64,000 nt of DNA, from the NCBI RefSeq assembly GCF_004136315.1, contig NZ_CP029562.1, forward strand, positions 1,240,001 through 1,304,000, given 5' to 3'. Below, one piece after another: positions 1 through 64,000 of the stretch; the first letter of the stretch is position 1, and every line of letters starts with the position of its first letter. Origin of the DNA: Mesorhizobium sp. Pch-S (GTDB lineage Bacteria; Pseudomonadota; Alphaproteobacteria; Rhizobiales; Rhizobiaceae). A model generated the notes under the pieces. It saw only the letters and a list, made by a program, of their open reading frames with translations, was not told where the DNA came from and did not search any database. The position numbers were made by a program, and so were the translations under genes.

Positions 1-2
1 CG

Positions 3-722
3 GTCAACATCCTGTCCCAGGGCCAGAAAGAGGTTTCGAACACCTTCGCCCGCCCGGTGGAAGATCGCTTCGCGACGGTGGACTGGACGGTTGGACCGAA
101 TGGTTCGCCGATCCTCTCCGACGTGGCGGCCTGGTTCGACTGCACGATGCACCAGATCGTCGATGGCGGCGATCATGTCGTCCTTCTCGGCCGGATCGAA
201 GCCTTCTACAATGGCCAGTTGAACGGCCTCGGCTACGCACGGGGCGGCTATTTCGTCCCCGAGCTTGCGCAGAAGGCGGTTTCGGTTGCGTCTTCGGAGA
301 CGGGTACGATTGCCGGCACTGTCGCCACCCGGGCAGGCCAGGTGCTGCTTTTGCGCGGGCCGGCCGGGCGCTTTGCACTCCCGTCGTGCGTGCTCGCCAG
401 CGGCGACGGCCCCGATCAGCTGCAGACCTTTGTCGGCGGCCTTGCGGGCGTCGCCGCCTCGCTGGGCTTCATCTATTCGGTCTACGAGGATCGCAAGACC
501 GGCAAGCAGCATCTCGTCTATCGTTGCGAGCTTGGGCCGGGAGACATCAGAACCGGGCAACTGTTCCCGGTCGACGCGCTGCCGCTCGACAACCTCGTCG
601 ATGCACCGACCGCCGATATCCTCGGCCGCTACGCTTCGGAGAGCGTGCTCGGCAATTTCGGCATGTATGTGGGCGACGAGCAGAGCGGCAAGGTCGTGTC
701 CGTAGGCAAGGGTTCATCATGA
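3..722 (+). CDS. Flavin reductase with C-terminal Nudix-like domain (5' partial)
   Basis: The reading frame is open from base 3, so the true start lies upstream of the window. The visible N-terminal part (VNILSQGQKE, then GDHVVLLGRIEAF and YARGGYF) is the FMN-binding split-barrel flavin reductase fold, which supplies reduced flavin to a partner monooxygenase. The last ~110 residues (from about base 310) resemble a Nudix fold, but the expected Nudix box glutamates are not visible, so this part is probably a binding or sensing domain rather than a hydrolase. The stop overlaps the start of the monooxygenase gene (ATGA at 719-722), which supports a translationally coupled two-component system. 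The family call is secure; the substrate of the pair is unknown. Confidence 0.85.
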   Translation, partial: VNILSQGQKEVSNTFARPVEDRFATVDWTVGPNGSPILSDVAAWFDCTMHQIVDGGDHVVLLGRIEAFYNGQLNGLGYARGGYFVPELAQKAVSVASSETGTIAGTVATRAGQVLLLRGPAGRFALPSCVLASGDGPDQLQTFVGGLAGVAASLGFIYSVYEDRKTGKQHLVYRCELGPGDIRTGQLFPVDALPLDNLVDAPTADILGRYASESVLGNFGMYVGDEQSGKVVSVGKGSS

Positions 723-1759
723 AGTTCTCTCTTTTCGCCCATATGGAGCGGCTCGACGCCGGACAGGACCAGAAGCAGCTCTATGACGAGTTCATCGCCC
801 TGTGCGAGATCGCCGACCGCGGTGGCATGCATGCGATCTGGACCGGCGAGCATCATGGGATGGATTTCACCATCGCACCGAATCCCTTCATCAATCTGGC
901 CGATCTCGCGCGTCGCACCCGCAATGTCCGGCTCGGCACCGGCACCGTGGTCGCGCCGTTCTGGCATCCGATCAAGCTGGCCGGCGAAGCCGCCATGGTG
1001 GACATCATATCGGACGGCCGCCTCGATATCGGCATCGCGCGAGGCGCCTACAACTTCGAATATCAGCGCCTTTCTCCCGGCATGGATGCCTGGGGAGCCG
1101 GCCAGAGGCTGCGCGAGATGGTGCCGGCGCTCAAGGCCCTCTGGGCCGGCGACCATGCCATGGAAGGCGAGTTCTGGTCGTTTCCTGCCACCACCTCGGC
1201 GCCGAAGCCGCTGCAGAAACCGCATCCGCCGATCTGGGTGGCGGCACGCGATCCCAATTCGCATGAATTCGCGGTCGCCAATGGCTGCAACGTGCAGGTG
1301 ACGCCACTGTGGCTCGGCGATGAGGAGGTCGAGGGTTTGATGACGCGGTTCAACGAAGCCTGCGCCAAGCACCCGGACGTATCACGGCCGAAGATCATGG
1401 TGCTGCGCCACACCTATGTCGGCACCGGCGAGGCGGACCTCGAGCAGGCGGCCAGGGAGATCAGCGTCTACTACAACTATTTCGGGGCCTGGTTCAAAAA
1501 CGAAAAGCCCATCCGGCAGGGCCTGATCGAACGGCTCACGGATGACGAGATCGCCGCGAACGCGATGTATGCGCCCGACGTCATGCGCCGCAACAATGTC
1601 GTCGGCACCCCCGACGAGGTGATCGCGCGGCTGAAGCACTACGAAGCACTCGGCTATGACGAATATTCTTTCTGGATCGATACCGGCATGAGCTTCGAGC
1701 GCAAGCGCGCCTCGCTGGAGCGCTTCATCGCATCGGTCATGCCGGCATTTGCGGGGTGA
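719..1759 (+). CDS. LLM-class flavin-dependent oxidoreductase (luciferase-like monooxygenase)
   Basis: The 346-residue protein has the bacterial luciferase TIM-barrel signatures: MKFSLFAHMERL at the N-terminus, a WTGEHHGMDF segment early on, RLGTGTVVAPFWHP in the middle of the N-terminal half, and GRLDIGIARGAYNFEY. Enzymes of this family use reduced FMN and oxygen to oxidise an organic substrate in the cytoplasm. It overlaps the flavin reductase stop by 4 bases and the aldehyde dehydrogenase start by 4 bases (GTGA), so the three are one translational unit. The order reductase, monooxygenase, aldehyde dehydrogenase suggests a C-X bond cleavage that releases an aldehyde. The substrate cannot be read from the sequence. 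Confidence 0.9.
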   Translation: MKFSLFAHMERLDAGQDQKQLYDEFIALCEIADRGGMHAIWTGEHHGMDFTIAPNPFINLADLARRTRNVRLGTGTVVAPFWHPIKLAGEAAMVDIISDGRLDIGIARGAYNFEYQRLSPGMDAWGAGQRLREMVPALKALWAGDHAMEGEFWSFPATTSAPKPLQKPHPPIWVAARDPNSHEFAVANGCNVQVTPLWLGDEEVEGLMTRFNEACAKHPDVSRPKIMVLRHTYVGTGEADLEQAAREISVYYNYFGAWFKNEKPIRQGLIERLTDDEIAANAMYAPDVMRRNNVVGTPDEVIARLKHYEALGYDEYSFWIDTGMSFERKRASLERFIASVMPAFAG

Positions 1760-3228
1760 ACGCGATGGACCGTTTCCAGCATTACATCGACGGCGCCTTC
1801 GAGGACGCGACGTTCAGCTTCGAAAGCCTCGATCCCGCCACCGGCGAGGCGTGGGCGGTGATGCCCGAGGCGCGCGAAGCGGAAGTCGAGCGCGCGGTCG
1901 CCGCCGCCCATCGCGCATTGCATGAAGGCCCTTGGCCACAGATGACGGCAAGCGCCCGCGGCAAGCTGCTCTACAGGCTTGCCGACCTCGTCGCGGAACA
2001 TGCCGGACGGCTGGCGGAGCTGGAAACGCGCGACACCGGCAAGATCATTCGCGAGACGTCCGCCCAGATCGCCTATGTGGCCGAATATTACCGCTACTAT
2101 GCCGGCCTCGCTGACAAGATCGAAGGTTCCTTCCTGCCGATCGACAAGCCGGACATGGATGTCTGGCTGCGGCGCGAGCCGATCGGCGTGGTCGCCGCGA
2201 TCGTGCCCTGGAACAGCCAGCTCTTCCTTGCCGCGGTGAAGATCGGCCCGGCGCTCGCCGCCGGATGCACGCTGGTCGTCAAAGCCTCGGAAGACGGTCC
2301 GGCGCCGCTGCTGGAGTTCGCACGCCTGATCGACAAGGCAGGCTTTCCCGCCGGCGTCGTCAATGTTCTGACCGGCTTCGGGCCGACCTGCGGTTCGCTG
2401 CTCACTCGCCATCGCGATATTGCCCATGTCGCCTTCACCGGCGGCCCGGAGACCGCGCGGCACGTGGTGCGCAATTCCGCTGAAAACCTTGCCAGCACCT
2501 CGCTTGAACTCGGCGGCAAATCCCCCTTCGTCGTCTTCGCCGACGCAGACCTGGAAAGTGCCGCCAATGCACAGGTGGCCGGCATCTTCGCCGCCTCCGG
2601 CCAGAGCTGCGTCGCGGGCTCGCGGCTGATCGTCGAGGCTTCCGTGAAGGATCGTTTCCTTTCCATCCTCAAGGACAAGGCCGAAGCCATCAGGATCGGC
2701 TCGCCGCAGGACCGGGAGACGGAAATGGGACCGCTGTGCACCGAGCGGCAGCGCCGGCATATCGAAAGCATCGTCGAACAATCGGTCGCGGCCGGAGCCA
2801 GGCTGGTCACGGGCGGCAGCACGCCGTCCGGATCCGGCTACTTCTACCCGCCGACGATCCTCGACTGCACGAAGATAGAGGCGGAGTCCGTCCGGCGGGA
2901 ACTGTTCGGCCCGGTGCTGTCGGTGCTCGAATTCCACGATGAGGAGGAAGCGGTCCGGCTCGCCAACGACACGCCCTTCGGCCTTGCCTGCGGCGTGTTC
3001 ACGCAGAACCTGACGCGAGCGCATCGCCTGTCGAAACGCATCCGCGCCGGCATCGTCTGGATCAACACCTATCGCGCGGTCTCGCCGATCGCGCCATTCG
3101 GCGGCTACGGCCAATCCGGCCATGGACGTGAAGGGGGTCTCGCGGCCGCCCTCGATTTTACCAAGACCAAGACGGTGTGGCTGAGGACATCGGACGAACC
3201 GATCCCAGACCCCTTCGTCATGCGGTGA
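1756..3228 (+). CDS. NAD(P)-dependent aldehyde dehydrogenase
   Basis: This 490-residue protein is full length for the ALDH superfamily. Visible motifs are VVAAIVPWNSQLF (Rossmann/cofactor region), FTGGPETA, the general-base glutamate in LELGGKSP (about residue 251) and the catalytic cysteine in GQSCVAGSR (about residue 285). It should oxidise an aldehyde to a carboxylic acid in the cytoplasm. The GTG at 1756 overlaps the upstream TGA; an ATG at 1765 is an alternative start. It probably consumes the aldehyde made by the preceding monooxygenase; that link is inferred from operon position only. Confidence 0.92.
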   Translation: MNAMDRFQHYIDGAFEDATFSFESLDPATGEAWAVMPEAREAEVERAVAAAHRALHEGPWPQMTASARGKLLYRLADLVAEHAGRLAELETRDTGKIIRETSAQIAYVAEYYRYYAGLADKIEGSFLPIDKPDMDVWLRREPIGVVAAIVPWNSQLFLAAVKIGPALAAGCTLVVKASEDGPAPLLEFARLIDKAGFPAGVVNVLTGFGPTCGSLLTRHRDIAHVAFTGGPETARHVVRNSAENLASTSLELGGKSPFVVFADADLESAANAQVAGIFAASGQSCVAGSRLIVEASVKDRFLSILKDKAEAIRIGSPQDRETEMGPLCTERQRRHIESIVEQSVAAGARLVTGGSTPSGSGYFYPPTILDCTKIEAESVRRELFGPVLSVLEFHDEEEAVRLANDTPFGLACGVFTQNLTRAHRLSKRIRAGIVWINTYRAVSPIAPFGGYGQSGHGREGGLAAALDFTKTKTVWLRTSDEPIPDPFVMR

Positions 3229-3264
3229 TCAAGCAAGCAGGGAAAAATCCCGGGAGGAGATGAA

Positions 3265-4272
3265 ATGCGCAACGCGATCGTAACGGCAGTCTTCTGCATC
3301 ACCATGCTCAGCGGCGCCGCCTCGGCCGACGAGATGGTGTTCACCAGTTGGGGCGGCACCACCCAGGACGCCCAGAAGGCAGCCTGGGCGGACAAGTTCA
3401 CCGCCACCACCAAGATCAATGTCCTGCAGGATGGCCCAACCGACTACGGCAAGATCAAGGCCATGGTCGAAGCCAACGCCGTCACCTGGGACGTGGTCGA
3501 CGTCGAGGGTGACTACGCCGTCCAGGCCGGCGACAGCGGCCTTCTGGAGAAACTCGACTTTTCCGTCATCGACAAGTCGAAGCTCGATCCGCGCTTCGTC
3601 ACCGACTACAGCGTGGGCAGCTTCTATTATTCCTTCGTCATCGGCTGCAACGGCAATGCCGTGGCCGCGTGTCCCAAGACCTGGGCCGAACTGTTCGACA
3701 CGACGAAATTCCCCGGCAAGCGAACTTTCTACAAATGGTCGGCGCCGGGCGTCATCGAGGCAGCACTGCTCGCCGACGGCGTTGCGCCGGACAAGCTCTA
3801 TCCGCTCGACCTCGACCGCGCCTTCAAGAAGCTCGACACGATCAAGAGCGATATCATCTGGTGGACGGGCGGTGCGCAGTCACAGCAATTGCTGGCGTCC
3901 GCGGAAGCCCCCTATGGCAGCTTCTGGAACGGCCGCCTGACCGCGCTCGAACAGACCGGCGTCGCGGTCACCGTTTCCTGGGATCAGAACATCACCGCCG
4001 CCGACTCGCTGGTCATTCCAAAGGGCGCGAAGAACAAGGATGCGGCCATGAAGTTCATCGCGCTGGCCTCGAGTGCCGAAGGCCAGAAGGACTTCGCGGT
4101 TCCGACCGGCTATGCGCCCACCAATCTCGACTCTGCCGCGTTGATGGACGAAGCCGTCCGCAAGCTGCTTCCCGACGCCCAGTCGGCGAGCCAGATCAAT
4201 GCCGACATGAAGTACTGGGCAGAGAACCGCGACGCCATCGGCAGCCGCTGGTACGCCTGGCAAGCCAAGTAA
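3265..4272 (+). CDS. ABC transporter substrate-binding protein, PotD/spermidine-putrescine type
   Basis: The 335-residue protein begins with a clear signal peptide (MRNAIVTAVFCITMLSGAASA) and continues with EMVFTSWGGTTQDAQKAAW, typical of extracellular solute-binding proteins of the polyamine/iron(III) type. It would capture a solute in the periplasm for the permeases encoded next. A purine-rich GGGAGGAG lies just upstream of the ATG. Homologues bind polyamines, opines and other small amines, so the ligand is not fixed by family. The context with a flavin monooxygenase suggests that the imported compound is the substrate to be oxidised. Confidence 0.9.
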   Translation: MRNAIVTAVFCITMLSGAASADEMVFTSWGGTTQDAQKAAWADKFTATTKINVLQDGPTDYGKIKAMVEANAVTWDVVDVEGDYAVQAGDSGLLEKLDFSVIDKSKLDPRFVTDYSVGSFYYSFVIGCNGNAVAACPKTWAELFDTTKFPGKRTFYKWSAPGVIEAALLADGVAPDKLYPLDLDRAFKKLDTIKSDIIWWTGGAQSQQLLASAEAPYGSFWNGRLTALEQTGVAVTVSWDQNITAADSLVIPKGAKNKDAAMKFIALASSAEGQKDFAVPTGYAPTNLDSAALMDEAVRKLLPDAQSASQINADMKYWAENRDAIGSRWYAWQAK

Positions 4273-4328
4273 AAGTACGCAGAGAGGAAGAGTTAGGGCG
4301 CCTGCTGGAAACACTCCAGGAAACAGAT

Positions 4329-5188
4329 ATGGCCATTTCGCATCCCGACATATCGGCCAGCACGCGCGCACCCAGCGGCTTCGCCTATGCACTGCCGGCA
4401 CTGCTGCTGCTCGGGCTGTTCTTCGTGGTGCCGGTGATGATGCTTTTGGTGCGCAGCGTGCTGGAACCACAGCCCGGCTTCGGCAACTATGTCGAGTTGC
4501 TCGGCTCCTCCACCTATCTGCGCATCTTCTTCAATACCTTCCTCGTGTCCGCGGTGGTCACCCTGCTGTCGGTGCTGATCGGTTTTCCCGTCGCCTGGAT
4601 GCTCGCCATCATGCCGTCGCGATGGGCGGCAGTGCTGTTCGCCATCATCGTGCTCTCCATGTGGACCAATCTGCTGGCGCGCACCTATGCCTGGATGGTT
4701 CTGCTCCAGCGCACCGGCCTCATCAACAAGACCCTGATGAACCTCGGCCTGATCGACCAGCCGCTGGCGCTGGTGAACAATCTCACCGGTGTCACGATCG
4801 GCATGGTCTACATCATGCTGCCCTTCGTCATTCTGCCGTTGCCGGGGTCATCAGGAATATAGACCCGGCCATATTGCAGGCAGCGTCGGTGTGCGGGGCG
4901 ACCCGCTGGCAATCGCTCGTCCGTGTTCTCATCCCCCTCGCCCTGCCGGGCGTGGTGGCGGGCGCGCTGATGGTCTTCGTCATGTCGCTCGGCTACTTCG
5001 TGACGCCGGCACTGCTGGGGGGCACCTCCAACATGATGCTGGCGGAGATGATCGCGCAGTTCGTCCAGTCGCTGGTGAACTGGGGCATGGGCGGCGCCGC
5101 GGCTTTTGTCCTGCTGGTCGTGACACTCGCCATCTATGCGGTTCAGCTGCGCCTGTTCGGCGCCGGTCGCATCGGCCAGGGAGGTTGA
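4329..5188 (+). pseudogene. ABC transporter permease, PotB type, frameshifted
   Basis: The N-terminal half (MAISHPDISAS, then membrane segments LPALLLLGLFFVVPVMML and TLLSVLIGFPVAWML) reads in one frame to a stop at 4860-4862. The C-terminal half (GVIRNIDPAILQAASVCGA, the EAA-type cytoplasmic loop, then further membrane segments) continues in another frame to 5188. Homologues read LPL-x-GVIRN without a break, so one base appears to be missing close to 4841-4844. With that base restored the protein would be about 286 residues and complete. Flanking importer genes are intact, so this may be a recent mutation or a sequence error. As given, the importer would lack one permease. Confidence 0.85.
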
Positions 5189-5192
5189 TGCC

Positions 5193-5993
5193 GTGCTGCT
5201 CGACTTCGACCGTCTCGGCAGCTGGAAATGGGCGCTCGCCGCAATCACCATCCTGGTCGCGCTGTTCCTGCTGGTGCCGATCCTGTTCATTGCCGTGCTG
5301 TCCTTCGGCAGCTCCCAATGGCTGATCCTTCCGCCACCCGGCTGGACCTTGAAATGGTATGAGAGCCTGTTCTCCGATCCGCGCTGGCTGCAATCCGCCT
5401 GGACCAGCGCCAAGGTGGCTTCCGCCGTGACGGTGCTGTCGGTCGTCATCGGCCTGTTTGCGTCTTTGGCGCTGACGCGCGGCACCTTCAAGGGACGCGG
5501 GGTGCTGCGCGCGCTGTTCATCACCCCAATGATCCTGCCCGTCGTCGTGCTGGCGGTCGCACTGTATGCTTTCTTTCTCAGGATCGGGCTCAGCGGCACG
5601 CTGACCGGATTTGTCCTTGCCCATCTGGTGCTTGCCTTGCCGTTCTCGATCATCTCGATCAGCAACGCGCTGGAAGGCTTCGACAGGTCGATCGAAGATG
5701 CGGCCATCCTCTGCGGAGCACATCCCTGGGAGGCGCGCTGGCGCATCACCTTGCCGGCGATAAGCCACGGACTGTTCGCCGCCGCGATCTTCTCCTTCCT
5801 GGTGTCCTGGGATGAGGTCGTCGTCGCCATCTTCATGGCCAGCCCGACACTGCAAACCCTGCCCGTCAAGATCTGGACCACACTGCGCCAGGACCTGACG
5901 CCCGTCATCGCGGCCGCGTCGACACTGCTCGTCCTGTTCACGGCCGCGCTGATGCTGCTGGCCGCCATGCTTCGAAAAGGCCTGAAGAAATGA
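5193..5993 (+). CDS. ABC transporter permease, PotC type
   Basis: The protein of about 266 residues has six predicted membrane segments beginning with LAAITILVALFLLVPILFIAVL and the permease EAA-like loop ISNALEGFDRSIEDAAILCGAHPWE. It forms the second inner-membrane subunit of the importer. I placed the start at the GTG at 5193 because AGGGAGG lies about 10 bases upstream; longer in-frame extensions have no ribosome site and run into the previous gene. The stop overlaps the ATPase start (ATGA at 5990). It pairs with the frameshifted PotB-like permease upstream. Confidence 0.88.
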   Translation: MLLDFDRLGSWKWALAAITILVALFLLVPILFIAVLSFGSSQWLILPPPGWTLKWYESLFSDPRWLQSAWTSAKVASAVTVLSVVIGLFASLALTRGTFKGRGVLRALFITPMILPVVVLAVALYAFFLRIGLSGTLTGFVLAHLVLALPFSIISISNALEGFDRSIEDAAILCGAHPWEARWRITLPAISHGLFAAAIFSFLVSWDEVVVAIFMASPTLQTLPVKIWTTLRQDLTPVIAAASTLLVLFTAALMLLAAMLRKGLKK

Positions 5994-7081
5994 CGATGCC
6001 CTATCTCGCGATCCGAAACATCCGAAAGCAATATGGCGACGTCGTCGCAGTCAGCGACGTGACGCTGGACATCGCCAAGGGCGAATTCATGACTTTCCTC
6101 GGTCCCTCGGGGTCCGGCAAGAGCACGACACTCTATGCACTGGCCGGTCTCCAGCAGCCGACGTCGGGCGACATCCTGCTCGAAGGCAGATCCCTGCTCT
6201 CGGTTCCTTCGCACAAGCGCAACATCGGCATGGTGTTTCAGCGCTACACCCTGTTTCCCCACCTGTCTGTCGGCGACAACATCGCCTTTCCGCTCAGCGT
6301 GCGACGCCGGCCGAAAGCCGAGATCGATGCCGCCGTGCAGCGATGCTTGAAACTGGTGCGGCTGGAAGGCTTCGCCGACCGCATCCCGGCCAAACTGTCA
6401 GGCGGCCAGCAGCAGCGCGTGGCACTTGCCCGCGCGCTCGCCTACGATCCGCCGGTCCTTTTGATGGATGAACCTCTGTCAGCGCTCGACAAGAAACTGC
6501 GCGAGGAGATCCAGTACGAGATCCGCCGCATTCACCAGGAGACAGGCGTCACCATCCTCTATGTCACGCACGATCAGGAAGAAGCATTGCGGCTATCCGA
6601 TCGCATCGCCGTGTTCAGCAAGGGTGTGATCGATCAGGTCGGCACGGGTACGGAACTCTACACCCATCCCGCCACCCGCTTCGTGGCCGAATTCATCGGC
6701 GACTCGGATTTTCTCGGCGGCCGCGTCGAAAGAGCCGACGGCAAGCATGCCGACATCAGGATCGGCGTGGATCTCGTGATGCGCGGCGTGCCGGTCCATG
6801 GCGCGGCCAAAGCCGGCACCTCGGCCGCGATCATGCTGAGGCCCGAGCGCATCAGCCTCTCGCAGCGGAAACCTGCCCAGCCGGCGCTTGCGGCGACCAT
6901 CCGCGACATCACCTTTCTCGGCAACAACACCCATGTGCAGGCACAGACGCCGAACCGCGAGGATATCTCGGTGCGCCTGCCGTTTGGCCATGAATCGGCC
7001 GCGGGCCTCAGCACCGGGCAACAGGTCTGGTTGAGCTGGGACGCGTCGGCGGCTCATGCATTCTGTGAATCGGCGACGTGA
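5990..7081 (+). CDS. ABC transporter ATP-binding protein, PotA/UgpC type
   Basis: The 363-residue ATPase shows Walker A (GPSGSGKST), the Q-loop region (GMVFQRYTLFPH), the ABC signature LSGGQQQRVALARAL, Walker B (VLLMDEPLSALD) and the switch histidine (YVTHDQEEAL). The C-terminal ~120 residues match a TOBE-type regulatory domain found in polyamine and sugar importers. It powers the importer from the cytoplasmic side. It overlaps the permease by 4 bases and is the last gene of the operon; about 155 bases follow before the next gene. Confidence 0.93.
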   Translation: MTMPYLAIRNIRKQYGDVVAVSDVTLDIAKGEFMTFLGPSGSGKSTTLYALAGLQQPTSGDILLEGRSLLSVPSHKRNIGMVFQRYTLFPHLSVGDNIAFPLSVRRRPKAEIDAAVQRCLKLVRLEGFADRIPAKLSGGQQQRVALARALAYDPPVLLMDEPLSALDKKLREEIQYEIRRIHQETGVTILYVTHDQEEALRLSDRIAVFSKGVIDQVGTGTELYTHPATRFVAEFIGDSDFLGGRVERADGKHADIRIGVDLVMRGVPVHGAAKAGTSAAIMLRPERISLSQRKPAQPALAATIRDITFLGNNTHVQAQTPNREDISVRLPFGHESAAGLSTGQQVWLSWDASAAHAFCESAT

Positions 7082-7236
7082 AGGCCGTCGAATCCGAACG
7101 CTCCGCCACGGCGGTCTATTCGCAATCCATAATATAAAGCACTGAATTCATTACATAATTGTAATGTCGCCATTCAGTTTTGGTTCATCTTTCGGGACCT
7201 AATCCTCTTCGTGCGAACACATGAGGAGTTACGCCA

Positions 7237-7623
7237 ATGAAACGTCCAATTCTCTCCGGCCTGGCGATTTCAATGCTTGCCGCATCGAGCCTGCCGGGCT
7301 TTGCCGCGCCGATCGCGGTTCCGAGCGTTCCGGATTCGAACGTCATCTCGGCGCAGTACCGGGAACCGGTTCGGAAGGAACGCCGCGTCGTCAACGAACG
7401 CGTCATCGTCAAGAAGAAGGTCGTCACCAAGCAGGTGGTCAAGCAGCGCTGGAAGAACGGCCAGCGCTACGAAAGCTGGCGCAGTGCGAAAGGCATGAAG
7501 GACTACAGCCGCTATGGCCTGCGCCGTCCCGGACCGGGGCAGCATTGGGTACGCGCCGGCAACGACTATCTGCTGGTCGGCATCGCCACGGGCGTGATCG
7601 CGAGTGTGATCGCAGCGCGATAA
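7237..7623 (+). CDS. RcnB-family small exported protein
   Basis: The 128-residue protein starts with a signal peptide (ILSGLAISMLAASSLPGFAAP), has a basic middle (VIVKKKVVTKQVVKQRW) and ends with the RcnB-family block DYSRYGLRRPGPGQHWVRAGNDYLLVGIATGVIASVI. RcnB in E. coli is a periplasmic factor affecting nickel/cobalt homeostasis, but the many short RcnB-like proteins of rhizobia have no established role. ATGAGGAG sits about 10 bases before the ATG. It is a single gene flanked by its own promoter region and a strong terminator. Confidence 0.8.
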   Translation: MKRPILSGLAISMLAASSLPGFAAPIAVPSVPDSNVISAQYREPVRKERRVVNERVIVKKKVVTKQVVKQRWKNGQRYESWRSAKGMKDYSRYGLRRPGPGQHWVRAGNDYLLVGIATGVIASVIAAR

Positions 7624-7643
7624 GCGCAGCATTGCCTCCCAGC

Positions 7644-7673
7644 AAAAAGGCGACCCTGGTGGGTCGCCTTTTT
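7644..7673 (+). terminator. Rho-independent terminator after the RcnB-like gene
   Basis: A perfect 13-bp inverted repeat (arm AAAAAGGCGACCC at 7644-7656, its complement at 7661-7673) with a 4-base loop begins in A's and ends in T's, so it could work in both directions. It lies 21 bases after the stop. Confidence 0.85.
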
Positions 7674-7684
7674 CCGTATCAGTC

Positions 7685-7788
7685 AGAGCATTTTGTAGCC
7701 AAGCGGCATCACTTAGCGTTCCAAAAATGCGCCGAAAACAAAGACTTAGAGCGTTTCCGCGTTTTCGTGAAAAATGGGAACGCTCTAG
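7685..7788. repeat. RIME-like palindromic element (variant left half)
   Basis: About 104 bases beginning AGAGCATTTTG and ending in the hairpin TTAGAGCGTTTCCGCG ... GGGAACGCTCTAG. The right half matches the elements at 17521-17623 and 23152-23246; the left half is a different palindrome. It lies in the gap between the RcnB-like gene and hslO, just 3' of both (convergent genes). Confidence 0.7.
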
Positions 7789-7821
7789 TCCGCGCCAACT
7801 TCGAGAGCGAAGCCATCGTCG

Positions 7822-8838
7822 TTATTCGACGGCGGCAAAGTCGGCCGGATCGAAGTCGTAACGCGTCGAGCAGAACTCACATTCGACACTGATGCGGCCC
7901 TCTTCCGTGCTGTCCTTGATCTCCTGCGCGGTGAAGCCTTCAAGAATGCCGCGGATCTTGTCGGACGAGCAGGAGCACTGGTCGGCGACGTGAACCTCGT
8001 CGAACACGCGCACGCCATGCTCATGGAACAGGCGATAGAGCAGCCGTTCGGTTCCGACGGTCGGGTCGATCAGTTCAGCCGGTTCGACGGTGGCCAGCAA
8101 CGCCAGCAATTCCTGCCAGGAATTGTCGATCGGATCGAGCACCGCTTCCGCCGTATCGCCGTCACCGCCCGGCAGATCGGCCAGGCGCATGCGCTCCGGT
8201 GCCTCGGGCAGGAACTGCGCGAGCAGACCACCGGCGCGCCATTGCTTGCGCCCGCCCGGCAGCACCAGCTGGGCGACAGCCAGTCGCAGGTCGGTCGGGA
8301 TCTGTTCCGACTGCCTGAAATAGGTGCGCGCGGCCTCTTCCAGCGAGGTGTTGTCGAGCTGGACGATGCCTTGGTAGCGCTGCGTGTAGGCGCCCTGGTC
8401 GATGGTGAGCGCGAGCACGCCGGAGCCCAGCAAGGTCTCCGCCGTCACGTCGCCGGCAGCGGTCGCCGCCGCCAGCTTGTCGGCATCGAAACGGGCATAG
8501 GCGCGCAGGGCGTTCGGCGTCGAGAAGTCGGCGACCAGCATGTCCACCGGCCCGTCGGTGCGGGTCTGCAGGATGAACTTGCCGTCGAACTTCAGCGAAG
8601 TGCCGAGCAGCACGGTGACGACGCAGGCTTCCGCCAGAAGCCGGGCAACCGGCTCCGGATAATCATGGCGCGACAGGATGGCGTCGAGCATCGGCCCGAG
8701 TTGCACGGCGCGACCGCGCACGTCGAGCGGGCCGACCTCGAACGGCACGACATGGTCGTCGCCGGCATGGCCGAATTCGCCGAGTTTGGGTCCCGTTTCC
8801 GTCATTCCATGTTCAGTCAAAATGGTCGTTTCCAACAT
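7822..8838 (-). CDS. hslO: Hsp33 redox-regulated chaperone
   Basis: The 338-residue protein has the Hsp33 N-terminal fold (DDHVVPFEVGPLDVRGRAVQLGPMLD) and the C-terminal zinc centre with CxC (QCSCSSDKI) and CxxC (CEFC), the thiols that release zinc on oxidation and switch the chaperone on. It protects unfolding proteins in the cytoplasm during oxidative stress. The start at 8838 has GGGAGA 7 bases upstream; an alternative ATG at 8805 gives 327 residues. The gene follows argD and argF in the same direction, a common arrangement in rhizobia, but a 230-bp gap with direct repeats separates it from argF. Confidence 0.93.
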   Translation of the reverse strand: MLETTILTEHGMTETGPKLGEFGHAGDDHVVPFEVGPLDVRGRAVQLGPMLDAILSRHDYPEPVARLLAEACVVTVLLGTSLKFDGKFILQTRTDGPVDMLVADFSTPNALRAYARFDADKLAAATAAGDVTAETLLGSGVLALTIDQGAYTQRYQGIVQLDNTSLEEAARTYFRQSEQIPTDLRLAVAQLVLPGGRKQWRAGGLLAQFLPEAPERMRLADLPGGDGDTAEAVLDPIDNSWQELLALLATVEPAELIDPTVGTERLLYRLFHEHGVRVFDEVHVADQCSCSSDKIRGILEGFTAQEIKDSTEEGRISVECEFCSTRYDFDPADFAAVE

Positions 8839-8940
8839 GACAAAGTCTCCCGGCGCGGCACAACCGCCCTTTTTGGGGAGCATGCCTTCAAACGCCAATG
8901 ATTTGCGTGATGCCCGGGAGATAGGCATCACACCTCGTCG

Positions 8941-9061
8941 TATCAAGTCGCAGGCCCTGATCGCAAAACCGTGGACACTTTTGCGGGGCCTGCTGGGTAT
9001 CAAGTCGCAGGCCCTGATCGCAAAACCGTGGACACTTTTGCGGGGGTCTGCCGGTATCAAG
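8941..9061. repeat. 57-bp direct tandem repeat (2.1 copies)
   Basis: The block starting TATCAAGTCGCAGG at 8941 is repeated at 8998, and the first bases TATCAAG recur at 9055, always at a spacing of 57. The first 48 bases of the two full copies are nearly identical. Each copy contains CGCAAAACCG ... CACTTTTGCGG, an internal dyad that resembles half of the RIME-like elements. The array fills the argF-hslO gap, ending 10 bases from the argF stop. Confidence 0.85.
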
Positions 9062-9070
9062 CAGCCGGCA

Positions 9071-9985
9071 TCAGGCGCCCAGGCACCAGGCCAGCACCGC
9101 CTTCTGCGCGTGCAGCCTGTTCTCGGCCTCATCGAACACCACGGAATTCGGGCCGTCGATCACCTCGTCGGTCACTTCCTCGCCGCGATGGGCGGGCAGG
9201 CAGTGCATGAACAGGGCGTCTTTTTTGGCCTTGGCCATCAGTGCGGCATTGACCTGATAGGGCACGAACACGTTGTGGCCGCGGGCGCGATGCTCCTGGC
9301 CCATCGAGACCCAGGTGTCGGTGACGACGCAGTCGACCTGGTCGACCGCTTCCTCGGCCGAACGGGTGAAGCGGATCCTGCCGCCATTGCCCTTGGCCCA
9401 ATCGACGAATTTCTGCTCCGGCTCGCTGCCTTCCGGCACGGCGACGTTCAGGTTGAACGCAAAACGCGCCGATGCCTCGACGAGCGAGTGCAGCACGTTG
9501 TTGCCGTCGCCGGTCCAGGCGAAGGTCTTGCCGGCCACCGGCCCACGATGTTCCTCGTAGGTCATGATGTCGGCCATCAGCTGGCAGGGGTGGGTATCGT
9601 CGGTCAGGCCGTTGATGACCGGAACCGTGGCGTTCTCGGTGAGTTCGAGCAGCCGGTTGTGCGCGGTGGTGCGGATCATGATCGCATCGACATAACGCGA
9701 CAGCACCTTGGCCGTGTCGGCGATGGATTCCGAACGGCCGAGCTGCATCTCCGTGCCGGTCAGCATGATCGTCTCGCCGCCGAGCTGGCGCATGCCGACA
9801 TCGAAGGAGATGCGCGTGCGTGTCGACGGCTTGTCGAAGATCATCGCCAGCACCTTGCCGTCGAGCGGCTTCGAGCGCTCGCCGGCCTTGAGGCGGGCCT
9901 TGCGGGCCGACGCGTCATCCAGGATGGCGCGCAGGTCGGTTGCGGAAACGGTGGACAGGTCTGTGAAGTGACGAACGCTCATCAT
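9071..9985 (-). CDS. argF: Ornithine carbamoyltransferase
   Basis: The 304-residue protein is full length. It shows the carbamoyl-phosphate motif KPSTRTR, the HPCQ motif ([17 protein letters not shown]) and the ornithine-binding motif HCLPAHR near the C-terminus. It makes citrulline from ornithine and carbamoyl phosphate in arginine synthesis. It lies 9 bases after the argD stop, so the two are one transcription unit. argD supplies acetylornithine one step earlier in the pathway. Confidence 0.96.
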
Positions 9986-9994
9986 GCCGTCCGG

Positions 9995-11191
9995 TTACTT
10001 CGCCGCGGCCGCGACGGCTTCCGACAGGCCCCTGGCGGCACCGCGGATACGCTTCAGGCCTTCCTGGATGTCGGCTTCAGTGACGGTGAGCGGCGGCAGC
10101 AGGCGGATGACGTTGTCGCCGGCCGGCACCGCCAGCAGATGCTGGTCACGCAGGGCGCCGTTGACGGTGCCATTCGGCATGACGCATTTGAGGCCGAGCA
10201 TCAGGCCATCGCCGCGAATGCCTTCGATGACATCCGGGAATTCGTCGGCAACGGCCGCCAGCCCCTGCTTGAACAGCAGCGCCTTGCGGTTGACGTCTTC
10301 CAGGAAACCCTCATCCAGCACCACGTCGAGCACGGCGTTGCCGACGGCCATGGCGAGCGGATTGCCGCCGAAGGTGGTGCCATGCACGCCGGCGGTCATG
10401 CCGCGCGCAGCTTCGTCGGTGGCCAGGCACGCGCCCATCGGGAAGCCGCCGCCGATGCCCTTGGCGATCGCCATCAGGTCCGGGGTCACGCCGGCCCACT
10501 CATGCGCGAACAGCTTGCCGGTGCGGCCGATGCCGCACTGGACCTCGTCGAAGATCAGCAGCAGGCCGTGCTTGTCGCACAGCTGGCGCAGGCGCTTCAG
10601 CGACTGCAGCGGGAACGAGCGGATGCCACCCTCGCCCTGCAGCGGCTCGAGCAGGATCGCCGCGGTCTCGGGCGTGATCGCCTTTTCAGCGGCCTCGATG
10701 TCGTCGAACGGCACCTGGTCGAAACCGTCGACCTTCGGGCCGAAGCCTTCCAGATATTTGTACTGGCCGCCGGCGGCGATGGTGGCCAGCGTGCGGCCGT
10801 GGAAGGCGCCTTCGAAGGTGATGACGCGGAAACGCTCGGCATGGCCGGTGACGAACTGGTAGCGGCGCGCCGTCTTGATCGCGCACTCCAGCGCCTCGGC
10901 GCCCGAATTGGTGAAGAACACCTTGTCGGCAAAGGTCGCTTCGACCAGCCGTTCGCCGAGGCGGCGCTGTCCCGGGATCTCATAGAGATTGGAGACGTGC
11001 CAGAGCTTGTCGGCCTGGTCCTTCAGCGCCGCAACCAGATGCGGATGACCGTGACCCAGCGAGTTGACGGCAATGCCGGCGGCAAAATCGAGGTATCGGT
11101 CGCCCTTTTCCGTCACCAGCCAGGAACCCTCTCCTCGCTCGAAAGCCAGGGGTGCACGGGCAAAGGTCTCGTAAAGCGCCGAACCGCTCAT
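9995..11191 (-). CDS. argD: Acetylornithine aminotransferase (class III, PLP-dependent)
   Basis: The 398-residue protein has class III aminotransferase signatures: [59 protein letters not shown] and the PLP lysine in [15 protein letters not shown]. It transfers an amino group to N-acetylglutamate semialdehyde, and in many bacteria also acts on succinyl-diaminopimelate. The ATG at 11191 has GGAGCAG about 6 bases upstream. The frame stays open to 11269, and that 26-codon extension crosses a terminator-like hairpin, discussed separately. Confidence 0.95.
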
Positions 11192-11211
11192 TATATGCTG
11201 CTCCGGTACTG

Positions 11212-11240
11212 AAAAAATAAAAGCCGCCCAAGCGGCGGCT
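11212..11240 (-). terminator. Terminator-like hairpin in the argD leader
   Basis: On the minus strand a 7-bp GC-rich stem (arms at 11234-11240 and 11222-11228) with a 5-base loop is followed by TTTTATTTTTT, the form of an intrinsic terminator. It sits 20 bases upstream of the argD ATG on the sense strand. No minus-strand gene lies upstream that it could terminate, so it may attenuate argD-argF transcription. Confidence 0.65.
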
Positions 11241-11248
11241 ATTGGCAG

Positions 11249-11277
11249 CTTATCGTGTTTTTCAGCCATGAAGTCAA
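11249..11277 (-). promoter_or_regulatory. Candidate sigma-70-type promoter for argD-argF
   Basis: Reading the minus strand, TTGACT (11277-11272) and GATAAG (11254-11249) are separated by 17 bases. Transcription would start near 11242, immediately before the terminator-like hairpin. This is a motif match only. Confidence 0.4.
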
Positions 11278-11382
11278 CGAAAAGCTCTTTTACAGCACCG
11301 CCTGGACCAACCTGTTTCAGCTGGCGGAATTTGAATGTCGAAAATCGCTGGCGCAGCCAAGTTGGGGAAAACTGCGAAATCC

Positions 11383-11525
11383 GATTCGTGTTGCAGTTGG
11401 GACTCTTGTCACCGAGTCAGCGCATCGGTAATTGTGAATGAGAAATAGCTAGATTTCGTACGGCGGATCCAATCACCCCAGATATGTGGTGCCCGCCCGG
11501 CGCGAGCCGGAACGATTTTGGATTC
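11383..11525. promoter_or_regulatory. Cluster of four GANTC (CcrM methylation) sites upstream of gcrA
   Basis: GATTC at 11383, GACTC at 11401, GAGTC at 11414 and GATTC at 11521 all match GANTC, the target of the cell-cycle methyltransferase CcrM. GcrA is known to act with RNA polymerase at promoters carrying methylated GANTC. The gap from the argD start to gcrA (about 370 bases) otherwise holds only the argD leader and promoter. Confidence 0.6.
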
Positions 11526-11560
11526 TGAAAACACCGGACGGTTCAAAGGAGCGCGGTCTT

Positions 11561-12091
11561 ATGAACTGGACTGACGAGCGAGTAGAACTCTTGAGGAAAC
11601 TGTGGTCGGAGGGTCTGAGCGCAAGCCAGATCGCGGCCCAGCTCGGCGGAGTGAGCCGCAATGCGGTCATTGGCAAGGTACACCGGCTGAAGCTGTCCGG
11701 TCGTGGTCGCACCACGGCCGCACCGGCACGGCAGAAGAAGGCGCCAGCCGCCAGCGGTGCTTCGTCGACGAAGTCGACGACACGCGCTGCCGCCAGCACC
11801 TCGCATCGCCATGTCACTGCCTCGATCGGCGCGACCGCGCTGCAGGTGCAGTTCGACGCCGAGCCGGTGGCGCGCCAGTATCTGCGCCCGGTGGAAAATG
11901 TCGTGGTGCCGATCTCGCGGCGCCTGCAGCTCACCGAGCTGACCGAGCGCACCTGCAAGTGGCCGAACGGCGACCCGCTGACGGAGGAATTCCACTTCTG
12001 CGGCAACGATGCCGGCGAAAGCGGTCCTTACTGCGCCTATCACTCGCGCATCGCCTTCCAGCCTGCCTCGGAACGCCGCCGGCTGCGCTGA
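11561..12091 (+). CDS. gcrA: GcrA cell-cycle regulator
   Basis: The 176-residue protein begins MNWTDERVELLRKLWSEGLSASQIAAQLGGVSRNAVIGKVHRL, the helix-turn-helix of GcrA, followed by a low-complexity Ala/Ser/Thr linker (about residues 50-85) and the conserved C-terminal polymerase-interaction region ending RTCKWPNGDPLTEEFHFCGN and GPYCAYHSRIAF. GcrA binds sigma-70 RNA polymerase and controls many CcrM-methylated promoters in alphaproteobacteria. The ATG at 11561 follows AAAGGAG at about 10 bases. It is transcribed divergently from argD. Confidence 0.95.
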   Translation: MNWTDERVELLRKLWSEGLSASQIAAQLGGVSRNAVIGKVHRLKLSGRGRTTAAPARQKKAPAASGASSTKSTTRAAASTSHRHVTASIGATALQVQFDAEPVARQYLRPVENVVVPISRRLQLTELTERTCKWPNGDPLTEEFHFCGNDAGESGPYCAYHSRIAFQPASERRRLR

Positions 12092-12118
12092 AGGCAGGGA
12101 AACAAGGGATTAAGCATC

Positions 12119-12153
12119 AGGGCAGCAGGCGACCACGCCGCTGCCCTTTTTCT
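12119..12153 (+). terminator. Rho-independent terminator after gcrA
   Basis: A bulged stem (AGGGCAGC, single A, GGCG; loop ACCA; CGCC then GCTGCCCT) ends in TTTTCTTTG. The inner stem is almost the same as the hairpin at 13381-13411. Confidence 0.85.
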
Positions 12154-12204
12154 TTGTCCTGCTGCCTGTTGCCTTCCTGCCCTGGATCAATACGGGAGCC
12201 GCTC

Positions 12205-13344
12205 GTGAGCACAACAACCCAACTTGCGGTGATCGGGCGCGGCCTGATCGGGTCGGCAGCCGCGCGTCATCTTGCCAGGATGGGGCACGATGTTGCGCTG
12301 ATCGGACCGGATGAACCGGCTGACTTTTCGCGCCATGATGGCGTCTTTGGCAGCCATTACGATGAAGGCCGGATCACGCGGCGGCTCGATTCCCAGCCGT
12401 TCTGGCTGCAGATGAACTGCGCCGCACTTTCGCGATATGACGAAATCGCCGCGGCGAGCGGTGTGGACTTCTATCACGAAGCCGGAGCCCTGCATGTCGG
12501 CCTCGCCGAGGACCCCGACGTCACGTCGATCGGCGACATCGCCGCCGCGGCAGGAATTGCCTGCGAGTCTTATGCGGGCAGCGCACTGGCGGAACGCTTT
12601 CCGTTCCTGAAGTCGACGACCGGCATGCTGGGATTCTTCGAACCCCACGATGCCGGATATATCAGCCCGCGCCGCCTGGTCCGGGCGCAGACGATCGCGG
12701 CCGAGCGCGCTGGGGCCAGGATCGTCAACGAAGCGGTCCTCGGCATTTCCGAGCATGGTTCCGGTGTGACGATCCGCACGCGATCGGGCGATATCGATGC
12801 CGAACGTGTTCTCGTCGCGGCGGGCGGACACACCCAGTCGCTGCTCGGCAGATCGTTCGGCGCGACCGTCTATGCACGAACCGTGGCCCTGTTCAGGCTC
12901 GACGCGGCCGAGGTCCGGCGCCTCGCCGGAATGCCGTCCATGCTCTGCATCGGCACCAAGGGCGACGATCCCTACATCCTGCCGCCGGTGCTCTATCCCG
13001 ATGGCCAGTACTGGCTGAAGCTCGGCGGCGATCCGGTCGATATCGCGCTCGAAAGCGAAGCCGACATCAGGGACTGGTTCCGCTCGGGCGGATCGATACA
13101 AGTGGCCGACCGACTCGAGACGCAGATCCTCGAGCGCATTCGCAGCCTCACATTCGAGGAACGCCGCGTGGTGCCCTGCATGACCACCTACGGCAAGACA
13201 GGACTGCCCCACATCGGTCCGCTTTCCGATCGCGTATCGGTTGCCTTCTGCTGCTACGGCAGGAGCGCGAAATGTTCGGACGAACTGGGTCGGCTGGGTG
13301 GCATGGCCCTGCTCGGAGAGGTCAGGCCGGAACTGGCGCCCTGA
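12205..13344 (+). CDS. FAD-dependent amine oxidase, SolA / N-methyltryptophan oxidase-like
   Basis: The 379-residue protein starts with a Rossmann FAD motif (LAVIGRGLIGSAAARHLA) and has DAO-family features such as DAGYISPRRLVRA and VLVAAGGHTQSLLG. The C-terminal HIGPLSDRVSVAFCCYGRSAKCSDELGR resembles the region where sarcosine oxidase/SolA enzymes attach FAD to cysteine. Such enzymes oxidise N-methyl amino acids or amines with oxygen, giving hydrogen peroxide. I chose the GTG at 12205 because GGGAG lies 6 bases upstream. The gene is monocistronic between two similar terminators; its substrate is not evident. Confidence 0.82.
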   Translation: MSTTTQLAVIGRGLIGSAAARHLARMGHDVALIGPDEPADFSRHDGVFGSHYDEGRITRRLDSQPFWLQMNCAALSRYDEIAAASGVDFYHEAGALHVGLAEDPDVTSIGDIAAAAGIACESYAGSALAERFPFLKSTTGMLGFFEPHDAGYISPRRLVRAQTIAAERAGARIVNEAVLGISEHGSGVTIRTRSGDIDAERVLVAAGGHTQSLLGRSFGATVYARTVALFRLDAAEVRRLAGMPSMLCIGTKGDDPYILPPVLYPDGQYWLKLGGDPVDIALESEADIRDWFRSGGSIQVADRLETQILERIRSLTFEERRVVPCMTTYGKTGLPHIGPLSDRVSVAFCCYGRSAKCSDELGRLGGMALLGEVRPELAP

Positions 13345-13380
13345 AGGTCGGGAATTAAGGTAGCAGGGGATCAAGGCATT

Positions 13381-13411
13381 AGGCAGCAGGCGATTTCGCC
13401 GCTGCCTTTTT
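13381..13411 (+). terminator. Terminator between converging amine oxidase and MFS genes
   Basis: AGGCAGC-A-GGCG, loop ATTT, CGCC-GCTGCCT followed by TTTTTC. It matches the gcrA terminator in both stem segments and the position of the bulged A. Confidence 0.85.
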
Positions 13412-13422
13412 CATTGCCTACT

Positions 13423-13457
13423 CCCTTATTCCCTTATTCCCTTATTCCCTTATTCCC
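13423..13457. repeat. 8-bp tandem array (CCCTTATT x4)
   Basis: Four exact copies of CCCTTATT run from 13423 to 13454 and are followed by CCC. The stop codon of the minus-strand MFS gene (13450-13452) lies inside the last copy. Confidence 0.9.
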
Positions 13458-14889
13458 CCGCCATGCTTTCCCGCAGCCGATGCCGGCGGAAATTCAAGGC
13501 CACGGCGATCATCAGGACGATGCCGACGCAGATGAGGAGAACGGCGCTGCGCAGGCCGTCGGCGGTGGCGGCAAGACGCAGCGCACCGGTCAGCTCGCCG
13601 ACGGGCGCATTGGCGATCGGCACCAGCATGGCAAGGCCGAGCGCATAACCGATCTGCTGGGCGGTGGAAGCCAGCCCCGACGCGATGCCCTGCTCGCGCT
13701 GCAGCACATCCGTCGCCACGGCGGCGAACATGATGGTGAATGTCGCGCCCATGCCGAGACTGAGGATCACCAGCGCGGGCAGCAGGGCCGGGAAGGTGCT
13801 GTGCGCCGACAGCACCGCGCCGTACATCAGCGTCCCGGCCAGCCCGACGACGAGGCTGCCGATCAGCGCCACACGCACGCCAAGCCGCGACGCCAGCGTG
13901 CCGCCGATCGACGAGCCGACGAAGATCCCGGCATAGGGCACGAGATAGGCCAACCCGGTCTGCAGCGCGCTGTATTGCAGCACGACCTGGAAATGGATGG
14001 TCAGGAAGTAAAGCAGCGAGCCGAAGGTGATCGTGTAGAGCAGGATGGTGGCGATGCCCGTCGTCAGGTTGCGGTTCCTGAGCAGGTGCAGCGGCAGCAG
14101 CGGGTCGCCGCTGCGGTATTCGACCGCCACAAAGATGGCAAGCAGGATGGCTGCCGCGGCCAGGCTGGCAAGGATCACCGGCGAGCTCCAGCCGGCTTCC
14201 GGCCCCTGCACCAGCCCGAAAACCAGCAGCGTTATCGCAGCCGTCGCAGTCGTCGCGCCCGGCAGGTCGAAATGCCGTGCCTGCGCCGAATGCCTGTCCG
14301 GATGGATCAGCATCAGGGCCAGGACGATGCCGATCAGCGAAAGCGGGACAACGACGAAGAACACCGCCCGCCAGCCCCAGGTTTCGGTGAGCACACCGCC
14401 GAGCAGGGCGCCGAGCGCCATGCCGCTGCCGCCGACGCCAGCCCATATGGCGATGGCGCGATTGCGCTGCGGCCCCTCATGGAACAGCGTGTTGATCAGC
14501 GACAGGGTGGCCGGGAACAGGAAGGCGCCGCCGATACCCTGGACCGCACGGGCGGCGACCAGCAGGGTGGAATTGCCGGCAAGGCCGCCGGCGAGCGAGG
14601 CCACCGCGAACAGCAGCAGGCCGAGGATGAACATGCGCCGCCGACCGAGCAGGTCGCTCGCGCGCCCGCCAAGCATCAGCAACCCGCCATAGGGAACGAC
14701 GAAGGCACTGATGATCCATTGCTGGGACTGCGCCGAGAAGCCCAGGCTGCCGCCGATTTCGGGAAGCGCCACGAACACGATCGTATAGTCGATCGAGATG
14801 ATCAGATGGGCGAAGGCGAGCAGGGCCATGACCGCAGGCAGGTTGCGCTTTTCCGGCATGGCCGTCTCTTTGTGGGTATCGGTCGACAT
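13450..14889 (-). CDS. MFS drug-efflux-type transporter (DHA2, 14-TM family)
   Basis: The protein of about 479 residues has the DHA2 pattern: LIISIDYTIVFVALPEIGGSLGF in the first membrane segment, the loop motif GGRASDLLGRRRMFI, RAVQGIGGAFLFPATLSLI and GALLGGVLTETWGWRAVFFVVVP (motif C). It is an inner-membrane proton antiporter, probably for drugs or aromatic compounds. The ATG at 14889 follows GGAG at 7 bases; longer starts at 14901 and 14979 lack support. A LysR gene is transcribed divergently 147 bp away and is the likely regulator. The 3' end lies in an 8-bp tandem repeat. Confidence 0.88.
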   Translation of the reverse strand: MSTDTHKETAMPEKRNLPAVMALLAFAHLIISIDYTIVFVALPEIGGSLGFSAQSQQWIISAFVVPYGGLLMLGGRASDLLGRRRMFILGLLLFAVASLAGGLAGNSTLLVAARAVQGIGGAFLFPATLSLINTLFHEGPQRNRAIAIWAGVGGSGMALGALLGGVLTETWGWRAVFFVVVPLSLIGIVLALMLIHPDRHSAQARHFDLPGATTATAAITLLVFGLVQGPEAGWSSPVILASLAAAAILLAIFVAVEYRSGDPLLPLHLLRNRNLTTGIATILLYTITFGSLLYFLTIHFQVVLQYSALQTGLAYLVPYAGIFVGSSIGGTLASRLGVRVALIGSLVVGLAGTLMYGAVLSAHSTFPALLPALVILSLGMGATFTIMFAAVATDVLQREQGIASGLASTAQQIGYALGLAMLVPIANAPVGELTGALRLAATADGLRSAVLLICVGIVLMIAVALNFRRHRLRESMAGE

Positions 14890-15036
14890 TGCGTGCTCCA
14901 TGAAATGAGCCGCGCTGCGTGAAGAGGAGCGCGTTTTGCCGACCGTTACCCCTCGTATCCGGAGCTTCACACCTAACAATTTCGCAGCGCCTCCCTACAA
15001 TTCTGTATGCCGCTTTCGCAGACTCACGGAGATCAC

Positions 15037-15927
15037 ATGGATTGGGACGACCTGAAACTGGCGCTCGCCATCGCCCGGCATGGCTCGTTGACCGCGGCGG
15101 CGCGCGCGCTGGGTGTCAGCCAGCCCACCGTCGGCCGCAGGCTGGAGAGTTTCGAGCGGAAGATCGGCGTCAACCTCTTCGACCGCAGCCTGGAAGGCCT
15201 GAAGCCGACGACACTGGGCGCCGCACTTTTCGACAGCCTGTCGATGATGGAGGAAGGCGCGCTCTCCGTCGAGCGGCGCATCGCCTCGCGCAACACCGGA
15301 CTGGAGGGCCCGATCGTGGTGACCAGCCTCGACTGGCTCGCCGATTTCCTGACCGCGCCGATCGTCGCCCGTTTCGCTGCCCTGCACCCGCTGGTGTCGA
15401 TCGAGCTGCTCAACGACACAAGGGTCTTCAACCTGTCGCGCCACGAAGCCGACATCGCCTTCCGCTTCGGCAAGTTCGAGCAGGAGGACCTGGTGGTGCG
15501 CAAGGTGGCGGATGTCGCCTACGGGCTCTATGCGTCCAGCACCTATCTCGAACGCATGGGGCTGCCTGATATCGAGGCAGGCTGTCCGGACCACACGATC
15601 GTCATGCTGCACCAGGCGGCCGGGCATGTCTGCTACCGGGACTGGCTGGCGGCGCTCGCGCCCAACGCGCATGTGCTGATGCGGACGAATTCCGTGCAGT
15701 CGCATATCGCGACGGTGGAAGCCGGCATCGCCATGGGGGTGCTGCCGCGTTATGTGGCAGACCAGAGGGACGGCCTGATCCGCATCGAGACCGGCCGGCA
15801 CGAGCCGGTGCAAAGCGTGCAGATGGGGGTGCATGCCGACATGCGCGACAATCCCCGCGTCCGCGCACTGCTGGACTTCGCCGCGCGGGAGTTCAGGCAG
15901 CTTTCCTCGCTGCTGGCCCCGGGGTGA
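15037..15927 (+). CDS. LysR-family transcriptional regulator
   Basis: The 296-residue protein has the LysR winged helix at its N-terminus (MDWDDLKLALAIARHGSLTAAARALGVSQPTVGRRLESFE) and a LysR substrate-binding domain from about residue 90. The divergent MFS exporter next door is the probable target. The start at 15037 is the ATG that opens the conserved WDDLK segment. Confidence 0.9.
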   Translation: MDWDDLKLALAIARHGSLTAAARALGVSQPTVGRRLESFERKIGVNLFDRSLEGLKPTTLGAALFDSLSMMEEGALSVERRIASRNTGLEGPIVVTSLDWLADFLTAPIVARFAALHPLVSIELLNDTRVFNLSRHEADIAFRFGKFEQEDLVVRKVADVAYGLYASSTYLERMGLPDIEAGCPDHTIVMLHQAAGHVCYRDWLAALAPNAHVLMRTNSVQSHIATVEAGIAMGVLPRYVADQRDGLIRIETGRHEPVQSVQMGVHADMRDNPRVRALLDFAAREFRQLSSLLAPG

Positions 15928-15943
15928 GCAGCGCCAGCGTCTG

Positions 15944-16159
15944 TATCTCCCCCTTGCGGGGGAGAAAGCGATGTCAGCATCTTAGACGAGCACGCCCTTT
16001 AGGGCGGCGCAGGCTAAGTGCTAGAAATCCAAGAGAGGGGATTTGCCGGCACACCGCTCGCAGGCTGTTGTCCTCTGTCCCCCAAACACAGGCCTCTCAG
16101 CTGAAAATCCCCTCTCTTGGATTTTCTACGACTTAGACTGCGCCGCAAGGGGGGAGATA
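15944..16159. repeat. Large compound inverted repeat between LysR and hydrolase genes
   Basis: The 351-bp gap 15928-16278 holds this structure. Outer arms TATCTCCCCCTTGCGG (15944) and CCGCAAGGGGGGAGATA (to 16159) enclose inner arms at 16005-16044 and 16104-16144, which share AAATCCAAGAGAGGGGATTT and its complement. The left side has about 38 extra bases between the outer and inner arms. The loop is about 60 bases. No gene is visible inside. It could be a non-autonomous mobile element or a long RNA hairpin. Confidence 0.75.
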
Positions 16160-16278
16160 AGGTCGCGCATCCCGCCCCCATACGCTTTCGCATGCCCCCT
16201 CTGCGATGCTGGCGGATAGACGGCGGCGGGCCACTGTCTGCACGATAATCCTGATTGTCCCTTTTGCAGGATCCTGAA

Positions 16279-18213
16279 ATGCGTCAGCCGAACCCGTCGC
16301 TGCTTGCCCGCAGCGCCCTCATTGCCGCCGCGATGACGGCCGCTGCCATGACAGCCACGCCGGCGTGGTCGGCCGCGTGCACCGTCAAGGTCGATCACGA
16401 CGTGCCAGCCAGAATGCGCGATGGCACGACCCTGCTGGCCGATGTCTATCGCCCTAACGAAGCCGGCACCTATCCGGTGCTTTTGATGCGGCTGCCCTAC
16501 AACAAGAGCGATGCGCAGGCCTTCGTCTATGCCCGGCCGGAAGCCTATGCCTCGCACTGCTACATCGTCGCCATCCAGGACGTGCGCGGCCAGTACAAAT
16601 CCGAGGGCACGTTCTATCCGTTCCGCAACGAGGGTGCCGACGGCTATGACAGCGTCGAATGGGCCGCCGCCCTGCCCGGTTCGAGCGGCAAGGTCGGCAT
16701 GTATGGCTTCTCCTATGTCGGCGCCACCCAATGGCTTGCTGCCGCCGAACGGCCACCGCACCTGGTGGCAATCGCGCCAGCGCAGACCGGATCCGACTAT
16801 TTCAACGGCTGGACCTATGAAGGCGGGGCGCTGTCGCAGGCCTTCGTGCAGTCATGGCCGCTCACATCGGTGGCGTTGTCGGCGTCGCGGCGGCTCGGCA
16901 ACCAGCAGGCGCTGAACGACATCCAGGCTGCCGCCGGCAGGCTTTCGTCGGTCTATGCCCAGTCGCCGCTGTCGCGGCTGCTGCCCGCGTCGCAATACGA
17001 AGACACGGTTGCGCCCTACTACGGCGACTGGATCACCCACAACACCTGGGATGCCTACTGGAAACCCTGGAGCATCCGCGCGCGCTATGACCAGGTCGCC
17101 GTGCCCGCGCTCAACCTCGCCGGCTGGTACGACGTCTTCCTGCGCGGCGGCGTGGAGAACTATTCCGGCATGCGGGAAAGAGGCGGCTCGGACGCGGCGC
17201 GTTCGGGACAACGCCTGGTCATCGGGCCTTGGAGCCACATGCCATGGCTGCAGAAGGTAGGCGAACTGGATTTCGGCGCCGAGGCGAGCAATCCGATCGA
17301 CGCGCTGCTGCTGCGCTGGTTCGACCATTGGCTGAAGGGCGAGGCCAACGGGCTCGACGCCGACAAGCCGGTCCGCATCTTCGTCATGGGGGCCAATCGC
17401 TGGCGCGAGGCCGACAGCTGGCCGCCGGCGGAAGCCAAGACCGTATCGTTCTACCTGCAGAGCCGGGGGCAGGCCAACACCCGCTTCGGCAATGGCAGCC
17501 TGACGGCAGAGAAGCCCGAGGAGCAATTCCAGCAAAAGTGCGCAGCGGTTTTGCGTCCGGAATTGTGTGAAAACAAAGAACCAGAGCGTTTCCGCGTTTC
17601 CGTGAAAAACGGAAACGCTCTGGCCGAACAGGCGGCCGACCAGTACCGCTACGATCCCGCCGATCCGGTGCCGAGCGCCGGCGGGCACTCATGCTGTTCA
17701 CCCGACAGTGCGCCGATCGGCCCGATGGATCAGGCGAACATCGAAGACCGTGCCGACGTGCTTTATTACGCAACGCCACCGCTGGAGCAGGACATGGAGG
17801 TGACGGGGCCGGTCACGGTCGAACTCTACGCGAGCTCGTCTGCCGTCGACACGGATTTCACCGCCAAGCTCGTCGACGTCCATCCCGACGGCAAGGCCTA
17901 CAACCTCGCCAATGGCATCATCCGCGCCAGCATGCGCGAAACCCTCGAGCGCCGCACGCCGATCGAACCGGGCAAGGTCACCAAATATACCATCGACCTC
18001 GGGCCGACATCATCGCTGTTCCAGCGTGGCCACCGCATCGCGCTCGAAATCTCCAGCTCCAATTTCCCGCATTACGACCGCAATCCGAACAACGGCAAGC
18101 TCGACGGTACCGGAGCTCCTGTGGTGGCCGAGCAGCGGGTCCTGCACGACACCGCAAACCCCTCACGGCTGCTGCTTTCCGTCATGCCGAAACCGATCAG
18201 CGCTGCGCCGTGA
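16279..18213 (+). CDS. Exported CocE/NonD-family hydrolase with an in-frame RIME-like insert
   Basis: The 644-residue protein carries a signal peptide (LIAAAMTAAAMTATPAWSA) and the alpha/beta hydrolase core of X-Pro dipeptidyl-peptidase S15 / cocaine esterase enzymes. The likely triad is Ser145 in GMYGFSYVG, Asp285 in LAGWYDVFLRGG and His320 in GPWSHMPW. The C-terminal jelly-roll domain contains EVTGPVTVELYASSS. It should cleave an ester or amide in the periplasm. Residues 415-449 are encoded by a RIME-like element (17521-17623) that keeps the frame open and joins the two domains just before DQYRYDPADPVPS. The ATG at 16279 follows AGGA at 7 bases. Confidence 0.88.
   Translation: MRQPNPSLLARSALIAAAMTAAAMTATPAWSAACTVKVDHDVPARMRDGTTLLADVYRPNEAGTYPVLLMRLPYNKSDAQAFVYARPEAYASHCYIVAIQDVRGQYKSEGTFYPFRNEGADGYDSVEWAAALPGSSGKVGMYGFSYVGATQWLAAAERPPHLVAIAPAQTGSDYFNGWTYEGGALSQAFVQSWPLTSVALSASRRLGNQQALNDIQAAAGRLSSVYAQSPLSRLLPASQYEDTVAPYYGDWITHNTWDAYWKPWSIRARYDQVAVPALNLAGWYDVFLRGGVENYSGMRERGGSDAARSGQRLVIGPWSHMPWLQKVGELDFGAEASNPIDALLLRWFDHWLKGEANGLDADKPVRIFVMGANRWREADSWPPAEAKTVSFYLQSRGQANTRFGNGSLTAEKPEEQFQQKCAAVLRPELCENKEPERFRVSVKNGNALAEQAADQYRYDPADPVPSAGGHSCCSPDSAPIGPMDQANIEDRADVLYYATPPLEQDMEVTGPVTVELYASSSAVDTDFTAKLVDVHPDGKAYNLANGIIRASMRETLERRTPIEPGKVTKYTIDLGPTSSLFQRGHRIALEISSSNFPHYDRNPNNGKLDGTGAPVVAEQRVLHDTANPSRLLLSVMPKPISAAP
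17521..17623. repeat. Complete RIME-like palindromic element inside a coding sequence
   Basis: The first palindrome (GAGCAATTCCAGCAAAAGTG ... CCGGAATTG) is followed by AAACAAAGAACC and the second hairpin (CAGAGCGTTTCCGCG ... GGAAACGCTCTGG). It matches intergenic copies at 23152-23246 and, in part, 7685-7788. It is read through as about 34 residues of the CocE-type hydrolase without a stop. Confidence 0.85.
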
Positions 18214-18259
18214 GGCGCGGCGATTTCGCGAAACCTCAAGACAACCGGACCACGACACC

Positions 18260-19207
18260 ATGAGAATAGATGTACACGCCCATGCCTGGAGCAGCGACTA
18301 TCTGGACCTGCTCGAAGGTTTCGGCAGAAGCGAAGTCGCGGCATACCGCCAGCTGGGCGCCGGCGTGACCGACGATGAACTCGCCACCCGCTTCGCCATG
18401 CTCGATGCCGTCGGCATCGACCTGCAGGTGCTGACGGCGACGCCGCTTTCCCCGCATTTCGAGGATGAGGCAACCGCAATCGCGGCGGCGCGGAAGGTCA
18501 ATGACGACTATGCGGCGCTCGTCAGGCAACACCCCAACCGGTTCCGGGCGATCGCTTCGCTGCCCCTCCCCCATATCGACGCTTCGCTTGCCGAGCTCGA
18601 CCGGGCGATCTCGGAGCTCGGCATGCTGGGCGCCTGCATCACCACCTCGGTGCTCGGCCGTTCGATCGCCGACGCGCAATTCGAGCCACTTTACCGCGAA
18701 CTCAACCGCCGGCAGAGCGTGCTGTCGGTGCACCCTGCCGGCCATGGCGCGCATTCGCCGCTGATCACGGAGCATCAGCTGACCTGGTCGATCGGCGCGC
18801 CGGTCGAAGACACGGTCGCCGCCATGCAGCTGATCCTGAAGGGCATCCCGAGCCGCTTCCCCGATATCAAGATCATCATCCCGCATTTCGGCGGGCTGCT
18901 GCCGCTGACGCTGGAAAGGATCGACCAGCACGTCGCCTGGGAGGCGCCCGGAACCCCGGAAAAGCCGAGCCTTGCCGCGCAACGCCTGTGGTACGACACG
19001 GTCGGACACGACCACGTACCGGCGCTGCGGGCAGCAGTCGAAACGTTCGGCGCCAATCGGCTGCTGTTCGGCACGGACTTCCCCTTCCAGCCCGGCGAAT
19101 TCTTCGCAACCACCGTCGACTACATCGAGCGGGCCGGGCTGGCCCGGCGGGATGTCGAGGCGATCCTCGATCGGAATGCGGGACAGCTTTTCAAGCTGAG
19201 TGAGTAG
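18260..19207 (+). CDS. ACMSD-type amidohydrolase/decarboxylase
   Basis: The 315-residue protein starts with the metal-binding MRIDVHAHAW (HxH) and has further ACMSD-family features: VLSVHPAGHGAHS, IKIIIPHFGGLLP and LLFGTDFPF. The family includes aminocarboxymuconate-semialdehyde decarboxylase and other metal-dependent decarboxylases or hydrolases acting on aromatic-derived acids. It follows the CocE-type hydrolase by 46 bases on the same strand, so the two may share a transcript. The specific substrate is unknown. Confidence 0.85.
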   Translation: MRIDVHAHAWSSDYLDLLEGFGRSEVAAYRQLGAGVTDDELATRFAMLDAVGIDLQVLTATPLSPHFEDEATAIAAARKVNDDYAALVRQHPNRFRAIASLPLPHIDASLAELDRAISELGMLGACITTSVLGRSIADAQFEPLYRELNRRQSVLSVHPAGHGAHSPLITEHQLTWSIGAPVEDTVAAMQLILKGIPSRFPDIKIIIPHFGGLLPLTLERIDQHVAWEAPGTPEKPSLAAQRLWYDTVGHDHVPALRAAVETFGANRLLFGTDFPFQPGEFFATTVDYIERAGLARRDVEAILDRNAGQLFKLSE

Positions 19208-19256
19208 CGAATAGTGAAGTAGCAGCGGGTGCTCGCTACCTCACTAATCACTACTC
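19202..19256. terminator. 22-bp imperfect hairpin between converging genes
   Basis: Arms at 19202-19223 (starting GAGTAGCGAATAG) and 19235-19256 (complement starting GAGTAGTGATTAG) match at 19 of 22 positions with an 11-base loop. It overlaps the stop of the amidohydrolase and lies 8 bases from the stop of the glyoxalase-fold gene. There is no T-tract, so termination is inferred from position. Confidence 0.5.
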
Positions 19257-19263
19257 CCTCCCT

Positions 19264-19653
19264 CTACTCCGCCACGAACTCCACCTTGATGCGGTCCGGG
19301 TCCTCGACGAACAGGGCGTAATAGTCCTTGCCGCCATTGGCGAAGGGATATTTCTCGTCATAGAGGCAGTGGATTCCGTTCTCGATGCAGTATTGCCGGA
19401 GCGCATCGACGGCTTCCCTGCCCTTGACCTTGAAGGCGAGATGATTGAGGCCGACACCGCAGCGGTGGTAGCGGTGTTCCTTATGTTTCTCGGCGACCTG
19501 CACGAAGGTCAGGTAGCCGTCGTCGCCATGATCGAGCGTGAATCCGTCATCCCAATGGCCGGTTTCCTCATAGCCGATCCGGGCCAGGATGCTGGCCCAG
19601 AACGCATGCGAGGCCTTGATGTCGGAGACGTAGATTTCGACGTGGTGAAGCAT
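19264..19653 (-). CDS. VOC-superfamily (glyoxalase/bleomycin-resistance fold) protein
   Basis: The 129-residue single-domain protein begins MLHHVEIYVSDIKASHAFWASIL and ends EDPDRIKVEFVAE, the paired beta-alpha-beta-beta-beta units of the VOC fold with candidate metal ligands His4, His in GLNHLAF and Glu near the end. Members include glyoxalases, dioxygenases and resistance proteins; no function can be assigned. I placed the start at 19653 because the upstream in-frame extension is translated simple repeat. Confidence 0.82.
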   Translation of the reverse strand: MLHHVEIYVSDIKASHAFWASILARIGYEETGHWDDGFTLDHGDDGYLTFVQVAEKHKEHRYHRCGVGLNHLAFKVKGREAVDALRQYCIENGIHCLYDEKYPFANGGKDYYALFVEDPDRIKVEFVAE

Positions 19654-19671
19654 GGGGGTCCCTAGGCAATA

Positions 19672-19775
19672 GGCAATCGGCAGTCGGCAGTCGGCAGTCG
19701 GAGGCAAACCAGCAAACGGGAGATGGTGCAGCCGTTGTCACCCTACTGCCGACTGCCTATTGCCGACTGCCTACA
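19672..19775. repeat. Simple-sequence hairpin of GGCAGTC-type words
   Basis: Copies of GGCAATC/GGCAGTC at 19672-19706 face the complementary words GACTGCC and TATTGCC at 19745-19773, enclosing about 40 bases. It sits between the glyoxalase-fold gene and the CorA-type gene. The same words form the array at 20855-20944. Confidence 0.7.
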
Positions 19776-19777
19776 TC

Positions 19778-20785
19778 TCACAGCCAGCCATTCTTCCTGA
19801 AGCGCCAGTAGAGGAAGACGCAGATGCCGGCGATCGCGGCCAGGACGGTCGGGTAGCCATATTCCATCTTCAGTTCCGGCATGTCGTTGAAGTTCATGCC
19901 GTAGATGCCGGCAAAAGCTGTCGGCACCGCCAGGATGGCGGCCCAGGAGGCGAGCTTCTTCGAGATCGCCGTCTCCTGGCTCTGGCCGACGAGCAGGCTC
20001 GCCTCGAAGGCAAAGGCCAGCACTTCGCGCAGGGAATCGATCTTTTCCTGCACCGTGCGGATGTGGTCGGTGACGTCGCGGAACAGCGGATGCATGTCGG
20101 CGTCGATCTGCGGCAGCTCGGAGCTGGTCAGACGGCGGCAGACCTCCACCAGGGGCAGTGCCGCGTTGCGCAGGCGCAGGAGGTCGCGCCGCAGCATGTA
20201 GAGGCGCTCGATCGCCTTGGCGTCCATGGGCTTGACCAGCACGCCGTCCTCGATCTCCTCGACCTCGTCCTCGATCTGCTCCAGCACCGGGAAGTAGTTG
20301 TCGACGATGAAATCGAGGATGGCGTAGAGGACGAAATCCTCGCCCTTGGCCAGCGACGTCGGGCAACTCTCCCAGTGCTGCCGCACCGTGGCGTAGGAGG
20401 TGGAAGGGCCGTGGCGGACACTGACCAGATAACCCTTGCCGATGAACAGATGCGTCTCGCCGAAGCTGACGCGCTTGTCCACCAGCTGTGCCGTGCGGGC
20501 GACAATGAACAGGGCCTCGCCATATTGCTCGAGCTTCGGCCGCTGATGCGCGTGCTCGGCATCCTCGATGGCCAGATCATGCAGGCTGAACTGCGCCTGC
20601 ACGCGCCGCAACAGGTCGCGGTCGGGTTCGAGCAGGCCTATCCAGACGACATGGTCCTTCTTGCGGGACCATTCGCCGGCTTCCTCGATCGGGATATCGG
20701 CAACGCGTCGCCCGGCGACATAGACGCTCGATGCGACGATGCGGGAATCCTGCGGCCCCGGCGTGAAATCGCGAACATGGTCCAT
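19778..20785 (-). CDS. CorA-family divalent-metal channel
   Basis: The 335-residue protein has a long acidic/helical cytoplasmic part and two C-terminal membrane helices. The first (WAAILAVPTAFAGIYGMNF) carries the GMN signature, followed by NDMPEL and TVLAAIAGICVFLYWRFRKNGWL. CorA proteins are pentameric Mg2+/Co2+ channels of the inner membrane. The ATG at 20785 has GGGAGG about 6 bases upstream; the open frame upstream is only translated 7-bp repeat. It lies downstream of phoR and phoU on the same strand. Confidence 0.93.
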   Translation of the reverse strand: MDHVRDFTPGPQDSRIVASSVYVAGRRVADIPIEEAGEWSRKKDHVVWIGLLEPDRDLLRRVQAQFSLHDLAIEDAEHAHQRPKLEQYGEALFIVARTAQLVDKRVSFGETHLFIGKGYLVSVRHGPSTSYATVRQHWESCPTSLAKGEDFVLYAILDFIVDNYFPVLEQIEDEVEEIEDGVLVKPMDAKAIERLYMLRRDLLRLRNAALPLVEVCRRLTSSELPQIDADMHPLFRDVTDHIRTVQEKIDSLREVLAFAFEASLLVGQSQETAISKKLASWAAILAVPTAFAGIYGMNFNDMPELKMEYGYPTVLAAIAGICVFLYWRFRKNGWL

Positions 20786-20854
20786 CGTCGCCTCCCGAGG
20801 AACCTCAGTCTTCGGCGTAGAGTGAACCTGGTGTGGCGGGATGGCAAGGGAATA

Positions 20855-20944
20855 GGCAGTCGGCAGTCGGCAGTCGGCAGTCGGCAGTCGGCAGTCGGCA
20901 GTCGGCAGTCGGCAGTCGGCAGTCGGCAGTCGGCAGTCGGCAGT
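20855..20944. repeat. 7-bp tandem array (GGCAGTC, about 12.9 copies)
   Basis: Exact GGCAGTC units run without interruption for 90 bases in the gap upstream of the CorA-type gene. A complementary block (GACTGCC and TATTGCC words, 20989-21019) follows about 45 bases later and could pair with part of the array. There are no spacers, so this is not a CRISPR array. Confidence 0.95.
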
Positions 20945-21015
20945 GAGCCGTGCGTCAAACCACCAAATTCGCAATGGGTTTTATTTTCGACTGCCGACTG
21001 CCTATTGCCGACTGC

Positions 21016-21747
21016 CTACTTAGCCACTTCAGGCTGCTGCATCACCACCCGATCGGTCTTGTCTTCCTTCGGACGGTCGGCCGGCATCTGGTCGCCGGTG
21101 ACGATGTAATAGATGGTCTCGGCGATGTTGGTGGCGTGGTCGCCTATGCGCTCGATGTTCTTGGCGCAGAACAGCAGATGCGTGCAGGAGGTGATGTTGC
21201 GCGGATCTTCCATCATGTAGGTCAAGAGCTCGCGGAACAGCGAGGTGTACATGGCGTCGATCTGCTCGTCGCGGTCGCGCACCAGGCCGATCTTGTCGAC
21301 CGAGCGCGAGGCGTAGACGTCGAGCACTTCCTTCAGCTGGATAAGGGCGAGGTTGGCCAGCGCCTCCAGCCCGCGATAGAGGCTTGTGGCGTCGCGGCCG
21401 TCCGTCACCGACATCACCCGCTTGGCGACATTCTTGCCGAGGTCGCCGACGCGTTCGAGGTCGGCGGAGATGCGGATGGCGCCGACGATCTCGCGCAGGT
21501 CGGTCGCCATCGGCTGGCGGCGCGCGATGATGAGGATCGCCTTGTCGTCGATCTCGCGCTGGCCTTCGTCGAGCACGATGTCGTCGCGGATCACCTTCTG
21601 GGCGAGATCCTGATCGGCATTGACGAGGGCAGCCACCGCCTGTTCGACCATGCGTTCCGCGTGACCGCCCATGGCCGCAATGCGCTTGGCCAGGAACTTC
21701 AGTTCCTCGTCATAAGCGCTGACAATATGCACGGACTGCATGGGCAT
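21016..21747 (-). CDS. phoU: Phosphate signalling protein PhoU
   Basis: The 243-residue protein has two PhoU three-helix repeats with the metal-binding E/D-xxxD type signatures (ISADLERVGDLGKNVAKRV and CAKNIERIGDHATNIAE). PhoU links the PstSCAB importer to the PhoR kinase and keeps the Pho regulon off when phosphate is plentiful. Here it follows phoR by 111 bases on the same strand, but no pst genes or phoB are in the window, unlike the usual phoR-pstSCAB-phoU-phoB order. AGAAGG precedes the ATG. Confidence 0.95.
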   Translation of the reverse strand: MPMQSVHIVSAYDEELKFLAKRIAAMGGHAERMVEQAVAALVNADQDLAQKVIRDDIVLDEGQREIDDKAILIIARRQPMATDLREIVGAIRISADLERVGDLGKNVAKRVMSVTDGRDATSLYRGLEALANLALIQLKEVLDVYASRSVDKIGLVRDRDEQIDAMYTSLFRELLTYMMEDPRNITSCTHLLFCAKNIERIGDHATNIAETIYYIVTGDQMPADRPKEDKTDRVVMQQPEVAK

Positions 21748-21858
21748 TGCCTTCTGGAATGTGCGGTGATTCGCTTGTCAATTGACTGCTGATACGCCAG
21801 CCATGTGACAGTACGACGAAACGCTTTCCCCAGAGATAGTCTGCATTTGCGCTAAAAT

Positions 21859-23121
21859 CTAGTTTGCTGGCAAATGGACCGTGAAAGCAGCTCCTTTGCC
21901 GAGTTCCGAGCGGATCGACATGCGCGCGTGATGGCGGGTGAGGATGTGCTTGACGATGGAGAGGCCGAGGCCGGTTCCCTTCTGGGCGCGGCTGGTTTCG
22001 ACATCGACGCGATAGAAGCGCTCGGTGATGCGGGGAATGTGTTCTTCGGCGATGCCGGGGCCGAAATCGCGAATGGTGACGTCGATGGTCGGCTCGGCGG
22101 CATTTCCTCCGGGCGCCACGCTGACCGCGACACGACCGCCGGACTGGCCGTACTTGCAGGCGTTCTCGAGCAGATTTTCGAACACCTGGAACAGTTCGTC
22201 GCGATCGCCCGGCACGGCGAGCTCACCGTCGGCGAAGTCGCGCTCGACGACGAGGTTGCTGTCCCTGGCCAGGGGGCTGAGGGAATCGATGACGCTTTCC
22301 AGCGTCTGGCGCAGATCCACCCGCGCGCCGGGCTTGAGATAGGGTTTCATCTCCAGCCGCGACAGCGACAGCAGATCGTCGATCAGGCGCGCCATGCGGC
22401 TGGTCTGGTTCTGCATGATCTGCAGGAACTGCTCGCGGGCGGCGGGATCGTTGCGGGCCGGCCCGCGCAAGGTTTCGATGAAACCCGAGATCGAGGCGAG
22501 CGGCGTGCGCAGCTCGTGGCTGGCGTTGGCGATGAAGTCGGCGCGCATGCGATCGATGCGGCGAGCCTCGCTCTGGTCCTTGAACACCAGAACGAACAGG
22601 TCGGTGCCGTGTCCGACGGAGGAAGCGCTGACCCGGTAGACGCGCTCGACCGGCAATTTTTCGAGATAGTCGAGTTCGTCGGAAGCGACCTTGCCGGAGA
22701 CGACACTGTCGAGCAGCGCCTGCATTTCCGGCGCCCGGAACTTCAGCGGCAGCGACAGGCCGGGCGACATGCCGCCGAAAGCGACAAAGGCTGCGGCATT
22801 GGCATGCACCACCGTGGTGTTGCGGTCGAAGATGATGAGCGGATCGGCGACGGCGGCGGCCAGATATTCGCCGGAAAGGCGCTGCAGGCCTTCGGTTTCC
22901 ACCTCCCTCGCCTTCTCGGCGATGCGCGCGCTAGGCTTGGCGCTGAAAAGCGCTGCAAACAGAAGCAGGACGGCCAGTGGCAGGGCCCAGGCCCGGCCCG
23001 GCCCGAAGCCGTAGGCGACCGTCACGGCCGCAAGACCCGCCAGCAGATACCAGCGTGCCTCCCACAGCCTGACCGTCAAGCTCGTCCTCGAATGGCGATC
23101 CTCACCCGCAACGTCGCTCAT
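21859..23121 (-). CDS. phoR: Phosphate-regulon-type sensor histidine kinase
   Basis: The 420-residue protein has two N-terminal membrane segments (WYLLAGLAAVTVAYGF and WALPLAVLLLFAALF), a PAS-like domain (about residues 85-175), a HisKA domain with phospho-acceptor His202 in ANASHELRTPL and an ATPase domain with N-box LLENACKYG and GPGIAEEHIPRITERFYRVD and GTGLGLSIV. The lack of a large periplasmic loop and the adjoining phoU support PhoR rather than a generic kinase. The ATG at 23121 follows GGAG at 5 bases; a GTG at 23127 is possible. Confidence 0.88.
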   Translation of the reverse strand: MSDVAGEDRHSRTSLTVRLWEARWYLLAGLAAVTVAYGFGPGRAWALPLAVLLLFAALFSAKPSARIAEKAREVETEGLQRLSGEYLAAAVADPLIIFDRNTTVVHANAAAFVAFGGMSPGLSLPLKFRAPEMQALLDSVVSGKVASDELDYLEKLPVERVYRVSASSVGHGTDLFVLVFKDQSEARRIDRMRADFIANASHELRTPLASISGFIETLRGPARNDPAAREQFLQIMQNQTSRMARLIDDLLSLSRLEMKPYLKPGARVDLRQTLESVIDSLSPLARDSNLVVERDFADGELAVPGDRDELFQVFENLLENACKYGQSGGRVAVSVAPGGNAAEPTIDVTIRDFGPGIAEEHIPRITERFYRVDVETSRAQKGTGLGLSIVKHILTRHHARMSIRSELGKGAAFTVHLPAN

Positions 23122-23151
23122 ATGCACTCCAATCCATCCGGGCGGCCTACC

Positions 23152-23246
23152 GCAATTCCAGTAAAAGTTTGTGACGGTTTACCGTCCGGAATTGCATAAT
23201 AAAGAATAGAGCGTTTCCGCATTTCCGTGAAAAACGGAAACGCTAT
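23152..23246. repeat. RIME-like palindromic element between phoR and ppk2
   Basis: The first palindrome (GCAATTCCAGTAAAAG ... CCGTCCGGAATTGC) is joined by ATAATAAAGAAT to the second hairpin (AGAGCGTTTCCGCATTTCC ... ACGGAAACGCTAT). It occupies most of the divergent promoter region of phoR and ppk2. Confidence 0.8.
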
Positions 23247-23320
23247 CGTGCCAACTTCCCGCTGGACCCCATTACTGGCTCCCCATAGCATGAGTCTGAA
23301 AGTTGGAGAGGTTCGTATCG

Positions 23321-24232
23321 ATGAAAAAAGAAAAGCCCACCGCCCCGGTTGCCAGCATTCCGATCCCGGAACCGCTGAAGATCCAGATCGACGGCAAGGA
23401 GCGTCTGTTCGACATCGATGCGCCGGAACTGCCGGAATGGATCGAGGAGAACAAGCTGTCGGCGGGCGGTTATCCTTACGACAAGAAGATGAAGAGCGAG
23501 GATTATGCGCAGACGCTGGAACAGCTGCAGATCGAACTGGTGAAGGCGCAGGCCTGGCTGCAGGCGACCGGGCAGCGGGTGATGGCGCTGTTCGAGGGCC
23601 GCGACGCCGCCGGCAAGGGCGGCACCATCTTCGCGCTGCACCAGTTCCTCAATCCGCGCAGTGCGCAGAACGTGGCGCTGACCAAGCCGACCGAGACCGA
23701 AAAAGGGCAATGGTACTTCCAGCGCTACGTCAACCATTTCCCGACCGCTGGCGTGCTCGTGTCGTTCGACCGCTCCTGGTACAACCGCGCCGGCGTCGAA
23801 CCGGTGATGGGCTTCTGCACGCCACAGCAGCACGAGGACTTCCTCGACGAGGTGCCGCATTTCGAGAAGATGATCGTCAATGACGGCATCCATTTCTTCA
23901 AGATCTGGCTCGACATCGGCCGCGAAACGCAGCTGGCGCGATTCCACGACCGCCGCCACAGCCCGCTGAAGAACTGGAAGTTCTCGCCCATCGACATCGC
24001 CGGCGTGAACAAATGGGACGACTACACCAAGGCACGCGACGAGATGTTCAAGCGCACGCATGCCAAGCACGCGCCGTGGATCATCGTGCGTGCCAACGAC
24101 AAGCGCCGCGCCCGCCTCGCCGTCATCCGCCGCATCCTGCTCAGCCTGCCCTATGAAGGCCGCGACCTCGAAGTCATCGGCAAGGAGGACAAGAAGATCA
24201 TCGGCGAAGGGGCAGGATTTGTGAAGAAGTGA
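23321..24232 (+). CDS. ppk2: Polyphosphate kinase 2
   Basis: The 303-residue protein shows the PPK2 Walker [10 protein letters not shown] (about residues 93-101), the Walker B/lid region [19 protein letters not shown] and the family block [37 protein letters not shown]2 enzymes use polyphosphate to phosphorylate GDP/ADP or the reverse. The ATG at 23321 follows GGAGAGG. It is divergent from phoR-phoU, so phosphate sensing and polyphosphate use are neighbours here. Which nucleotide it prefers cannot be told from the sequence. Confidence 0.93.
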
Positions 24233-24546
24233 GTTCAGGCAACAGGGATTAGGGCATTAAGGGACCAGGGGAGTCGAAATACGCTTTTCGCGAAAACGCG
24301 CGCAATAATTAGAAAACATCGCCCCAATGCCCTTCTGCCTTACTCCTTTGTTCGCAGCCTCCCCTAAGTTCAGCGTTTCGGCCGTTAACCATATTTCATG
24401 AGTTATACCAGTTTCCACTGGAATTCCGGGGTCGACCATAAAGGTTAATTTAACTTTTAAGCGATTTTTCACGAATTAAACCATAGATCGACGCGTTCGC
24501 CGTATATTTCTTTAACGATATCAAGACGCTGTCGCAAAAACAGCGC
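24233..24546. other. Gap without a convincing gene
   Basis: This 314-bp stretch begins with words such as CAACAGGGATTAGGGCATTAAGG, like other intergenic simple sequence in the window, and becomes AT-rich towards the following transpeptidase gene (24410-24540). The AT-rich part probably holds its promoter, but I cannot place -35/-10 boxes with confidence. Confidence 0.5.
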
Positions 24547-26274
24547 GTGGGAACGCGTCGCATGGTTGGGGGCTGGATAGGCTGGCTGAGACAGAGGTTC
24601 GCTGCCGAACACGCGCCTGGCACCCCGCTGATCGTTCAGGGCAGGCGTCGCGCTCCGCGCCGCCGGGTGGTCTTCATCACGGCCGGTTTCGTCGCGGTCT
24701 ACGCAGCGATGAGCGGCCGCCTCGTCTATCTGGGCATGCAGAACCCGCCGGAAAGCGGCGGCCCCGCCGTCCGCCCCACGGCATCCCGGCCGGACATCCT
24801 CGACCGCAACGGCGCATTGCTGGCAACCGACATCAAGATGTCTTCGCTGTTTGCCGAGCCGCGACGCATCGTTGACGCGGATGAGGTCATCGAAAAACTG
24901 TCGACAGTGCTTGCCGATCTCGACGTGGAGGACACCTATGCGAAGCTGAAGAGCGGCAAGGGTTTTGTCTGGCTGCGCCGCCAGCTCACCCCCAGACAGC
25001 AGGGCGACATCATGGCCCTCGGTCTGCCTGGCATCGGCTTCCGTACCGAGAAACGGCGCTTTTATCCCGGCGGACCCGTCACCTCCTACATTGTCGGACT
25101 GACCAATCTCGACAATCGCGGCATTTCCGGCCTGGAAAAATACATCGACGATCAGGGGCTGGCCGATCTGCAGCAGTTGGGCATGGCAACAGCCGCAAGC
25201 CTTACCCCGGTCAAATTGTCCGTCGACCTGCGCGTGCAGCACATCGTGCGTGACGAGGCGCTCCAGGCCATGACCCGCTTTCGCGCGCTTGCCGCCGGGG
25301 CTGTCGTGATCAATGCCAAGACAGGTGAAGTCGTCGCCATGGCGTCGGTGCCCGACTTCGACCCGAATGACCCGTTCGATGCCCAGAGCCCGGACAAGCT
25401 GAACCGCATGTCCGCCGGGCTTTACGAAATGGGTTCCACCATCAAGAGCTTCACCACAGCGATGGCGCTGGACTCCGGCAAGGTCGACCTCAACAGCACC
25501 TTCGACGCCAGCCAGCCACTTCGGATCGGACGCCAGATCATCAGGGATTTTCGCGGCAAGGGCAGAGTGCTGACCCTGCCGGAAGTCTTCCTCTATTCAT
25601 CCAACATCGGTTCGGCACGCGAGGCGGATGTGGTCGGCATCGAGGGGCATCGCGAATTCCTGAAGCGCCTCGGTCTGCTCGACCGCACGCGCACACAATT
25701 GCCGGAGGTCGCCCAGCCCACCGAGCCGCGCGTATGGAAGAAGGTACATTCGATCACGGCAGCCTTCGGGCACGGTTTCTCGACAACGCCGTTGCAGACC
25801 GCCGTCGGCGTGGTTGCGCTGATGAATGGTGGCCGGCTGATGCCACCGACCTTCCTGCCGCGAAGCCTGCAGGAAGCCCTTGCTGTTTCCGAACAGGTGG
25901 TCAAAGACAGGACCAGCCGGGACATGCGCTACATCTACAAGCTGAATGGCGAAAAAGGGTCCGGCAGGTCCGCGGCGGTTCCCGGTTATCGCGTTGGCGG
26001 CAAGACCGGCACCGCGGAGAAGGTGGTCAATGGGCGCTATTCCAAGGACAGGAATTTCAACGCCTTCGTTGCCGCACTGCCCATGGATGATCCGCAATTC
26101 GTGATCCTGACCATCGTTGACGAACCGAAGCGGGAAAACTCAGACCGCGCGGCCACCGCCGGCTTCAGCGCAGGCCCAATGGCAGCCAACATCATCCGCC
26201 GCGCGGCACCAATGCTCGGCGTGATGCCGGAATTCACGGTCGAGGCGAAGGCAGAGGATATTCTGGTTGAGTGA
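24547..26274 (+). CDS. FtsI/PBP2-like peptidoglycan transpeptidase (class B PBP)
   Basis: The protein of about 575 residues has one N-terminal membrane anchor (VVFITAGFVAVYAAMSGRLVYL), a PBP dimerisation domain (SRPDILDRNGALLATDI) and a transpeptidase domain with SxxK (MGSTIKSF), SxN (YSSNIGS) and KTG (GGKTGTAEK). It cross-links septal or wall peptidoglycan in the periplasm. It is not in a dcw cluster, so it is probably a second FtsI-like protein rather than the main division enzyme. The start is uncertain: GTG at 24547 or ATG at 24562, neither with a strong ribosome site. Confidence 0.9.
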   Translation: MGTRRMVGGWIGWLRQRFAAEHAPGTPLIVQGRRRAPRRRVVFITAGFVAVYAAMSGRLVYLGMQNPPESGGPAVRPTASRPDILDRNGALLATDIKMSSLFAEPRRIVDADEVIEKLSTVLADLDVEDTYAKLKSGKGFVWLRRQLTPRQQGDIMALGLPGIGFRTEKRRFYPGGPVTSYIVGLTNLDNRGISGLEKYIDDQGLADLQQLGMATAASLTPVKLSVDLRVQHIVRDEALQAMTRFRALAAGAVVINAKTGEVVAMASVPDFDPNDPFDAQSPDKLNRMSAGLYEMGSTIKSFTTAMALDSGKVDLNSTFDASQPLRIGRQIIRDFRGKGRVLTLPEVFLYSSNIGSAREADVVGIEGHREFLKRLGLLDRTRTQLPEVAQPTEPRVWKKVHSITAAFGHGFSTTPLQTAVGVVALMNGGRLMPPTFLPRSLQEALAVSEQVVKDRTSRDMRYIYKLNGEKGSGRSAAVPGYRVGGKTGTAEKVVNGRYSKDRNFNAFVAALPMDDPQFVILTIVDEPKRENSDRAATAGFSAGPMAANIIRRAAPMLGVMPEFTVEAKAEDILVE

Positions 26275-26385
26275 GGTGGCGAATAGTGAGTAGTGAAATA
26301 GCGAGCAGCCAGTAGGGCAACAGGGTGCGGCGCTACAGGTGTTCCTCTGCTCCCCGTTGCCTGCTCGCCAAACAGGAGTTTCGAT

Positions 26386-27228
26386 GTGACGCCGCGCGGT
26401 TTGGCCCTGACTGTTCTTCTGGCAACGCTGGTTTGCGGTCCGGCCGCGCGCGCGGCGGAGCCGCAGCCGCCGATGCTGTGGGACGCCAATGAGCGGCTGC
26501 CGAAACCGGACCTCACGAAACTGGCGCGCCTGCGTTTCCTGACGACCACCGATTTCCCGCCGTTCAACTTCCTGGACACGGCCGGAAAGCTGTCCGGCTT
26601 CCATGTCGATCTTGCCCGCGCCATCTGCGCCGAACTTGCCGTTGCCGACAAATGCCAGATCCAGGCGCTGCCCTGGGCCGAACTTGATGGCGCACTGACC
26701 AAGGGCGACGGCGAAGCGATCATGGCCGGCGTCGCGGTAACGCAGGAGAACCGTGAGAAGTATGCTTTCTCGCGCTCCTACCTGCAGTTTCCGGCACGCT
26801 TCGTCATGCCGAAGGCGAAGGCCGTGACCGAACCGCTTTACGAGAAGCTCAAGGGCAAGCGTGTCGGCGTGGTGGCAGGCTCCGCGCATGAACGCATGCT
26901 GCGTGACGATTTCCCGGAGGTGACCGCGGCGCCCTTCCCGACCGAGGCAGCGCTGTTTGCCGACATCAAGGCCGGCAAGATCGATGCAGCCTTCGGCGAC
27001 GGCATGCGCTTCGGCTTCTGGCTGGCAGGCTCCGATGCCGCCGACTGCTGCCGCTTCGCCGGCGGGCCTTATCTGGCACCGGAGTATCTCGGCACGGGCC
27101 TCGCCATCGCGGTCAAGCCGGACGACAAGGACCTCGCTGCGGCATTGGACTATGCGCTGCAGCAGATCGCGCTGAAGGGCACCTTCGCCGAACTCTACCT
27201 GCGCTATTTCCCGGTGAGCTTCTACTGA
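26386..27228 (+). CDS. Amino-acid-type ABC transporter substrate-binding protein
   Basis: The 280-residue protein has a signal peptide (LALTVLLATLVCGPAARAAE) and the family 3 solute-binding fold: RFLTTTDFPPFNFLDTAGKLSGFHVDLARAICAEL and GKRVGVVAGSAHERML. It would bind a polar amino acid or related compound in the periplasm. No permease or ATPase gene is adjacent, so it either works with a distant importer or is a periplasmic sensor or enzyme-like variant. The GTG at 26386 is preceded by AGGAG at about 8 bases. Confidence 0.85.
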   Translation: MTPRGLALTVLLATLVCGPAARAAEPQPPMLWDANERLPKPDLTKLARLRFLTTTDFPPFNFLDTAGKLSGFHVDLARAICAELAVADKCQIQALPWAELDGALTKGDGEAIMAGVAVTQENREKYAFSRSYLQFPARFVMPKAKAVTEPLYEKLKGKRVGVVAGSAHERMLRDDFPEVTAAPFPTEAALFADIKAGKIDAAFGDGMRFGFWLAGSDAADCCRFAGGPYLAPEYLGTGLAIAVKPDDKDLAAALDYALQQIALKGTFAELYLRYFPVSFY

Positions 27229-27248
27229 GCCCCCGGGAACGCGGCCGT

Positions 27249-28139
27249 TCATCCGGCAAGCGCCAGGCCACCATACCGGCTGATTTCGCCTTCGATCTCC
27301 TTCACCAGCGTATCAAGGGCGGGATTGCGTACCTTGCGGCCACGGCGCACGACGTAGACGAGCGGGGGCGGCGGAGGCAGGCTGCCCGCGATGATCTGCA
27401 TTTCCGGGCGCAGGTGCCGCTCGCTCAGCAGCGCAATCCCCATCGCCGCGTTGACCGCCGCGACGATACCCGCAGCGCTTGAGCACTCGAACACGGTCTC
27501 GAGCACGATGCCCGCGTCCTGGCCGATATCGAGCGCCCAGCGGCGATAGAAACATTCATCGTCAAAGGACAGGAAAGGTATCGGCCCGCCTTCCGGCAGA
27601 TCGAGATCGTGATGCTTCACCCAATGGAGCTTCTCTTTCATGAGAACGAGATCGGTGGGGCGCACTTCATGCGCAAACACCTGGATGATCGCCGCGTCGA
27701 TTTCGCCCCGCTCCAGCATCGATCTCAGCACCAGGCTCATGCGAACCCTGGTGCGGACGCTGACCTGCGGGTGAAGCCGGCGGAACCTGCCCAGGATGCG
27801 GGAAAGCGCCGTGCAGGTCGTGTCTTCGGTCAGGCCGAGCGCAATGCGTCCCGCGAGCGTCGTCTTCGACAGGCTGAGCAGCGCCTCGTCATGGAGCCCG
27901 AGGATGCGCCCGGCATAATCGAGCAGGTCGCTGCCTGCTGCGGTGAACGCGGTCGATCCCGGCGAACGGTTCAAAAGTTCGCAGCCAAGGCTCGTCTCCA
28001 GCCTCTTGATCTTGTGGCTGACGGCGGATTGGGAAAGGCCAAGCGCTTCGGCGGCACGCGTGACCCCGCCATGATGGCGGATGGCGAGCAGCGCCCGTAG
28101 CGCATCGATTTCCAAACGCCGGCTGTTGAGGTCGGTCAT
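27249..28139 (-). CDS. LysR-family transcriptional regulator
   Basis: The 296-residue protein has the LysR helix-turn-helix (LLAIRHHGGVTRAAEALGLSQSAVSHKIKRLE) followed by the effector-binding domain (GRIALGLTEDTTCTALSRILGRFRRLHPQV). It is divergent from the EamA transporter gene 164 bp away, which it probably regulates, and convergent with the solute-binding protein gene. Confidence 0.9.
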   Translation of the reverse strand: MTDLNSRRLEIDALRALLAIRHHGGVTRAAEALGLSQSAVSHKIKRLETSLGCELLNRSPGSTAFTAAGSDLLDYAGRILGLHDEALLSLSKTTLAGRIALGLTEDTTCTALSRILGRFRRLHPQVSVRTRVRMSLVLRSMLERGEIDAAIIQVFAHEVRPTDLVLMKEKLHWVKHHDLDLPEGGPIPFLSFDDECFYRRWALDIGQDAGIVLETVFECSSAAGIVAAVNAAMGIALLSERHLRPEMQIIAGSLPPPPPLVYVVRRGRKVRNPALDTLVKEIEGEISRYGGLALAG

Positions 28140-28303
28140 CTTGCTGGCTCGCAGTGCATCGCGACCATCTACGCATGACGGGCTCGGAAAGGCAATTTCT
28201 CATGACCCGATAGCCAACTCTGTCATGCATCGATCGAAATTTGTCATGAGCATCGGTTCGCCCATTGCTGATAGCTGCCGGCGAACAACCCGAATGACAG
28301 CCG

Positions 28304-29200
28304 ATGATCGACCAGCCGCAGACCCTGCCCGTCCAGAACCGAAACCGGTTTGTCTGGCCATTGATGGCCTCGCTCCTCATCCTGGCATGGAGTTCCGGCT
28401 TCGTCGGCATCCGCTATGCGAACGAAGAGGCAAGCGTCGTGACCATCCTGTTCTGGCGCACGCTCCTCTCGGGCTTGATCCTGCTGCCGTTCGCCCTGGC
28501 CATCGGTCCGAGGATGACGCCTCGCGCGGTACTCGACCAGATGTGGTTCGGAGTGATGTCCGTCTTCCTCTATCTCGGCGGCTTTGCCCTGGCGATCGAG
28601 CAAAGGGTTCCGACCGGTCTTGTCGCACTGACGTCCGATCTGCTGCCGCTGGCAATCGCTGTGCTGTCGCAGCCGGTGCTGGGCGAACGGCTCGGCGCGC
28701 GGCAATGGCTGGGCACGGCAATCGCGGTTGCAGGGGTGCTGGTCGTATCGTTCGACAGCCTGAGTTTCGGCACCGCGCCGGTCTGGGCATATGGCCTGAC
28801 GATCGGTTCGATGCTCGTCTTCGCACTGGCATCCGTTCTGCACAAACGGCGGCGGACCGGACACATGCCGGTTCACCAGAGCCTGTGTATCCATACGCTG
28901 ACGGGCGCGGCGCTGTTTGGCGCCTGCGCGCTGCTCACGGGCAGCATCGCGCCGCCGATGACCAGGACCTTCGCCATCGGGATGGCATGGCTGGTCCTGA
29001 TCGCGACCTTCGCAGCCTATTCCGTCTACTACACGGCGCTGCGGCTGTTTCCGGCGGCGAAAGTCAGCGCAGCGATCTACCTCAGTCCGCCGGTGACGAT
29101 GCTGTGGTCATGGGCGCTGTTTTCAGAACCGTTGACGGTCACGATGTTCGCTGGCCTGGGGGTTACGCTTGTCGGCGTCTGGATGACGTCACGCGGCTGA
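28304..29200 (+). CDS. EamA/DMT-family transporter
   Basis: The 298-residue protein contains about ten hydrophobic segments in two EamA repeats, e.g. FVWPLMASLLILAWSSGFVGIRYAN, GLVALTSDLLPLAIAVLSQPVLGERLG and YLSPPVTMLWSWALFSEPLTV. Members of this family export amino acids, purines or other metabolites across the inner membrane. The divergent LysR gene is the likely regulator. The ATG at 28304 lacks a strong ribosome site but starts just before the first membrane helix. Confidence 0.87.
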   Translation: MIDQPQTLPVQNRNRFVWPLMASLLILAWSSGFVGIRYANEEASVVTILFWRTLLSGLILLPFALAIGPRMTPRAVLDQMWFGVMSVFLYLGGFALAIEQRVPTGLVALTSDLLPLAIAVLSQPVLGERLGARQWLGTAIAVAGVLVVSFDSLSFGTAPVWAYGLTIGSMLVFALASVLHKRRRTGHMPVHQSLCIHTLTGAALFGACALLTGSIAPPMTRTFAIGMAWLVLIATFAAYSVYYTALRLFPAAKVSAAIYLSPPVTMLWSWALFSEPLTVTMFAGLGVTLVGVWMTSRG

Positions 29201-29255
29201 AAGTCCCAGACCCCACGTCGAGACACCATCTTCGGCGGCGGCATGCGTCTGGGGC

Positions 29256-29302
29256 GCAATTCCGGACGGAAAACCGCTACGCACTTTCCCGAGAACTGCT
29301 CT
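29256..29302. repeat. RIME half-element at the 3' end of the TetR gene
   Basis: GCAATTCCGGACGGAAAACCG ... GCACTTTCCCGAGAACTGCTCT matches the left palindrome of the RIME-like elements in reverse orientation. The minus-strand TetR gene reads into it and takes its stop codon (29277-29279) from it. Confidence 0.7.
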
Positions 29303-29927
29303 GGGTCTGGGTGAGCTTCAGCGTGCCAGATGCAAGGCCGAGTTCGCGTTCGCTCGCATCGATGACCATCTCGCTCAGGATACCCAGGCGGGATCGCGAG
29401 AAGCTGATGACGTGGCTGGCGAAACTGTCGAGCAGGGCGGAAATGTGGATGGCGGCCGTCCTGGGATCGTGCGGGCGGAAATCGCCCTTCTCGACGCCTT
29501 CCCTGATCACCTTCTCCAGCTCGTCGTCCCAGCTGTCCAGAAAACGTACCACGACATCGCGCAGCAATGGCTGATCGCGCCCCAGCAGGCAGGCGTGCGC
29601 CCAGAGCAGATATTGGCTGTCGCGCTCTTCGTCGAGGTTCAGACGCAGGAACATGCGCATGCGGCCAACCGATGTTTCCTGCGCGCGGACCGTCTCGAAC
29701 ATGTCACGCATCTGGGCTGTCATCGCCTGCTCGAATGCCTCCGCCAGAAGCAGCTCGACCGTAGGGAAATAGTGGCTGACCAGTCCCGGCGTGACACCTG
29801 CGGCCCGCGCCACCTGCCTGAGCGTGACACCGCCAAATCCCGTCTCGCCGGCCAAACGGCTGGCAATCGCGACGATCTCGCTTCTGCGTTCGCTCGGTAT
29901 CTTTCTTTGTCTTGTCTGCGGTTTCAT
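29277..29927 (-). CDS. TetR-family transcriptional regulator
   Basis: The 216-residue protein has the TetR DNA-binding helices near the N-terminus (IVAIASRLAGETGFGGVTLRQVARAAGVTPGLVSHYFPTVELLL) and a C-terminal ligand domain similar to the BetI/RutR-like subgroup. It is divergent from the NCS1 permease gene; the palindrome at 30077-30096 is a strong operator candidate. The last residues (SSSRESA) and stop codon come from a palindromic half-element. The start at 29927 is the ATG before KPQTRQRKIPSERR; the frame is open far upstream but without a start that has a ribosome site. Confidence 0.88.
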   Translation of the reverse strand: MKPQTRQRKIPSERRSEIVAIASRLAGETGFGGVTLRQVARAAGVTPGLVSHYFPTVELLLAEAFEQAMTAQMRDMFETVRAQETSVGRMRMFLRLNLDEERDSQYLLWAHACLLGRDQPLLRDVVVRFLDSWDDELEKVIREGVEKGDFRPHDPRTAAIHISALLDSFASHVISFSRSRLGILSEMVIDASERELGLASGTLKLTQTQSSSRESA

Positions 29928-30076
29928 CTCGCCGTGCCGAACAGCAGCACCAATTGGTCCGACGATCAATAACAAAGGGAAAAACCCAATGGCAAGCCAA
30001 GGTGACAAGCTGGCCAATCCTTGCCAACCCGAAATCCGCGAGACCCCTATTGAACACATGAACAATAGTCGGTAGC

Positions 30077-30096
30077 TATTGGTCAAAAGACCAATA
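30077..30096. promoter_or_regulatory. Palindromic operator candidate for the TetR regulator
   Basis: TATTGGTC, AAAA, GACCAATA is a perfect 8-bp inverted repeat ending 11 bases before the GTG of the permease gene. A related CCAATTGGTC sits near 29951, just upstream of the TetR start. Confidence 0.65.
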
Positions 30097-30107
30097 AGGG
30101 AGGGATC

Positions 30108-31541
30108 GTGGTGGGAACACGGGCGAAGGAGATACAGACCGGCGGCGTCGACCGTTTTGGGATGATCGAGACACGCGGCATTGACTATGTGCCCAGGGCG
30201 GAGCGCCATGGGCATCCACGCGAACTGTTCTCGATCTTCGCCACGGCCAGCATCAGCTACAGCAACATCATTGTCGGCGGCCTGCTGCCGATGTTCGGCC
30301 TCAGCCTCTGGCAATCCATCCTGGTGGTGTTGCTCGGGAACCTGACCTGGCTGCTCGTCGGCATACTGGCATGCAGCGGTCCGAGTGCCGGTACGCCATC
30401 GACGATGATCACACGCTCGATGTATGGCGTGCATGGAAACAAGATCAATGTGGCCTGGACGTCCTGGGCGATCTGCCTGGCGGCGCAGGCGGTCTGGCTC
30501 ATCTTCGCGGTGCAGACGGTTCTTGCGCTTTTCGCCCTGTTCTCCGTGCCGACTCCACCGATGGCGCAGTTCCTGATCCTGTGCGCGATCGCACTGCTGA
30601 CGCTGACGATCAGCGTCTACGGCCACGCCACCATCGCGCGCCTGTCCGGGCTGTGCGCCACGGTCCTGGCGGTGGGGCTGGTGCCGCTCGTGGCGTCGCT
30701 GGCGCCACACATCACCATGCCGTTGGAGGCAGCGTCGACCCCGTTTTCGCCCGTCGCCTTTTCCACGGCACTGGTGCTCATCGCGTCTCAAGGCATATCG
30801 TGGTGCAACAGCGCCGACTACGCACGCTATCTGCCGGCCGAGACGTCGCGATCCGCCATCATCTTCTGGACCGCGCTCGGTGGCGCCGTGCCGGCCGTCC
30901 TGCTCCAGATTTTCGGCGTGCTGGCAAGCTCCGCGATCGACATGACAAATTTCCAGCTGGCGCTTGCCGCAGTCCTGCCGGCATGGTTCTACCCTGTCTT
31001 CCTGCTGCTTTTCCTGACGGGCACCGTCTGCGGCAGCGCACTGGTCGCCTATGCCTCGGGACTGGCCTTGCAGGCCATGGGCGTGAAGATCCGCCGGGCC
31101 AGAAGCGTGGTCGTGGACGGTCTCGTGGCAGTCGCAATCACCTGCTACGCGCTTTTCGTTTCGGACCTGACCAGCACGATCACCAGCGTGCTGGAGATGA
31201 TCGTGGTTCCCCTGGCACCCGGGATGGCGATCTACCTGACCGACATGGCGCTGCGCCGCAACCGCTACGACGGGCCCGGGCTCAACGACGACACCCCGGC
31301 GGGTCCTATCTGGTATCGCAATGGTTTCAACTGGACCGGCCTGTCGGCCCAATTCGCCGGATCGGCGGCTGCGCTGCTCTTCCTGAACACGCCGATCTTC
31401 ACCGGTCCGCTTGCCAACGCATTGGGCGGACTGGATCTCTCGATCCCGGCCGGCATGCTGGTGGCTGCGATGGTCTATGCGGTCACCTTCCAGCGTGGCC
31501 GCGTGGGCATGCGGGCGACCGCCCTTCCCCAGCAAAGCTGA
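30108..31541 (+). CDS. NCS1-family nucleobase/hydantoin-type permease
   Basis: The 477-residue protein has about twelve membrane segments and NCS1 features: GIDYVPRAERHGHPRELFSIFATASISYSNIIVGGLLP near the N-terminus and GISWCNSADYARYLP in the middle. Such symporters take up cytosine, allantoin, hydantoins or related compounds with Na+ or H+. GGAGGGA lies about 5 bases before GTG 30108. The downstream amidohydrolase, 15 bases away, probably acts on the imported compound. Confidence 0.88.
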   Translation: MVGTRAKEIQTGGVDRFGMIETRGIDYVPRAERHGHPRELFSIFATASISYSNIIVGGLLPMFGLSLWQSILVVLLGNLTWLLVGILACSGPSAGTPSTMITRSMYGVHGNKINVAWTSWAICLAAQAVWLIFAVQTVLALFALFSVPTPPMAQFLILCAIALLTLTISVYGHATIARLSGLCATVLAVGLVPLVASLAPHITMPLEAASTPFSPVAFSTALVLIASQGISWCNSADYARYLPAETSRSAIIFWTALGGAVPAVLLQIFGVLASSAIDMTNFQLALAAVLPAWFYPVFLLLFLTGTVCGSALVAYASGLALQAMGVKIRRARSVVVDGLVAVAITCYALFVSDLTSTITSVLEMIVVPLAPGMAIYLTDMALRRNRYDGPGLNDDTPAGPIWYRNGFNWTGLSAQFAGSAAALLFLNTPIFTGPLANALGGLDLSIPAGMLVAAMVYAVTFQRGRVGMRATALPQQS

Positions 31542-31556
31542 GCTGGAGTCAGGCAC

Positions 31557-33221
31557 GTGAGCGGCAAGGCGGATCTGATCGTCTTCAACGGACGCATATT
31601 GACGATGACCGGTGCGTGCACACCGGTTCAAACGGCAGTGGCGGTTGCCAACGGGAAAATCTGCGCCATTGGCACGGACGACGATGTGTTTTCCATGCGC
31701 ATGCCGACAACGACACTGGTCGACGCGCGCGGCGGTTCCATCCTGCCGGGCTTCAACGAAAACCACATGCATCTCTTCTTCGGAGCGACGAAGCTTTCCC
31801 ATCTCAATCTGTCCGAGGTGACGGGCTATGAAGCCCTGGCGAAAGCCACAAAGGCCTTCGCGGCGATGCATCCGGATCTGCCGCTGATTTCCGGCGTCGG
31901 GGTCGCCTACGACGTGCTTGGCGACGGCAGAAAGCTCGACCGCCATATCCTCGACAGTATTCTTCCGGAGCGGCCAATCCTGCTGGCGGCACCGGACTTC
32001 CATGCCGCCTGGGCCAAATCCGCCGCATTGAAGCAGGCCGGCATCTTCCACGGCGCACGGCTGGCGCCGGGCAATGAGATCGTGATGGAGCCGAGCGGCA
32101 CGGCGTCGGGGGAATTGCGCGAGAATGATGCGATCAAGCCAGTCGAAGCGCTTGGCGGCGGTCGCGAAACGCTGGCACTGCACGGCATCGAACCATCCCC
32201 CACACCTTCAGAACGAGCCCTCGACAAGGCGATCCTGCGCCGCGGCCTCGACCATTGCGCACGGCTTGGCATCACCAGCATCCAGAACATGGACGGCAAT
32301 TTATACCAGGCCGAACTTCTCGAGGAACTGTACAGGGAAGGTCATCTTTCGTGCCGGGTCAGGCTGCCGTTCAGCTTCGTGCAGTCGATGGATGTCGCAA
32401 GCCTGGAAAAGGCCGACTGCATGCACCAACGCTACAGGTCGGACTGGCTACGCTCGGGTCAGGTCAAGCTGTTCATGGACGGCGTCCCGGAATCCTGGAC
32501 CGCGCTGATGCACGATGACTACGCTGACAAACCCGGATGGCGAGGCGAGCCGCGCTTTACCGAAGAGGGCTTCAACGCCGTTGTCAGGGAAGCAGACCGA
32601 CGCGGCCTGCAGATTGCCGTGCATGCCATTGGCGACGAAGCCGTCCACCGGGTCCTGAACGGTTTCGAAGCGGCACGTCACCGCAACGGTGCACGCGACA
32701 GCCGCCACCGTGTCGAGCATGTCGATATCGCGCTGGATGACGATGTCGATCGGTTTGCCCGTCTTGGAGCGATCGCCTCGTTCCAGCCGCTGCACGCGCC
32801 GGGACATGGCCTGCCGAGTGAACCTGTTCTCAGCCGTTTCGGCCGCAACAACTGGCGGCGCGCCTATGCCTGGAAGCGCTTCCGCGATGCCGGCGTCGGC
32901 ATGGTGTTCTCGTCGGACTGGCCCGTCGTGTCGGTGGATCCGCTGCAGTCGATCCATTGCGCCATGACATGTCCACCACTGGCGGACGATCTGCCCGACA
33001 ACCGCCAGACATTGGATCAGGCACTCGCGGCCTACACATGCGACGCAGCCTATGCCGAGTTCACCGAGAACCGCAAAGGCCGGCTGGCGGTGGGTTATCT
33101 CGCGGACATCGCCGTCCTCGACAGGGACATCACGGCGGTCGAGCCGGAGGCGATCGCCGGAATGCGCTGCCTCGCCACGATCTGCGGCGGGCACATCACA
33201 CACCGCGATCCCGCGGTATGA
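31557..33221 (+). CDS. YtcJ-like amidohydrolase
   Basis: The 554-residue protein has the amidohydrolase metal centre: NENHMH (His70, His72), IAVHAIGDEAVHRVL, RVEHVDIA and FSSDWPVVSVDPLQSI. The N-terminal (VFNGRILTM) and C-terminal (GYLADIAVLDRDI) strands form the usual small beta domain. YtcJ-type enzymes hydrolyse amides or imides of often unknown identity. Cotranscription with an NCS1 permease suggests a cyclic amide or nucleobase-like substrate. The GTG start is preceded by CTGGAG. Confidence 0.88.
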   Translation: MSGKADLIVFNGRILTMTGACTPVQTAVAVANGKICAIGTDDDVFSMRMPTTTLVDARGGSILPGFNENHMHLFFGATKLSHLNLSEVTGYEALAKATKAFAAMHPDLPLISGVGVAYDVLGDGRKLDRHILDSILPERPILLAAPDFHAAWAKSAALKQAGIFHGARLAPGNEIVMEPSGTASGELRENDAIKPVEALGGGRETLALHGIEPSPTPSERALDKAILRRGLDHCARLGITSIQNMDGNLYQAELLEELYREGHLSCRVRLPFSFVQSMDVASLEKADCMHQRYRSDWLRSGQVKLFMDGVPESWTALMHDDYADKPGWRGEPRFTEEGFNAVVREADRRGLQIAVHAIGDEAVHRVLNGFEAARHRNGARDSRHRVEHVDIALDDDVDRFARLGAIASFQPLHAPGHGLPSEPVLSRFGRNNWRRAYAWKRFRDAGVGMVFSSDWPVVSVDPLQSIHCAMTCPPLADDLPDNRQTLDQALAAYTCDAAYAEFTENRKGRLAVGYLADIAVLDRDITAVEPEAIAGMRCLATICGGHITHRDPAV

Positions 33222-33267
33222 TCGGCACAGGCCGTAAAGCACCCGCGCACGAAAACCGCCCGTCCGA

Positions 33268-33684
33268 CTAGGTCAGCATGCGATGCCTTGCCTTGGCCGA
33301 GCGCTCGATGGCGGCGACGGTGAGCGTGTCGAGGTCGAGCGCGCGGCGGATGAGCTGCAGCACGCGCACCTCTTCCATGCGCATTTCGAGATCGACGGCG
33401 GCAACTTCGAAGGCTGCCGCATAGGCGGTGTCATGCAGCCGTTCCGGCAGGGCCTTGGCCGCCTTGGCGAGAACGCCGTCGAGACCGTCCTTCTCGTGCA
33501 GCAGCTTCTGGCACTTCTGCGCGATCGCAACCAGCTTGTTGTGGCTGAAATCCTCGAAGACCGGCCATGAGCTGACCACGCTGCCGATCCGCGCGAGTTC
33601 CACGTCGGTCATGTCGCGGTCGGAAGCCGAGGTGATCACCATCAGGTGGATCAGGGCTTCATGCGGATTGAGGCCGGGCATCAT
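33268..33684 (-). CDS. TerB-family (tellurite-resistance-like) protein
   Basis: The 138-residue all-helical protein contains the TerB pattern: LNPHEALIHLMVITSASDRDMTDVELARIGSVV and the acidic segment AAVDLEMRMEEVRVLQLIRRAL. TerB-like proteins have a metal-binding helical fold; their role outside ter operons is unclear. The ATG at 33684 (or 33681) follows GGAG. It is divergent from the PNPOx-like gene. Confidence 0.8.
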   Translation of the reverse strand: MMPGLNPHEALIHLMVITSASDRDMTDVELARIGSVVSSWPVFEDFSHNKLVAIAQKCQKLLHEKDGLDGVLAKAAKALPERLHDTAYAAAFEVAAVDLEMRMEEVRVLQLIRRALDLDTLTVAAIERSAKARHRMLT

Positions 33685-33834
33685 GTCTCCATTCGGTTTG
33701 CCATTGGCTGGCTCGAAACCAGCAACAGTAACTGAGCTAGGAACGAAGAAAGGCAGCAACAAGGAAAAATACCCGAAATCGTCGGCGTCGTTTGATAGCA
33801 TGGCAAGAAGCTTGGTTTTCAGGAGACTGCGCGA

Positions 33835-34293
33835 ATGATGCGAGCTTTCGATCCCGACAGGGTGCTTTCCCTGCCGCTGATGGCGAACCTGGCGACGGTT
33901 GCCGATGACGGCGCGCCGCGCAACGCGCCGGTCTGGTTCATCTGGGAAGAGGGCGTGCTGTGGATGCTCGGCGACGAAGGCGGCAGCTCGGTCGCCCGCC
34001 TGCAGAGGGACCCCCGATGTGCGGTGGAGATCGTGCATTTCGACAATGCCGCCGGCGTGCTGCTGCATTGCGGCCTGCGCGGACCGGCCACGATCGAGGC
34101 GTCGTCGCCGGCCCGGTTTCGTCGCCTGCTCCTGAAATATCTCGGCCCGCAGGAACACTGGAATGAGTGGTTCATCGCCACCATCGCCAAGACCGAGGAC
34201 CCGGCGAACCGGATGATCAGGCTGGTTCCCGATAGCATCTTCACCAACAATGTATCGTTTTTCAGGACCGGCCCGGACTATGCCTGGTCATGA
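33835..34293 (+). CDS. Pyridoxamine 5'-phosphate oxidase-like (split-barrel flavin) protein
   Basis: The 152-residue protein shows the PNPOx-like split barrel: LATVADDGAPRNAPVWFIWEEGVLWML and SSVARLQRDPRCAVEIV. Proteins of this type bind FMN, F420 or haem and are often annotated only by fold. AGGAG precedes ATGATG by about 9 bases. It begins a run of three short + strand genes (PNPOx-like, SnoaL-like, HIT). Confidence 0.82.
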   Translation: MMRAFDPDRVLSLPLMANLATVADDGAPRNAPVWFIWEEGVLWMLGDEGGSSVARLQRDPRCAVEIVHFDNAAGVLLHCGLRGPATIEASSPARFRRLLLKYLGPQEHWNEWFIATIAKTEDPANRMIRLVPDSIFTNNVSFFRTGPDYAWS

Positions 34294-34338
34294 CAGGCGT
34301 TCGGGTCGAAAACCATCCAAGCTCCAACAGGAGGAAAC

Positions 34339-34716
34339 GTGGCCATACAGCATGATCCCGACCTCATCCGCGGGCTGGAGGAGGAACTGTTCAGGCAGAG
34401 TGTTCGCGCCTCCCCGGCGGCGGTCGGCGCGCTTCTGACGGACGACTTCGTGGAGTTCGGCCGATCCGGGCGGGTCTACGACAAGAAAGAGATCGTGCTC
34501 AGCCTTGCCGCGGAGGCAGGCGACCCTCCCCTGGAACTGGTGGCGAGCGGGTTCGAACTGAAATCCCTTGCCGACGATGTCGTCCTGCTGACCTACAGGA
34601 CACGCAGGCTCGACGGCGATCGGCCCTTGCACACACTGCGAAGCTCGATCTGGAAATTTTCCGACGGCACCTGGCGGATGATGTTCCACCAGGGCACGCC
34701 GACGAGCGAGACCTGA
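34339..34716 (+). CDS. SnoaL/NTF2-like (DUF4440-type) protein
   Basis: The 125-residue protein has the NTF2-like pattern of DUF4440: LEEELFRQSVRASPAAVGALLTDDFVEFGRSGRVYDKKEIVLSL and SSIWKFSDGTWRMMFHQGTPT. The cone-shaped fold binds small molecules or has simple hydrolase/isomerase activity; no role can be assigned. GTG 34339 is preceded by AGGAGG. The stop abuts the ATG of the HIT gene, indicating coupling. Confidence 0.78.
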   Translation: MAIQHDPDLIRGLEEELFRQSVRASPAAVGALLTDDFVEFGRSGRVYDKKEIVLSLAAEAGDPPLELVASGFELKSLADDVVLLTYRTRRLDGDRPLHTLRSSIWKFSDGTWRMMFHQGTPTSET

Positions 34717-35235
34717 ATGCAACCGGAACCTCTCCCGCGACCGGATCCGGCGTTGCAGCCTCTCGATAGCGCAAGTGCCCTGATATTCGAGGCGGAGCAC
34801 TGGCTGATCACGCACAGGCTCAACTCGGCATTGCCGGGCTATCTGATGGTAGGAGCCAGGACCGCGACGCCCGATCTGTCAGGATTGTCGACGGAAGCCC
34901 TGTGCGATCTCGGTCCACTCCTTGCGAAGGCGCAGACAGCCCTTCGTGGGTTGGCCGCCCGGCGGGTCTACATCGGCAGATACGGCCATGATTCCGGCTG
35001 GCCGGTGCATTTCCATGTCATCCCCATCTATCCATGGGTCGAGGAGCTGTTCTGGGGCGATGCCAGATATCGTGCCCTGGAAGCCTTTGCCGATCCGTCG
35101 ATGGAGTCCGGCACCGATGGCGCCGAACTCACCCTGTTCGTCTGGCGGGAGTTCTGCGAACGAAGAGACCCGCCACCGATCCCCGGCCCGTCGGTTGCCG
35201 AGGCGATTTCACAGCTTCGCAAGCTGAAGTGGTAA
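34717..35235 (+). CDS. HIT-family protein
   Basis: The 172-residue protein has an N-terminal HIT-like fold (EAEHWLITHRLNSALPGYLMVGART) and the catalytic-type motif PVHFHVIPIYPW, which corresponds to HxHxxP rather than the full HxHxH of Hint enzymes. HIT proteins are nucleotide hydrolases or transferases; the shortened motif makes catalysis uncertain. The ATG directly follows the stop of the SnoaL-like gene. Confidence 0.8.
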   Translation: MQPEPLPRPDPALQPLDSASALIFEAEHWLITHRLNSALPGYLMVGARTATPDLSGLSTEALCDLGPLLAKAQTALRGLAARRVYIGRYGHDSGWPVHFHVIPIYPWVEELFWGDARYRALEAFADPSMESGTDGAELTLFVWREFCERRDPPPIPGPSVAEAISQLRKLKW

Positions 35236-35261
35236 CAGGCTTGCAAGCCGCAACCGTGACT

Positions 35262-35474
35262 TCACGGGTGCCAGCTCTCCTCTCCCTCTCCGTTGTAGAA
35301 GAGGGTGCCTTCTGGCGTGCTGTCAGCACCCGGGTCCGCGCGCTTCATCTTGGCGAGGCTGTCCTTCGGCGGCTTGTTGCCGGCCGCATCCATCGAGAAC
35401 TTCAGGTTGGGATCGTCCGGCGCGCGGCCGACGGCCGTCATCGCGGGGTCGGACCAGTGATACGTCTCACTCAT
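35262..35474 (-). CDS. Small hypothetical protein coupled to the FdhF/YdeP gene
   Basis: The 70-residue polar protein (MSETYHWSDPAM ... GTLFYNGEGEESWHP) has no membrane segment or cysteine. Its ATG overlaps the stop of the molybdoenzyme gene (TCAT at 35471-35474 on the plus strand), so it is very likely translated and functionally linked. I do not recognise the family. Confidence 0.65.
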   Translation of the reverse strand: MSETYHWSDPAMTAVGRAPDDPNLKFSMDAAGNKPPKDSLAKMKRADPGADSTPEGTLFYNGEGEESWHP

Positions 35475-37854
35475 GACATCCTCCTCTGTTGGCGGCGGGC
35501 CTCGCCCGGAAACCGGCTTCCCACGACCCCTGCCTTTTCGACGAGCAGATCAGCCTCGCCGACGCTTTGCGTCGCGCGGATGCGGACGGGGATCGACTTG
35601 TAGGCCGGCGTGCGGCTTTCCGGATCGTGGTGCTCGAGAGCGACAAGCGGCTGCGCTTCGGGATAGTAGGCAGCGCAGCATCCGTCGGGCAGGTTGTATT
35701 CGACAAGCGTCAGCCCGCGCACGATGCGATGATCGCCGGCATGGTCGAGCGCGGTCAGGATGTCGACGACGTCGCCCTCCTCGAAGCCGAGACGCTCCAG
35801 TTCGCGCCTGTTGATGAACAGCACGTCACGACGTCCGAACACGCCACGGTAGCGGTCATCGAGCGCATAGACCGTGGTGTTGAACTGATCGTGGGACCGC
35901 AGCGTGGTCAGGTTCAACACCGCAGGGTCGGTTGTCGAGACATCTTCCTGCAGGCCGGGTGCGACCAGGAAATTGGCCTTGCCGGTTTCAGTCTTCCACA
36001 CGCGCTGTGCGGCCGCATTGGGCAGGTTGAACCCGCCGGGAACCGCGACCCTGGCATTGTAGTCGCGGAAATCCGGGAAGACGGCTTCGATCTTGTCCCT
36101 GATCAGGTCGTAGTCGGCGGCCATTGCGTCCCAGTCCACGGCGCCCTTCCCTTTCAGGGTCGCTTTGGCGATCTGCGCGACGATCCAGGGCTCCGACCTG
36201 ACATTGTCGCTCGGCGGCCTGATGAAACCACGCGAGGCGTGAACCATCGACATGGAATCCTCGACCGTCACGAACTGCTGGCCGCTCGCCTGTTCATCGA
36301 TGTCGGTGCGGCCGAGGCAAGGCAGGATGAAGCTCTCGCGGCCGACCAGCAGATGCGTGCGGTTGAGCTTGGTGGTGATGTGGGCGGAAAGGTCGAGCTT
36401 GCGGAACGCCTCGGCACAGGCCTGCGGGTCCGAAGAGGCGATGGCGAGATTGCCGCCCAGGCAGATCACCGCCCTGGAGGAACCGTCGCGCATCGCCGCG
36501 ATGGCATCGATGACGGAATGGCCGTGCGCCCGTGGCGGCTCGAAACCGAACACCTGCCCGAGCCGGTCAAGGAAGGCTTCGCCCGGACGTTCCCAGATGC
36601 CGACGGTGCGGTCGCCCTGGACATTGCTGTGTCCGCGCAGCGGGCAGAGCCCGGCGCCGGGCCTGCCGATATTGCCTTTCAGCAGCAGCAGGTTGACCAA
36701 TTGCTGGACGTTGCTCGTGCCGGTCCTGTGCTGGGTGATGCCCATGCCGTAGCAGATGATGGTGGCCTTCGATCGTGCGTAGGCCTCCGCCACGCTCTCC
36801 AGGTCCGCCCTGGAGAGACCGCTGGCCTTCTCGATGTCGGCCCAGCCTGTGGCCGCCACATCGTCGGCAAAGCCGTTGAAGCCGAATGTGTGTTCGTCGA
36901 GGAAGCCGTAGTCGAGGATCGGCTCAAGTCCGGCGGGCTGCGTCACCTGGTCCATCGCCAGCAGCGCCTTGCAGATGCCCTTGATCGCCGCGGCGTCGCC
37001 GCCGACCTTGACCTGGAAATAGGTGTTGGCGATGGGGGTCGAGGTCAGCGTCACCATTTCCACGACCGACTGCGGCGACTCGAACCGCTCCAGCGCCCTT
37101 TCCTTCAGCGGGTTGAGGACGATGATCTTGCCGCCCCGCTTCTTCACCTGCCGCAAGGTGGCCATCATGCGCGGGTGGTTGGTGCCCGGATTGTGACCGA
37201 TCGACAGGATCAGGTCGGCATGGTCGAAATCCTCCAGGCTGACCGTGCCCTTGCCGACACCGATGGACTTCGGCAGGCCCACCGACGTGGCCTCGTGGCA
37301 CATGTTGGAGCAGTCGGGAAAATTGTTGGTGCCGTAGAGCCGGACGAACAATTGATAGAGGAACGCGACCTCGTTGGAGGCGCGTCCGGACGTATAGAAC
37401 TCGGCCTGATCGGGATGGTCGAGCGCATTGAGGCCGGCGGCGATACCGGCAAACGCCTCGTCCCAGCCGACGGGCTCGTAGTGATCCGTATCGGGATTGT
37501 AGCGCAGCGGGTCGGTGATGCGGCCCTGGTCCTCCAGCCAGTAGTCGGATTTCTTCCACAGCTCGCGCACGCTGTGCTGCCTGAAGAAATCGGGGCCGAT
37601 GTCTTGGTGGTCGCCTCCCAGGCGACCGCCTTGGCGCCGTTCTCGCAGAATTCGAAGGACGCGGTGTGCTTGGGATCGGGCCAGGCACAGCTTGGGCAAT
37701 CGAAGCCGTCAGGCTTGTTCTGGCTCATCAGCGCGCGTGCCCCGCGCGCGACCACCTGCTGGTCCTTGAGGGCGAGAGCCACCGCTTTCAGCGCACCCCA
37801 GCCGCCGGCCGGCCCCTTGTAGTCGGTTATGCCTTCGGGACGTTTTTTCGTCAT
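35471..37854 (-). pseudogene. FdhF/YdeP-family molybdopterin oxidoreductase, frameshifted near the N-terminus
   Basis: From the ATG at 37854 the frame gives [45 protein letters not shown] and AVAWEATTK. The match then moves to another frame ([36 protein letters not shown]) which runs to 35471. One base seems to be missing near 37600-37605. The long C-terminal part is intact, with [28 protein letters not shown] and the molybdopterin-guanine-dinucleotide-binding C-terminal domain. Restored length is about 794 residues, normal for the family, which is related to formate dehydrogenase and E. coli YdeP. As written the gene is broken. Confidence 0.85.
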
Positions 37855-37939
37855 TCAAGATCTCCAGGGGGCGGGCCTTGTCTTCCGCTCCGGGTTTTCA
37901 GTCACCTGATCATTTCGGCCACGGCATCTGCTCGCCTTG

Positions 37940-40741
<2,802 letters not shown>

Positions 40742-41292
40742 TGGATTACCCCTTGCCGGTTTCTGTTCCGAGCACGAAATCTTGCCTTTGGTGATGCCTT
40801 TGCCGTTGCTCGAAGCCCCATCGGGCAACCGCTGAACTCATTCTCCTTTGAAAATACGCTGTCGGCGCCGGCACTGGCATCCCAGCGCAGGCGAAGACAA
40901 GGCACGCTGTTCCGCAAGACGAACCCAGCGCCATCAAAAACGGGGGAACGAGAACCCTTGGCTGTCCGCTTCCAGCCCGGCCCGTGGTCTCTTCCTCGTC
41001 TGGAACATTTCCGGCGAAAATCGCCTTCAATGCCCCATCTCCTTGTTTGTAGGCAATTCCGGACGCAAACCGCTGCGCACTTTTGCCGGAATTGCTCTAA
41101 CCGCCCCTGCATCCTGCCCATGATGGCGCGGCGACGCAACGCCAAAACGCGCTCGAAGCGAAAAACCTGCCGCATGCCGATTGGCGGCAAGGCTTTGGCC
41201 GAACGTCAAAATTGGGCCTCAGAGATAAACCACGCTGGTCGGAACAGTTCGGTTCGCGGCTGTCACCGCGCAGTGCTTTCAGGGGGATGGCT
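40742..41292. other. 551-bp gap without a convincing gene
   Basis: This gap between the divergent ClpC-like and ddl genes holds a RIME-like half-element (41052-41099). The rest shows no open frame with family resemblance on either strand, only short frames without ribosome sites. It presumably carries the promoters of both genes. Confidence 0.6.
41052..41099. repeat. RIME-like half-element
   Basis: GGCAATTCCGGACGCAAACCG ... CACTTTTGCCGGAATTGCTCTA is the left palindrome of the RIME-like family in reverse orientation, without the second hairpin. Confidence 0.75.
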
Positions 41293-42369
41293 ATGGTCGA
41301 CGTATCGGGAAGATTGCGCATTGCGGTGCTGTTCGGCGGGCGCTCGGCCGAACATGATGTTTCGCTGCTTTCCGCTGCCAATGTGATGAAAGCCCTGGCC
41401 CCGGAAAAATACGATCCGGTTCCGATCTTTGTCACCCGCGATGGCCAATGGCTGCTGAGCGCCTACGAAAACGGCACGCTGGCGACGCCATCCAGCGGCA
41501 CCGAGCTCTGCCTGCTGGCAGGAAGACACGGACGGGCGATCGCCCTGCCCAAGGACGACGTGCCCTACGAGGCACCCAAGATCGACATATTGTTTCCGGT
41601 CCTGCACGGCCTTCCCGGGGAAGACGGGGCGGTGCAGGGACTGGCCGAGGTGGCCGGCGTGCCGCTGGCCGGTTGCGGCATAGCGGGCTCGGCCAACGCG
41701 CTCGACAAGGACCTCGCCAAACGACTGTTCAACACCGCGGGCGTACCTGCCGCGCGCTCGGTCACCATCCGTCGCGGCGCCGCACCGGCCTTCGATGGAT
41801 TGGAAAAGGCGCTCGGGCTGCCGATCTTCATCAAGCCGGCCCGCCAGGGTTCGTCTGTCGGCATCAACAAGGTCTCGACACAGGCGGAGTATGAGGCAGC
41901 CCTGTCCGAGGGTTTCCGCCATGACGACAAGCTTTTGGCCGAGGAGTTCATTCGTGGCCGCGAGATCGAATGCGCGGTACTGGAGAACCCCGACGGCACG
42001 CTGTTCGTGTCGCGAACCGGAGAGATCACCCCGGCCGAAAGCCATGGCTTCTATACCTATGATGCCAAATACATCGACGCCGACGGGGCGGCATTGAAGG
42101 TTCCGGCAGACATCCCCGGGGATGTCGAGGACGAGATCCGCGCCCATGCGGCGACGGCGTTTCGTGCGCTCGGCTGCGACGGCATGGCACGCGCCGATTT
42201 CTTCGTCACGGCGGACAGGCGCATCTTCATCAACGAGTTGAACACCATCCCCGGCTTCACCGACATCAGCATGTATTCCAAGGTGATGGGCGCCAGCGGG
42301 GTCAGCTACCCCGAGATCATCGACCGGCTGGTGGCGCACGGCATGGCGCGCGCGGGCCGCGCTTTGTGA
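41293..42369 (+). CDS. ddl: D-alanine--D-alanine ligase
   Basis: The 358-residue ATP-grasp enzyme shows IAVLFGGRSAEHDVSLLSAANV, FPVLHGLPGEDGAVQGLAE, LPIFIKPARQGSSVGINKV, GREIECAVLENP and INELNTIPGFTDISMYSK, the Ddl signatures. It makes the D-Ala-D-Ala end of peptidoglycan precursors in the cytoplasm. I chose ATG 41293 because AGGGGG lies 6 bases upstream; ATG 41287 would sit directly on that sequence. It is outside the dcw cluster, so a second Ddl may exist elsewhere in the genome. Confidence 0.94.
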   Translation: MVDVSGRLRIAVLFGGRSAEHDVSLLSAANVMKALAPEKYDPVPIFVTRDGQWLLSAYENGTLATPSSGTELCLLAGRHGRAIALPKDDVPYEAPKIDILFPVLHGLPGEDGAVQGLAEVAGVPLAGCGIAGSANALDKDLAKRLFNTAGVPAARSVTIRRGAAPAFDGLEKALGLPIFIKPARQGSSVGINKVSTQAEYEAALSEGFRHDDKLLAEEFIRGREIECAVLENPDGTLFVSRTGEITPAESHGFYTYDAKYIDADGAALKVPADIPGDVEDEIRAHAATAFRALGCDGMARADFFVTADRRIFINELNTIPGFTDISMYSKVMGASGVSYPEIIDRLVAHGMARAGRAL

Positions 42370-42498
42370 GGGCTGGGGCGCGGAGCATTTTCGGCGAATG
42401 CCTCTCGTCCCCGCAGCAAGACAACCACATAGGTTGCTAGAGCCCCTCTCCGTCTCGGCTTCGCCGGCGGCAAAGCCGCCGTAGCCGAGCCACCTCTC

Positions 42499-43509
42499 TC
42501 AGGCCTCGGACATGCGCACCACGACCTTGCCCTTGGCGCGCCCGGCCTCCAGATAGGCGAATGCCTCGCCGATCGCAGCGAAGGGGAACACCCGGTCGAT
42601 GACCGGCTCAAGCTTCTTCCGTTCGATCAAGTCGCCAAGCTCGGCAAGCTCGCTGCCGCTCGGATGCATGAACAGATAGCGATAGGAGACGCCGTGTTTC
42701 CTGGCTTCGGCACGCAGGCTGAAGGATGCGAGCCAGAACAGCGTGGCCAGCCCCATGCCCCGGCCAAGGTCCTTCAGTGCGGTGTGGGGCTCCGGCATGC
42801 CGGCGATCGAAACCACCTTGCCGCCGCGCTTCACCACCGAAAATGTCTGCCTGAGTGTCTCACCGCCGAGCAGATCGAAGGCGCCATCCATGTCGCGCAC
42901 ATGGTCCTCGAACTTCTGCGTGGTGTAGTCGATGACGACATCGGCGCCCAGCCGCTCGACGAGCGCCCGGCCGCGTGGCGACGCCGTGGTGGTGACTTCG
43001 GCGCCCAGATGTTTGGCCAGTTGAATGGCGAAGGTGCCGACGCCGCCCGCCCCGCCGGGAATGAAGATGCGGCTGCCCTTCCTCACGCCGAGCTCGTCGC
43101 GCAGCGCCTGCAGCGCGGTGAGCCCGGCCAGCGGAACGCCGGCGGCGCTTTCGAAATCCAGCCATGCCGGCATGAGTGCAACGAGATCGGCGGGAACGAC
43201 CGCATGGTCCGCGAAGGCGCCCATGGCAGCCTTCGGCATGCGGGCGAAGATCCGGTCTCCCTTCGCGAACGATGTCACGCCCTCACCGGGTTCCTCGACG
43301 ACGCCGGCCAGCTCGTTGCCCATGACGGCCGGCAGCGGATACCGCTGGATGACCTTCAGCTTGCCTTCGCGCGTCTTGAAATCGACCGGATTGAGACCGG
43401 CAGCATGAACACGCACCAGCACTTCGCCACGGGCGGGGCGCGGCCGCGGCATCTCGCGCAGCTCGGCGGCTTCGGCACCGCCATATCGCGTCAGAACAAA
43501 GGCCTGCAT
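42499..43509 (-). CDS. Zinc-independent MDR-family NADP(H) quinone oxidoreductase
   Basis: The 336-residue protein has the quinone-oxidoreductase N-terminal fold (MQAFVLTRYGGAEAAELREMP, HAAGLNPVDFKTREG) and an NADPH-binding motif FIPGGAGGVGTFAIQLAKHLGAEV. No zinc-binding cysteines are present in the catalytic position. Such enzymes reduce quinones or enones with NADPH. It is a lone gene between ddl and the arsenic operon. Confidence 0.87.
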   Translation of the reverse strand: MQAFVLTRYGGAEAAELREMPRPRPARGEVLVRVHAAGLNPVDFKTREGKLKVIQRYPLPAVMGNELAGVVEEPGEGVTSFAKGDRIFARMPKAAMGAFADHAVVPADLVALMPAWLDFESAAGVPLAGLTALQALRDELGVRKGSRIFIPGGAGGVGTFAIQLAKHLGAEVTTTASPRGRALVERLGADVVIDYTTQKFEDHVRDMDGAFDLLGGETLRQTFSVVKRGGKVVSIAGMPEPHTALKDLGRGMGLATLFWLASFSLRAEARKHGVSYRYLFMHPSGSELAELGDLIERKKLEPVIDRVFPFAAIGEAFAYLEAGRAKGKVVVRMSEA

Positions 43510-43607
43510 TGCGCACCCCATCGATCGTCGGCTCCTGCGCACTTCTAGCATGCGACGGGCTGGCCCAGAATGTCGGCAACATGTGATCAAGTGCCGGCCG
43601 GGACGGA

Positions 43608-44789
43608 TCAGCCTCGCCGGATCATCAGGAAGGCCAGCACGGCAATTGCGCCGGCGGCGACGGCGAGGGCGAGCGAAGGGATGACCCCGATCCGGATCAT
43701 GCCGAATGCCAGCGCGAACGGGGCGACTGCCGAGACGACGAGGCGCGCGGAATTCACCCTGCCCTGCAGCCTGCCATAGCCCTCGCTGCCGAACAGATGA
43801 AGCGGCAGCGTGCCCGAGACGATGCTGAGCAGCCCGTTGCCCAGGCCGAACAGGATGGCGAAAGCCATGGCACCGGCAACCGATGGCGCCGTCAGGGCGA
43901 GGACCAGCACACCCAGGGGCATCAGGGTCGCGGCGATGACGGCCAGCACCACCGGCGATAGGTTGCGCCCGAACCCCATGTTGATCAGGCGGCTCACCAC
44001 CTGCGACGGACCGAACAGCGTTCCGATGAACGCCGCCGACGCCCCGAGACCAAGGCCCGAAAGCAACGGCACCATGTGCACCAGTATGCCCGCGCCGACC
44101 AGTGACTGCAGCGCGAAGCCGGCCACCATCAGGACGAAGCCTGACCGCCTGCCGCCTTCAGGCAATCGCCCAAGGACGGGAACTGGCGCCGTCGACATGG
44201 CGGCCCGGCTGCGGGCCAGCCCCGCCGACAACCATCCGTGCAGCGGCAGGCAGACGACCAGATTGAGCGCGGCAAAGACCAGATAGACTTCCTGCCAGCT
44301 CAGCTGCCGGTGCAGCGCGCTGGTGATCGGCCAGAAGACGGTCGAAGCAAAGCCGCCGATCAAAGTGAGATAGGTGATGCTGCGGGCCGCGACATGCGGC
44401 TGCAGCTGCACCAGGAGCGCAAAGGCCGCGCCGTACTGGACGAGGTTCGAGGCGAGTTCGAGAGCGATCAGGGCCGCGACGAAAACGGCACCGTTCGGAG
44501 CCGCGGCGCAAGCGGCAAGCGCTGCCGCGGCGAGCAGCGAGCCGGCCGACATCATGCGCCCGGCGCCATGGCGATCGATCAGCCGCCCGAACCAGGGCGC
44601 CGCGAACCCACCCGCCAGCAGCGCCGCCGACAATGCGCCGAACACCCATTCCGTCGACCAGCCGAGATCGCGGGCCATATCGGGCGCGAGGATCGAGAAG
44701 CTGTAATAAAGCGTGCCGTAGGCGATGATCTGGGTGAGGCCGAGGGCAAGGACGGCCGCGACCGGAATCCGCTCGCCGACTGTATTCAC
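43608..44789 (-). CDS. MFS transporter, last gene of the arsenic operon
   Basis: The 393-residue protein has about twelve membrane segments (VAAVLALGLTQIIAYGTLYYSFSILAPDMARDLG at the start) and the monocarboxylate-porter-like loop GRLIDRHGAGRMM. Its GTG overlaps the arsC stop by 4 bases (GTGA), so it belongs to the ars operon. MFS pumps such as ArsK and ArsJ in other ars operons export trivalent arsenicals or arsenylated sugars; which one this resembles cannot be settled by eye. Confidence 0.85.
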   Translation of the reverse strand: MNTVGERIPVAAVLALGLTQIIAYGTLYYSFSILAPDMARDLGWSTEWVFGALSAALLAGGFAAPWFGRLIDRHGAGRMMSAGSLLAAAALAACAAAPNGAVFVAALIALELASNLVQYGAAFALLVQLQPHVAARSITYLTLIGGFASTVFWPITSALHRQLSWQEVYLVFAALNLVVCLPLHGWLSAGLARSRAAMSTAPVPVLGRLPEGGRRSGFVLMVAGFALQSLVGAGILVHMVPLLSGLGLGASAAFIGTLFGPSQVVSRLINMGFGRNLSPVVLAVIAATLMPLGVLVLALTAPSVAGAMAFAILFGLGNGLLSIVSGTLPLHLFGSEGYGRLQGRVNSARLVVSAVAPFALAFGMIRIGVIPSLALAVAAGAIAVLAFLMIRRG

Positions 44790-45202
44790 GGCTGGCCCTT
44801 GGCTGGATGGTGCACGACCTCGCCGTCTTCCTTGGTGAAGGTGGCAACGGGATTGGCGAGCAGGTCGAGGACGGCTTCGGACGGTCGGCAGAGCGCCGTG
44901 CCTTTCGGCGTCTCCACGATCGGCCGGTTGATCAGGATCGGGTGCGCCAGCATGAAGTCGATCAGTTCGTCGTCCGACCATTTGCCGTCGGCCAGGCCGA
45001 GTTCGCCATAGGGCGTGCCCTTCTCGCGCAGCAGCTGCCTCGGCGTGACCCGCATGGCCGCCAGCAAATCCAGCAGCCGCTGCCGCGATGGTGGCTCGAT
45101 GAGATATTCGATGACCGTGGGATCGTCGCCGCTGGCCCTGATCATGGCCAGGGTGTTGCGGGACGTGCCGCAGGCCGGATTGTGATAGATGGTGACGGTC
45201 AT
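44786..45202 (-). CDS. arsC: Arsenate reductase, glutaredoxin-coupled (ArsC/YffB fold)
   Basis: The 138-residue protein starts MTVTIYHNPACGTSRNTLAMI with catalytic Cys11 and has RPIVETPKGTALCRPSEAVLDLL, typical of E. coli plasmid-type ArsC. It reduces arsenate to arsenite with glutathione and glutaredoxin in the cytoplasm. It overlaps acr3 by 4 bases. The operon thus has two unrelated arsenate reductases. Confidence 0.93.
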   Translation of the reverse strand: MTVTIYHNPACGTSRNTLAMIRASGDDPTVIEYLIEPPSRQRLLDLLAAMRVTPRQLLREKGTPYGELGLADGKWSDDELIDFMLAHPILINRPIVETPKGTALCRPSEAVLDLLANPVATFTKEDGEVVHHPAKGQP

Positions 45203-46260
45203 CGCGCCTTTCCGGTTTCCGCGGCAGGAGCAGGCTTCAGGCCCCGCTCATACCAGCCTTTGCTGCGGTTCACGATCCAGACGACCGACAGCATCACCGG
45301 CACCTCGACCAGCACGCCGACGACGGTGGCGAGTGCGGCACCCGAGTTGAAGCCGAACAGGCTGATGGCCGCGGCAACCGCCAGTTCGAAGAAATTGGAG
45401 GCGCCGATCAACGCCGAGGGACCGGCGACGCAATGCTGCTCGCCGCTGATGCGGTTGAGCAGATAGGCGAGCCCGGAGTTGAAATAGACCTGGATCAGGA
45501 TCGGCACGGCCAGCAGCGCGATGACCAGCGGCTGCGCGATGATCTGCTCGCCCTGGAAGCCGAACAGCAGAACCAGCGTTGCCAGCAATGCGACGAGAGA
45601 GACGGGCTGCAGCGTCGCGAGCAGCCGGTCGAGTGCCTGCTGCCCGCCTTTGACCAGCAGGCGCCGGCGCACGAACTGGGCGGCCACGACCGGGATGATG
45701 ATGTAGAGCACGACGGAAAGCACCAGCGTGCCCCATGGCACGGTGATCGCCGAAAGGCCGAGCAGCAGGCCGACGACCGGGGCGAAAGCGACCACCATGA
45801 TGGCATCGTTCAGCGCCACCTGCGACAGCGTGAAATGCGGTTCGCCCTTGGTCAGGTTCGACCAGACGAAGACCATGGCGGTACAGGGCGCGGCGGCCAG
45901 GATGATCAGCCCGGCAATGTAGGAATCGATCTGTCCGGCAGGCAGATAGGGCCGGAACAGCCAGCCGACGAACAACCAGCCGAGCAGCGCCATCGAGAAC
46001 GGCTTGACCGCCCAGTTGATGAACAGCGTCACGCCGATGCCGCGCCAGTGGCGGCCGACTTCGCCGAGCGCGGCGAAATCGATCCTGAGCAGCATCGGCA
46101 CGACCATCAGCCAGATCAGCACCGCCACCGGCAGGTTGACGCTGGCGATCTCGGCCGAGCCGACGAGTTGGAACAGGCCCGGGAAGAGATGGCCGAGCAG
46201 GACGCCCGCGACGATGCACAGGCCGACCCACAGGGTCAGGTAGCGTTCGAATGTGCTCAT
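45199..46260 (-). CDS. acr3: ACR3-family arsenite efflux pump
   Basis: The 353-residue protein has ten membrane segments of the bile-acid/ACR3 fold and the functional cysteine in ILAAAPCTAMVFVWSNLTKGEP, plus VALNDAIMVVAFAPVVGLLLGLSAITVPWGTL. It expels arsenite across the inner membrane. It overlaps arsC by 4 bases and follows the LMW-phosphatase-type arsC by 3 bases. Confidence 0.94.
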   Translation of the reverse strand: MSTFERYLTLWVGLCIVAGVLLGHLFPGLFQLVGSAEIASVNLPVAVLIWLMVVPMLLRIDFAALGEVGRHWRGIGVTLFINWAVKPFSMALLGWLFVGWLFRPYLPAGQIDSYIAGLIILAAAPCTAMVFVWSNLTKGEPHFTLSQVALNDAIMVVAFAPVVGLLLGLSAITVPWGTLVLSVVLYIIIPVVAAQFVRRRLLVKGGQQALDRLLATLQPVSLVALLATLVLLFGFQGEQIIAQPLVIALLAVPILIQVYFNSGLAYLLNRISGEQHCVAGPSALIGASNFFELAVAAAISLFGFNSGAALATVVGVLVEVPVMLSVVWIVNRSKGWYERGLKPAPAAETGKAR

Positions 46261-46263
46261 CGC

Positions 46264-46803
46264 TCAGGCTGCCGGCGCGTTCTGCTGCAGGACTGCCGGT
46301 GTCGCGCCCTCGGTCGAACCGATCCGTTTCAGATGATGCTGAAGGGCGAGCTGATCGATCGAGGCGTGCGGCAGGTTGAGGAAAGCGTCGATACGGTTCT
46401 TCATGTAGCGCGCGGCGGTGGAGAAGGCGCGTTCCCTGTCGATATCCGAGCCTTCGACGGCAGCCGGATCCTCGATGCCCCAATGCGCGGTCATCGGATT
46501 GCCCGGCCAGACCGGGCAGGCTTCGCCGGCGGCACTGTCACAGACGGTGAAGACGAAATCCATCTCCGGTGCGCCGGGCACGGCGAACTCGTCCCAGCTC
46601 TTGGAGCGGAACCCATCGGTGGGGTAATCGAGTGCGGCAAGCACCCTGAGCGCGAACGGGTTGACGGCGCCCTTCGGCTGGCTGCCCGCCGAATAGGCCC
46701 TGAACCGGCCGGCCCCTTCCTTGTTCAGGATGCTTTCCGCCAGGATGGAGCGGGCGGAATTGCCGGTGCACAGGAACAGTACGTTGTAGATGCGGTCGCT
46801 CAT
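46264..46803 (-). CDS. arsC: Arsenate reductase, low-molecular-weight phosphatase type
   Basis: The 179-residue protein starts MSDRIYNVLFLCTGNSARSILAE with the P-loop nucleophile Cys12 (CTGNSARS) and has VCDSAAGEACPVWPG with further cysteines. This family reduces arsenate with thioredoxin or, in related forms, mycothiol or glutathione. It overlaps arsR by 4 bases. The last ~40 residues are less conserved. Confidence 0.92.
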   Translation of the reverse strand: MSDRIYNVLFLCTGNSARSILAESILNKEGAGRFRAYSAGSQPKGAVNPFALRVLAALDYPTDGFRSKSWDEFAVPGAPEMDFVFTVCDSAAGEACPVWPGNPMTAHWGIEDPAAVEGSDIDRERAFSTAARYMKNRIDAFLNLPHASIDQLALQHHLKRIGSTEGATPAVLQQNAPAA

Positions 46804-47153
46804 TGAACAATGTCCTTGGACGGGGTGCAGCAGGCAGCTGCGGTGACGACAGGGGCGCAGACTTCCGGATGGCCGCCGCAGCAATCCTCCATCAGGAACC
46901 GGATCAGGCCGGCCAGCGCCGTATATTCGGCGCTGTAGATGATCGAGCGCGCATCGCGCCTTGCGGTGGCAAGGCCTGCCCGCTCCAGTTCCTTCAGATG
47001 AAACGATACGTTGGAGGCTGACACTTCGGACTTCTCGGCAATGGCACCGGCGGCGATGCCGTCCGGGCCGGCCACGACCAGCATGCGCAGGATGCGCAGG
47101 CGGGTCTCCTGCGACAGGGCACCGAAAGCTGCGAGGGCTTGACGTTCATCCAT
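46800..47153 (-). CDS. arsR: ArsR/SmtB-family arsenite-sensing repressor
   Basis: The 117-residue protein has the ArsR winged helix (LSQETRLRILRMLVVAG, EVSASNVSFHLKELERAGLATARRDARS). Metal-binding cysteines are in the C-terminal tail (EDCCGGHPEVC and AACC), not in the usual ELCVCDL helix, as in a distinct group of ArsR proteins. It represses its own operon and probably the divergent DUF6428 gene through the dyads at 47154-47189. Confidence 0.93.
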   Translation of the reverse strand: MDERQALAAFGALSQETRLRILRMLVVAGPDGIAAGAIAEKSEVSASNVSFHLKELERAGLATARRDARSIIYSAEYTALAGLIRFLMEDCCGGHPEVCAPVVTAAACCTPSKDIVQ

Positions 47154-47189
47154 ATTTCAATAATCCTAAAAATATCGAAATGAGGATTA
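47154..47189. promoter_or_regulatory. Nested dyads, candidate ArsR operator
   Basis: TAATCCT (47161-47167) with AGGATTA (47183-47189), and ATTTC (47154-47158) with GAAAT (47177-47181), lie in the 42 bases between arsR and the divergent DUF6428 gene. A repressor bound here would control both directions. Confidence 0.6.
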
Positions 47190-47195
47190 GCGCAG

Positions 47196-47708
47196 ATGAA
47201 TGCGATTGGCAACGTCAATGTTTCAACCGACGAAATCACCCTCGGTGAATTGCTGGAGGCGCTCGGACAACACCCGTCGAGCCTGCTCACCTTCCGCCAT
47301 GAAGGCCGCCCGCTGCGCAAGGGCTATCACGTGACGGAGGTGAAGGCCGGCAGCTTTGCCGGGCTCGACTGTGGCGCCAATCCGGAAGCCTGGACGGAAA
47401 TCTTCGTGCAGCTCTGGAATGTCGATGACGCACCCGAACAGATGACGGCCAGGAAGTTCGCCGCCATCATCGGCAAGGTCGCCGACCACCTTTCGCTCGA
47501 CAGGAGTGCCCGACTGACCTTCGAGGTGAGTGATGGTATCCAGCCGATGCAATTGCATCGCGCCGCCGCCCCGGCGATAGGCGGCGATGAGATCGTCGTG
47601 GAGCTGTCGCCGCGCCCGGCAAGCTGCAAACCGCGCGACCGCTGGCTGGCTGAGCAGCAGGCCGCCAGTTCCTGCTGCGGACCGGCAGATTCGCGGTGTT
47701 GCCCGTAG
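47196..47708 (+). CDS. DUF6428-family protein with C-terminal Cys pairs
   Basis: The 170-residue protein has the conserved block LLTFRHEGRPLRKGYHVTEVKAGSFAGLDCGANPEAWTEIFVQLWNV, which I match to DUF6428, a family often near ars genes. Its last residues (ASSCCGPADSRCCP) carry two CC pairs that could bind arsenite or another soft metal. The gene faces arsR across the shared operator. Function unknown; a metalloid-binding or chaperone role is an inference from position and cysteines. Confidence 0.75.
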   Translation: MNAIGNVNVSTDEITLGELLEALGQHPSSLLTFRHEGRPLRKGYHVTEVKAGSFAGLDCGANPEAWTEIFVQLWNVDDAPEQMTARKFAAIIGKVADHLSLDRSARLTFEVSDGIQPMQLHRAAAPAIGGDEIVVELSPRPASCKPRDRWLAEQQAASSCCGPADSRCCP

Positions 47709-47768
47709 CGACATCAAGGAAAAATGCCCGAAATCGTTGACGCTCCGGTGCTGCGCGGAGCACCTTGC

Positions 47769-47820
47769 GCATGATCTTGGTCCGAAAAGTCTTCAACTTT
47801 TCGGGATCATGCTCTAGAGC
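47769..47820. repeat. CATGATC/CGAAAAGT palindromic element
   Basis: GCATGATC ... CCGAAAAGT, loop CTTCA, ACTTTTCGGGATCATGC, then CTCTAGAGC. It lies 46 bases upstream of the lysS start. Related elements are at 53884-53929 and 54872-54916. Confidence 0.75.
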
Positions 47821-47865
47821 ATGCCGTCCGGCAGCGTGGCCGGGCTTGTTTTCAGGGCATCCATA

Positions 47866-49518
47866 ATGGCCATATCCAATTCGATCGATCTCAATCCCGA
47901 ACTCCTTGCCGCCGCCGTCGAGAGCAAAGCATGGCCGTTCGAGGAAGCCAAAAAGATCGTCGAACGCTACAAAGGCCGTGAATTCCCGGAGACCGTGCTG
48001 TTCGAGACCGGCTACGGCCCGTCCGGCCTGCCGCATATCGGCACCTTCGGCGAGGTGGCGCGCACGACCATGGTGCGCCATGCCTTCCACGTGTTGACCA
48101 GGGGTGAGGTGAAGACCAAGCTTTTGTGCTTCTCCGACGACATGGACGGCATGCGCAAGATCCCGGAAAACGTGCCGGACCGCGCAGCGCTCGAGCCTTA
48201 CCTGCAGATGCCGCTCACCGTCGTGCCGAACCCGTATGGAGGCGACTACAAGAGCTTCGGCGACCACAACAACACGATGCTGCGGCGCTTCCTCGACACG
48301 TTCGGCTTCGACTACGAATTCGCCAGCGCGACGGAGTATTACAAGTCGGGCCGCTTCGACGACATACTGCTGCGCGCGGTCGAAAAATACGACGCCATCA
48401 TGAAGGTGATGCTGCCGACGCTCGGCGAGGAACGCCAGGCGACCTACAGCCCCTTCCTGCCGATCTCGCCGCAGAGCGGCCGCGTGCTCTACGTGCCGAT
48501 GAAGCATGTCGACGCCAAGGCCGGCACCATCACCTTCAACGACGAGGACGGCACCGAGACGACGCTGCCGGTGACCGGCGGCAAGGTGAAGATGCAGTGG
48601 AAGCCGGATTTCGGCATGCGCTGGGCAGCGCTCGGCGTCGATTTCGAGATGTTCGGCAAGGACCACCAGACCAATGCCGGCATCTACGACAAGATCTGCA
48701 ACATCCTCGGTGGCCGCGCACCCGAGCATTTCGTCTTCGAGCTGTTCCTCGACGAGCACGGCCAGAAGATCTCGAAGTCGAAGGGCAACGGCCTGACCAT
48801 CGACGAATGGCTGACCTATGCGCCGACCGAGAGCCTCGGCCTCTACATGTACCAGCGGCCGCGACAGGCGAAGAAGCTCTATTTCGACGTCATCCCGAAG
48901 GCGGTGGACGAGTATTATTCCTTCCTCTCCGCCTATCCGCGCCAGGAATGGAAGGAGCGGCTCGGCAATCCGGTCTGGCACATGCATGACGGCCATCCGC
49001 CGGTCATCGACATGCCGGTCTCGTTCGCGCTGCTGCTCAACCTGGTCAGCGCCTCGAATGCCCAGAACAAGGACGTGTTGTGGGGCTTCATCTCGCGCCA
49101 TGCGCCGGGCGTGACGCCATCCACGCATCCCGAGCTCGACAGGCTGACCGGCTACGCGATCCGCTATTTCGACGACTTCGTGAAGCCGACCAAGGTCTAC
49201 CGCGCCGCCGACGATGTCGAGCGCGACGCGCTGGCCAGGCTGTCGGACATGCTCGCCGCGCTGCCGGCAGGTGCCAATGGCGAGGCGATCCAGAACGGCG
49301 CGCTCAATGTCGCGCGCAAGATCGAGCGCTACCAGGATCACAGCAAACAGAGCCCGGAAGGCGGACCCGGCGTATCGGTCGCCTTCTTCCAGATGATCTA
49401 CCAGGTGCTGATCGGCCAGGAGCGCGGCCCGCGCTTCGGCTCCTTCGCCGAACTCTACGGCATCGCCGAGACGCGCGACCTCATCGCGCGGGCGCTGGAG
49501 GGAAAACTCGCAGCGTAG
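47866..49518 (+). CDS. lysS: Lysyl-tRNA synthetase, class I (archaeal type)
   Basis: The 550-residue enzyme has class I synthetase motifs: HIGH-like [16 protein letters not shown] and KMSKS-like [12 protein letters not shown]. It is unrelated to the class II LysRS used by most bacteria, but class I LysRS is normal in alphaproteobacteria. It charges tRNA-Lys. I chose the ATG at 47866 because the upstream in-frame extension reads into the palindromic element. The last 38 bases overlap the convergent nuclease-fold gene. Confidence 0.95.
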
Positions 49519-50542
49519 GATCGCTGCCGGACGCCGGTCCGGCGGGCGCCTGCCAGATCGAGGGTGAGTTGTTCGACGCCTGACCGTTCTGTGCGGGCGG
49601 GGCGTCGAGGCCCGAACTGTCGATGATCGAGCTCGGCACCGCTTCCGGCGCAGAGACGGGCGGCGGTGCCGGCGGCAGGCCGGTGCCCTCAGGCGCCTTG
49701 CCGAAGATGCCCCGCTTCTCCGCCTTCGCCTTTTCGCCGGCCTCCGCGTAGGGGCCGCCGGCTGTGGGCCGTGCCCAGCCATTGCTCACCAGCCACTCGC
49801 CGACATCGATCTTGCCGATATGGCAGGAGGCGGAGATCAGGTCACGCCCGCCTTCCGGCGGCACCACGCAGTTGACGGCACGCTGGCGGATGAGGGCGCG
49901 GAAGGCCCCACGCGCCCGCACGCCGCAGGGCCATGTTTTGCCTGCTTCATCGGTGCAGGTCTCGTCCTCCGGCATGATGTCGACGCCCGTGACGGCGACC
50001 GAATAACCCTTGGCCTCGATGCGGCCCGCGGCCGGAGCCACCGCCTGGTACAGCGGCGTGCCTTTCCACTTGTCCGGCATAGGCGGCTTCTTCGGCTGCG
50101 CCTGCGAAAGCTTGCTCAGCGGCGCGCGCGGCTCGATGCGCTGCAGGGCGCCCGGATCGCCCGGCGGCGCCGCCATCATCGGGTCGATCGCGCGTGATGC
50201 CGCCTGCGCCTGCTGCTGGATGGTCTCGGCCGACGGCGTTGCCTGCTCGGGCGCCGGTGGCGAGGACTCGGACTGTGATGATACCGACGGTTCGAGGCCT
50301 TGTACCTGGCCGGACTGCTGCGGTGCAGCCGGTGGCTGCCCGGGTTCCGGCGGCGGAGCAGCATCGTTGTCCGTTCCGGTCTGCTGGTCGGCAGGAGGGT
50401 CGCCCAGCATGTCGAGCGTCGGCACGTCCTCGTTCGTTATCTCGACCTTGGCGCCTTCCCCGGTGATGCGCCCGCCGGCGACGATGGCCGCGGCGGAAGC
50501 GCCGAGCATCAGGATGGCAATAACTGCTGGAAGCGGTCTCAT
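49481..50542 (-). CDS. Exported thermonuclease (SNase)-fold protein with a long Pro/Gln linker
   Basis: The 353-residue protein starts with a signal/anchor segment ([18 protein letters not shown]), has a Pro/Gln/Ser-rich stretch (about residues 50-160), and then an SNase-like domain (about 165-290): [54 protein letters not shown]. The catalytic arginine/glutamate set of staphylococcal nuclease is not all evident, so activity is uncertain. It overlaps lysS by 38 bases tail to tail. Confidence 0.78.
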
Positions 50543-50551
50543 GCCGCCATC

Positions 50552-51196
50552 CTACTGGCTTGCCCAGACGATGCGGGCCACCCACTCCACCTCGACCATC
50601 TGCAGGTCGCGGTTGGGGTGATCGGGGTTCAGCGAAAGCAGCGAGATGGTGCGCGCCGTCTGGCGCTCCAGCACCTTGGCCATGACCTCGCCGGAGCCGG
50701 TCTTGACGACGACACGGTCACCCCGGCGCACAGTGGCACCCGGCTCCACGATCAAAACGTCGCCATTGCGGTAAAGCGGCAGCATCGAATCGCCCTGGAC
50801 CTTCAAGGCATAAGCCGTATCGGTGGATTGTGCCGGCAATTCGACCAGGTCCCAGCCCTGTCCAACGGGGAAGCCGGCATCGTCGAAATAGCCGCCGGCG
50901 CCGGCCTGTGCGAAACCGACCAGGGGCACCGCGGCGCCCGAACCGTGCGGGCGGGCGGGCGATTGCCTGTCCTGGATCAGCCCCATGAATTCGTCGAGCG
51001 TCGCGCCCGTGGCTTCCATGATCTTGGCGAGCGACTCGGTCGAGGGCCAGCGCGGGCGCCCGTCCGAAGACTGCCGCTTCGATTTGTTGAAAGCCGTCGA
51101 GTCGAGGCCGGCGCGCCTGGCGAGACCGGAGGCCGACAGGGAATAACGCTCCGCCAGGGCATCTATCGCGGCCCAGACACGATCATGCGAGAGCAC
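50552..51196 (-). CDS. S24-type (LexA/CI-like) HTH repressor
   Basis: The 214-residue protein has an N-terminal helix-turn-helix (LSASGLARRAGLDSTAFNKSKRQS) and a C-terminal S24 peptidase domain with the nucleophile in QGDSMLPLYRNGD and the general-base lysine in GDRVVVKTGSGEVMAK. Such proteins self-cleave on DNA damage or act as stable repressors. It is 9 bases upstream of the SNase-fold gene on the same strand. There is no phage around it; it looks like a resident regulator. Confidence 0.85.
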   Translation of the reverse strand: MLSHDRVWAAIDALAERYSLSASGLARRAGLDSTAFNKSKRQSSDGRPRWPSTESLAKIMEATGATLDEFMGLIQDRQSPARPHGSGAAVPLVGFAQAGAGGYFDDAGFPVGQGWDLVELPAQSTDTAYALKVQGDSMLPLYRNGDVLIVEPGATVRRGDRVVVKTGSGEVMAKVLERQTARTISLLSLNPDHPNRDLQMVEVEWVARIVWASQ

Positions 51197-51294
51197 GGTC
51201 CGCTCCCTTCGAAGAGGAAAAAATACCTTTTCTTGATAAGGGTGGAGGCTCGCGATGTCCAGCCTCGGCGAGGCATTGCAGGAACGGATTCCAC

Positions 51295-52218
51295 TTATTC
51301 GGCGTCGACCTTCGCCATATGCTGCCCCGGCAGGGTCGCATCACGCCGGGACATGTTGCCGATCCGCCCGCGCAATATGCCGATCTGCTCCAGTGTCAGG
51401 CGCGTCCATTCCAGCACTGGCCACAGTGTCAGGCGCACGACATCGTTTTGCGGGACATCGTTTGCCCCCATGGGCGCGGTGCAGGGGCCGGGCACATGAT
51501 AGGTGCCGAAGACCCGGTCGAAGAAGGGGAACACATTGGCGAGGTTCTTGCCGTAGGCCTCGGGAACGTTCGCGTGGTGCCAGCGATGAAAACGCGGCGA
51601 AGCGATCAGCAGCCGGAACGGTCCGTGATCCCAATCGACATCGACGTGAACGTAGATCGTATGCAGCACCAGGATGACGGCGCCCATGCCGATGGCGTCG
51701 GCGGGAAGGCCGAGCCATGTCAGCAGGATGGTGTAGGACCCCCACATGACCAATGTCTCGAGCGCATGGATGCGATAGGCCGACAGCGCATTCACATGCG
51801 GGTCGGAATGATGGATCGCATGCACCGGCCACAGCCATTTCATGTGCATGAGGCGGTGGTTCCAGTAGTTGGCGAAGTCATGCGCCACGATGGCGATGAT
51901 CATGAGAGCCCAGACCGGAAAAGCGGACCAGGCCGATGTCGGGATGCTTGGAATGCCTGCCAGCGCATAGAGCGCCTTGATCTGGTCCGAAAGCAGCCAG
52001 ATGGTCGGCGCCAGAACGAGATTGATGTTGAAGATGGCGATCGTCGCCGCCACGCTTTGAACCGCAAGCCGGGACCATGAAAGCCGCCATCCCTTGCGCG
52101 CGATGTCGAGGACCAGCAGCAGCACCAGGAATGCGAAGACGCATTGATTGGCGGGCGATCTGACCGCCGTTGGCCAGACCCCGATCATCGTCTTCAGGAA
52201 TTCGACGATCTGCTCCAC
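51295..52218 (-). CDS. Sterol desaturase / fatty acid hydroxylase family protein
   Basis: The protein of about 307 residues has several membrane segments and the di-iron histidine boxes HDFANYWNHRLMH, HAIHHSDPH and HRWHHA. Members hydroxylate or desaturate lipids, sterols or carotenoids using oxygen. GTG 52218 follows GGGAGG; a TTG at 52236 would be longer but is less likely. It is divergent from the HTH gene at 52402. Confidence 0.88.
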   Translation of the reverse strand: MEQIVEFLKTMIGVWPTAVRSPANQCVFAFLVLLLVLDIARKGWRLSWSRLAVQSVAATIAIFNINLVLAPTIWLLSDQIKALYALAGIPSIPTSAWSAFPVWALMIIAIVAHDFANYWNHRLMHMKWLWPVHAIHHSDPHVNALSAYRIHALETLVMWGSYTILLTWLGLPADAIGMGAVILVLHTIYVHVDVDWDHGPFRLLIASPRFHRWHHANVPEAYGKNLANVFPFFDRVFGTYHVPGPCTAPMGANDVPQNDVVRLTLWPVLEWTRLTLEQIGILRGRIGNMSRRDATLPGQHMAKVDAE

Positions 52219-52364
52219 GCCCGCCTCCCGTCGCAACAGCGTGTGCCGCGAAACCAGCCTCGGAGCGCAATTCTAGCGGGTCTTGCTTAAGGGCATCTGA
52301 ATGTAGCGGACGGCTGGCAGTCGGCTTCGGCTGGAGGCAAAGGGACTGGATCGAAAGTCGCACG

Positions 52365-52388
52365 CATTGACAATTTTTTTTGTCAATG
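52365..52388. promoter_or_regulatory. Perfect dyad, candidate operator of the HTH/SRPBCC operon
   Basis: CATTGACAA (52365-52373) and TTGTCAATG (52380-52388) form a perfect 9-bp inverted repeat around TTTTTT, 13 bases before the HTH gene start. It also contains a TTGACA -35-like box. Confidence 0.6.
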
Positions 52389-52401
52389 TCAGTCTGGATT
52401 G

Positions 52402-52992
52402 ATGATCGAAGTGGAAGTCATCGAAACCGCCGTTGCGGCCACAGCCGCCCTCGACCCGATCCGATCCCGGCTTCTGGCGGAACTCACGCAACCCGCTTCC
52501 GCGGCAACCCTGGCTTCGCGTCTGGGTCTGGCACGTCAGAAGGTGAACTATCACCTGCGCGCGCTAGAGGATCACCACCTCGTCGTTCCGGCTGCGGAAC
52601 GCCAGTGGGGCGGGCTTACCGAACGGCTGATGATCGCAACCGCTTCCTCCTACGTCGTTTCACCAGCAGCACTGGGACCGATCGGAGCCGATCCTTCACG
52701 GAACCAGGATCGGCTTTCGGCCGACTACCTCATTGCGCTCGCAGGGCGTGCCATCCGCGAGGTCGGAGATTTGCTGCGCAAGGCCCGTGGAAAGGGGAAG
52801 CGGCTTGCCACCCTGTCGATCGACACAACCATCCATTTCCGGTCCCCCGCCGACCGGGCAGCCTTTGCGGCCGATCTGGCCAACGCAGTTGCCGCGCTGG
52901 TGGCTCATTATCACGACGACACGGCACCGGGAGGACGTCCACACCGGCTCGTGGTGGCGGCCTACCCCGCCCCCGGCGATGCCACGACCTGA
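52402..52992 (+). CDS. ArsR-type winged-helix regulator
   Basis: The 196-residue protein has a winged helix (LDPIRSRLLAELTQPASAATLASRLGLARQKVNYHLRALEDHHLV) and a C-terminal helical domain. The gene lies 11 bases before an SRPBCC gene, a frequent pairing for this regulator type. The dyad 13 bases upstream suggests autoregulation. No metal-binding cysteines are visible. The start could be ATG 52402 or TTG 52399. Confidence 0.85.
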   Translation: MIEVEVIETAVAATAALDPIRSRLLAELTQPASAATLASRLGLARQKVNYHLRALEDHHLVVPAAERQWGGLTERLMIATASSYVVSPAALGPIGADPSRNQDRLSADYLIALAGRAIREVGDLLRKARGKGKRLATLSIDTTIHFRSPADRAAFAADLANAVAALVAHYHDDTAPGGRPHRLVVAAYPAPGDATT

Positions 52993-53003
52993 AAGGAAGT
53001 TCG

Positions 53004-53813
53004 ATGCCGATCAAGAAGGACGAAACCGGCAAGCGCTGGGTCGAGATGGAGTTGAGCGTGCCCGGCACGCCCGAGCAGGTCTGGCAGGCGATCGCAACAG
53101 GTCCTGGCTATACGGCCTGGTTCACCCCGGCCACCATCGACGAACGCATCGGTGGTGCGATCCGCTTCGACATGGGCGAGAACGGCGAGTCCAATGGAGA
53201 GGTGACACTGTGGGAGCCACCCTTCCGGTTCGGTTATGTCGAACGCGACTGGGCAGAGGGTGCGCCATCGCTCGCAACGGAAATCACGGTGACGGCCAGA
53301 TCGGGAAACCGCTGCATCGTGCGCATGGTCCATTCGCTGTTCGCCTCGACGGATGACTGGGATGACCAGATGGAAGGCTTCGAGAGCGGCTGGCCCGGTT
53401 TCTTCGACGTCCTGCGCCTTTATCTCTCACTTTTCTCCGGCAAGAAAGCGGCGGTATCTGCCGCGATGGCGCATGTGGAAGCGCCCCAGCTTGATGTCTG
53501 GAAAGGTCTGATTGATGGCCTTGGCCTCGCCGGTGCCAACGCCGGCGAGACAAGAACGGCTTCGCGAACGCCGGAGCCACTGTCGGGCGTTGTCGAGCGT
53601 GTGCAGCAGGGCGACAAGGAGCGTTATGTGCTGCTGCGCCTGACGCAACCGTCGCCCGGTATCGCGTTGATCGGAACCTATGGCATCGAAGATGCCACCA
53701 CTGCCGGCATTACCTTATACCTGTATGGCGACGACGCCGGACAACGCGCCGCAGCAAGCGCGCCGGGATGGAAGAATTGGCTTCGCGATACCTTCGGGCA
53801 GGCTCCGCATTGA
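53004..53813 (+). CDS. SRPBCC / AHSA1-type domain protein
   Basis: The 269-residue protein has an N-terminal START/AHSA1 fold (MELSVPGTPEQVWQAIATGPGYTAWFTPATIDERIGGAIRFDMG, WEPPFRFGYVERDW), with a second part (from about residue 150) resembling a further lipid/ligand-binding region. These proteins bind hydrophobic ligands or assist other proteins; no specific role can be given. AGGAAG precedes the ATG. It is cotranscribed with the upstream HTH gene. Confidence 0.85.
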   Translation: MPIKKDETGKRWVEMELSVPGTPEQVWQAIATGPGYTAWFTPATIDERIGGAIRFDMGENGESNGEVTLWEPPFRFGYVERDWAEGAPSLATEITVTARSGNRCIVRMVHSLFASTDDWDDQMEGFESGWPGFFDVLRLYLSLFSGKKAAVSAAMAHVEAPQLDVWKGLIDGLGLAGANAGETRTASRTPEPLSGVVERVQQGDKERYVLLRLTQPSPGIALIGTYGIEDATTAGITLYLYGDDAGQRAAASAPGWKNWLRDTFGQAPH

Positions 53814-53883
53814 AAGAAGGCCGCCATCAAGATGGCAAGAAATGGCTGGACAGCAAGTAACAGCCAGAGCACTGCAACGAGAA

Positions 53884-53929
53884 CATGATCCCGAAAAATG
53901 GGAACTGGTTTTCGGAACAGATCACGCTC
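53884..53929. repeat. CATGATC/CGAAAA palindromic element
   Basis: CATGATCCCGAAAAATGGGAACTGGTTTTCGGAACAGATCACGCT is an imperfect dyad of the same family as 47769-47820 and 54872-54916. It lies between converging genes. Confidence 0.6.
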
Positions 53930-53980
53930 CGAGATCGGGGGGTGATTCAACCAGGCGCCGTCCCGATCCAGGACGTGATC

Positions 53981-54781
53981 CTACTGCCCCTTTCCGAACA
54001 TCAGTTCCGTCATCTTGGCCTGATCCGCTTTTGCCCCCGCCTCGTCACCGGTCCGGCGACGGGCGTCGGAACGGAAACCATAGAGGCCGGGGTCTTCGGG
54101 CGTGAGCCGCAGGGCAGCGTCGAAATCAACCAGGGCGCGCGGCGTGTCGCCCTTGTTGACGTAGGCAATGCCGCGATTGGTCAGCGCGTGCACGTTGAGG
54201 GGATCGAGCGAAAGGGCGCGGTCGAGGTCGGCCAGTGCCGGGTCCGGTTGCCCGAGCCAACCCAGGATGGAGGCACGGGTGACAAGGAATTCCGGCTGTG
54301 AGGGATCGATACGGAGAGCTTCGTTGAGATCTTGCAGCGCCGCCGTGAGGTCGCGCGCATAGAGCAGGTTTGCCTTGCCGCGCCGCCAATAAGCGGTGGC
54401 AAGATCCGGCGCCAGGGTGATGGCGCGGGCATAGTCGGCCAAGGCCCGGGCGTAAGCAGCGTTCTGGCCCGGCGCATGGAGATCCGCCCGGTCCAGCAGC
54501 GCCTCCGCGAGGGCATTGCCTTCAAGTGAAGAGGCGTCGACCAGCCGGTCGCAGGCGGCCCGAGCCAGTTCGTTGCGCTGGAGAATGACATCGACGTCGC
54601 CCGGCTGCGCGGGGCTCTCGGCACTGCCGTCGCGGCATAGCTGGATCAGCTTCGCCATCGGCGTTGCCGCGTCAAGCGCCAACACCTTGGGGACGTCGCT
54701 TCCAGCCTCGGCGGCAGCAATGCCGGCCATCGCAAAACCAACGGCCGCGTACATCGTCGGGGCATGAAATCGAGCGGACAT
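53981..54781 (-). CDS. Exported TPR-repeat protein
   Basis: The protein of about 266 residues starts with a signal peptide (MYAAVGFAMAGIAAAEAG) and contains at least four tetratricopeptide repeats (about residues 90-250), e.g. AYARALADYARAITLAPDLATAYWRRGKANL and ALTNRGIAYVNKGDTPRALVDFDAALRLTPEDPGLYGFRSD. TPRs mediate protein contacts; the partner is unknown. The ATG at 54781 has only a weak ribosome site. Confidence 0.8.
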   Translation of the reverse strand: MSARFHAPTMYAAVGFAMAGIAAAEAGSDVPKVLALDAATPMAKLIQLCRDGSAESPAQPGDVDVILQRNELARAACDRLVDASSLEGNALAEALLDRADLHAPGQNAAYARALADYARAITLAPDLATAYWRRGKANLLYARDLTAALQDLNEALRIDPSQPEFLVTRASILGWLGQPDPALADLDRALSLDPLNVHALTNRGIAYVNKGDTPRALVDFDAALRLTPEDPGLYGFRSDARRRTGDEAGAKADQAKMTELMFGKGQ

Positions 54782-54871
54782 AATCCAGTTCCTTTGCACG
54801 ACAGCTTCGGTTCGGCAGCACCCAAAAGCAAGAAGACATAAGGCACGGTAAGGTCGCCCGGATAAGACGCC

Positions 54872-54916
54872 AGAGCATGATCCCGAAAAGTTGCAGGCTT
54901 TTCGGATGAAGATCAT
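54872..54916. repeat. CATGATC/CGAAAAG palindromic element
   Basis: AGAGCATGATCCCGAAAAGTTGCAGGCTTTTCGGATGAAGATCAT, an imperfect dyad related to 47769-47820. It lies upstream of the TPR gene on its 5' side. Confidence 0.65.
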
Positions 54917-54966
54917 TTGCCGAAACAAGGGGATAGAGCGGAATACCGCTTCATCTCCATTCCACC

Positions 54967-55509
54967 TTAGCCGCCCTTAGCCGCTGCGCGCAAACCTTGG
55001 TGAGAGGCCATGAAGGCTTTCTCGGCTTCCGTCGGCGCGCGCGGGGACGCATCGTAGCCGAGCGCCTCGACCAGATCCTGGATGTCGACGAAATGCCGGG
55101 CCTTGCGGTCATAGACGCCGGCGGTTGTCTTCATCAGGGCCGCGGTCTCGCCGTTTTCCAGCACGAAGCGATGCGCGCCGAGCACCTGGGTGCCGTCCCA
55201 GGTCTCGATCGAGGACACGACCTGGAAATTGCGCCATAGCTTGATCTCGCGCACATAGACGGTCTGCAGCCCGCCCAGCATCGGCGCCCAGCCCCGCTTC
55301 CTCGCCAGCGCGATCAGGCCAGCGCGGATGAAGATGTCGATGCGGCCGAGATCGGCCAGCATCATGTAGCGCGCATTGTTGAGATGGATATTGAAGTCGA
55401 TGTCGGTCGGCAGGCACCGGAAAGTGAGCCGGCTTTCATCCCCGACGCGGTAGGCGCCGCGCGACTTCGCCGTCAGCGCCATGCGCGCAAAACGTGCCCA
55501 GACATACAT
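54967..55509 (-). CDS. Acyl-CoA thioesterase-like (hotdog fold) protein
   Basis: The 180-residue protein has the 4-hydroxybenzoyl-CoA thioesterase/FatB-like signature LPTDIDFNIHLNNARYMMLADLGRIDIFI and GGLQTVYVREIKLWRNFQVVSSIETWDG. It would hydrolyse acyl-CoA. GGAAGGAAG precedes the ATG at 55509. It lies downstream of the beta-oxidation cluster on the same strand, but a repeat pair and 240 bases separate it from fadJ. Confidence 0.83.
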   Translation of the reverse strand: MYVWARFARMALTAKSRGAYRVGDESRLTFRCLPTDIDFNIHLNNARYMMLADLGRIDIFIRAGLIALARKRGWAPMLGGLQTVYVREIKLWRNFQVVSSIETWDGTQVLGAHRFVLENGETAALMKTTAGVYDRKARHFVDIQDLVEALGYDASPRAPTEAEKAFMASHQGLRAAAKGG

Positions 55510-55523
55510 GTGCTTACTTCCTT

Positions 55524-55741
55524 CCTTCTCCCCTTGTGGGAGAAGGTGGCCGATCCCCGGCGGCGCAGCCGCCAAGGGGTGAGGTCGGATGAGGGGTGCT
55601 GGAAGAAACGAGGCGCTTCAATGCCGGACCTTCATTTCAAATTTTTCCCTAACCCCGTCAAAATCGCATCCCGTCCAACACCCCTCATCCGACTCGGCGC
55701 TGCGCGCCGAGCCACCTTCTCCCACAAGAGGAGGAGGAAGG
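55524..55741. repeat. Inverted pair of CCTTCTCCC/GGGAGAAGG repeats
   Basis: A repeat (55524-55602: CCTTCTCCCCTTGTGGGAGAAGG ... GGATGAGGGGTG) is followed about 70 bases later by a related copy in reverse orientation (55676-55741: CACCCCTCATCC ... CCTTCTCCCACAAG). Each copy also contains an internal hairpin. They lie between the thioesterase and fadJ. Confidence 0.75.
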
Positions 55742-55750
55742 TTGACCGCC

Positions 55751-57970
55751 TTACGCGGCTTCCTTGACTTCGCCCTTCGCATAGGGGTCGAAGCGCTGGT
55801 AGAAGGTCTCGCCCTTCTCGGCCATGTCAAGCAGCAGCTTCGGCGCCTTGAACTGCGCGCCGTACTTCTTCTGCAGGCCCTTGGCGATCTTCACGAAAGC
55901 CTTGGCGCCGATGCCGTCGATGTATGACAGCGCACCGCCCGTGTAGGGAGCGAAGCCGAAGGCCAGGATCGAGCCGACATCCGCCTCGCGCGGATCGGTG
56001 ACGATGCCTTCTTCCATGACGCGTGCCGCTTCGAGCGCGATGGTGACCAGCAGGCGCTGCTGCACCTCCTCGTAGTCGACCTTGTTGGGATCGAGCTGCG
56101 GGTAGAGGTCCTTCAGGCCCGGCCACAGCTTCTTCTTGGCCGGCTTCGGCGGATAGTCGTAGAAGCCCTTGGCGTTCTTGCGGCCGAGGCGCTCGTGCTT
56201 GTCGACCAGCGTGTTGATCAGCGCGAACTGGTCCTTGTCGACGGCCTTCTCGCCGAGGTCGCGGATGGTCTGCTTCATGATCTTCTGCGCCAGGTCGATC
56301 GCCGTCTCGTCGGTCAGCGCCAGCGGGCCGACCGGCATGCCGGCCGCCTTGGCGGCATTCTCGATCATCGGTGCCGGGATGCCTTCGATCAGCATCTGGA
56401 AGGCTTCCGACATATAGCGCAGCACGCAGCGGTTGACGTAGAAGCCGCGCGTGTCGTTGACGACGATCGGCGTCTTCTTGATGGCGCGCACATAGTCGAT
56501 CGCGGTGGCGATCGCCTTGTCGCCGGTCTTCTTGCCGAGGATGATCTCGACCAGCATCATCTTGTCGACCGGCGAGAAGAAGTGCAGGCCGATGAAGTTC
56601 TTCGGCCGCGACGAGTTCTTGGCCAGCCCGGTGATCGGGATGGTCGAGGTGTTGGAGGCGAAGATCGCCGACGACTTCAAAACGGCCTCGGCCTTTTCGG
56701 TCGCGGCCTTCTTGACTTCCGAATCCTCGAACACCGCCTCGATGACCAGATCGCAGCCGTTGAGATCGGCATAGTCGGCCGTCGGCGTGATCAGCGACAG
56801 CAGCTTTTCCTTCTCCTCGGGCTTGGCGCGGCCCTTCTTGACCTGCTCGGAGATCAGGGTGTCGGAATGCGCCTTGCCCTTCTCGGCCGACGGCAGGTCG
56901 CGGTCGAGCAGCACGACCGGGATGCCGGCCTTGGCGGTGACATAGGCGATGCCGGCGCCCATGAAGCCGGCGCCGAGCACGCCGATCTTCTTGAACTTCG
57001 CATCCGGGATGCCTTCGGGACGGCGTGCGCCCTTGTTGAGTTCCTGCAGCGACACGAACAGCGAGCGGATCATCGCCGCCGCTTCCTTGGTCTGCAGGAT
57101 CTCGGTGAAGTAGCGGGTCTCGATCTTCAGCGCGGTGTCGAAAGGCACCAGCAGGCCTTCATAGACGCATTTCAGGATCGCCATGGCCGCCGGATAGTTG
57201 CCATAGGTCTCGCGGCGCAGGATGGCGATGGCCGGCGGCCACAGGTTCGCGCCGGCGACAGAATAGACCGGGCCGCCAGGCAGCTTGAAGCCCTTCTCGT
57301 CCCAGGGTGCGACCGGCTTCAGGCCGTTGCGGATCATCGCCTTGGCGGTCTCGATCAGCTTGGCCGGCTCGGCGATCTCATGGATCAGGCCCATGGCCTT
57401 CGCCTTCTGCGCGGTCAGGTTCTTGCCGGAGGTCAGCATCTCCAGCGCGCCCTGCGTATCGGTCAGCCTCGGCACGCGCTGCGTGCCACCGGCACCCGGG
57501 AAGATACCGACCTTCACTTCCGGGAGCGCCATCTTGACCTTGTCGGAATCGGCGGCGACGCGGCCATGGCAGGCCAGCGACATCTCGAAGGCGCCGCCCA
57601 TGCAGGTGCCGTTGATGGCCGACACCCAAGGCTTGCCGCAGGTTTCCAGCTTGCGGAACAGGCCGGTCATGAAGCCGACATTGGTGAACAGCGTCTGGGT
57701 GGCCTTTTCCTGGTCCTTCACCTTCTCCTTGGCGAAGAGGCCCAGCATCTGCTGCAGCATGGTGAGGTCGGCGCCGCCGGAGAAGGTCTCCTTGCCCGAG
57801 GTGATGACCGCGCCCTTGACCGCGGCATCGGCCACGACCTGGTCGATGATGGCGTTCAATTCGCGCATCACCTCTTCGGTGAACACGTTCATGGAACGGC
57901 CGGGCATGTCCCAGGTGACGAGCGCAATACCGTCGCCGTCGATGTCGACCGAAAAGTTCTTGTAGCTCAT
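55751..57970 (-). CDS. fadJ: Multifunctional fatty acid oxidation protein (enoyl-CoA hydratase / 3-hydroxyacyl-CoA dehydrogenase)
   Basis: The 739-residue protein joins a crotonase domain (residues ~1-190: [41 protein letters not shown]) to a 3-hydroxyacyl-CoA dehydrogenase domain (from ~310: [51 protein letters not shown]). It catalyses hydration and oxidation steps of beta-oxidation and pairs with the thiolase encoded just upstream (23-bp gap). Confidence 0.94.
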
Positions 57971-57992
57971 TGTCTTCTCCTACCGGCCGAAA

Positions 57993-59201
57993 TCAGACGC
58001 GCTCGATGATCGTGGCGGTGCCCATGCCGGCGCCGATGCACAGCGTCACCAGGGCGGTGTTGAGGTTGCGGCGCTCGAGCTCGTCGAGCACGGTGCCGAA
58101 CACCATGGCGCCGGTGGCGCCGAGCGGATGGCCCATGGCGATGGCGCCGCCATTGACGTTGATCTTGTCGTGCGGGATGTCGAAGGCCTGCATGTAGCGC
58201 AGCACGACGGACGCGAAGGCTTCGTTGAGCTCGAACAGGTCGATGTCCGACAGCTTCATCTTGGCGCGCTTCAACAGCTTCTCGGTGACGTCGACCGGAC
58301 CGGTCAGCATGATCGCCGGCTCGGAGCCGATGTTGGCAAAGGCGCGGATGCGGGCGCGCGGCTTCAGGCCCATCGCCTTGCCGCCCTTCTTCGAGCCGAG
58401 CAGCACGGCGGCGGCGCCGTCGACGATGCCCGACGAGTTGCCGGCATGGTGGACGTGGTTGACCTCTTCCAGCTCCGGATAGCGCTGCACGGCAACGGCG
58501 TCGAAGCCGCCCATTTCGCCGGGCATGACGAAGGAGGGGTTCAGCGAGGCCAGCGACTGCATGTCGGTCGACGGGCGCATGTGCTCGTCATGGTCGAGGA
58601 TGGTGAGACCGTTCTGGTCCTTGATCGGCACGACCGAGTTCTTGAAATAGCCCTTCTGCCAGGCATTGGCGGCGCGCTTCTGGCTCTCAACCGCATAGGC
58701 GTCGACGTCATCGCGCGAAAAGCCATGCTTGGTGGCGATGAGGTCGGCCGAGATGCCCTGCGGCACGAACCAGCCGGGGAAGCCGACCGAAGGGTCCATG
58801 AACCAGGCGCCGCCAGAGGCGCCCATGCCGACACGGCTCATCGATTCGACGCCGCCGGCGATGACGATGTCGTCGGCGCCCTGCGCGATCTTGGCCGCGC
58901 CCAGATTGATGGCGTCGAGGCCGCTGGCGCAGAAGCGCGACAGCTGCATGCCCGGCGCCTTGGTGTTGTAGCCGGCCTCGAAGGCGGCGGCGCGCGGGAT
59001 CACCGAACCGGCCTCGCCGACCGGGTCGACGCAGCCGAAGATGATGTCGTCGACCGAGCCGGTGTCGAGCTCGTTGCGGTCGCGCAGCGCTTCCAGCACC
59101 TTGGCGCCGAGACGCACCGCCGGCACCTCGTGCAGCGATCCGTCCTTCTTGCCCCTGCCGCGCGGCGTGCGCACGGCGTCATAGACATAAGCGTCGGCCA
59201 T
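57993..59201 (-). CDS. fadA: Acetyl-CoA C-acyltransferase (thiolase)
   Basis: The 402-residue thiolase has the nucleophile cysteine in [15 protein letters not shown], and the C-terminal [28 protein letters not shown] and [15 protein letters not shown]. It cleaves 3-ketoacyl-CoA to acetyl-CoA. It lies between the acyl-CoA dehydrogenase and fadJ in the same direction, so all steps from acyl-CoA to acetyl-CoA are encoded together. Confidence 0.95.
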
Positions 59202-59267
59202 ATTCGTGCTCCTTACTGTTTAGATCGGCTGCTCAAGGCGCCGATCGGGTATGTCGTGACCGGCTGC

Positions 59268-60440
<1,173 letters not shown>

Positions 60441-60507
60441 GAACTGCTCCCTGTTGACCGCTTTTATATAGGGCGTCTGTTCAAGCCTGAACAGACGCCG
60501 GCACCGT

Positions 60508-62304
60508 TCAGAACGCGTCTGCCGGCAGCGCCATCATGGAATCGGCACCGGACGAGAGACGGGCGAGGTGCGCCGCCGTCTCCGGCATGATGCGATCCAT
60601 ATAATAGCGCGCCGTGACCAGCTTGTTGTCATAGAAAGATGACGAGCCGTTGGCGCCCTCGGCGAGCTTGGCCTGCGCGGTCTTGGCCATCTGGCCCCAC
60701 ATATAGCCGAGCGTGACGAGACCGAAGAGATGCAGGTAATCGGTCGAGGCCGCACCGGCATTGTCGGGGTTCTTCATGCCGTTCTGCATCAGCCACATGG
60801 TGGCGGCCTGCAGATCGTTGAGACCTTTCTTCAGCGCCTTGGTGAACGGCGCCAGCTTCTCGTCGGCGCGGTTTTCCTCGCAGAATTCGCCGACTTCCTT
60901 GAAGAAGGCCTGGATGGCGCGACCGCCATTGGCGCCGAGCTTGCGGCCGACGAGGTCGAGCGCCTGGATGCCGTTGGCACCTTCATAGATCATCGCGATG
61001 CGGGCATCGCGCACGAACTGGCTCATGCCGTGCTCTTCGATATAGCCATGGCCGCCGAACACCTGCTGCGCCATCACGGCATGCTCGAAACCCTTGTCGG
61101 TGAGCACGCCCTTCACCACCGGCGTCATCAGGCCCATATGGTCGTCGGCGGCCTGGCGGTCGGCATCGTCACCGGAGCGATGGGCGATGTCCGACTTCAG
61201 CGCGGTCCACAGCGTGAAGGCGCGGCCGGCCTCGTTGAAGGCGCGCATGGTCATCAGGTTGCGGCGGATGTCCGGGTGCACGATGATCGGGTCGGCCTTC
61301 TTGTCGGGCGACTTGGCGCCCGAGATCGAACGGCCCTGCAGACGCTCCTTGGCGTAGGCGACGGCATTCTGGTAAGCGACTTCCGACTGCGCCAGGCCCT
61401 GCAGGCCGACGCCGAGGCGCGCCTCGTTCATCATCGTGAACATCGCCTTCAGGCCGCCATTGGCCTCGCCGAGCAGCACGCCTTCCGCCTCGTCATAATT
61501 CATGACGCAGGTGGAATTGCCGTGGATGCCCATCTTCTCTTCGATCGAACCGCAGGAGGCCGCGTTGCGCTCGCCCGGATTGCCGTCGGCATCGAGCTTG
61601 AACTTGGGCACGATGAACAGCGAAATGCCCTTCACACCTTCCGGCGCGCCCTCGATGCGGGCCAGCACCAGATGGATGATGTTGTCGGACATGTCGTGCT
61701 CGCCGGCCGAGATGAAGATCTTCTGGCCGGAAATCTTGTAGGTGCCGTCGCCGTTCGGCACGGCCTTGGTGCGCAGCAGGCCGAGATCGGTGCCGCAATG
61801 CGGCTCCGTCAGGTTCATGGTGCCGGTCCATACGCCTTCGATCAGCTTCGGCGCGAAGGCGGTCTTCTGCTCGTCGGTGCCATGGGTGAGGATGGCGGCG
61901 ATCGCGCCCTGGGTGAGGCCAGGATACATCAGCAGCGCCAGGTTGGCCGAGACCATGTATTCGGCAACCGCGGTGTGCACGGCATAGGGCAGGCCCTGGC
62001 CGCCAAATTCGGCAGGGGCCGCAAGGCCCATCCAGCCGCCTTCGCAATATTGGCGATAGGCTTCCTTGAAGCCTTTCGGCGTCGTTACCGAGCCGTCGTC
62101 ATGGCGCACGCAGCCTTCCATGTCGCCGACACGGTTGGTCGGCTGGATGACGTTTTCGGCCAGCTTGGCGCCTTCGGCGAGGATCGCTTCCAGCACGTCG
62201 CCGGATGCATCGGCAAAACCGGGGAGGTTGCTGTAGCGCTCGAAACCGAGCACCTCGTTCAAGACGAACAATGTATCGCGGACAGGCGCCTGATAGATCG
62301 GCAT
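60508..62304 (-). CDS. Acyl-CoA dehydrogenase, large (DmdC/FadE-like, ~600 aa)
   Basis: The 598-residue protein has [46 protein letters not shown] and [43 protein letters not shown], with the C-terminal extension typical of the ~600-residue FadE/DmdC subfamily. It oxidises acyl-CoA or methylmercaptopropionyl-CoA; the exact substrate cannot be told. GGAGGA precedes the ATG at 62304. It is the first gene of the beta-oxidation cluster. Confidence 0.93.
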
Positions 62305-62386
62305 TGCGTCTTCCTCCACAAAATCAACGCGACGAGGCCCGCACCAAAACGGCTTTCGGGCCGACTGTGAGATCTGGATAACAAAT

Positions 62387-62410
62387 ATTGACGTTTGCGT
62401 AAACGTCAAT
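62387..62410. promoter_or_regulatory. Perfect 10-bp palindrome upstream of the beta-oxidation cluster
   Basis: Arms ATTGACGTTT (62387-62396) and AAACGTCAAT (62401-62410) flank GCGT. It lies about 83 bases before the first dehydrogenase gene and resembles operators of MerR-type regulators of fatty acid and branched-chain catabolism (LiuR-like). Confidence 0.65.
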
Positions 62411-62586
62411 TTGCGCAGGTGGTCACTTTTTTAGGAGGGTTTTCGACAGGAGCGGGAACATGTCTCGCGCACCAAGCGGGCCAGCTAGCCAGGTCTGCGC
62501 AAAAGCCTCCCAAGGTCACGGCTCCTGCCCTTGGAGCACATCGTTTCGTGTGCTCTAACTGCCAGACAGTTAACTGTGATGGATCG

Positions 62587-63324
62587 ATGGCAATCGAAAT
62601 CGAGGAAGTGCTCGGACGCTCGGAGCAAGGCATTACCGAGCCATATATATGCCGCAGCCTTGAAGGCGACCTCTACTACGTGAAGGGAAAGGGGGCGAAC
62701 TACGATTCACTCATTAAGGAATGGATCGCAGGCTGCCTAGGGAGATTTCTAGGCCTACCGATTCCGACATTTAGCCTGATGGAAATGCCACGCGAGTTGT
62801 ATGAATTGGGTCGCCACAATCTTCTGAAGGATCTTGGATACGGCACACTGTTTGGTTCAAAGCAGATGCCGGACGTAAATGAACTGTCATTCCTGAACAT
62901 CGCAAAACTTGATGATAACCTCAAACGAGATATAGCCGCCTTCGATTGGTGGATAATGAATGGCGACCGAACTCTGACTGAAACAGGAGGAAATCCCAAT
63001 ATCCTATGGTCCGAGGTGGACAGCCGCCCCTACATAATTGATCACAATTTGGCGTTTGATCGAACTGTAACCCTTCATTCACAGCTGGATAGCCATATAT
63101 TTGCCGCGTCACTAGCTGAGATTTGCGACACACCGGCACTCCAAACTCACTACAATCAGAGGTTCGGAGAGGCATTAGTTAAATTGCCGGGTATCATCCA
63201 GGACATCCCGGAGCGGTGGCACTACCTTGATGACGCTTTAACGGCTGAAAGCCCCTTCCATATCGATGTGATCGAAGAAGCCTTGACCCGCTACCCAATG
63301 AAGCCCTTTTGGAAACGAACATGA
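62587..63324 (+). CDS. Short HipA-like Ser/Thr kinase
   Basis: The 245-residue protein has HipA-family kinase features: a glycine-rich loop region (LGRSEQGITEPYI), the ATP-binding lysine in LYYVKGKG (Lys33), the catalytic loop NGDRTLTETGGNPNILW (Asp127) and the Mg2+-binding IIDHNLAFD (Asp152). It lacks the N-terminal N-subdomain-1 of E. coli HipA (440 residues) and matches the HipA_2 group. The stop overlaps the DUF3037 gene (ATGA at 63321). Codon use and base composition are AT-richer than the rest of the window, suggesting transfer. The target is unknown; in other HipA systems it is glutamyl-tRNA synthetase or related synthetases. Confidence 0.8.
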   Translation: MAIEIEEVLGRSEQGITEPYICRSLEGDLYYVKGKGANYDSLIKEWIAGCLGRFLGLPIPTFSLMEMPRELYELGRHNLLKDLGYGTLFGSKQMPDVNELSFLNIAKLDDNLKRDIAAFDWWIMNGDRTLTETGGNPNILWSEVDSRPYIIDHNLAFDRTVTLHSQLDSHIFAASLAEICDTPALQTHYNQRFGEALVKLPGIIQDIPERWHYLDDALTAESPFHIDVIEEALTRYPMKPFWKRT

Positions 63325-64000
63325 AAAAGCATGCAGTCAGCTATGCGATTATCCGTTTCCAGCCTCACGTTGAGACGGAGGAATTCGCGAATATCGGCAT
63401 CGTCTTGGTTGCCCCTCGGCTGAGCTTTTTAGACTTTCGCATCGAAACCCGACGGATCGGAAGGATCACCAATTTTTTCGACACTGTCGAACATGCCAAA
63501 ATACGTACCATCCTCAGACACTCCCACGATGAACTCAAGAGAATTAAAGATCTCTCTGGCCATAAGGGCGATGGACAAACACGATTCGAATTCGAGTTAT
63601 CCGATAACGCAGAGCATCTTTTTCTCGCCCTCACAAAGGACCGGGAAGGCGTCATCCGCTTTAGTGACGTTCGCTTTGCAATGACGGATAACCCGCGCCG
63701 AAAAATAGACGAGCTTTTTGACTACTACGTCAGAAGAAACTTTGCGGGCTCGATCTACAAAGAAGGCCTTCTTGAAAGACATGTTAGAAGTGTTCTTCGC
63801 ATGCGGGAGATCGGAAAGAATTTCAAGAAAAAAGAATTTTCCGATGGAGTATATTCAGCAACATTTCCTTTTGTTGAGATCTCAGATCAGAAACCGATAA
63901 AAATACTTAAGCCAATATATCTTGGGCAGGAAGATCCTACAAGAATAATCGACCACAGTAACAAATGGATATTTACAATAAATCGTCTACGAAATTTCCT
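63321..64000 (+). CDS. DUF3037-family protein (3' partial)
   Basis: The open frame runs off the window after 226 residues. It begins MKKHAVSYAIIRFQPHVETEEFANIGIVLVAPRLSFLDFRIE, which I match to DUF3037, a family regularly encoded next to short HipA-like kinases. The ATG overlaps the kinase stop. No cysteine motif or membrane segment is seen. It may be the antitoxin or a partner of the kinase; that is inferred from the coupling only. Confidence 0.7.
   Translation, partial: MKKHAVSYAIIRFQPHVETEEFANIGIVLVAPRLSFLDFRIETRRIGRITNFFDTVEHAKIRTILRHSHDELKRIKDLSGHKGDGQTRFEFELSDNAEHLFLALTKDREGVIRFSDVRFAMTDNPRRKIDELFDYYVRRNFAGSIYKEGLLERHVRSVLRMREIGKNFKKKEFSDGVYSATFPFVEISDQKPIKILKPIYLGQEDPTRIIDHSNKWIFTINRLRNF

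Follow-up and report, generated by a model that had tools for sequence, protein, structure and literature searches.

Palindromic insertions read in frame within genes are best known in Rickettsia and Wolbachia, where small genomes under weak selection provide an easy excuse for them; many large-genome rhizobia can be grown and manipulated. Published RIME1 is about 100 bp long and carries two palindromes. The rhizobial repeat described here is presumably a RIME (Rhizobium-specific intergenic mosaic element), a name we give it for its size, its two palindromes, its abundance and its hosts, the likeness being one of description and not of sequence. To our knowledge, the Rickettsia palindromic element (RPE) sequence is unrelated to it. 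Passages of PMC2573895, PMC3233446 and PMC2873474 credit RIMEs to Osteras 1995, and those of PMC2573895 treat them as annotated repeats of rhizobial intergenic regions. The RPE and its Wolbachia counterpart are described in sections of PMC2229807 as hairpin-forming repeats of 105-146 bp that lie in frame in unrelated conserved genes, and one tested RPE-bearing product (Gmk) was still active. RU-1/ERIC, RU-2 and RU-3 of enterobacteria and NEMIS of Neisseria are small nonautonomous repeats whose open frames are fused in frame in genes, and RU fusions in superfamily proteins are reported to fall in C-terminal regions and not within conserved domains (sections of PMC2759123 and PMC2229807). No report of a RIME inside a gene was found in the literature searched, which included sections of PMC2229807, PMC10969869, PMC2759123, PMC2573895, PMC3233446, PMC2873474 and PMC2267715 as well as listed titles and abstract openings; the founding Osteras 1995 and Ogata 2002 fell outside this scope, and we therefore make no claim of priority.

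The repeat resembles the RIMEs, again by description, in being about 100 bp long, in having two palindromes and in occurring as many dispersed rhizobial copies, mostly outside genes. It differs in lying inside coding sequence, and being read in frame there, in a hydrolase gene and in at least six others, although the family otherwise fits an intergenic location (3 of 149 copies in genes). With the RPEs it shares a mode of action only, namely in-frame insertion in several unrelated genes (seven here) that have insertion-free orthologues. The hosts are rhizobia, and the in-gene share of 3/149 contrasts with the nearly half of the first RPEs found in genes according to part of PMC10969869. Unlike the RU fusions, several rhizobial inserts lie inside Pfam matches, and unlike ERIC and NEMIS, which are listed in sections of the literature with target-site duplications, the rhizobial repeat lacks consistent ones. 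Very probably, a 102-bp RIME-type palindromic element entered the coding region for a CocE/NonD hydrolase within a Mesorhizobium lineage, and the in-frame insertions that survive are tolerated and mostly neutral. Such insertion in large-genome rhizobia makes both the cost of the inserted peptide and its recruitment testable.

The features were located in the window, by which we mean the whole stretch of 64,000 nucleotides of Mesorhizobium sp. Pch-S DNA that was analysed. The hydrolase has the domains Peptidase_S15 (PF02129) and PepX_C (PF08530, match 357-631), its N-terminus appears signal-peptide-like, and its closest solved relatives by sequence are cocaine esterases.

Table 1. Features of the hydrolase locus, in positions of the window.
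Feature	Position	Strand	Basis
CDS, CocE/NonD family hydrolase, 644 aa	16279..18213	+	PF02129, PF08530, TIGR00976, homologues
RIME-like element of 102 nt (2-nt uncertainty in placement)	17520..17623	+	homologue gap, covariance model, RNA fold
Left hairpin of element	17523..17566	+	predicted RNA fold; 30-copy alignment columns 6-49 conserved
Right hairpin of element	17581..17623	+	inverted repeat, RNA fold; 30-copy alignment columns 78-101

The predicted RNA fold of the element comprises two hairpins and reaches -45.6 kcal/mol, compared with a mean of -26.4 for shuffled sequences (z -5.8); none of 200 shuffles folded equally well. The arms of the right hairpin (17581-17600 and 17604-17623) are 90% complementary, and the consensus of 30 copies also has two hairpins. 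Bases identical to this consensus number 94 of 102 in the hydrolase copy, and positions 17521-17621 match the covariance model with 124 bits, a score obtained with a model whose 30 copies include the hydrolase copy. At E ≤ 6.2e-10, the same model gave at least 150 full-model matches in the 6.62-Mb Pch-S genome. The initial annotation had proposed a complete RIME-like palindromic element within the hydrolase, which the 102 nt, the two hairpins and the genomic copies confirm. Its extent of 17521-17623, about 103 bp, was right to within a base or two, but the length is 102 nt; three placements (17520-17621, 17521-17622 and 17522-17623) are equivalent and indistinguishable because GG stands at both ends. 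A stop-free, in-frame reading over about 34 residues was also borne out, at residues 415-448, where frame A gives EQFQQKCAAVLRPELCENKEPERFRVSVKNGNAL. The proposed location between the catalytic and C-terminal domains did not survive, since the insert starts about 58 residues into the PepX_C match and is thus inside the C-terminal domain. Its position corresponds to cocaine esterase residues 380-385.

An Rfam scan of 15900-18400 returned no relevant family. When residues 412-451 were used to search the protein database, only the hydrolase itself matched (1 of 11 candidates). Two other genes (416 and 527 aa) carry the peptide, so that the single match reflects the word-based search or the database contents more than rarity. 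Upstream of the gene, nested inverted repeats occupy 15937-16166, with one pair of 20-nt arms fully complementary, and look like another intergenic palindromic element.

Aligning homologues to look for missing residues, as the initial annotation had proposed, revealed a gap of exactly 34 residues (415-448) in 11 of 11 aligned sequences (P0002-P0008, P0010, P0011, P0016 and P0031, which are 11 of the 119 others among the matches listed). Close homologues that carry the residues with no palindrome, named there as counter-evidence, did not appear: the nearest six (P0002-P0007, 76-88% identical) lack the residues. The empty site is also present in the DNA of Mesorhizobium loti LU (L031). There is good support for a real insertion that keeps the frame open. 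Among homologues with DNA, the closest reach only about 82% protein identity, and the insertion is therefore poorly dated. One could suppose that the segment is an old length-variable loop of the family in which a palindrome arose by chance, and the residues right at the junction do vary among homologues. We give this almost no credence: the segment agrees with a genome-wide repeat consensus, no such loop occurs in any of the 11 aligned homologues, and the copies elsewhere in the genome contradict it.

To place the insert in the protein, we used an AlphaFold model computed from 56 sequences (an alignment of 55 homologues), with a mean pLDDT of 83.4 and a pTM of 0.85. The insert is flanked by predicted strands 406-409 and 454-458. 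Per ten-residue block, pLDDT was 96 (401-410), 76, 67, 48, 44 (441-450) and 92 (451-460), so that the values of 44-67 within blocks 421-450 stand against 96 and 92 on either side; the short helices modelled within the insert are of low confidence. The inserted segment is probably a flexible protrusion from the C-terminal beta domain.

None of the 268 columns invariant in the 11 homologues is changed in the window protein, and only one of the 438 columns invariant in P0002-P0007 is. In relative-rate counts with five outgroups, private changes numbered 9-15 in the window protein and 11-18 in P0002; none of the five counts showed a rate excess in the window protein relative to P0002, and the largest chi-square (2.3) disfavoured P0002. 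Compared with M. loti LU, dN was 0.070 and dS 0.615, although most of that time may predate the insertion. These results bear on the possibility that the insertion damaged the enzyme and left a young pseudogene, still free of stops. A search with the first 407 hydrolase residues (E ≤ 1e-80) found a match in only 2 of 146 Mesorhizobium genomes, those of Pch-S and M. loti LU (G084); the gene is therefore patchy in the genus and dispensable. Nevertheless, its 644 codons are all open, the invariant positions are kept, no rate excess is seen, and the protein cluster has 13 member sequences on 4 contigs, so that the inserted form persists in several sequences. We regard the pseudogene as unlikely. 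The enzyme with its insert probably still works, and the insert is likely to be translated and neutral, in line with the tolerated insertion that we favour.

Searching other genomes for in-frame copies, also suggested at the outset, was productive in sister Mesorhizobium genomes and on Rhizobium plasmids. Seven genes, including that of the hydrolase, were confirmed by comparison with insertion-free orthologues, each having gained 34 codons. For the citrate synthase-like gene of Pch-S (L106), the orthologues of G084, G110, G095 and G165 match in two pieces around the element, with 84-93% identity over the larger piece and a DNA gap of 102 nt in 4 of 4. The DsbD_N gene (L078) has the element in Pch-S and G084, while its counterparts in G110, G095 and G165 lack it and are 102 nt shorter; the element lies in the signal-peptide region, and the start codon could lie after it. 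The HupE/UreJ gene of G110 carries the element and its Pch-S orthologue, at 97% identity, does not; the gap is 102 nt relative to G000 and G095 and 103 relative to G084, where one nucleotide is an end gap. The FAD monooxygenase gene of G110 corresponds to empty sites in G084, G095 and G000, each differing by 102 nt, and to a site in G024 that also lacks the element, with a gap aligned as 96 nt. Matched pairs that differ by the insert exist, among them the 97% identical HupE/UreJ orthologues, so that every site provides a ready-made test of how well a loop tolerates new sequence.

The YcaO-like gene was found on Rhizobium plasmids. Among the best 40 of 353 records with a match, the match begins at residue 1 in 7, at residue 23 in 3 and at residue 41, just after the element, in 30; two of the 30 were checked and encode 420 aa, compared with 454. 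In strain CB782 the element in this gene has a 6-nt in-frame deletion. The CtaG-like gene of G095 was compared at the protein level: it encodes 246 aa, compared with 212 in P0123, and the 34 residues are missing from P0123, P0124, P0127 and P0128 and present in P0122. Most of these residues are likewise missing from two distant proteins, P0141 and P0159. This insert is read from the opposite strand of the element, in frame C. In-gene insertion is general rather than unique to the hydrolase.

Three further copies are candidates. One lies in an acyltransferase gene of G033 (L298:1010-2176, minus strand) in frame B, and the two others, in G084, lie in signal-peptide-like regions, one (L412) in a family-5 solute-binding protein and the other (L400) in a beta-barrel protein. 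The acyltransferase frame ends early, after LSYSIYLWHWP, and may possibly be frameshifted.

The 34 residues might instead have been recruited for a function, for example in binding or export, and be kept by selection. The frame is indeed kept where insertions are shared, in DsbD_N in two genomes and in the YcaO-like gene on at least 7 plasmid records, and several cases lie in signal-peptide regions. At the protein level, the inserts drift. Between BT03 and N324, the YcaO-like insert (codons 7-40) differs by 2 synonymous and 13 nonsynonymous changes and codons 41-440 by 44 and 16; between G000 and G084, the DsbD_N element differs by 3 synonymous and 5 nonsynonymous changes and the following 690 nt by 64 and 48, all of these being raw codon-wise counts of single pairs. 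Moreover, the peptide is simply the translated repeat. Recruitment is thus quite improbable, and the figures fit inserts in the YcaO-like and DsbD_N proteins that are tolerated rather than conserved.

We then asked how often copies lie in genes. Of at least 150 places in Pch-S, 149 were scanned (30 loci and 119 stretches, the second unit of a tandem pair not being taken separately) in six frames for an open frame extending at least 90 nt past both ends, with both flanks scoring best as coding in that frame. The scan, which is blind to genes broken by insertion, found 102 open frames, spread over 76 copies; both flanks scored positive in six. An in-gene reading was retained for 3 of the 149, those in the hydrolase, citrate synthase-like (L106) and DsbD_N (L078) genes. 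L148 and L077, whose genes seem to begin only past the element, were rejected, as was L059, where no gene was convincing. Two earlier codon models were dropped because under neither did both sides of the known hydrolase gene score as coding; the one used, a third version, had as training set genes that align with the hydrolase. It called 8 of 8 bins of the hydrolase gene correctly, which is a weak check because that gene (L001) is in the training set, and it ranks candidates but proves nothing. A wider scan covered 117 copies chosen largely for long open frames and so gives no rate. There, L316, L421 and L274 were rejected likewise, L400 was retained as a candidate despite a left margin of -0.046, and L363, L315 and others near zero stayed outside the candidate list.

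On plasmids, 12 places were inspected, chosen from rows naming an annotated feature, and the element lay inside a CDS at one of them, the YcaO-like gene. At the other 11 (L090-L096 and L098-L101), the 3' end of a CDS overlaps the element by 1 to 6 bases, and the tip of the element thus gives or overlaps the stop codon. The initial view that RIME copies in genes are unusual is accordingly right as a rate (3/149 here and 1/12 plasmid places), but the hydrolase copy is no one-off, given at least six other genes with in-frame copies.

Three of the six frames of the consensus contain no stop: A (EQFQEKC...), B (ERFRFSRKRGNAL...) and C (RAFPFFTETRKRS...). The consensus length modulo three is kept in 67 of 149 copies. 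The confirmed in-gene cases use two of the three stop-free frames (A and C). The first six confirmed were all in frame A, but two of them, from G110, had been found with the frame-A peptide as query; use of a single frame by all insertions is ruled out by the confirmed CtaG-like case in frame C and by the candidates L298, L412 and L400 in frame B. Because the usual length of the element is a multiple of three and three of its six frames are stop-free, a share of in-gene insertions would leave the gene open, and those in surface loops, linkers and signal-peptide regions may persist as additions that are tolerated and mostly neutral.

There is no support for an element designed for translation. 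Roughly dinucleotide-preserving shuffles of the consensus had at least three open frames in 51% of 5000 cases, and the four open frames of the hydrolase copy were reached by 56% of its shuffles. Openness is therefore at the level of chance and nothing in the element itself argues for translation; survival of the insertions that keep the frame would be enough to explain the in-frame pattern. The best reading is that the in-gene copies are the few RIME-type insertions to have passed a filter of frame and loop tolerance, and that most are neutral, as with RPEs.

A frame-A peptide search of plasmids found 869 places on 362 records. Among the best matches listed for this peptide in Mesorhizobium genomes, frame-A translations are mostly stop-free in Pch-S, G084, G110 and G095 and often contain one TGA in other Mesorhizobium genomes, a contrast that perhaps marks a difference between subfamilies.

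The distribution and the ends of the repeat complete the description of the family. A DNA search of the Pch-S genome found at least 39 further near-complete places with 86-93% identity, as well as one partial place. Covariance-model matches occurred in 18 of 21 genomes of the relatives set, and repeat matches on 459 of 72,556 plasmid records, of which 275 were from Rhizobium and 135 from Sinorhizobium. Short terminal inverted repeats of the kind by which MITEs are recognised are present, AGAGC/GCTCT in the consensus and GGAGC/GCTCT in the hydrolase copy. Six sites have DNA on both sides, and there the gain amounts to 102 nt, save for 103 (HupE/UreJ relative to G084) and 96 (FAD monooxygenase relative to G024). 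Target-site duplication is inconsistent over these sites: a duplication of 4-6 nt would fit the citrate synthase-like site, CTAG flanks the element on either side at the DsbD_N site, where relatives have CTCG, and the remaining sites have no duplication beyond 2 nt. A Y1 transposase (PF01797) was found in 0 of 5 genomes, with 5 of 14 control genomes positive, and mobilisation by a Y1 (RAYT) transposase is accordingly unsupported.

We lean towards the view that RIMEs are a further alphaproteobacterial family of protein-coding palindromes. They would be still mobile, given an insertion between 97% identical orthologues, and frame-neutral at their usual length; they would repeatedly add a 34-residue peptide, in either of two versions (with three candidates for a third frame), to unrelated Mesorhizobium and Rhizobium proteins, several times in signal-peptide regions, and thereby go on supplying rhizobial proteins with new loops.

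Two copies of the repeat stand head to tail at G000:C1:4809401-4809600 (L085). The window itself holds a second copy at 23150-23246 on the plus strand (77.7 bits), which failed the in-gene criteria in the scan of 149 copies. Short tandem repeats of another kind occur at about 20830-20950, where TADCRLP is repeated in the translated ORF 19778-20974.
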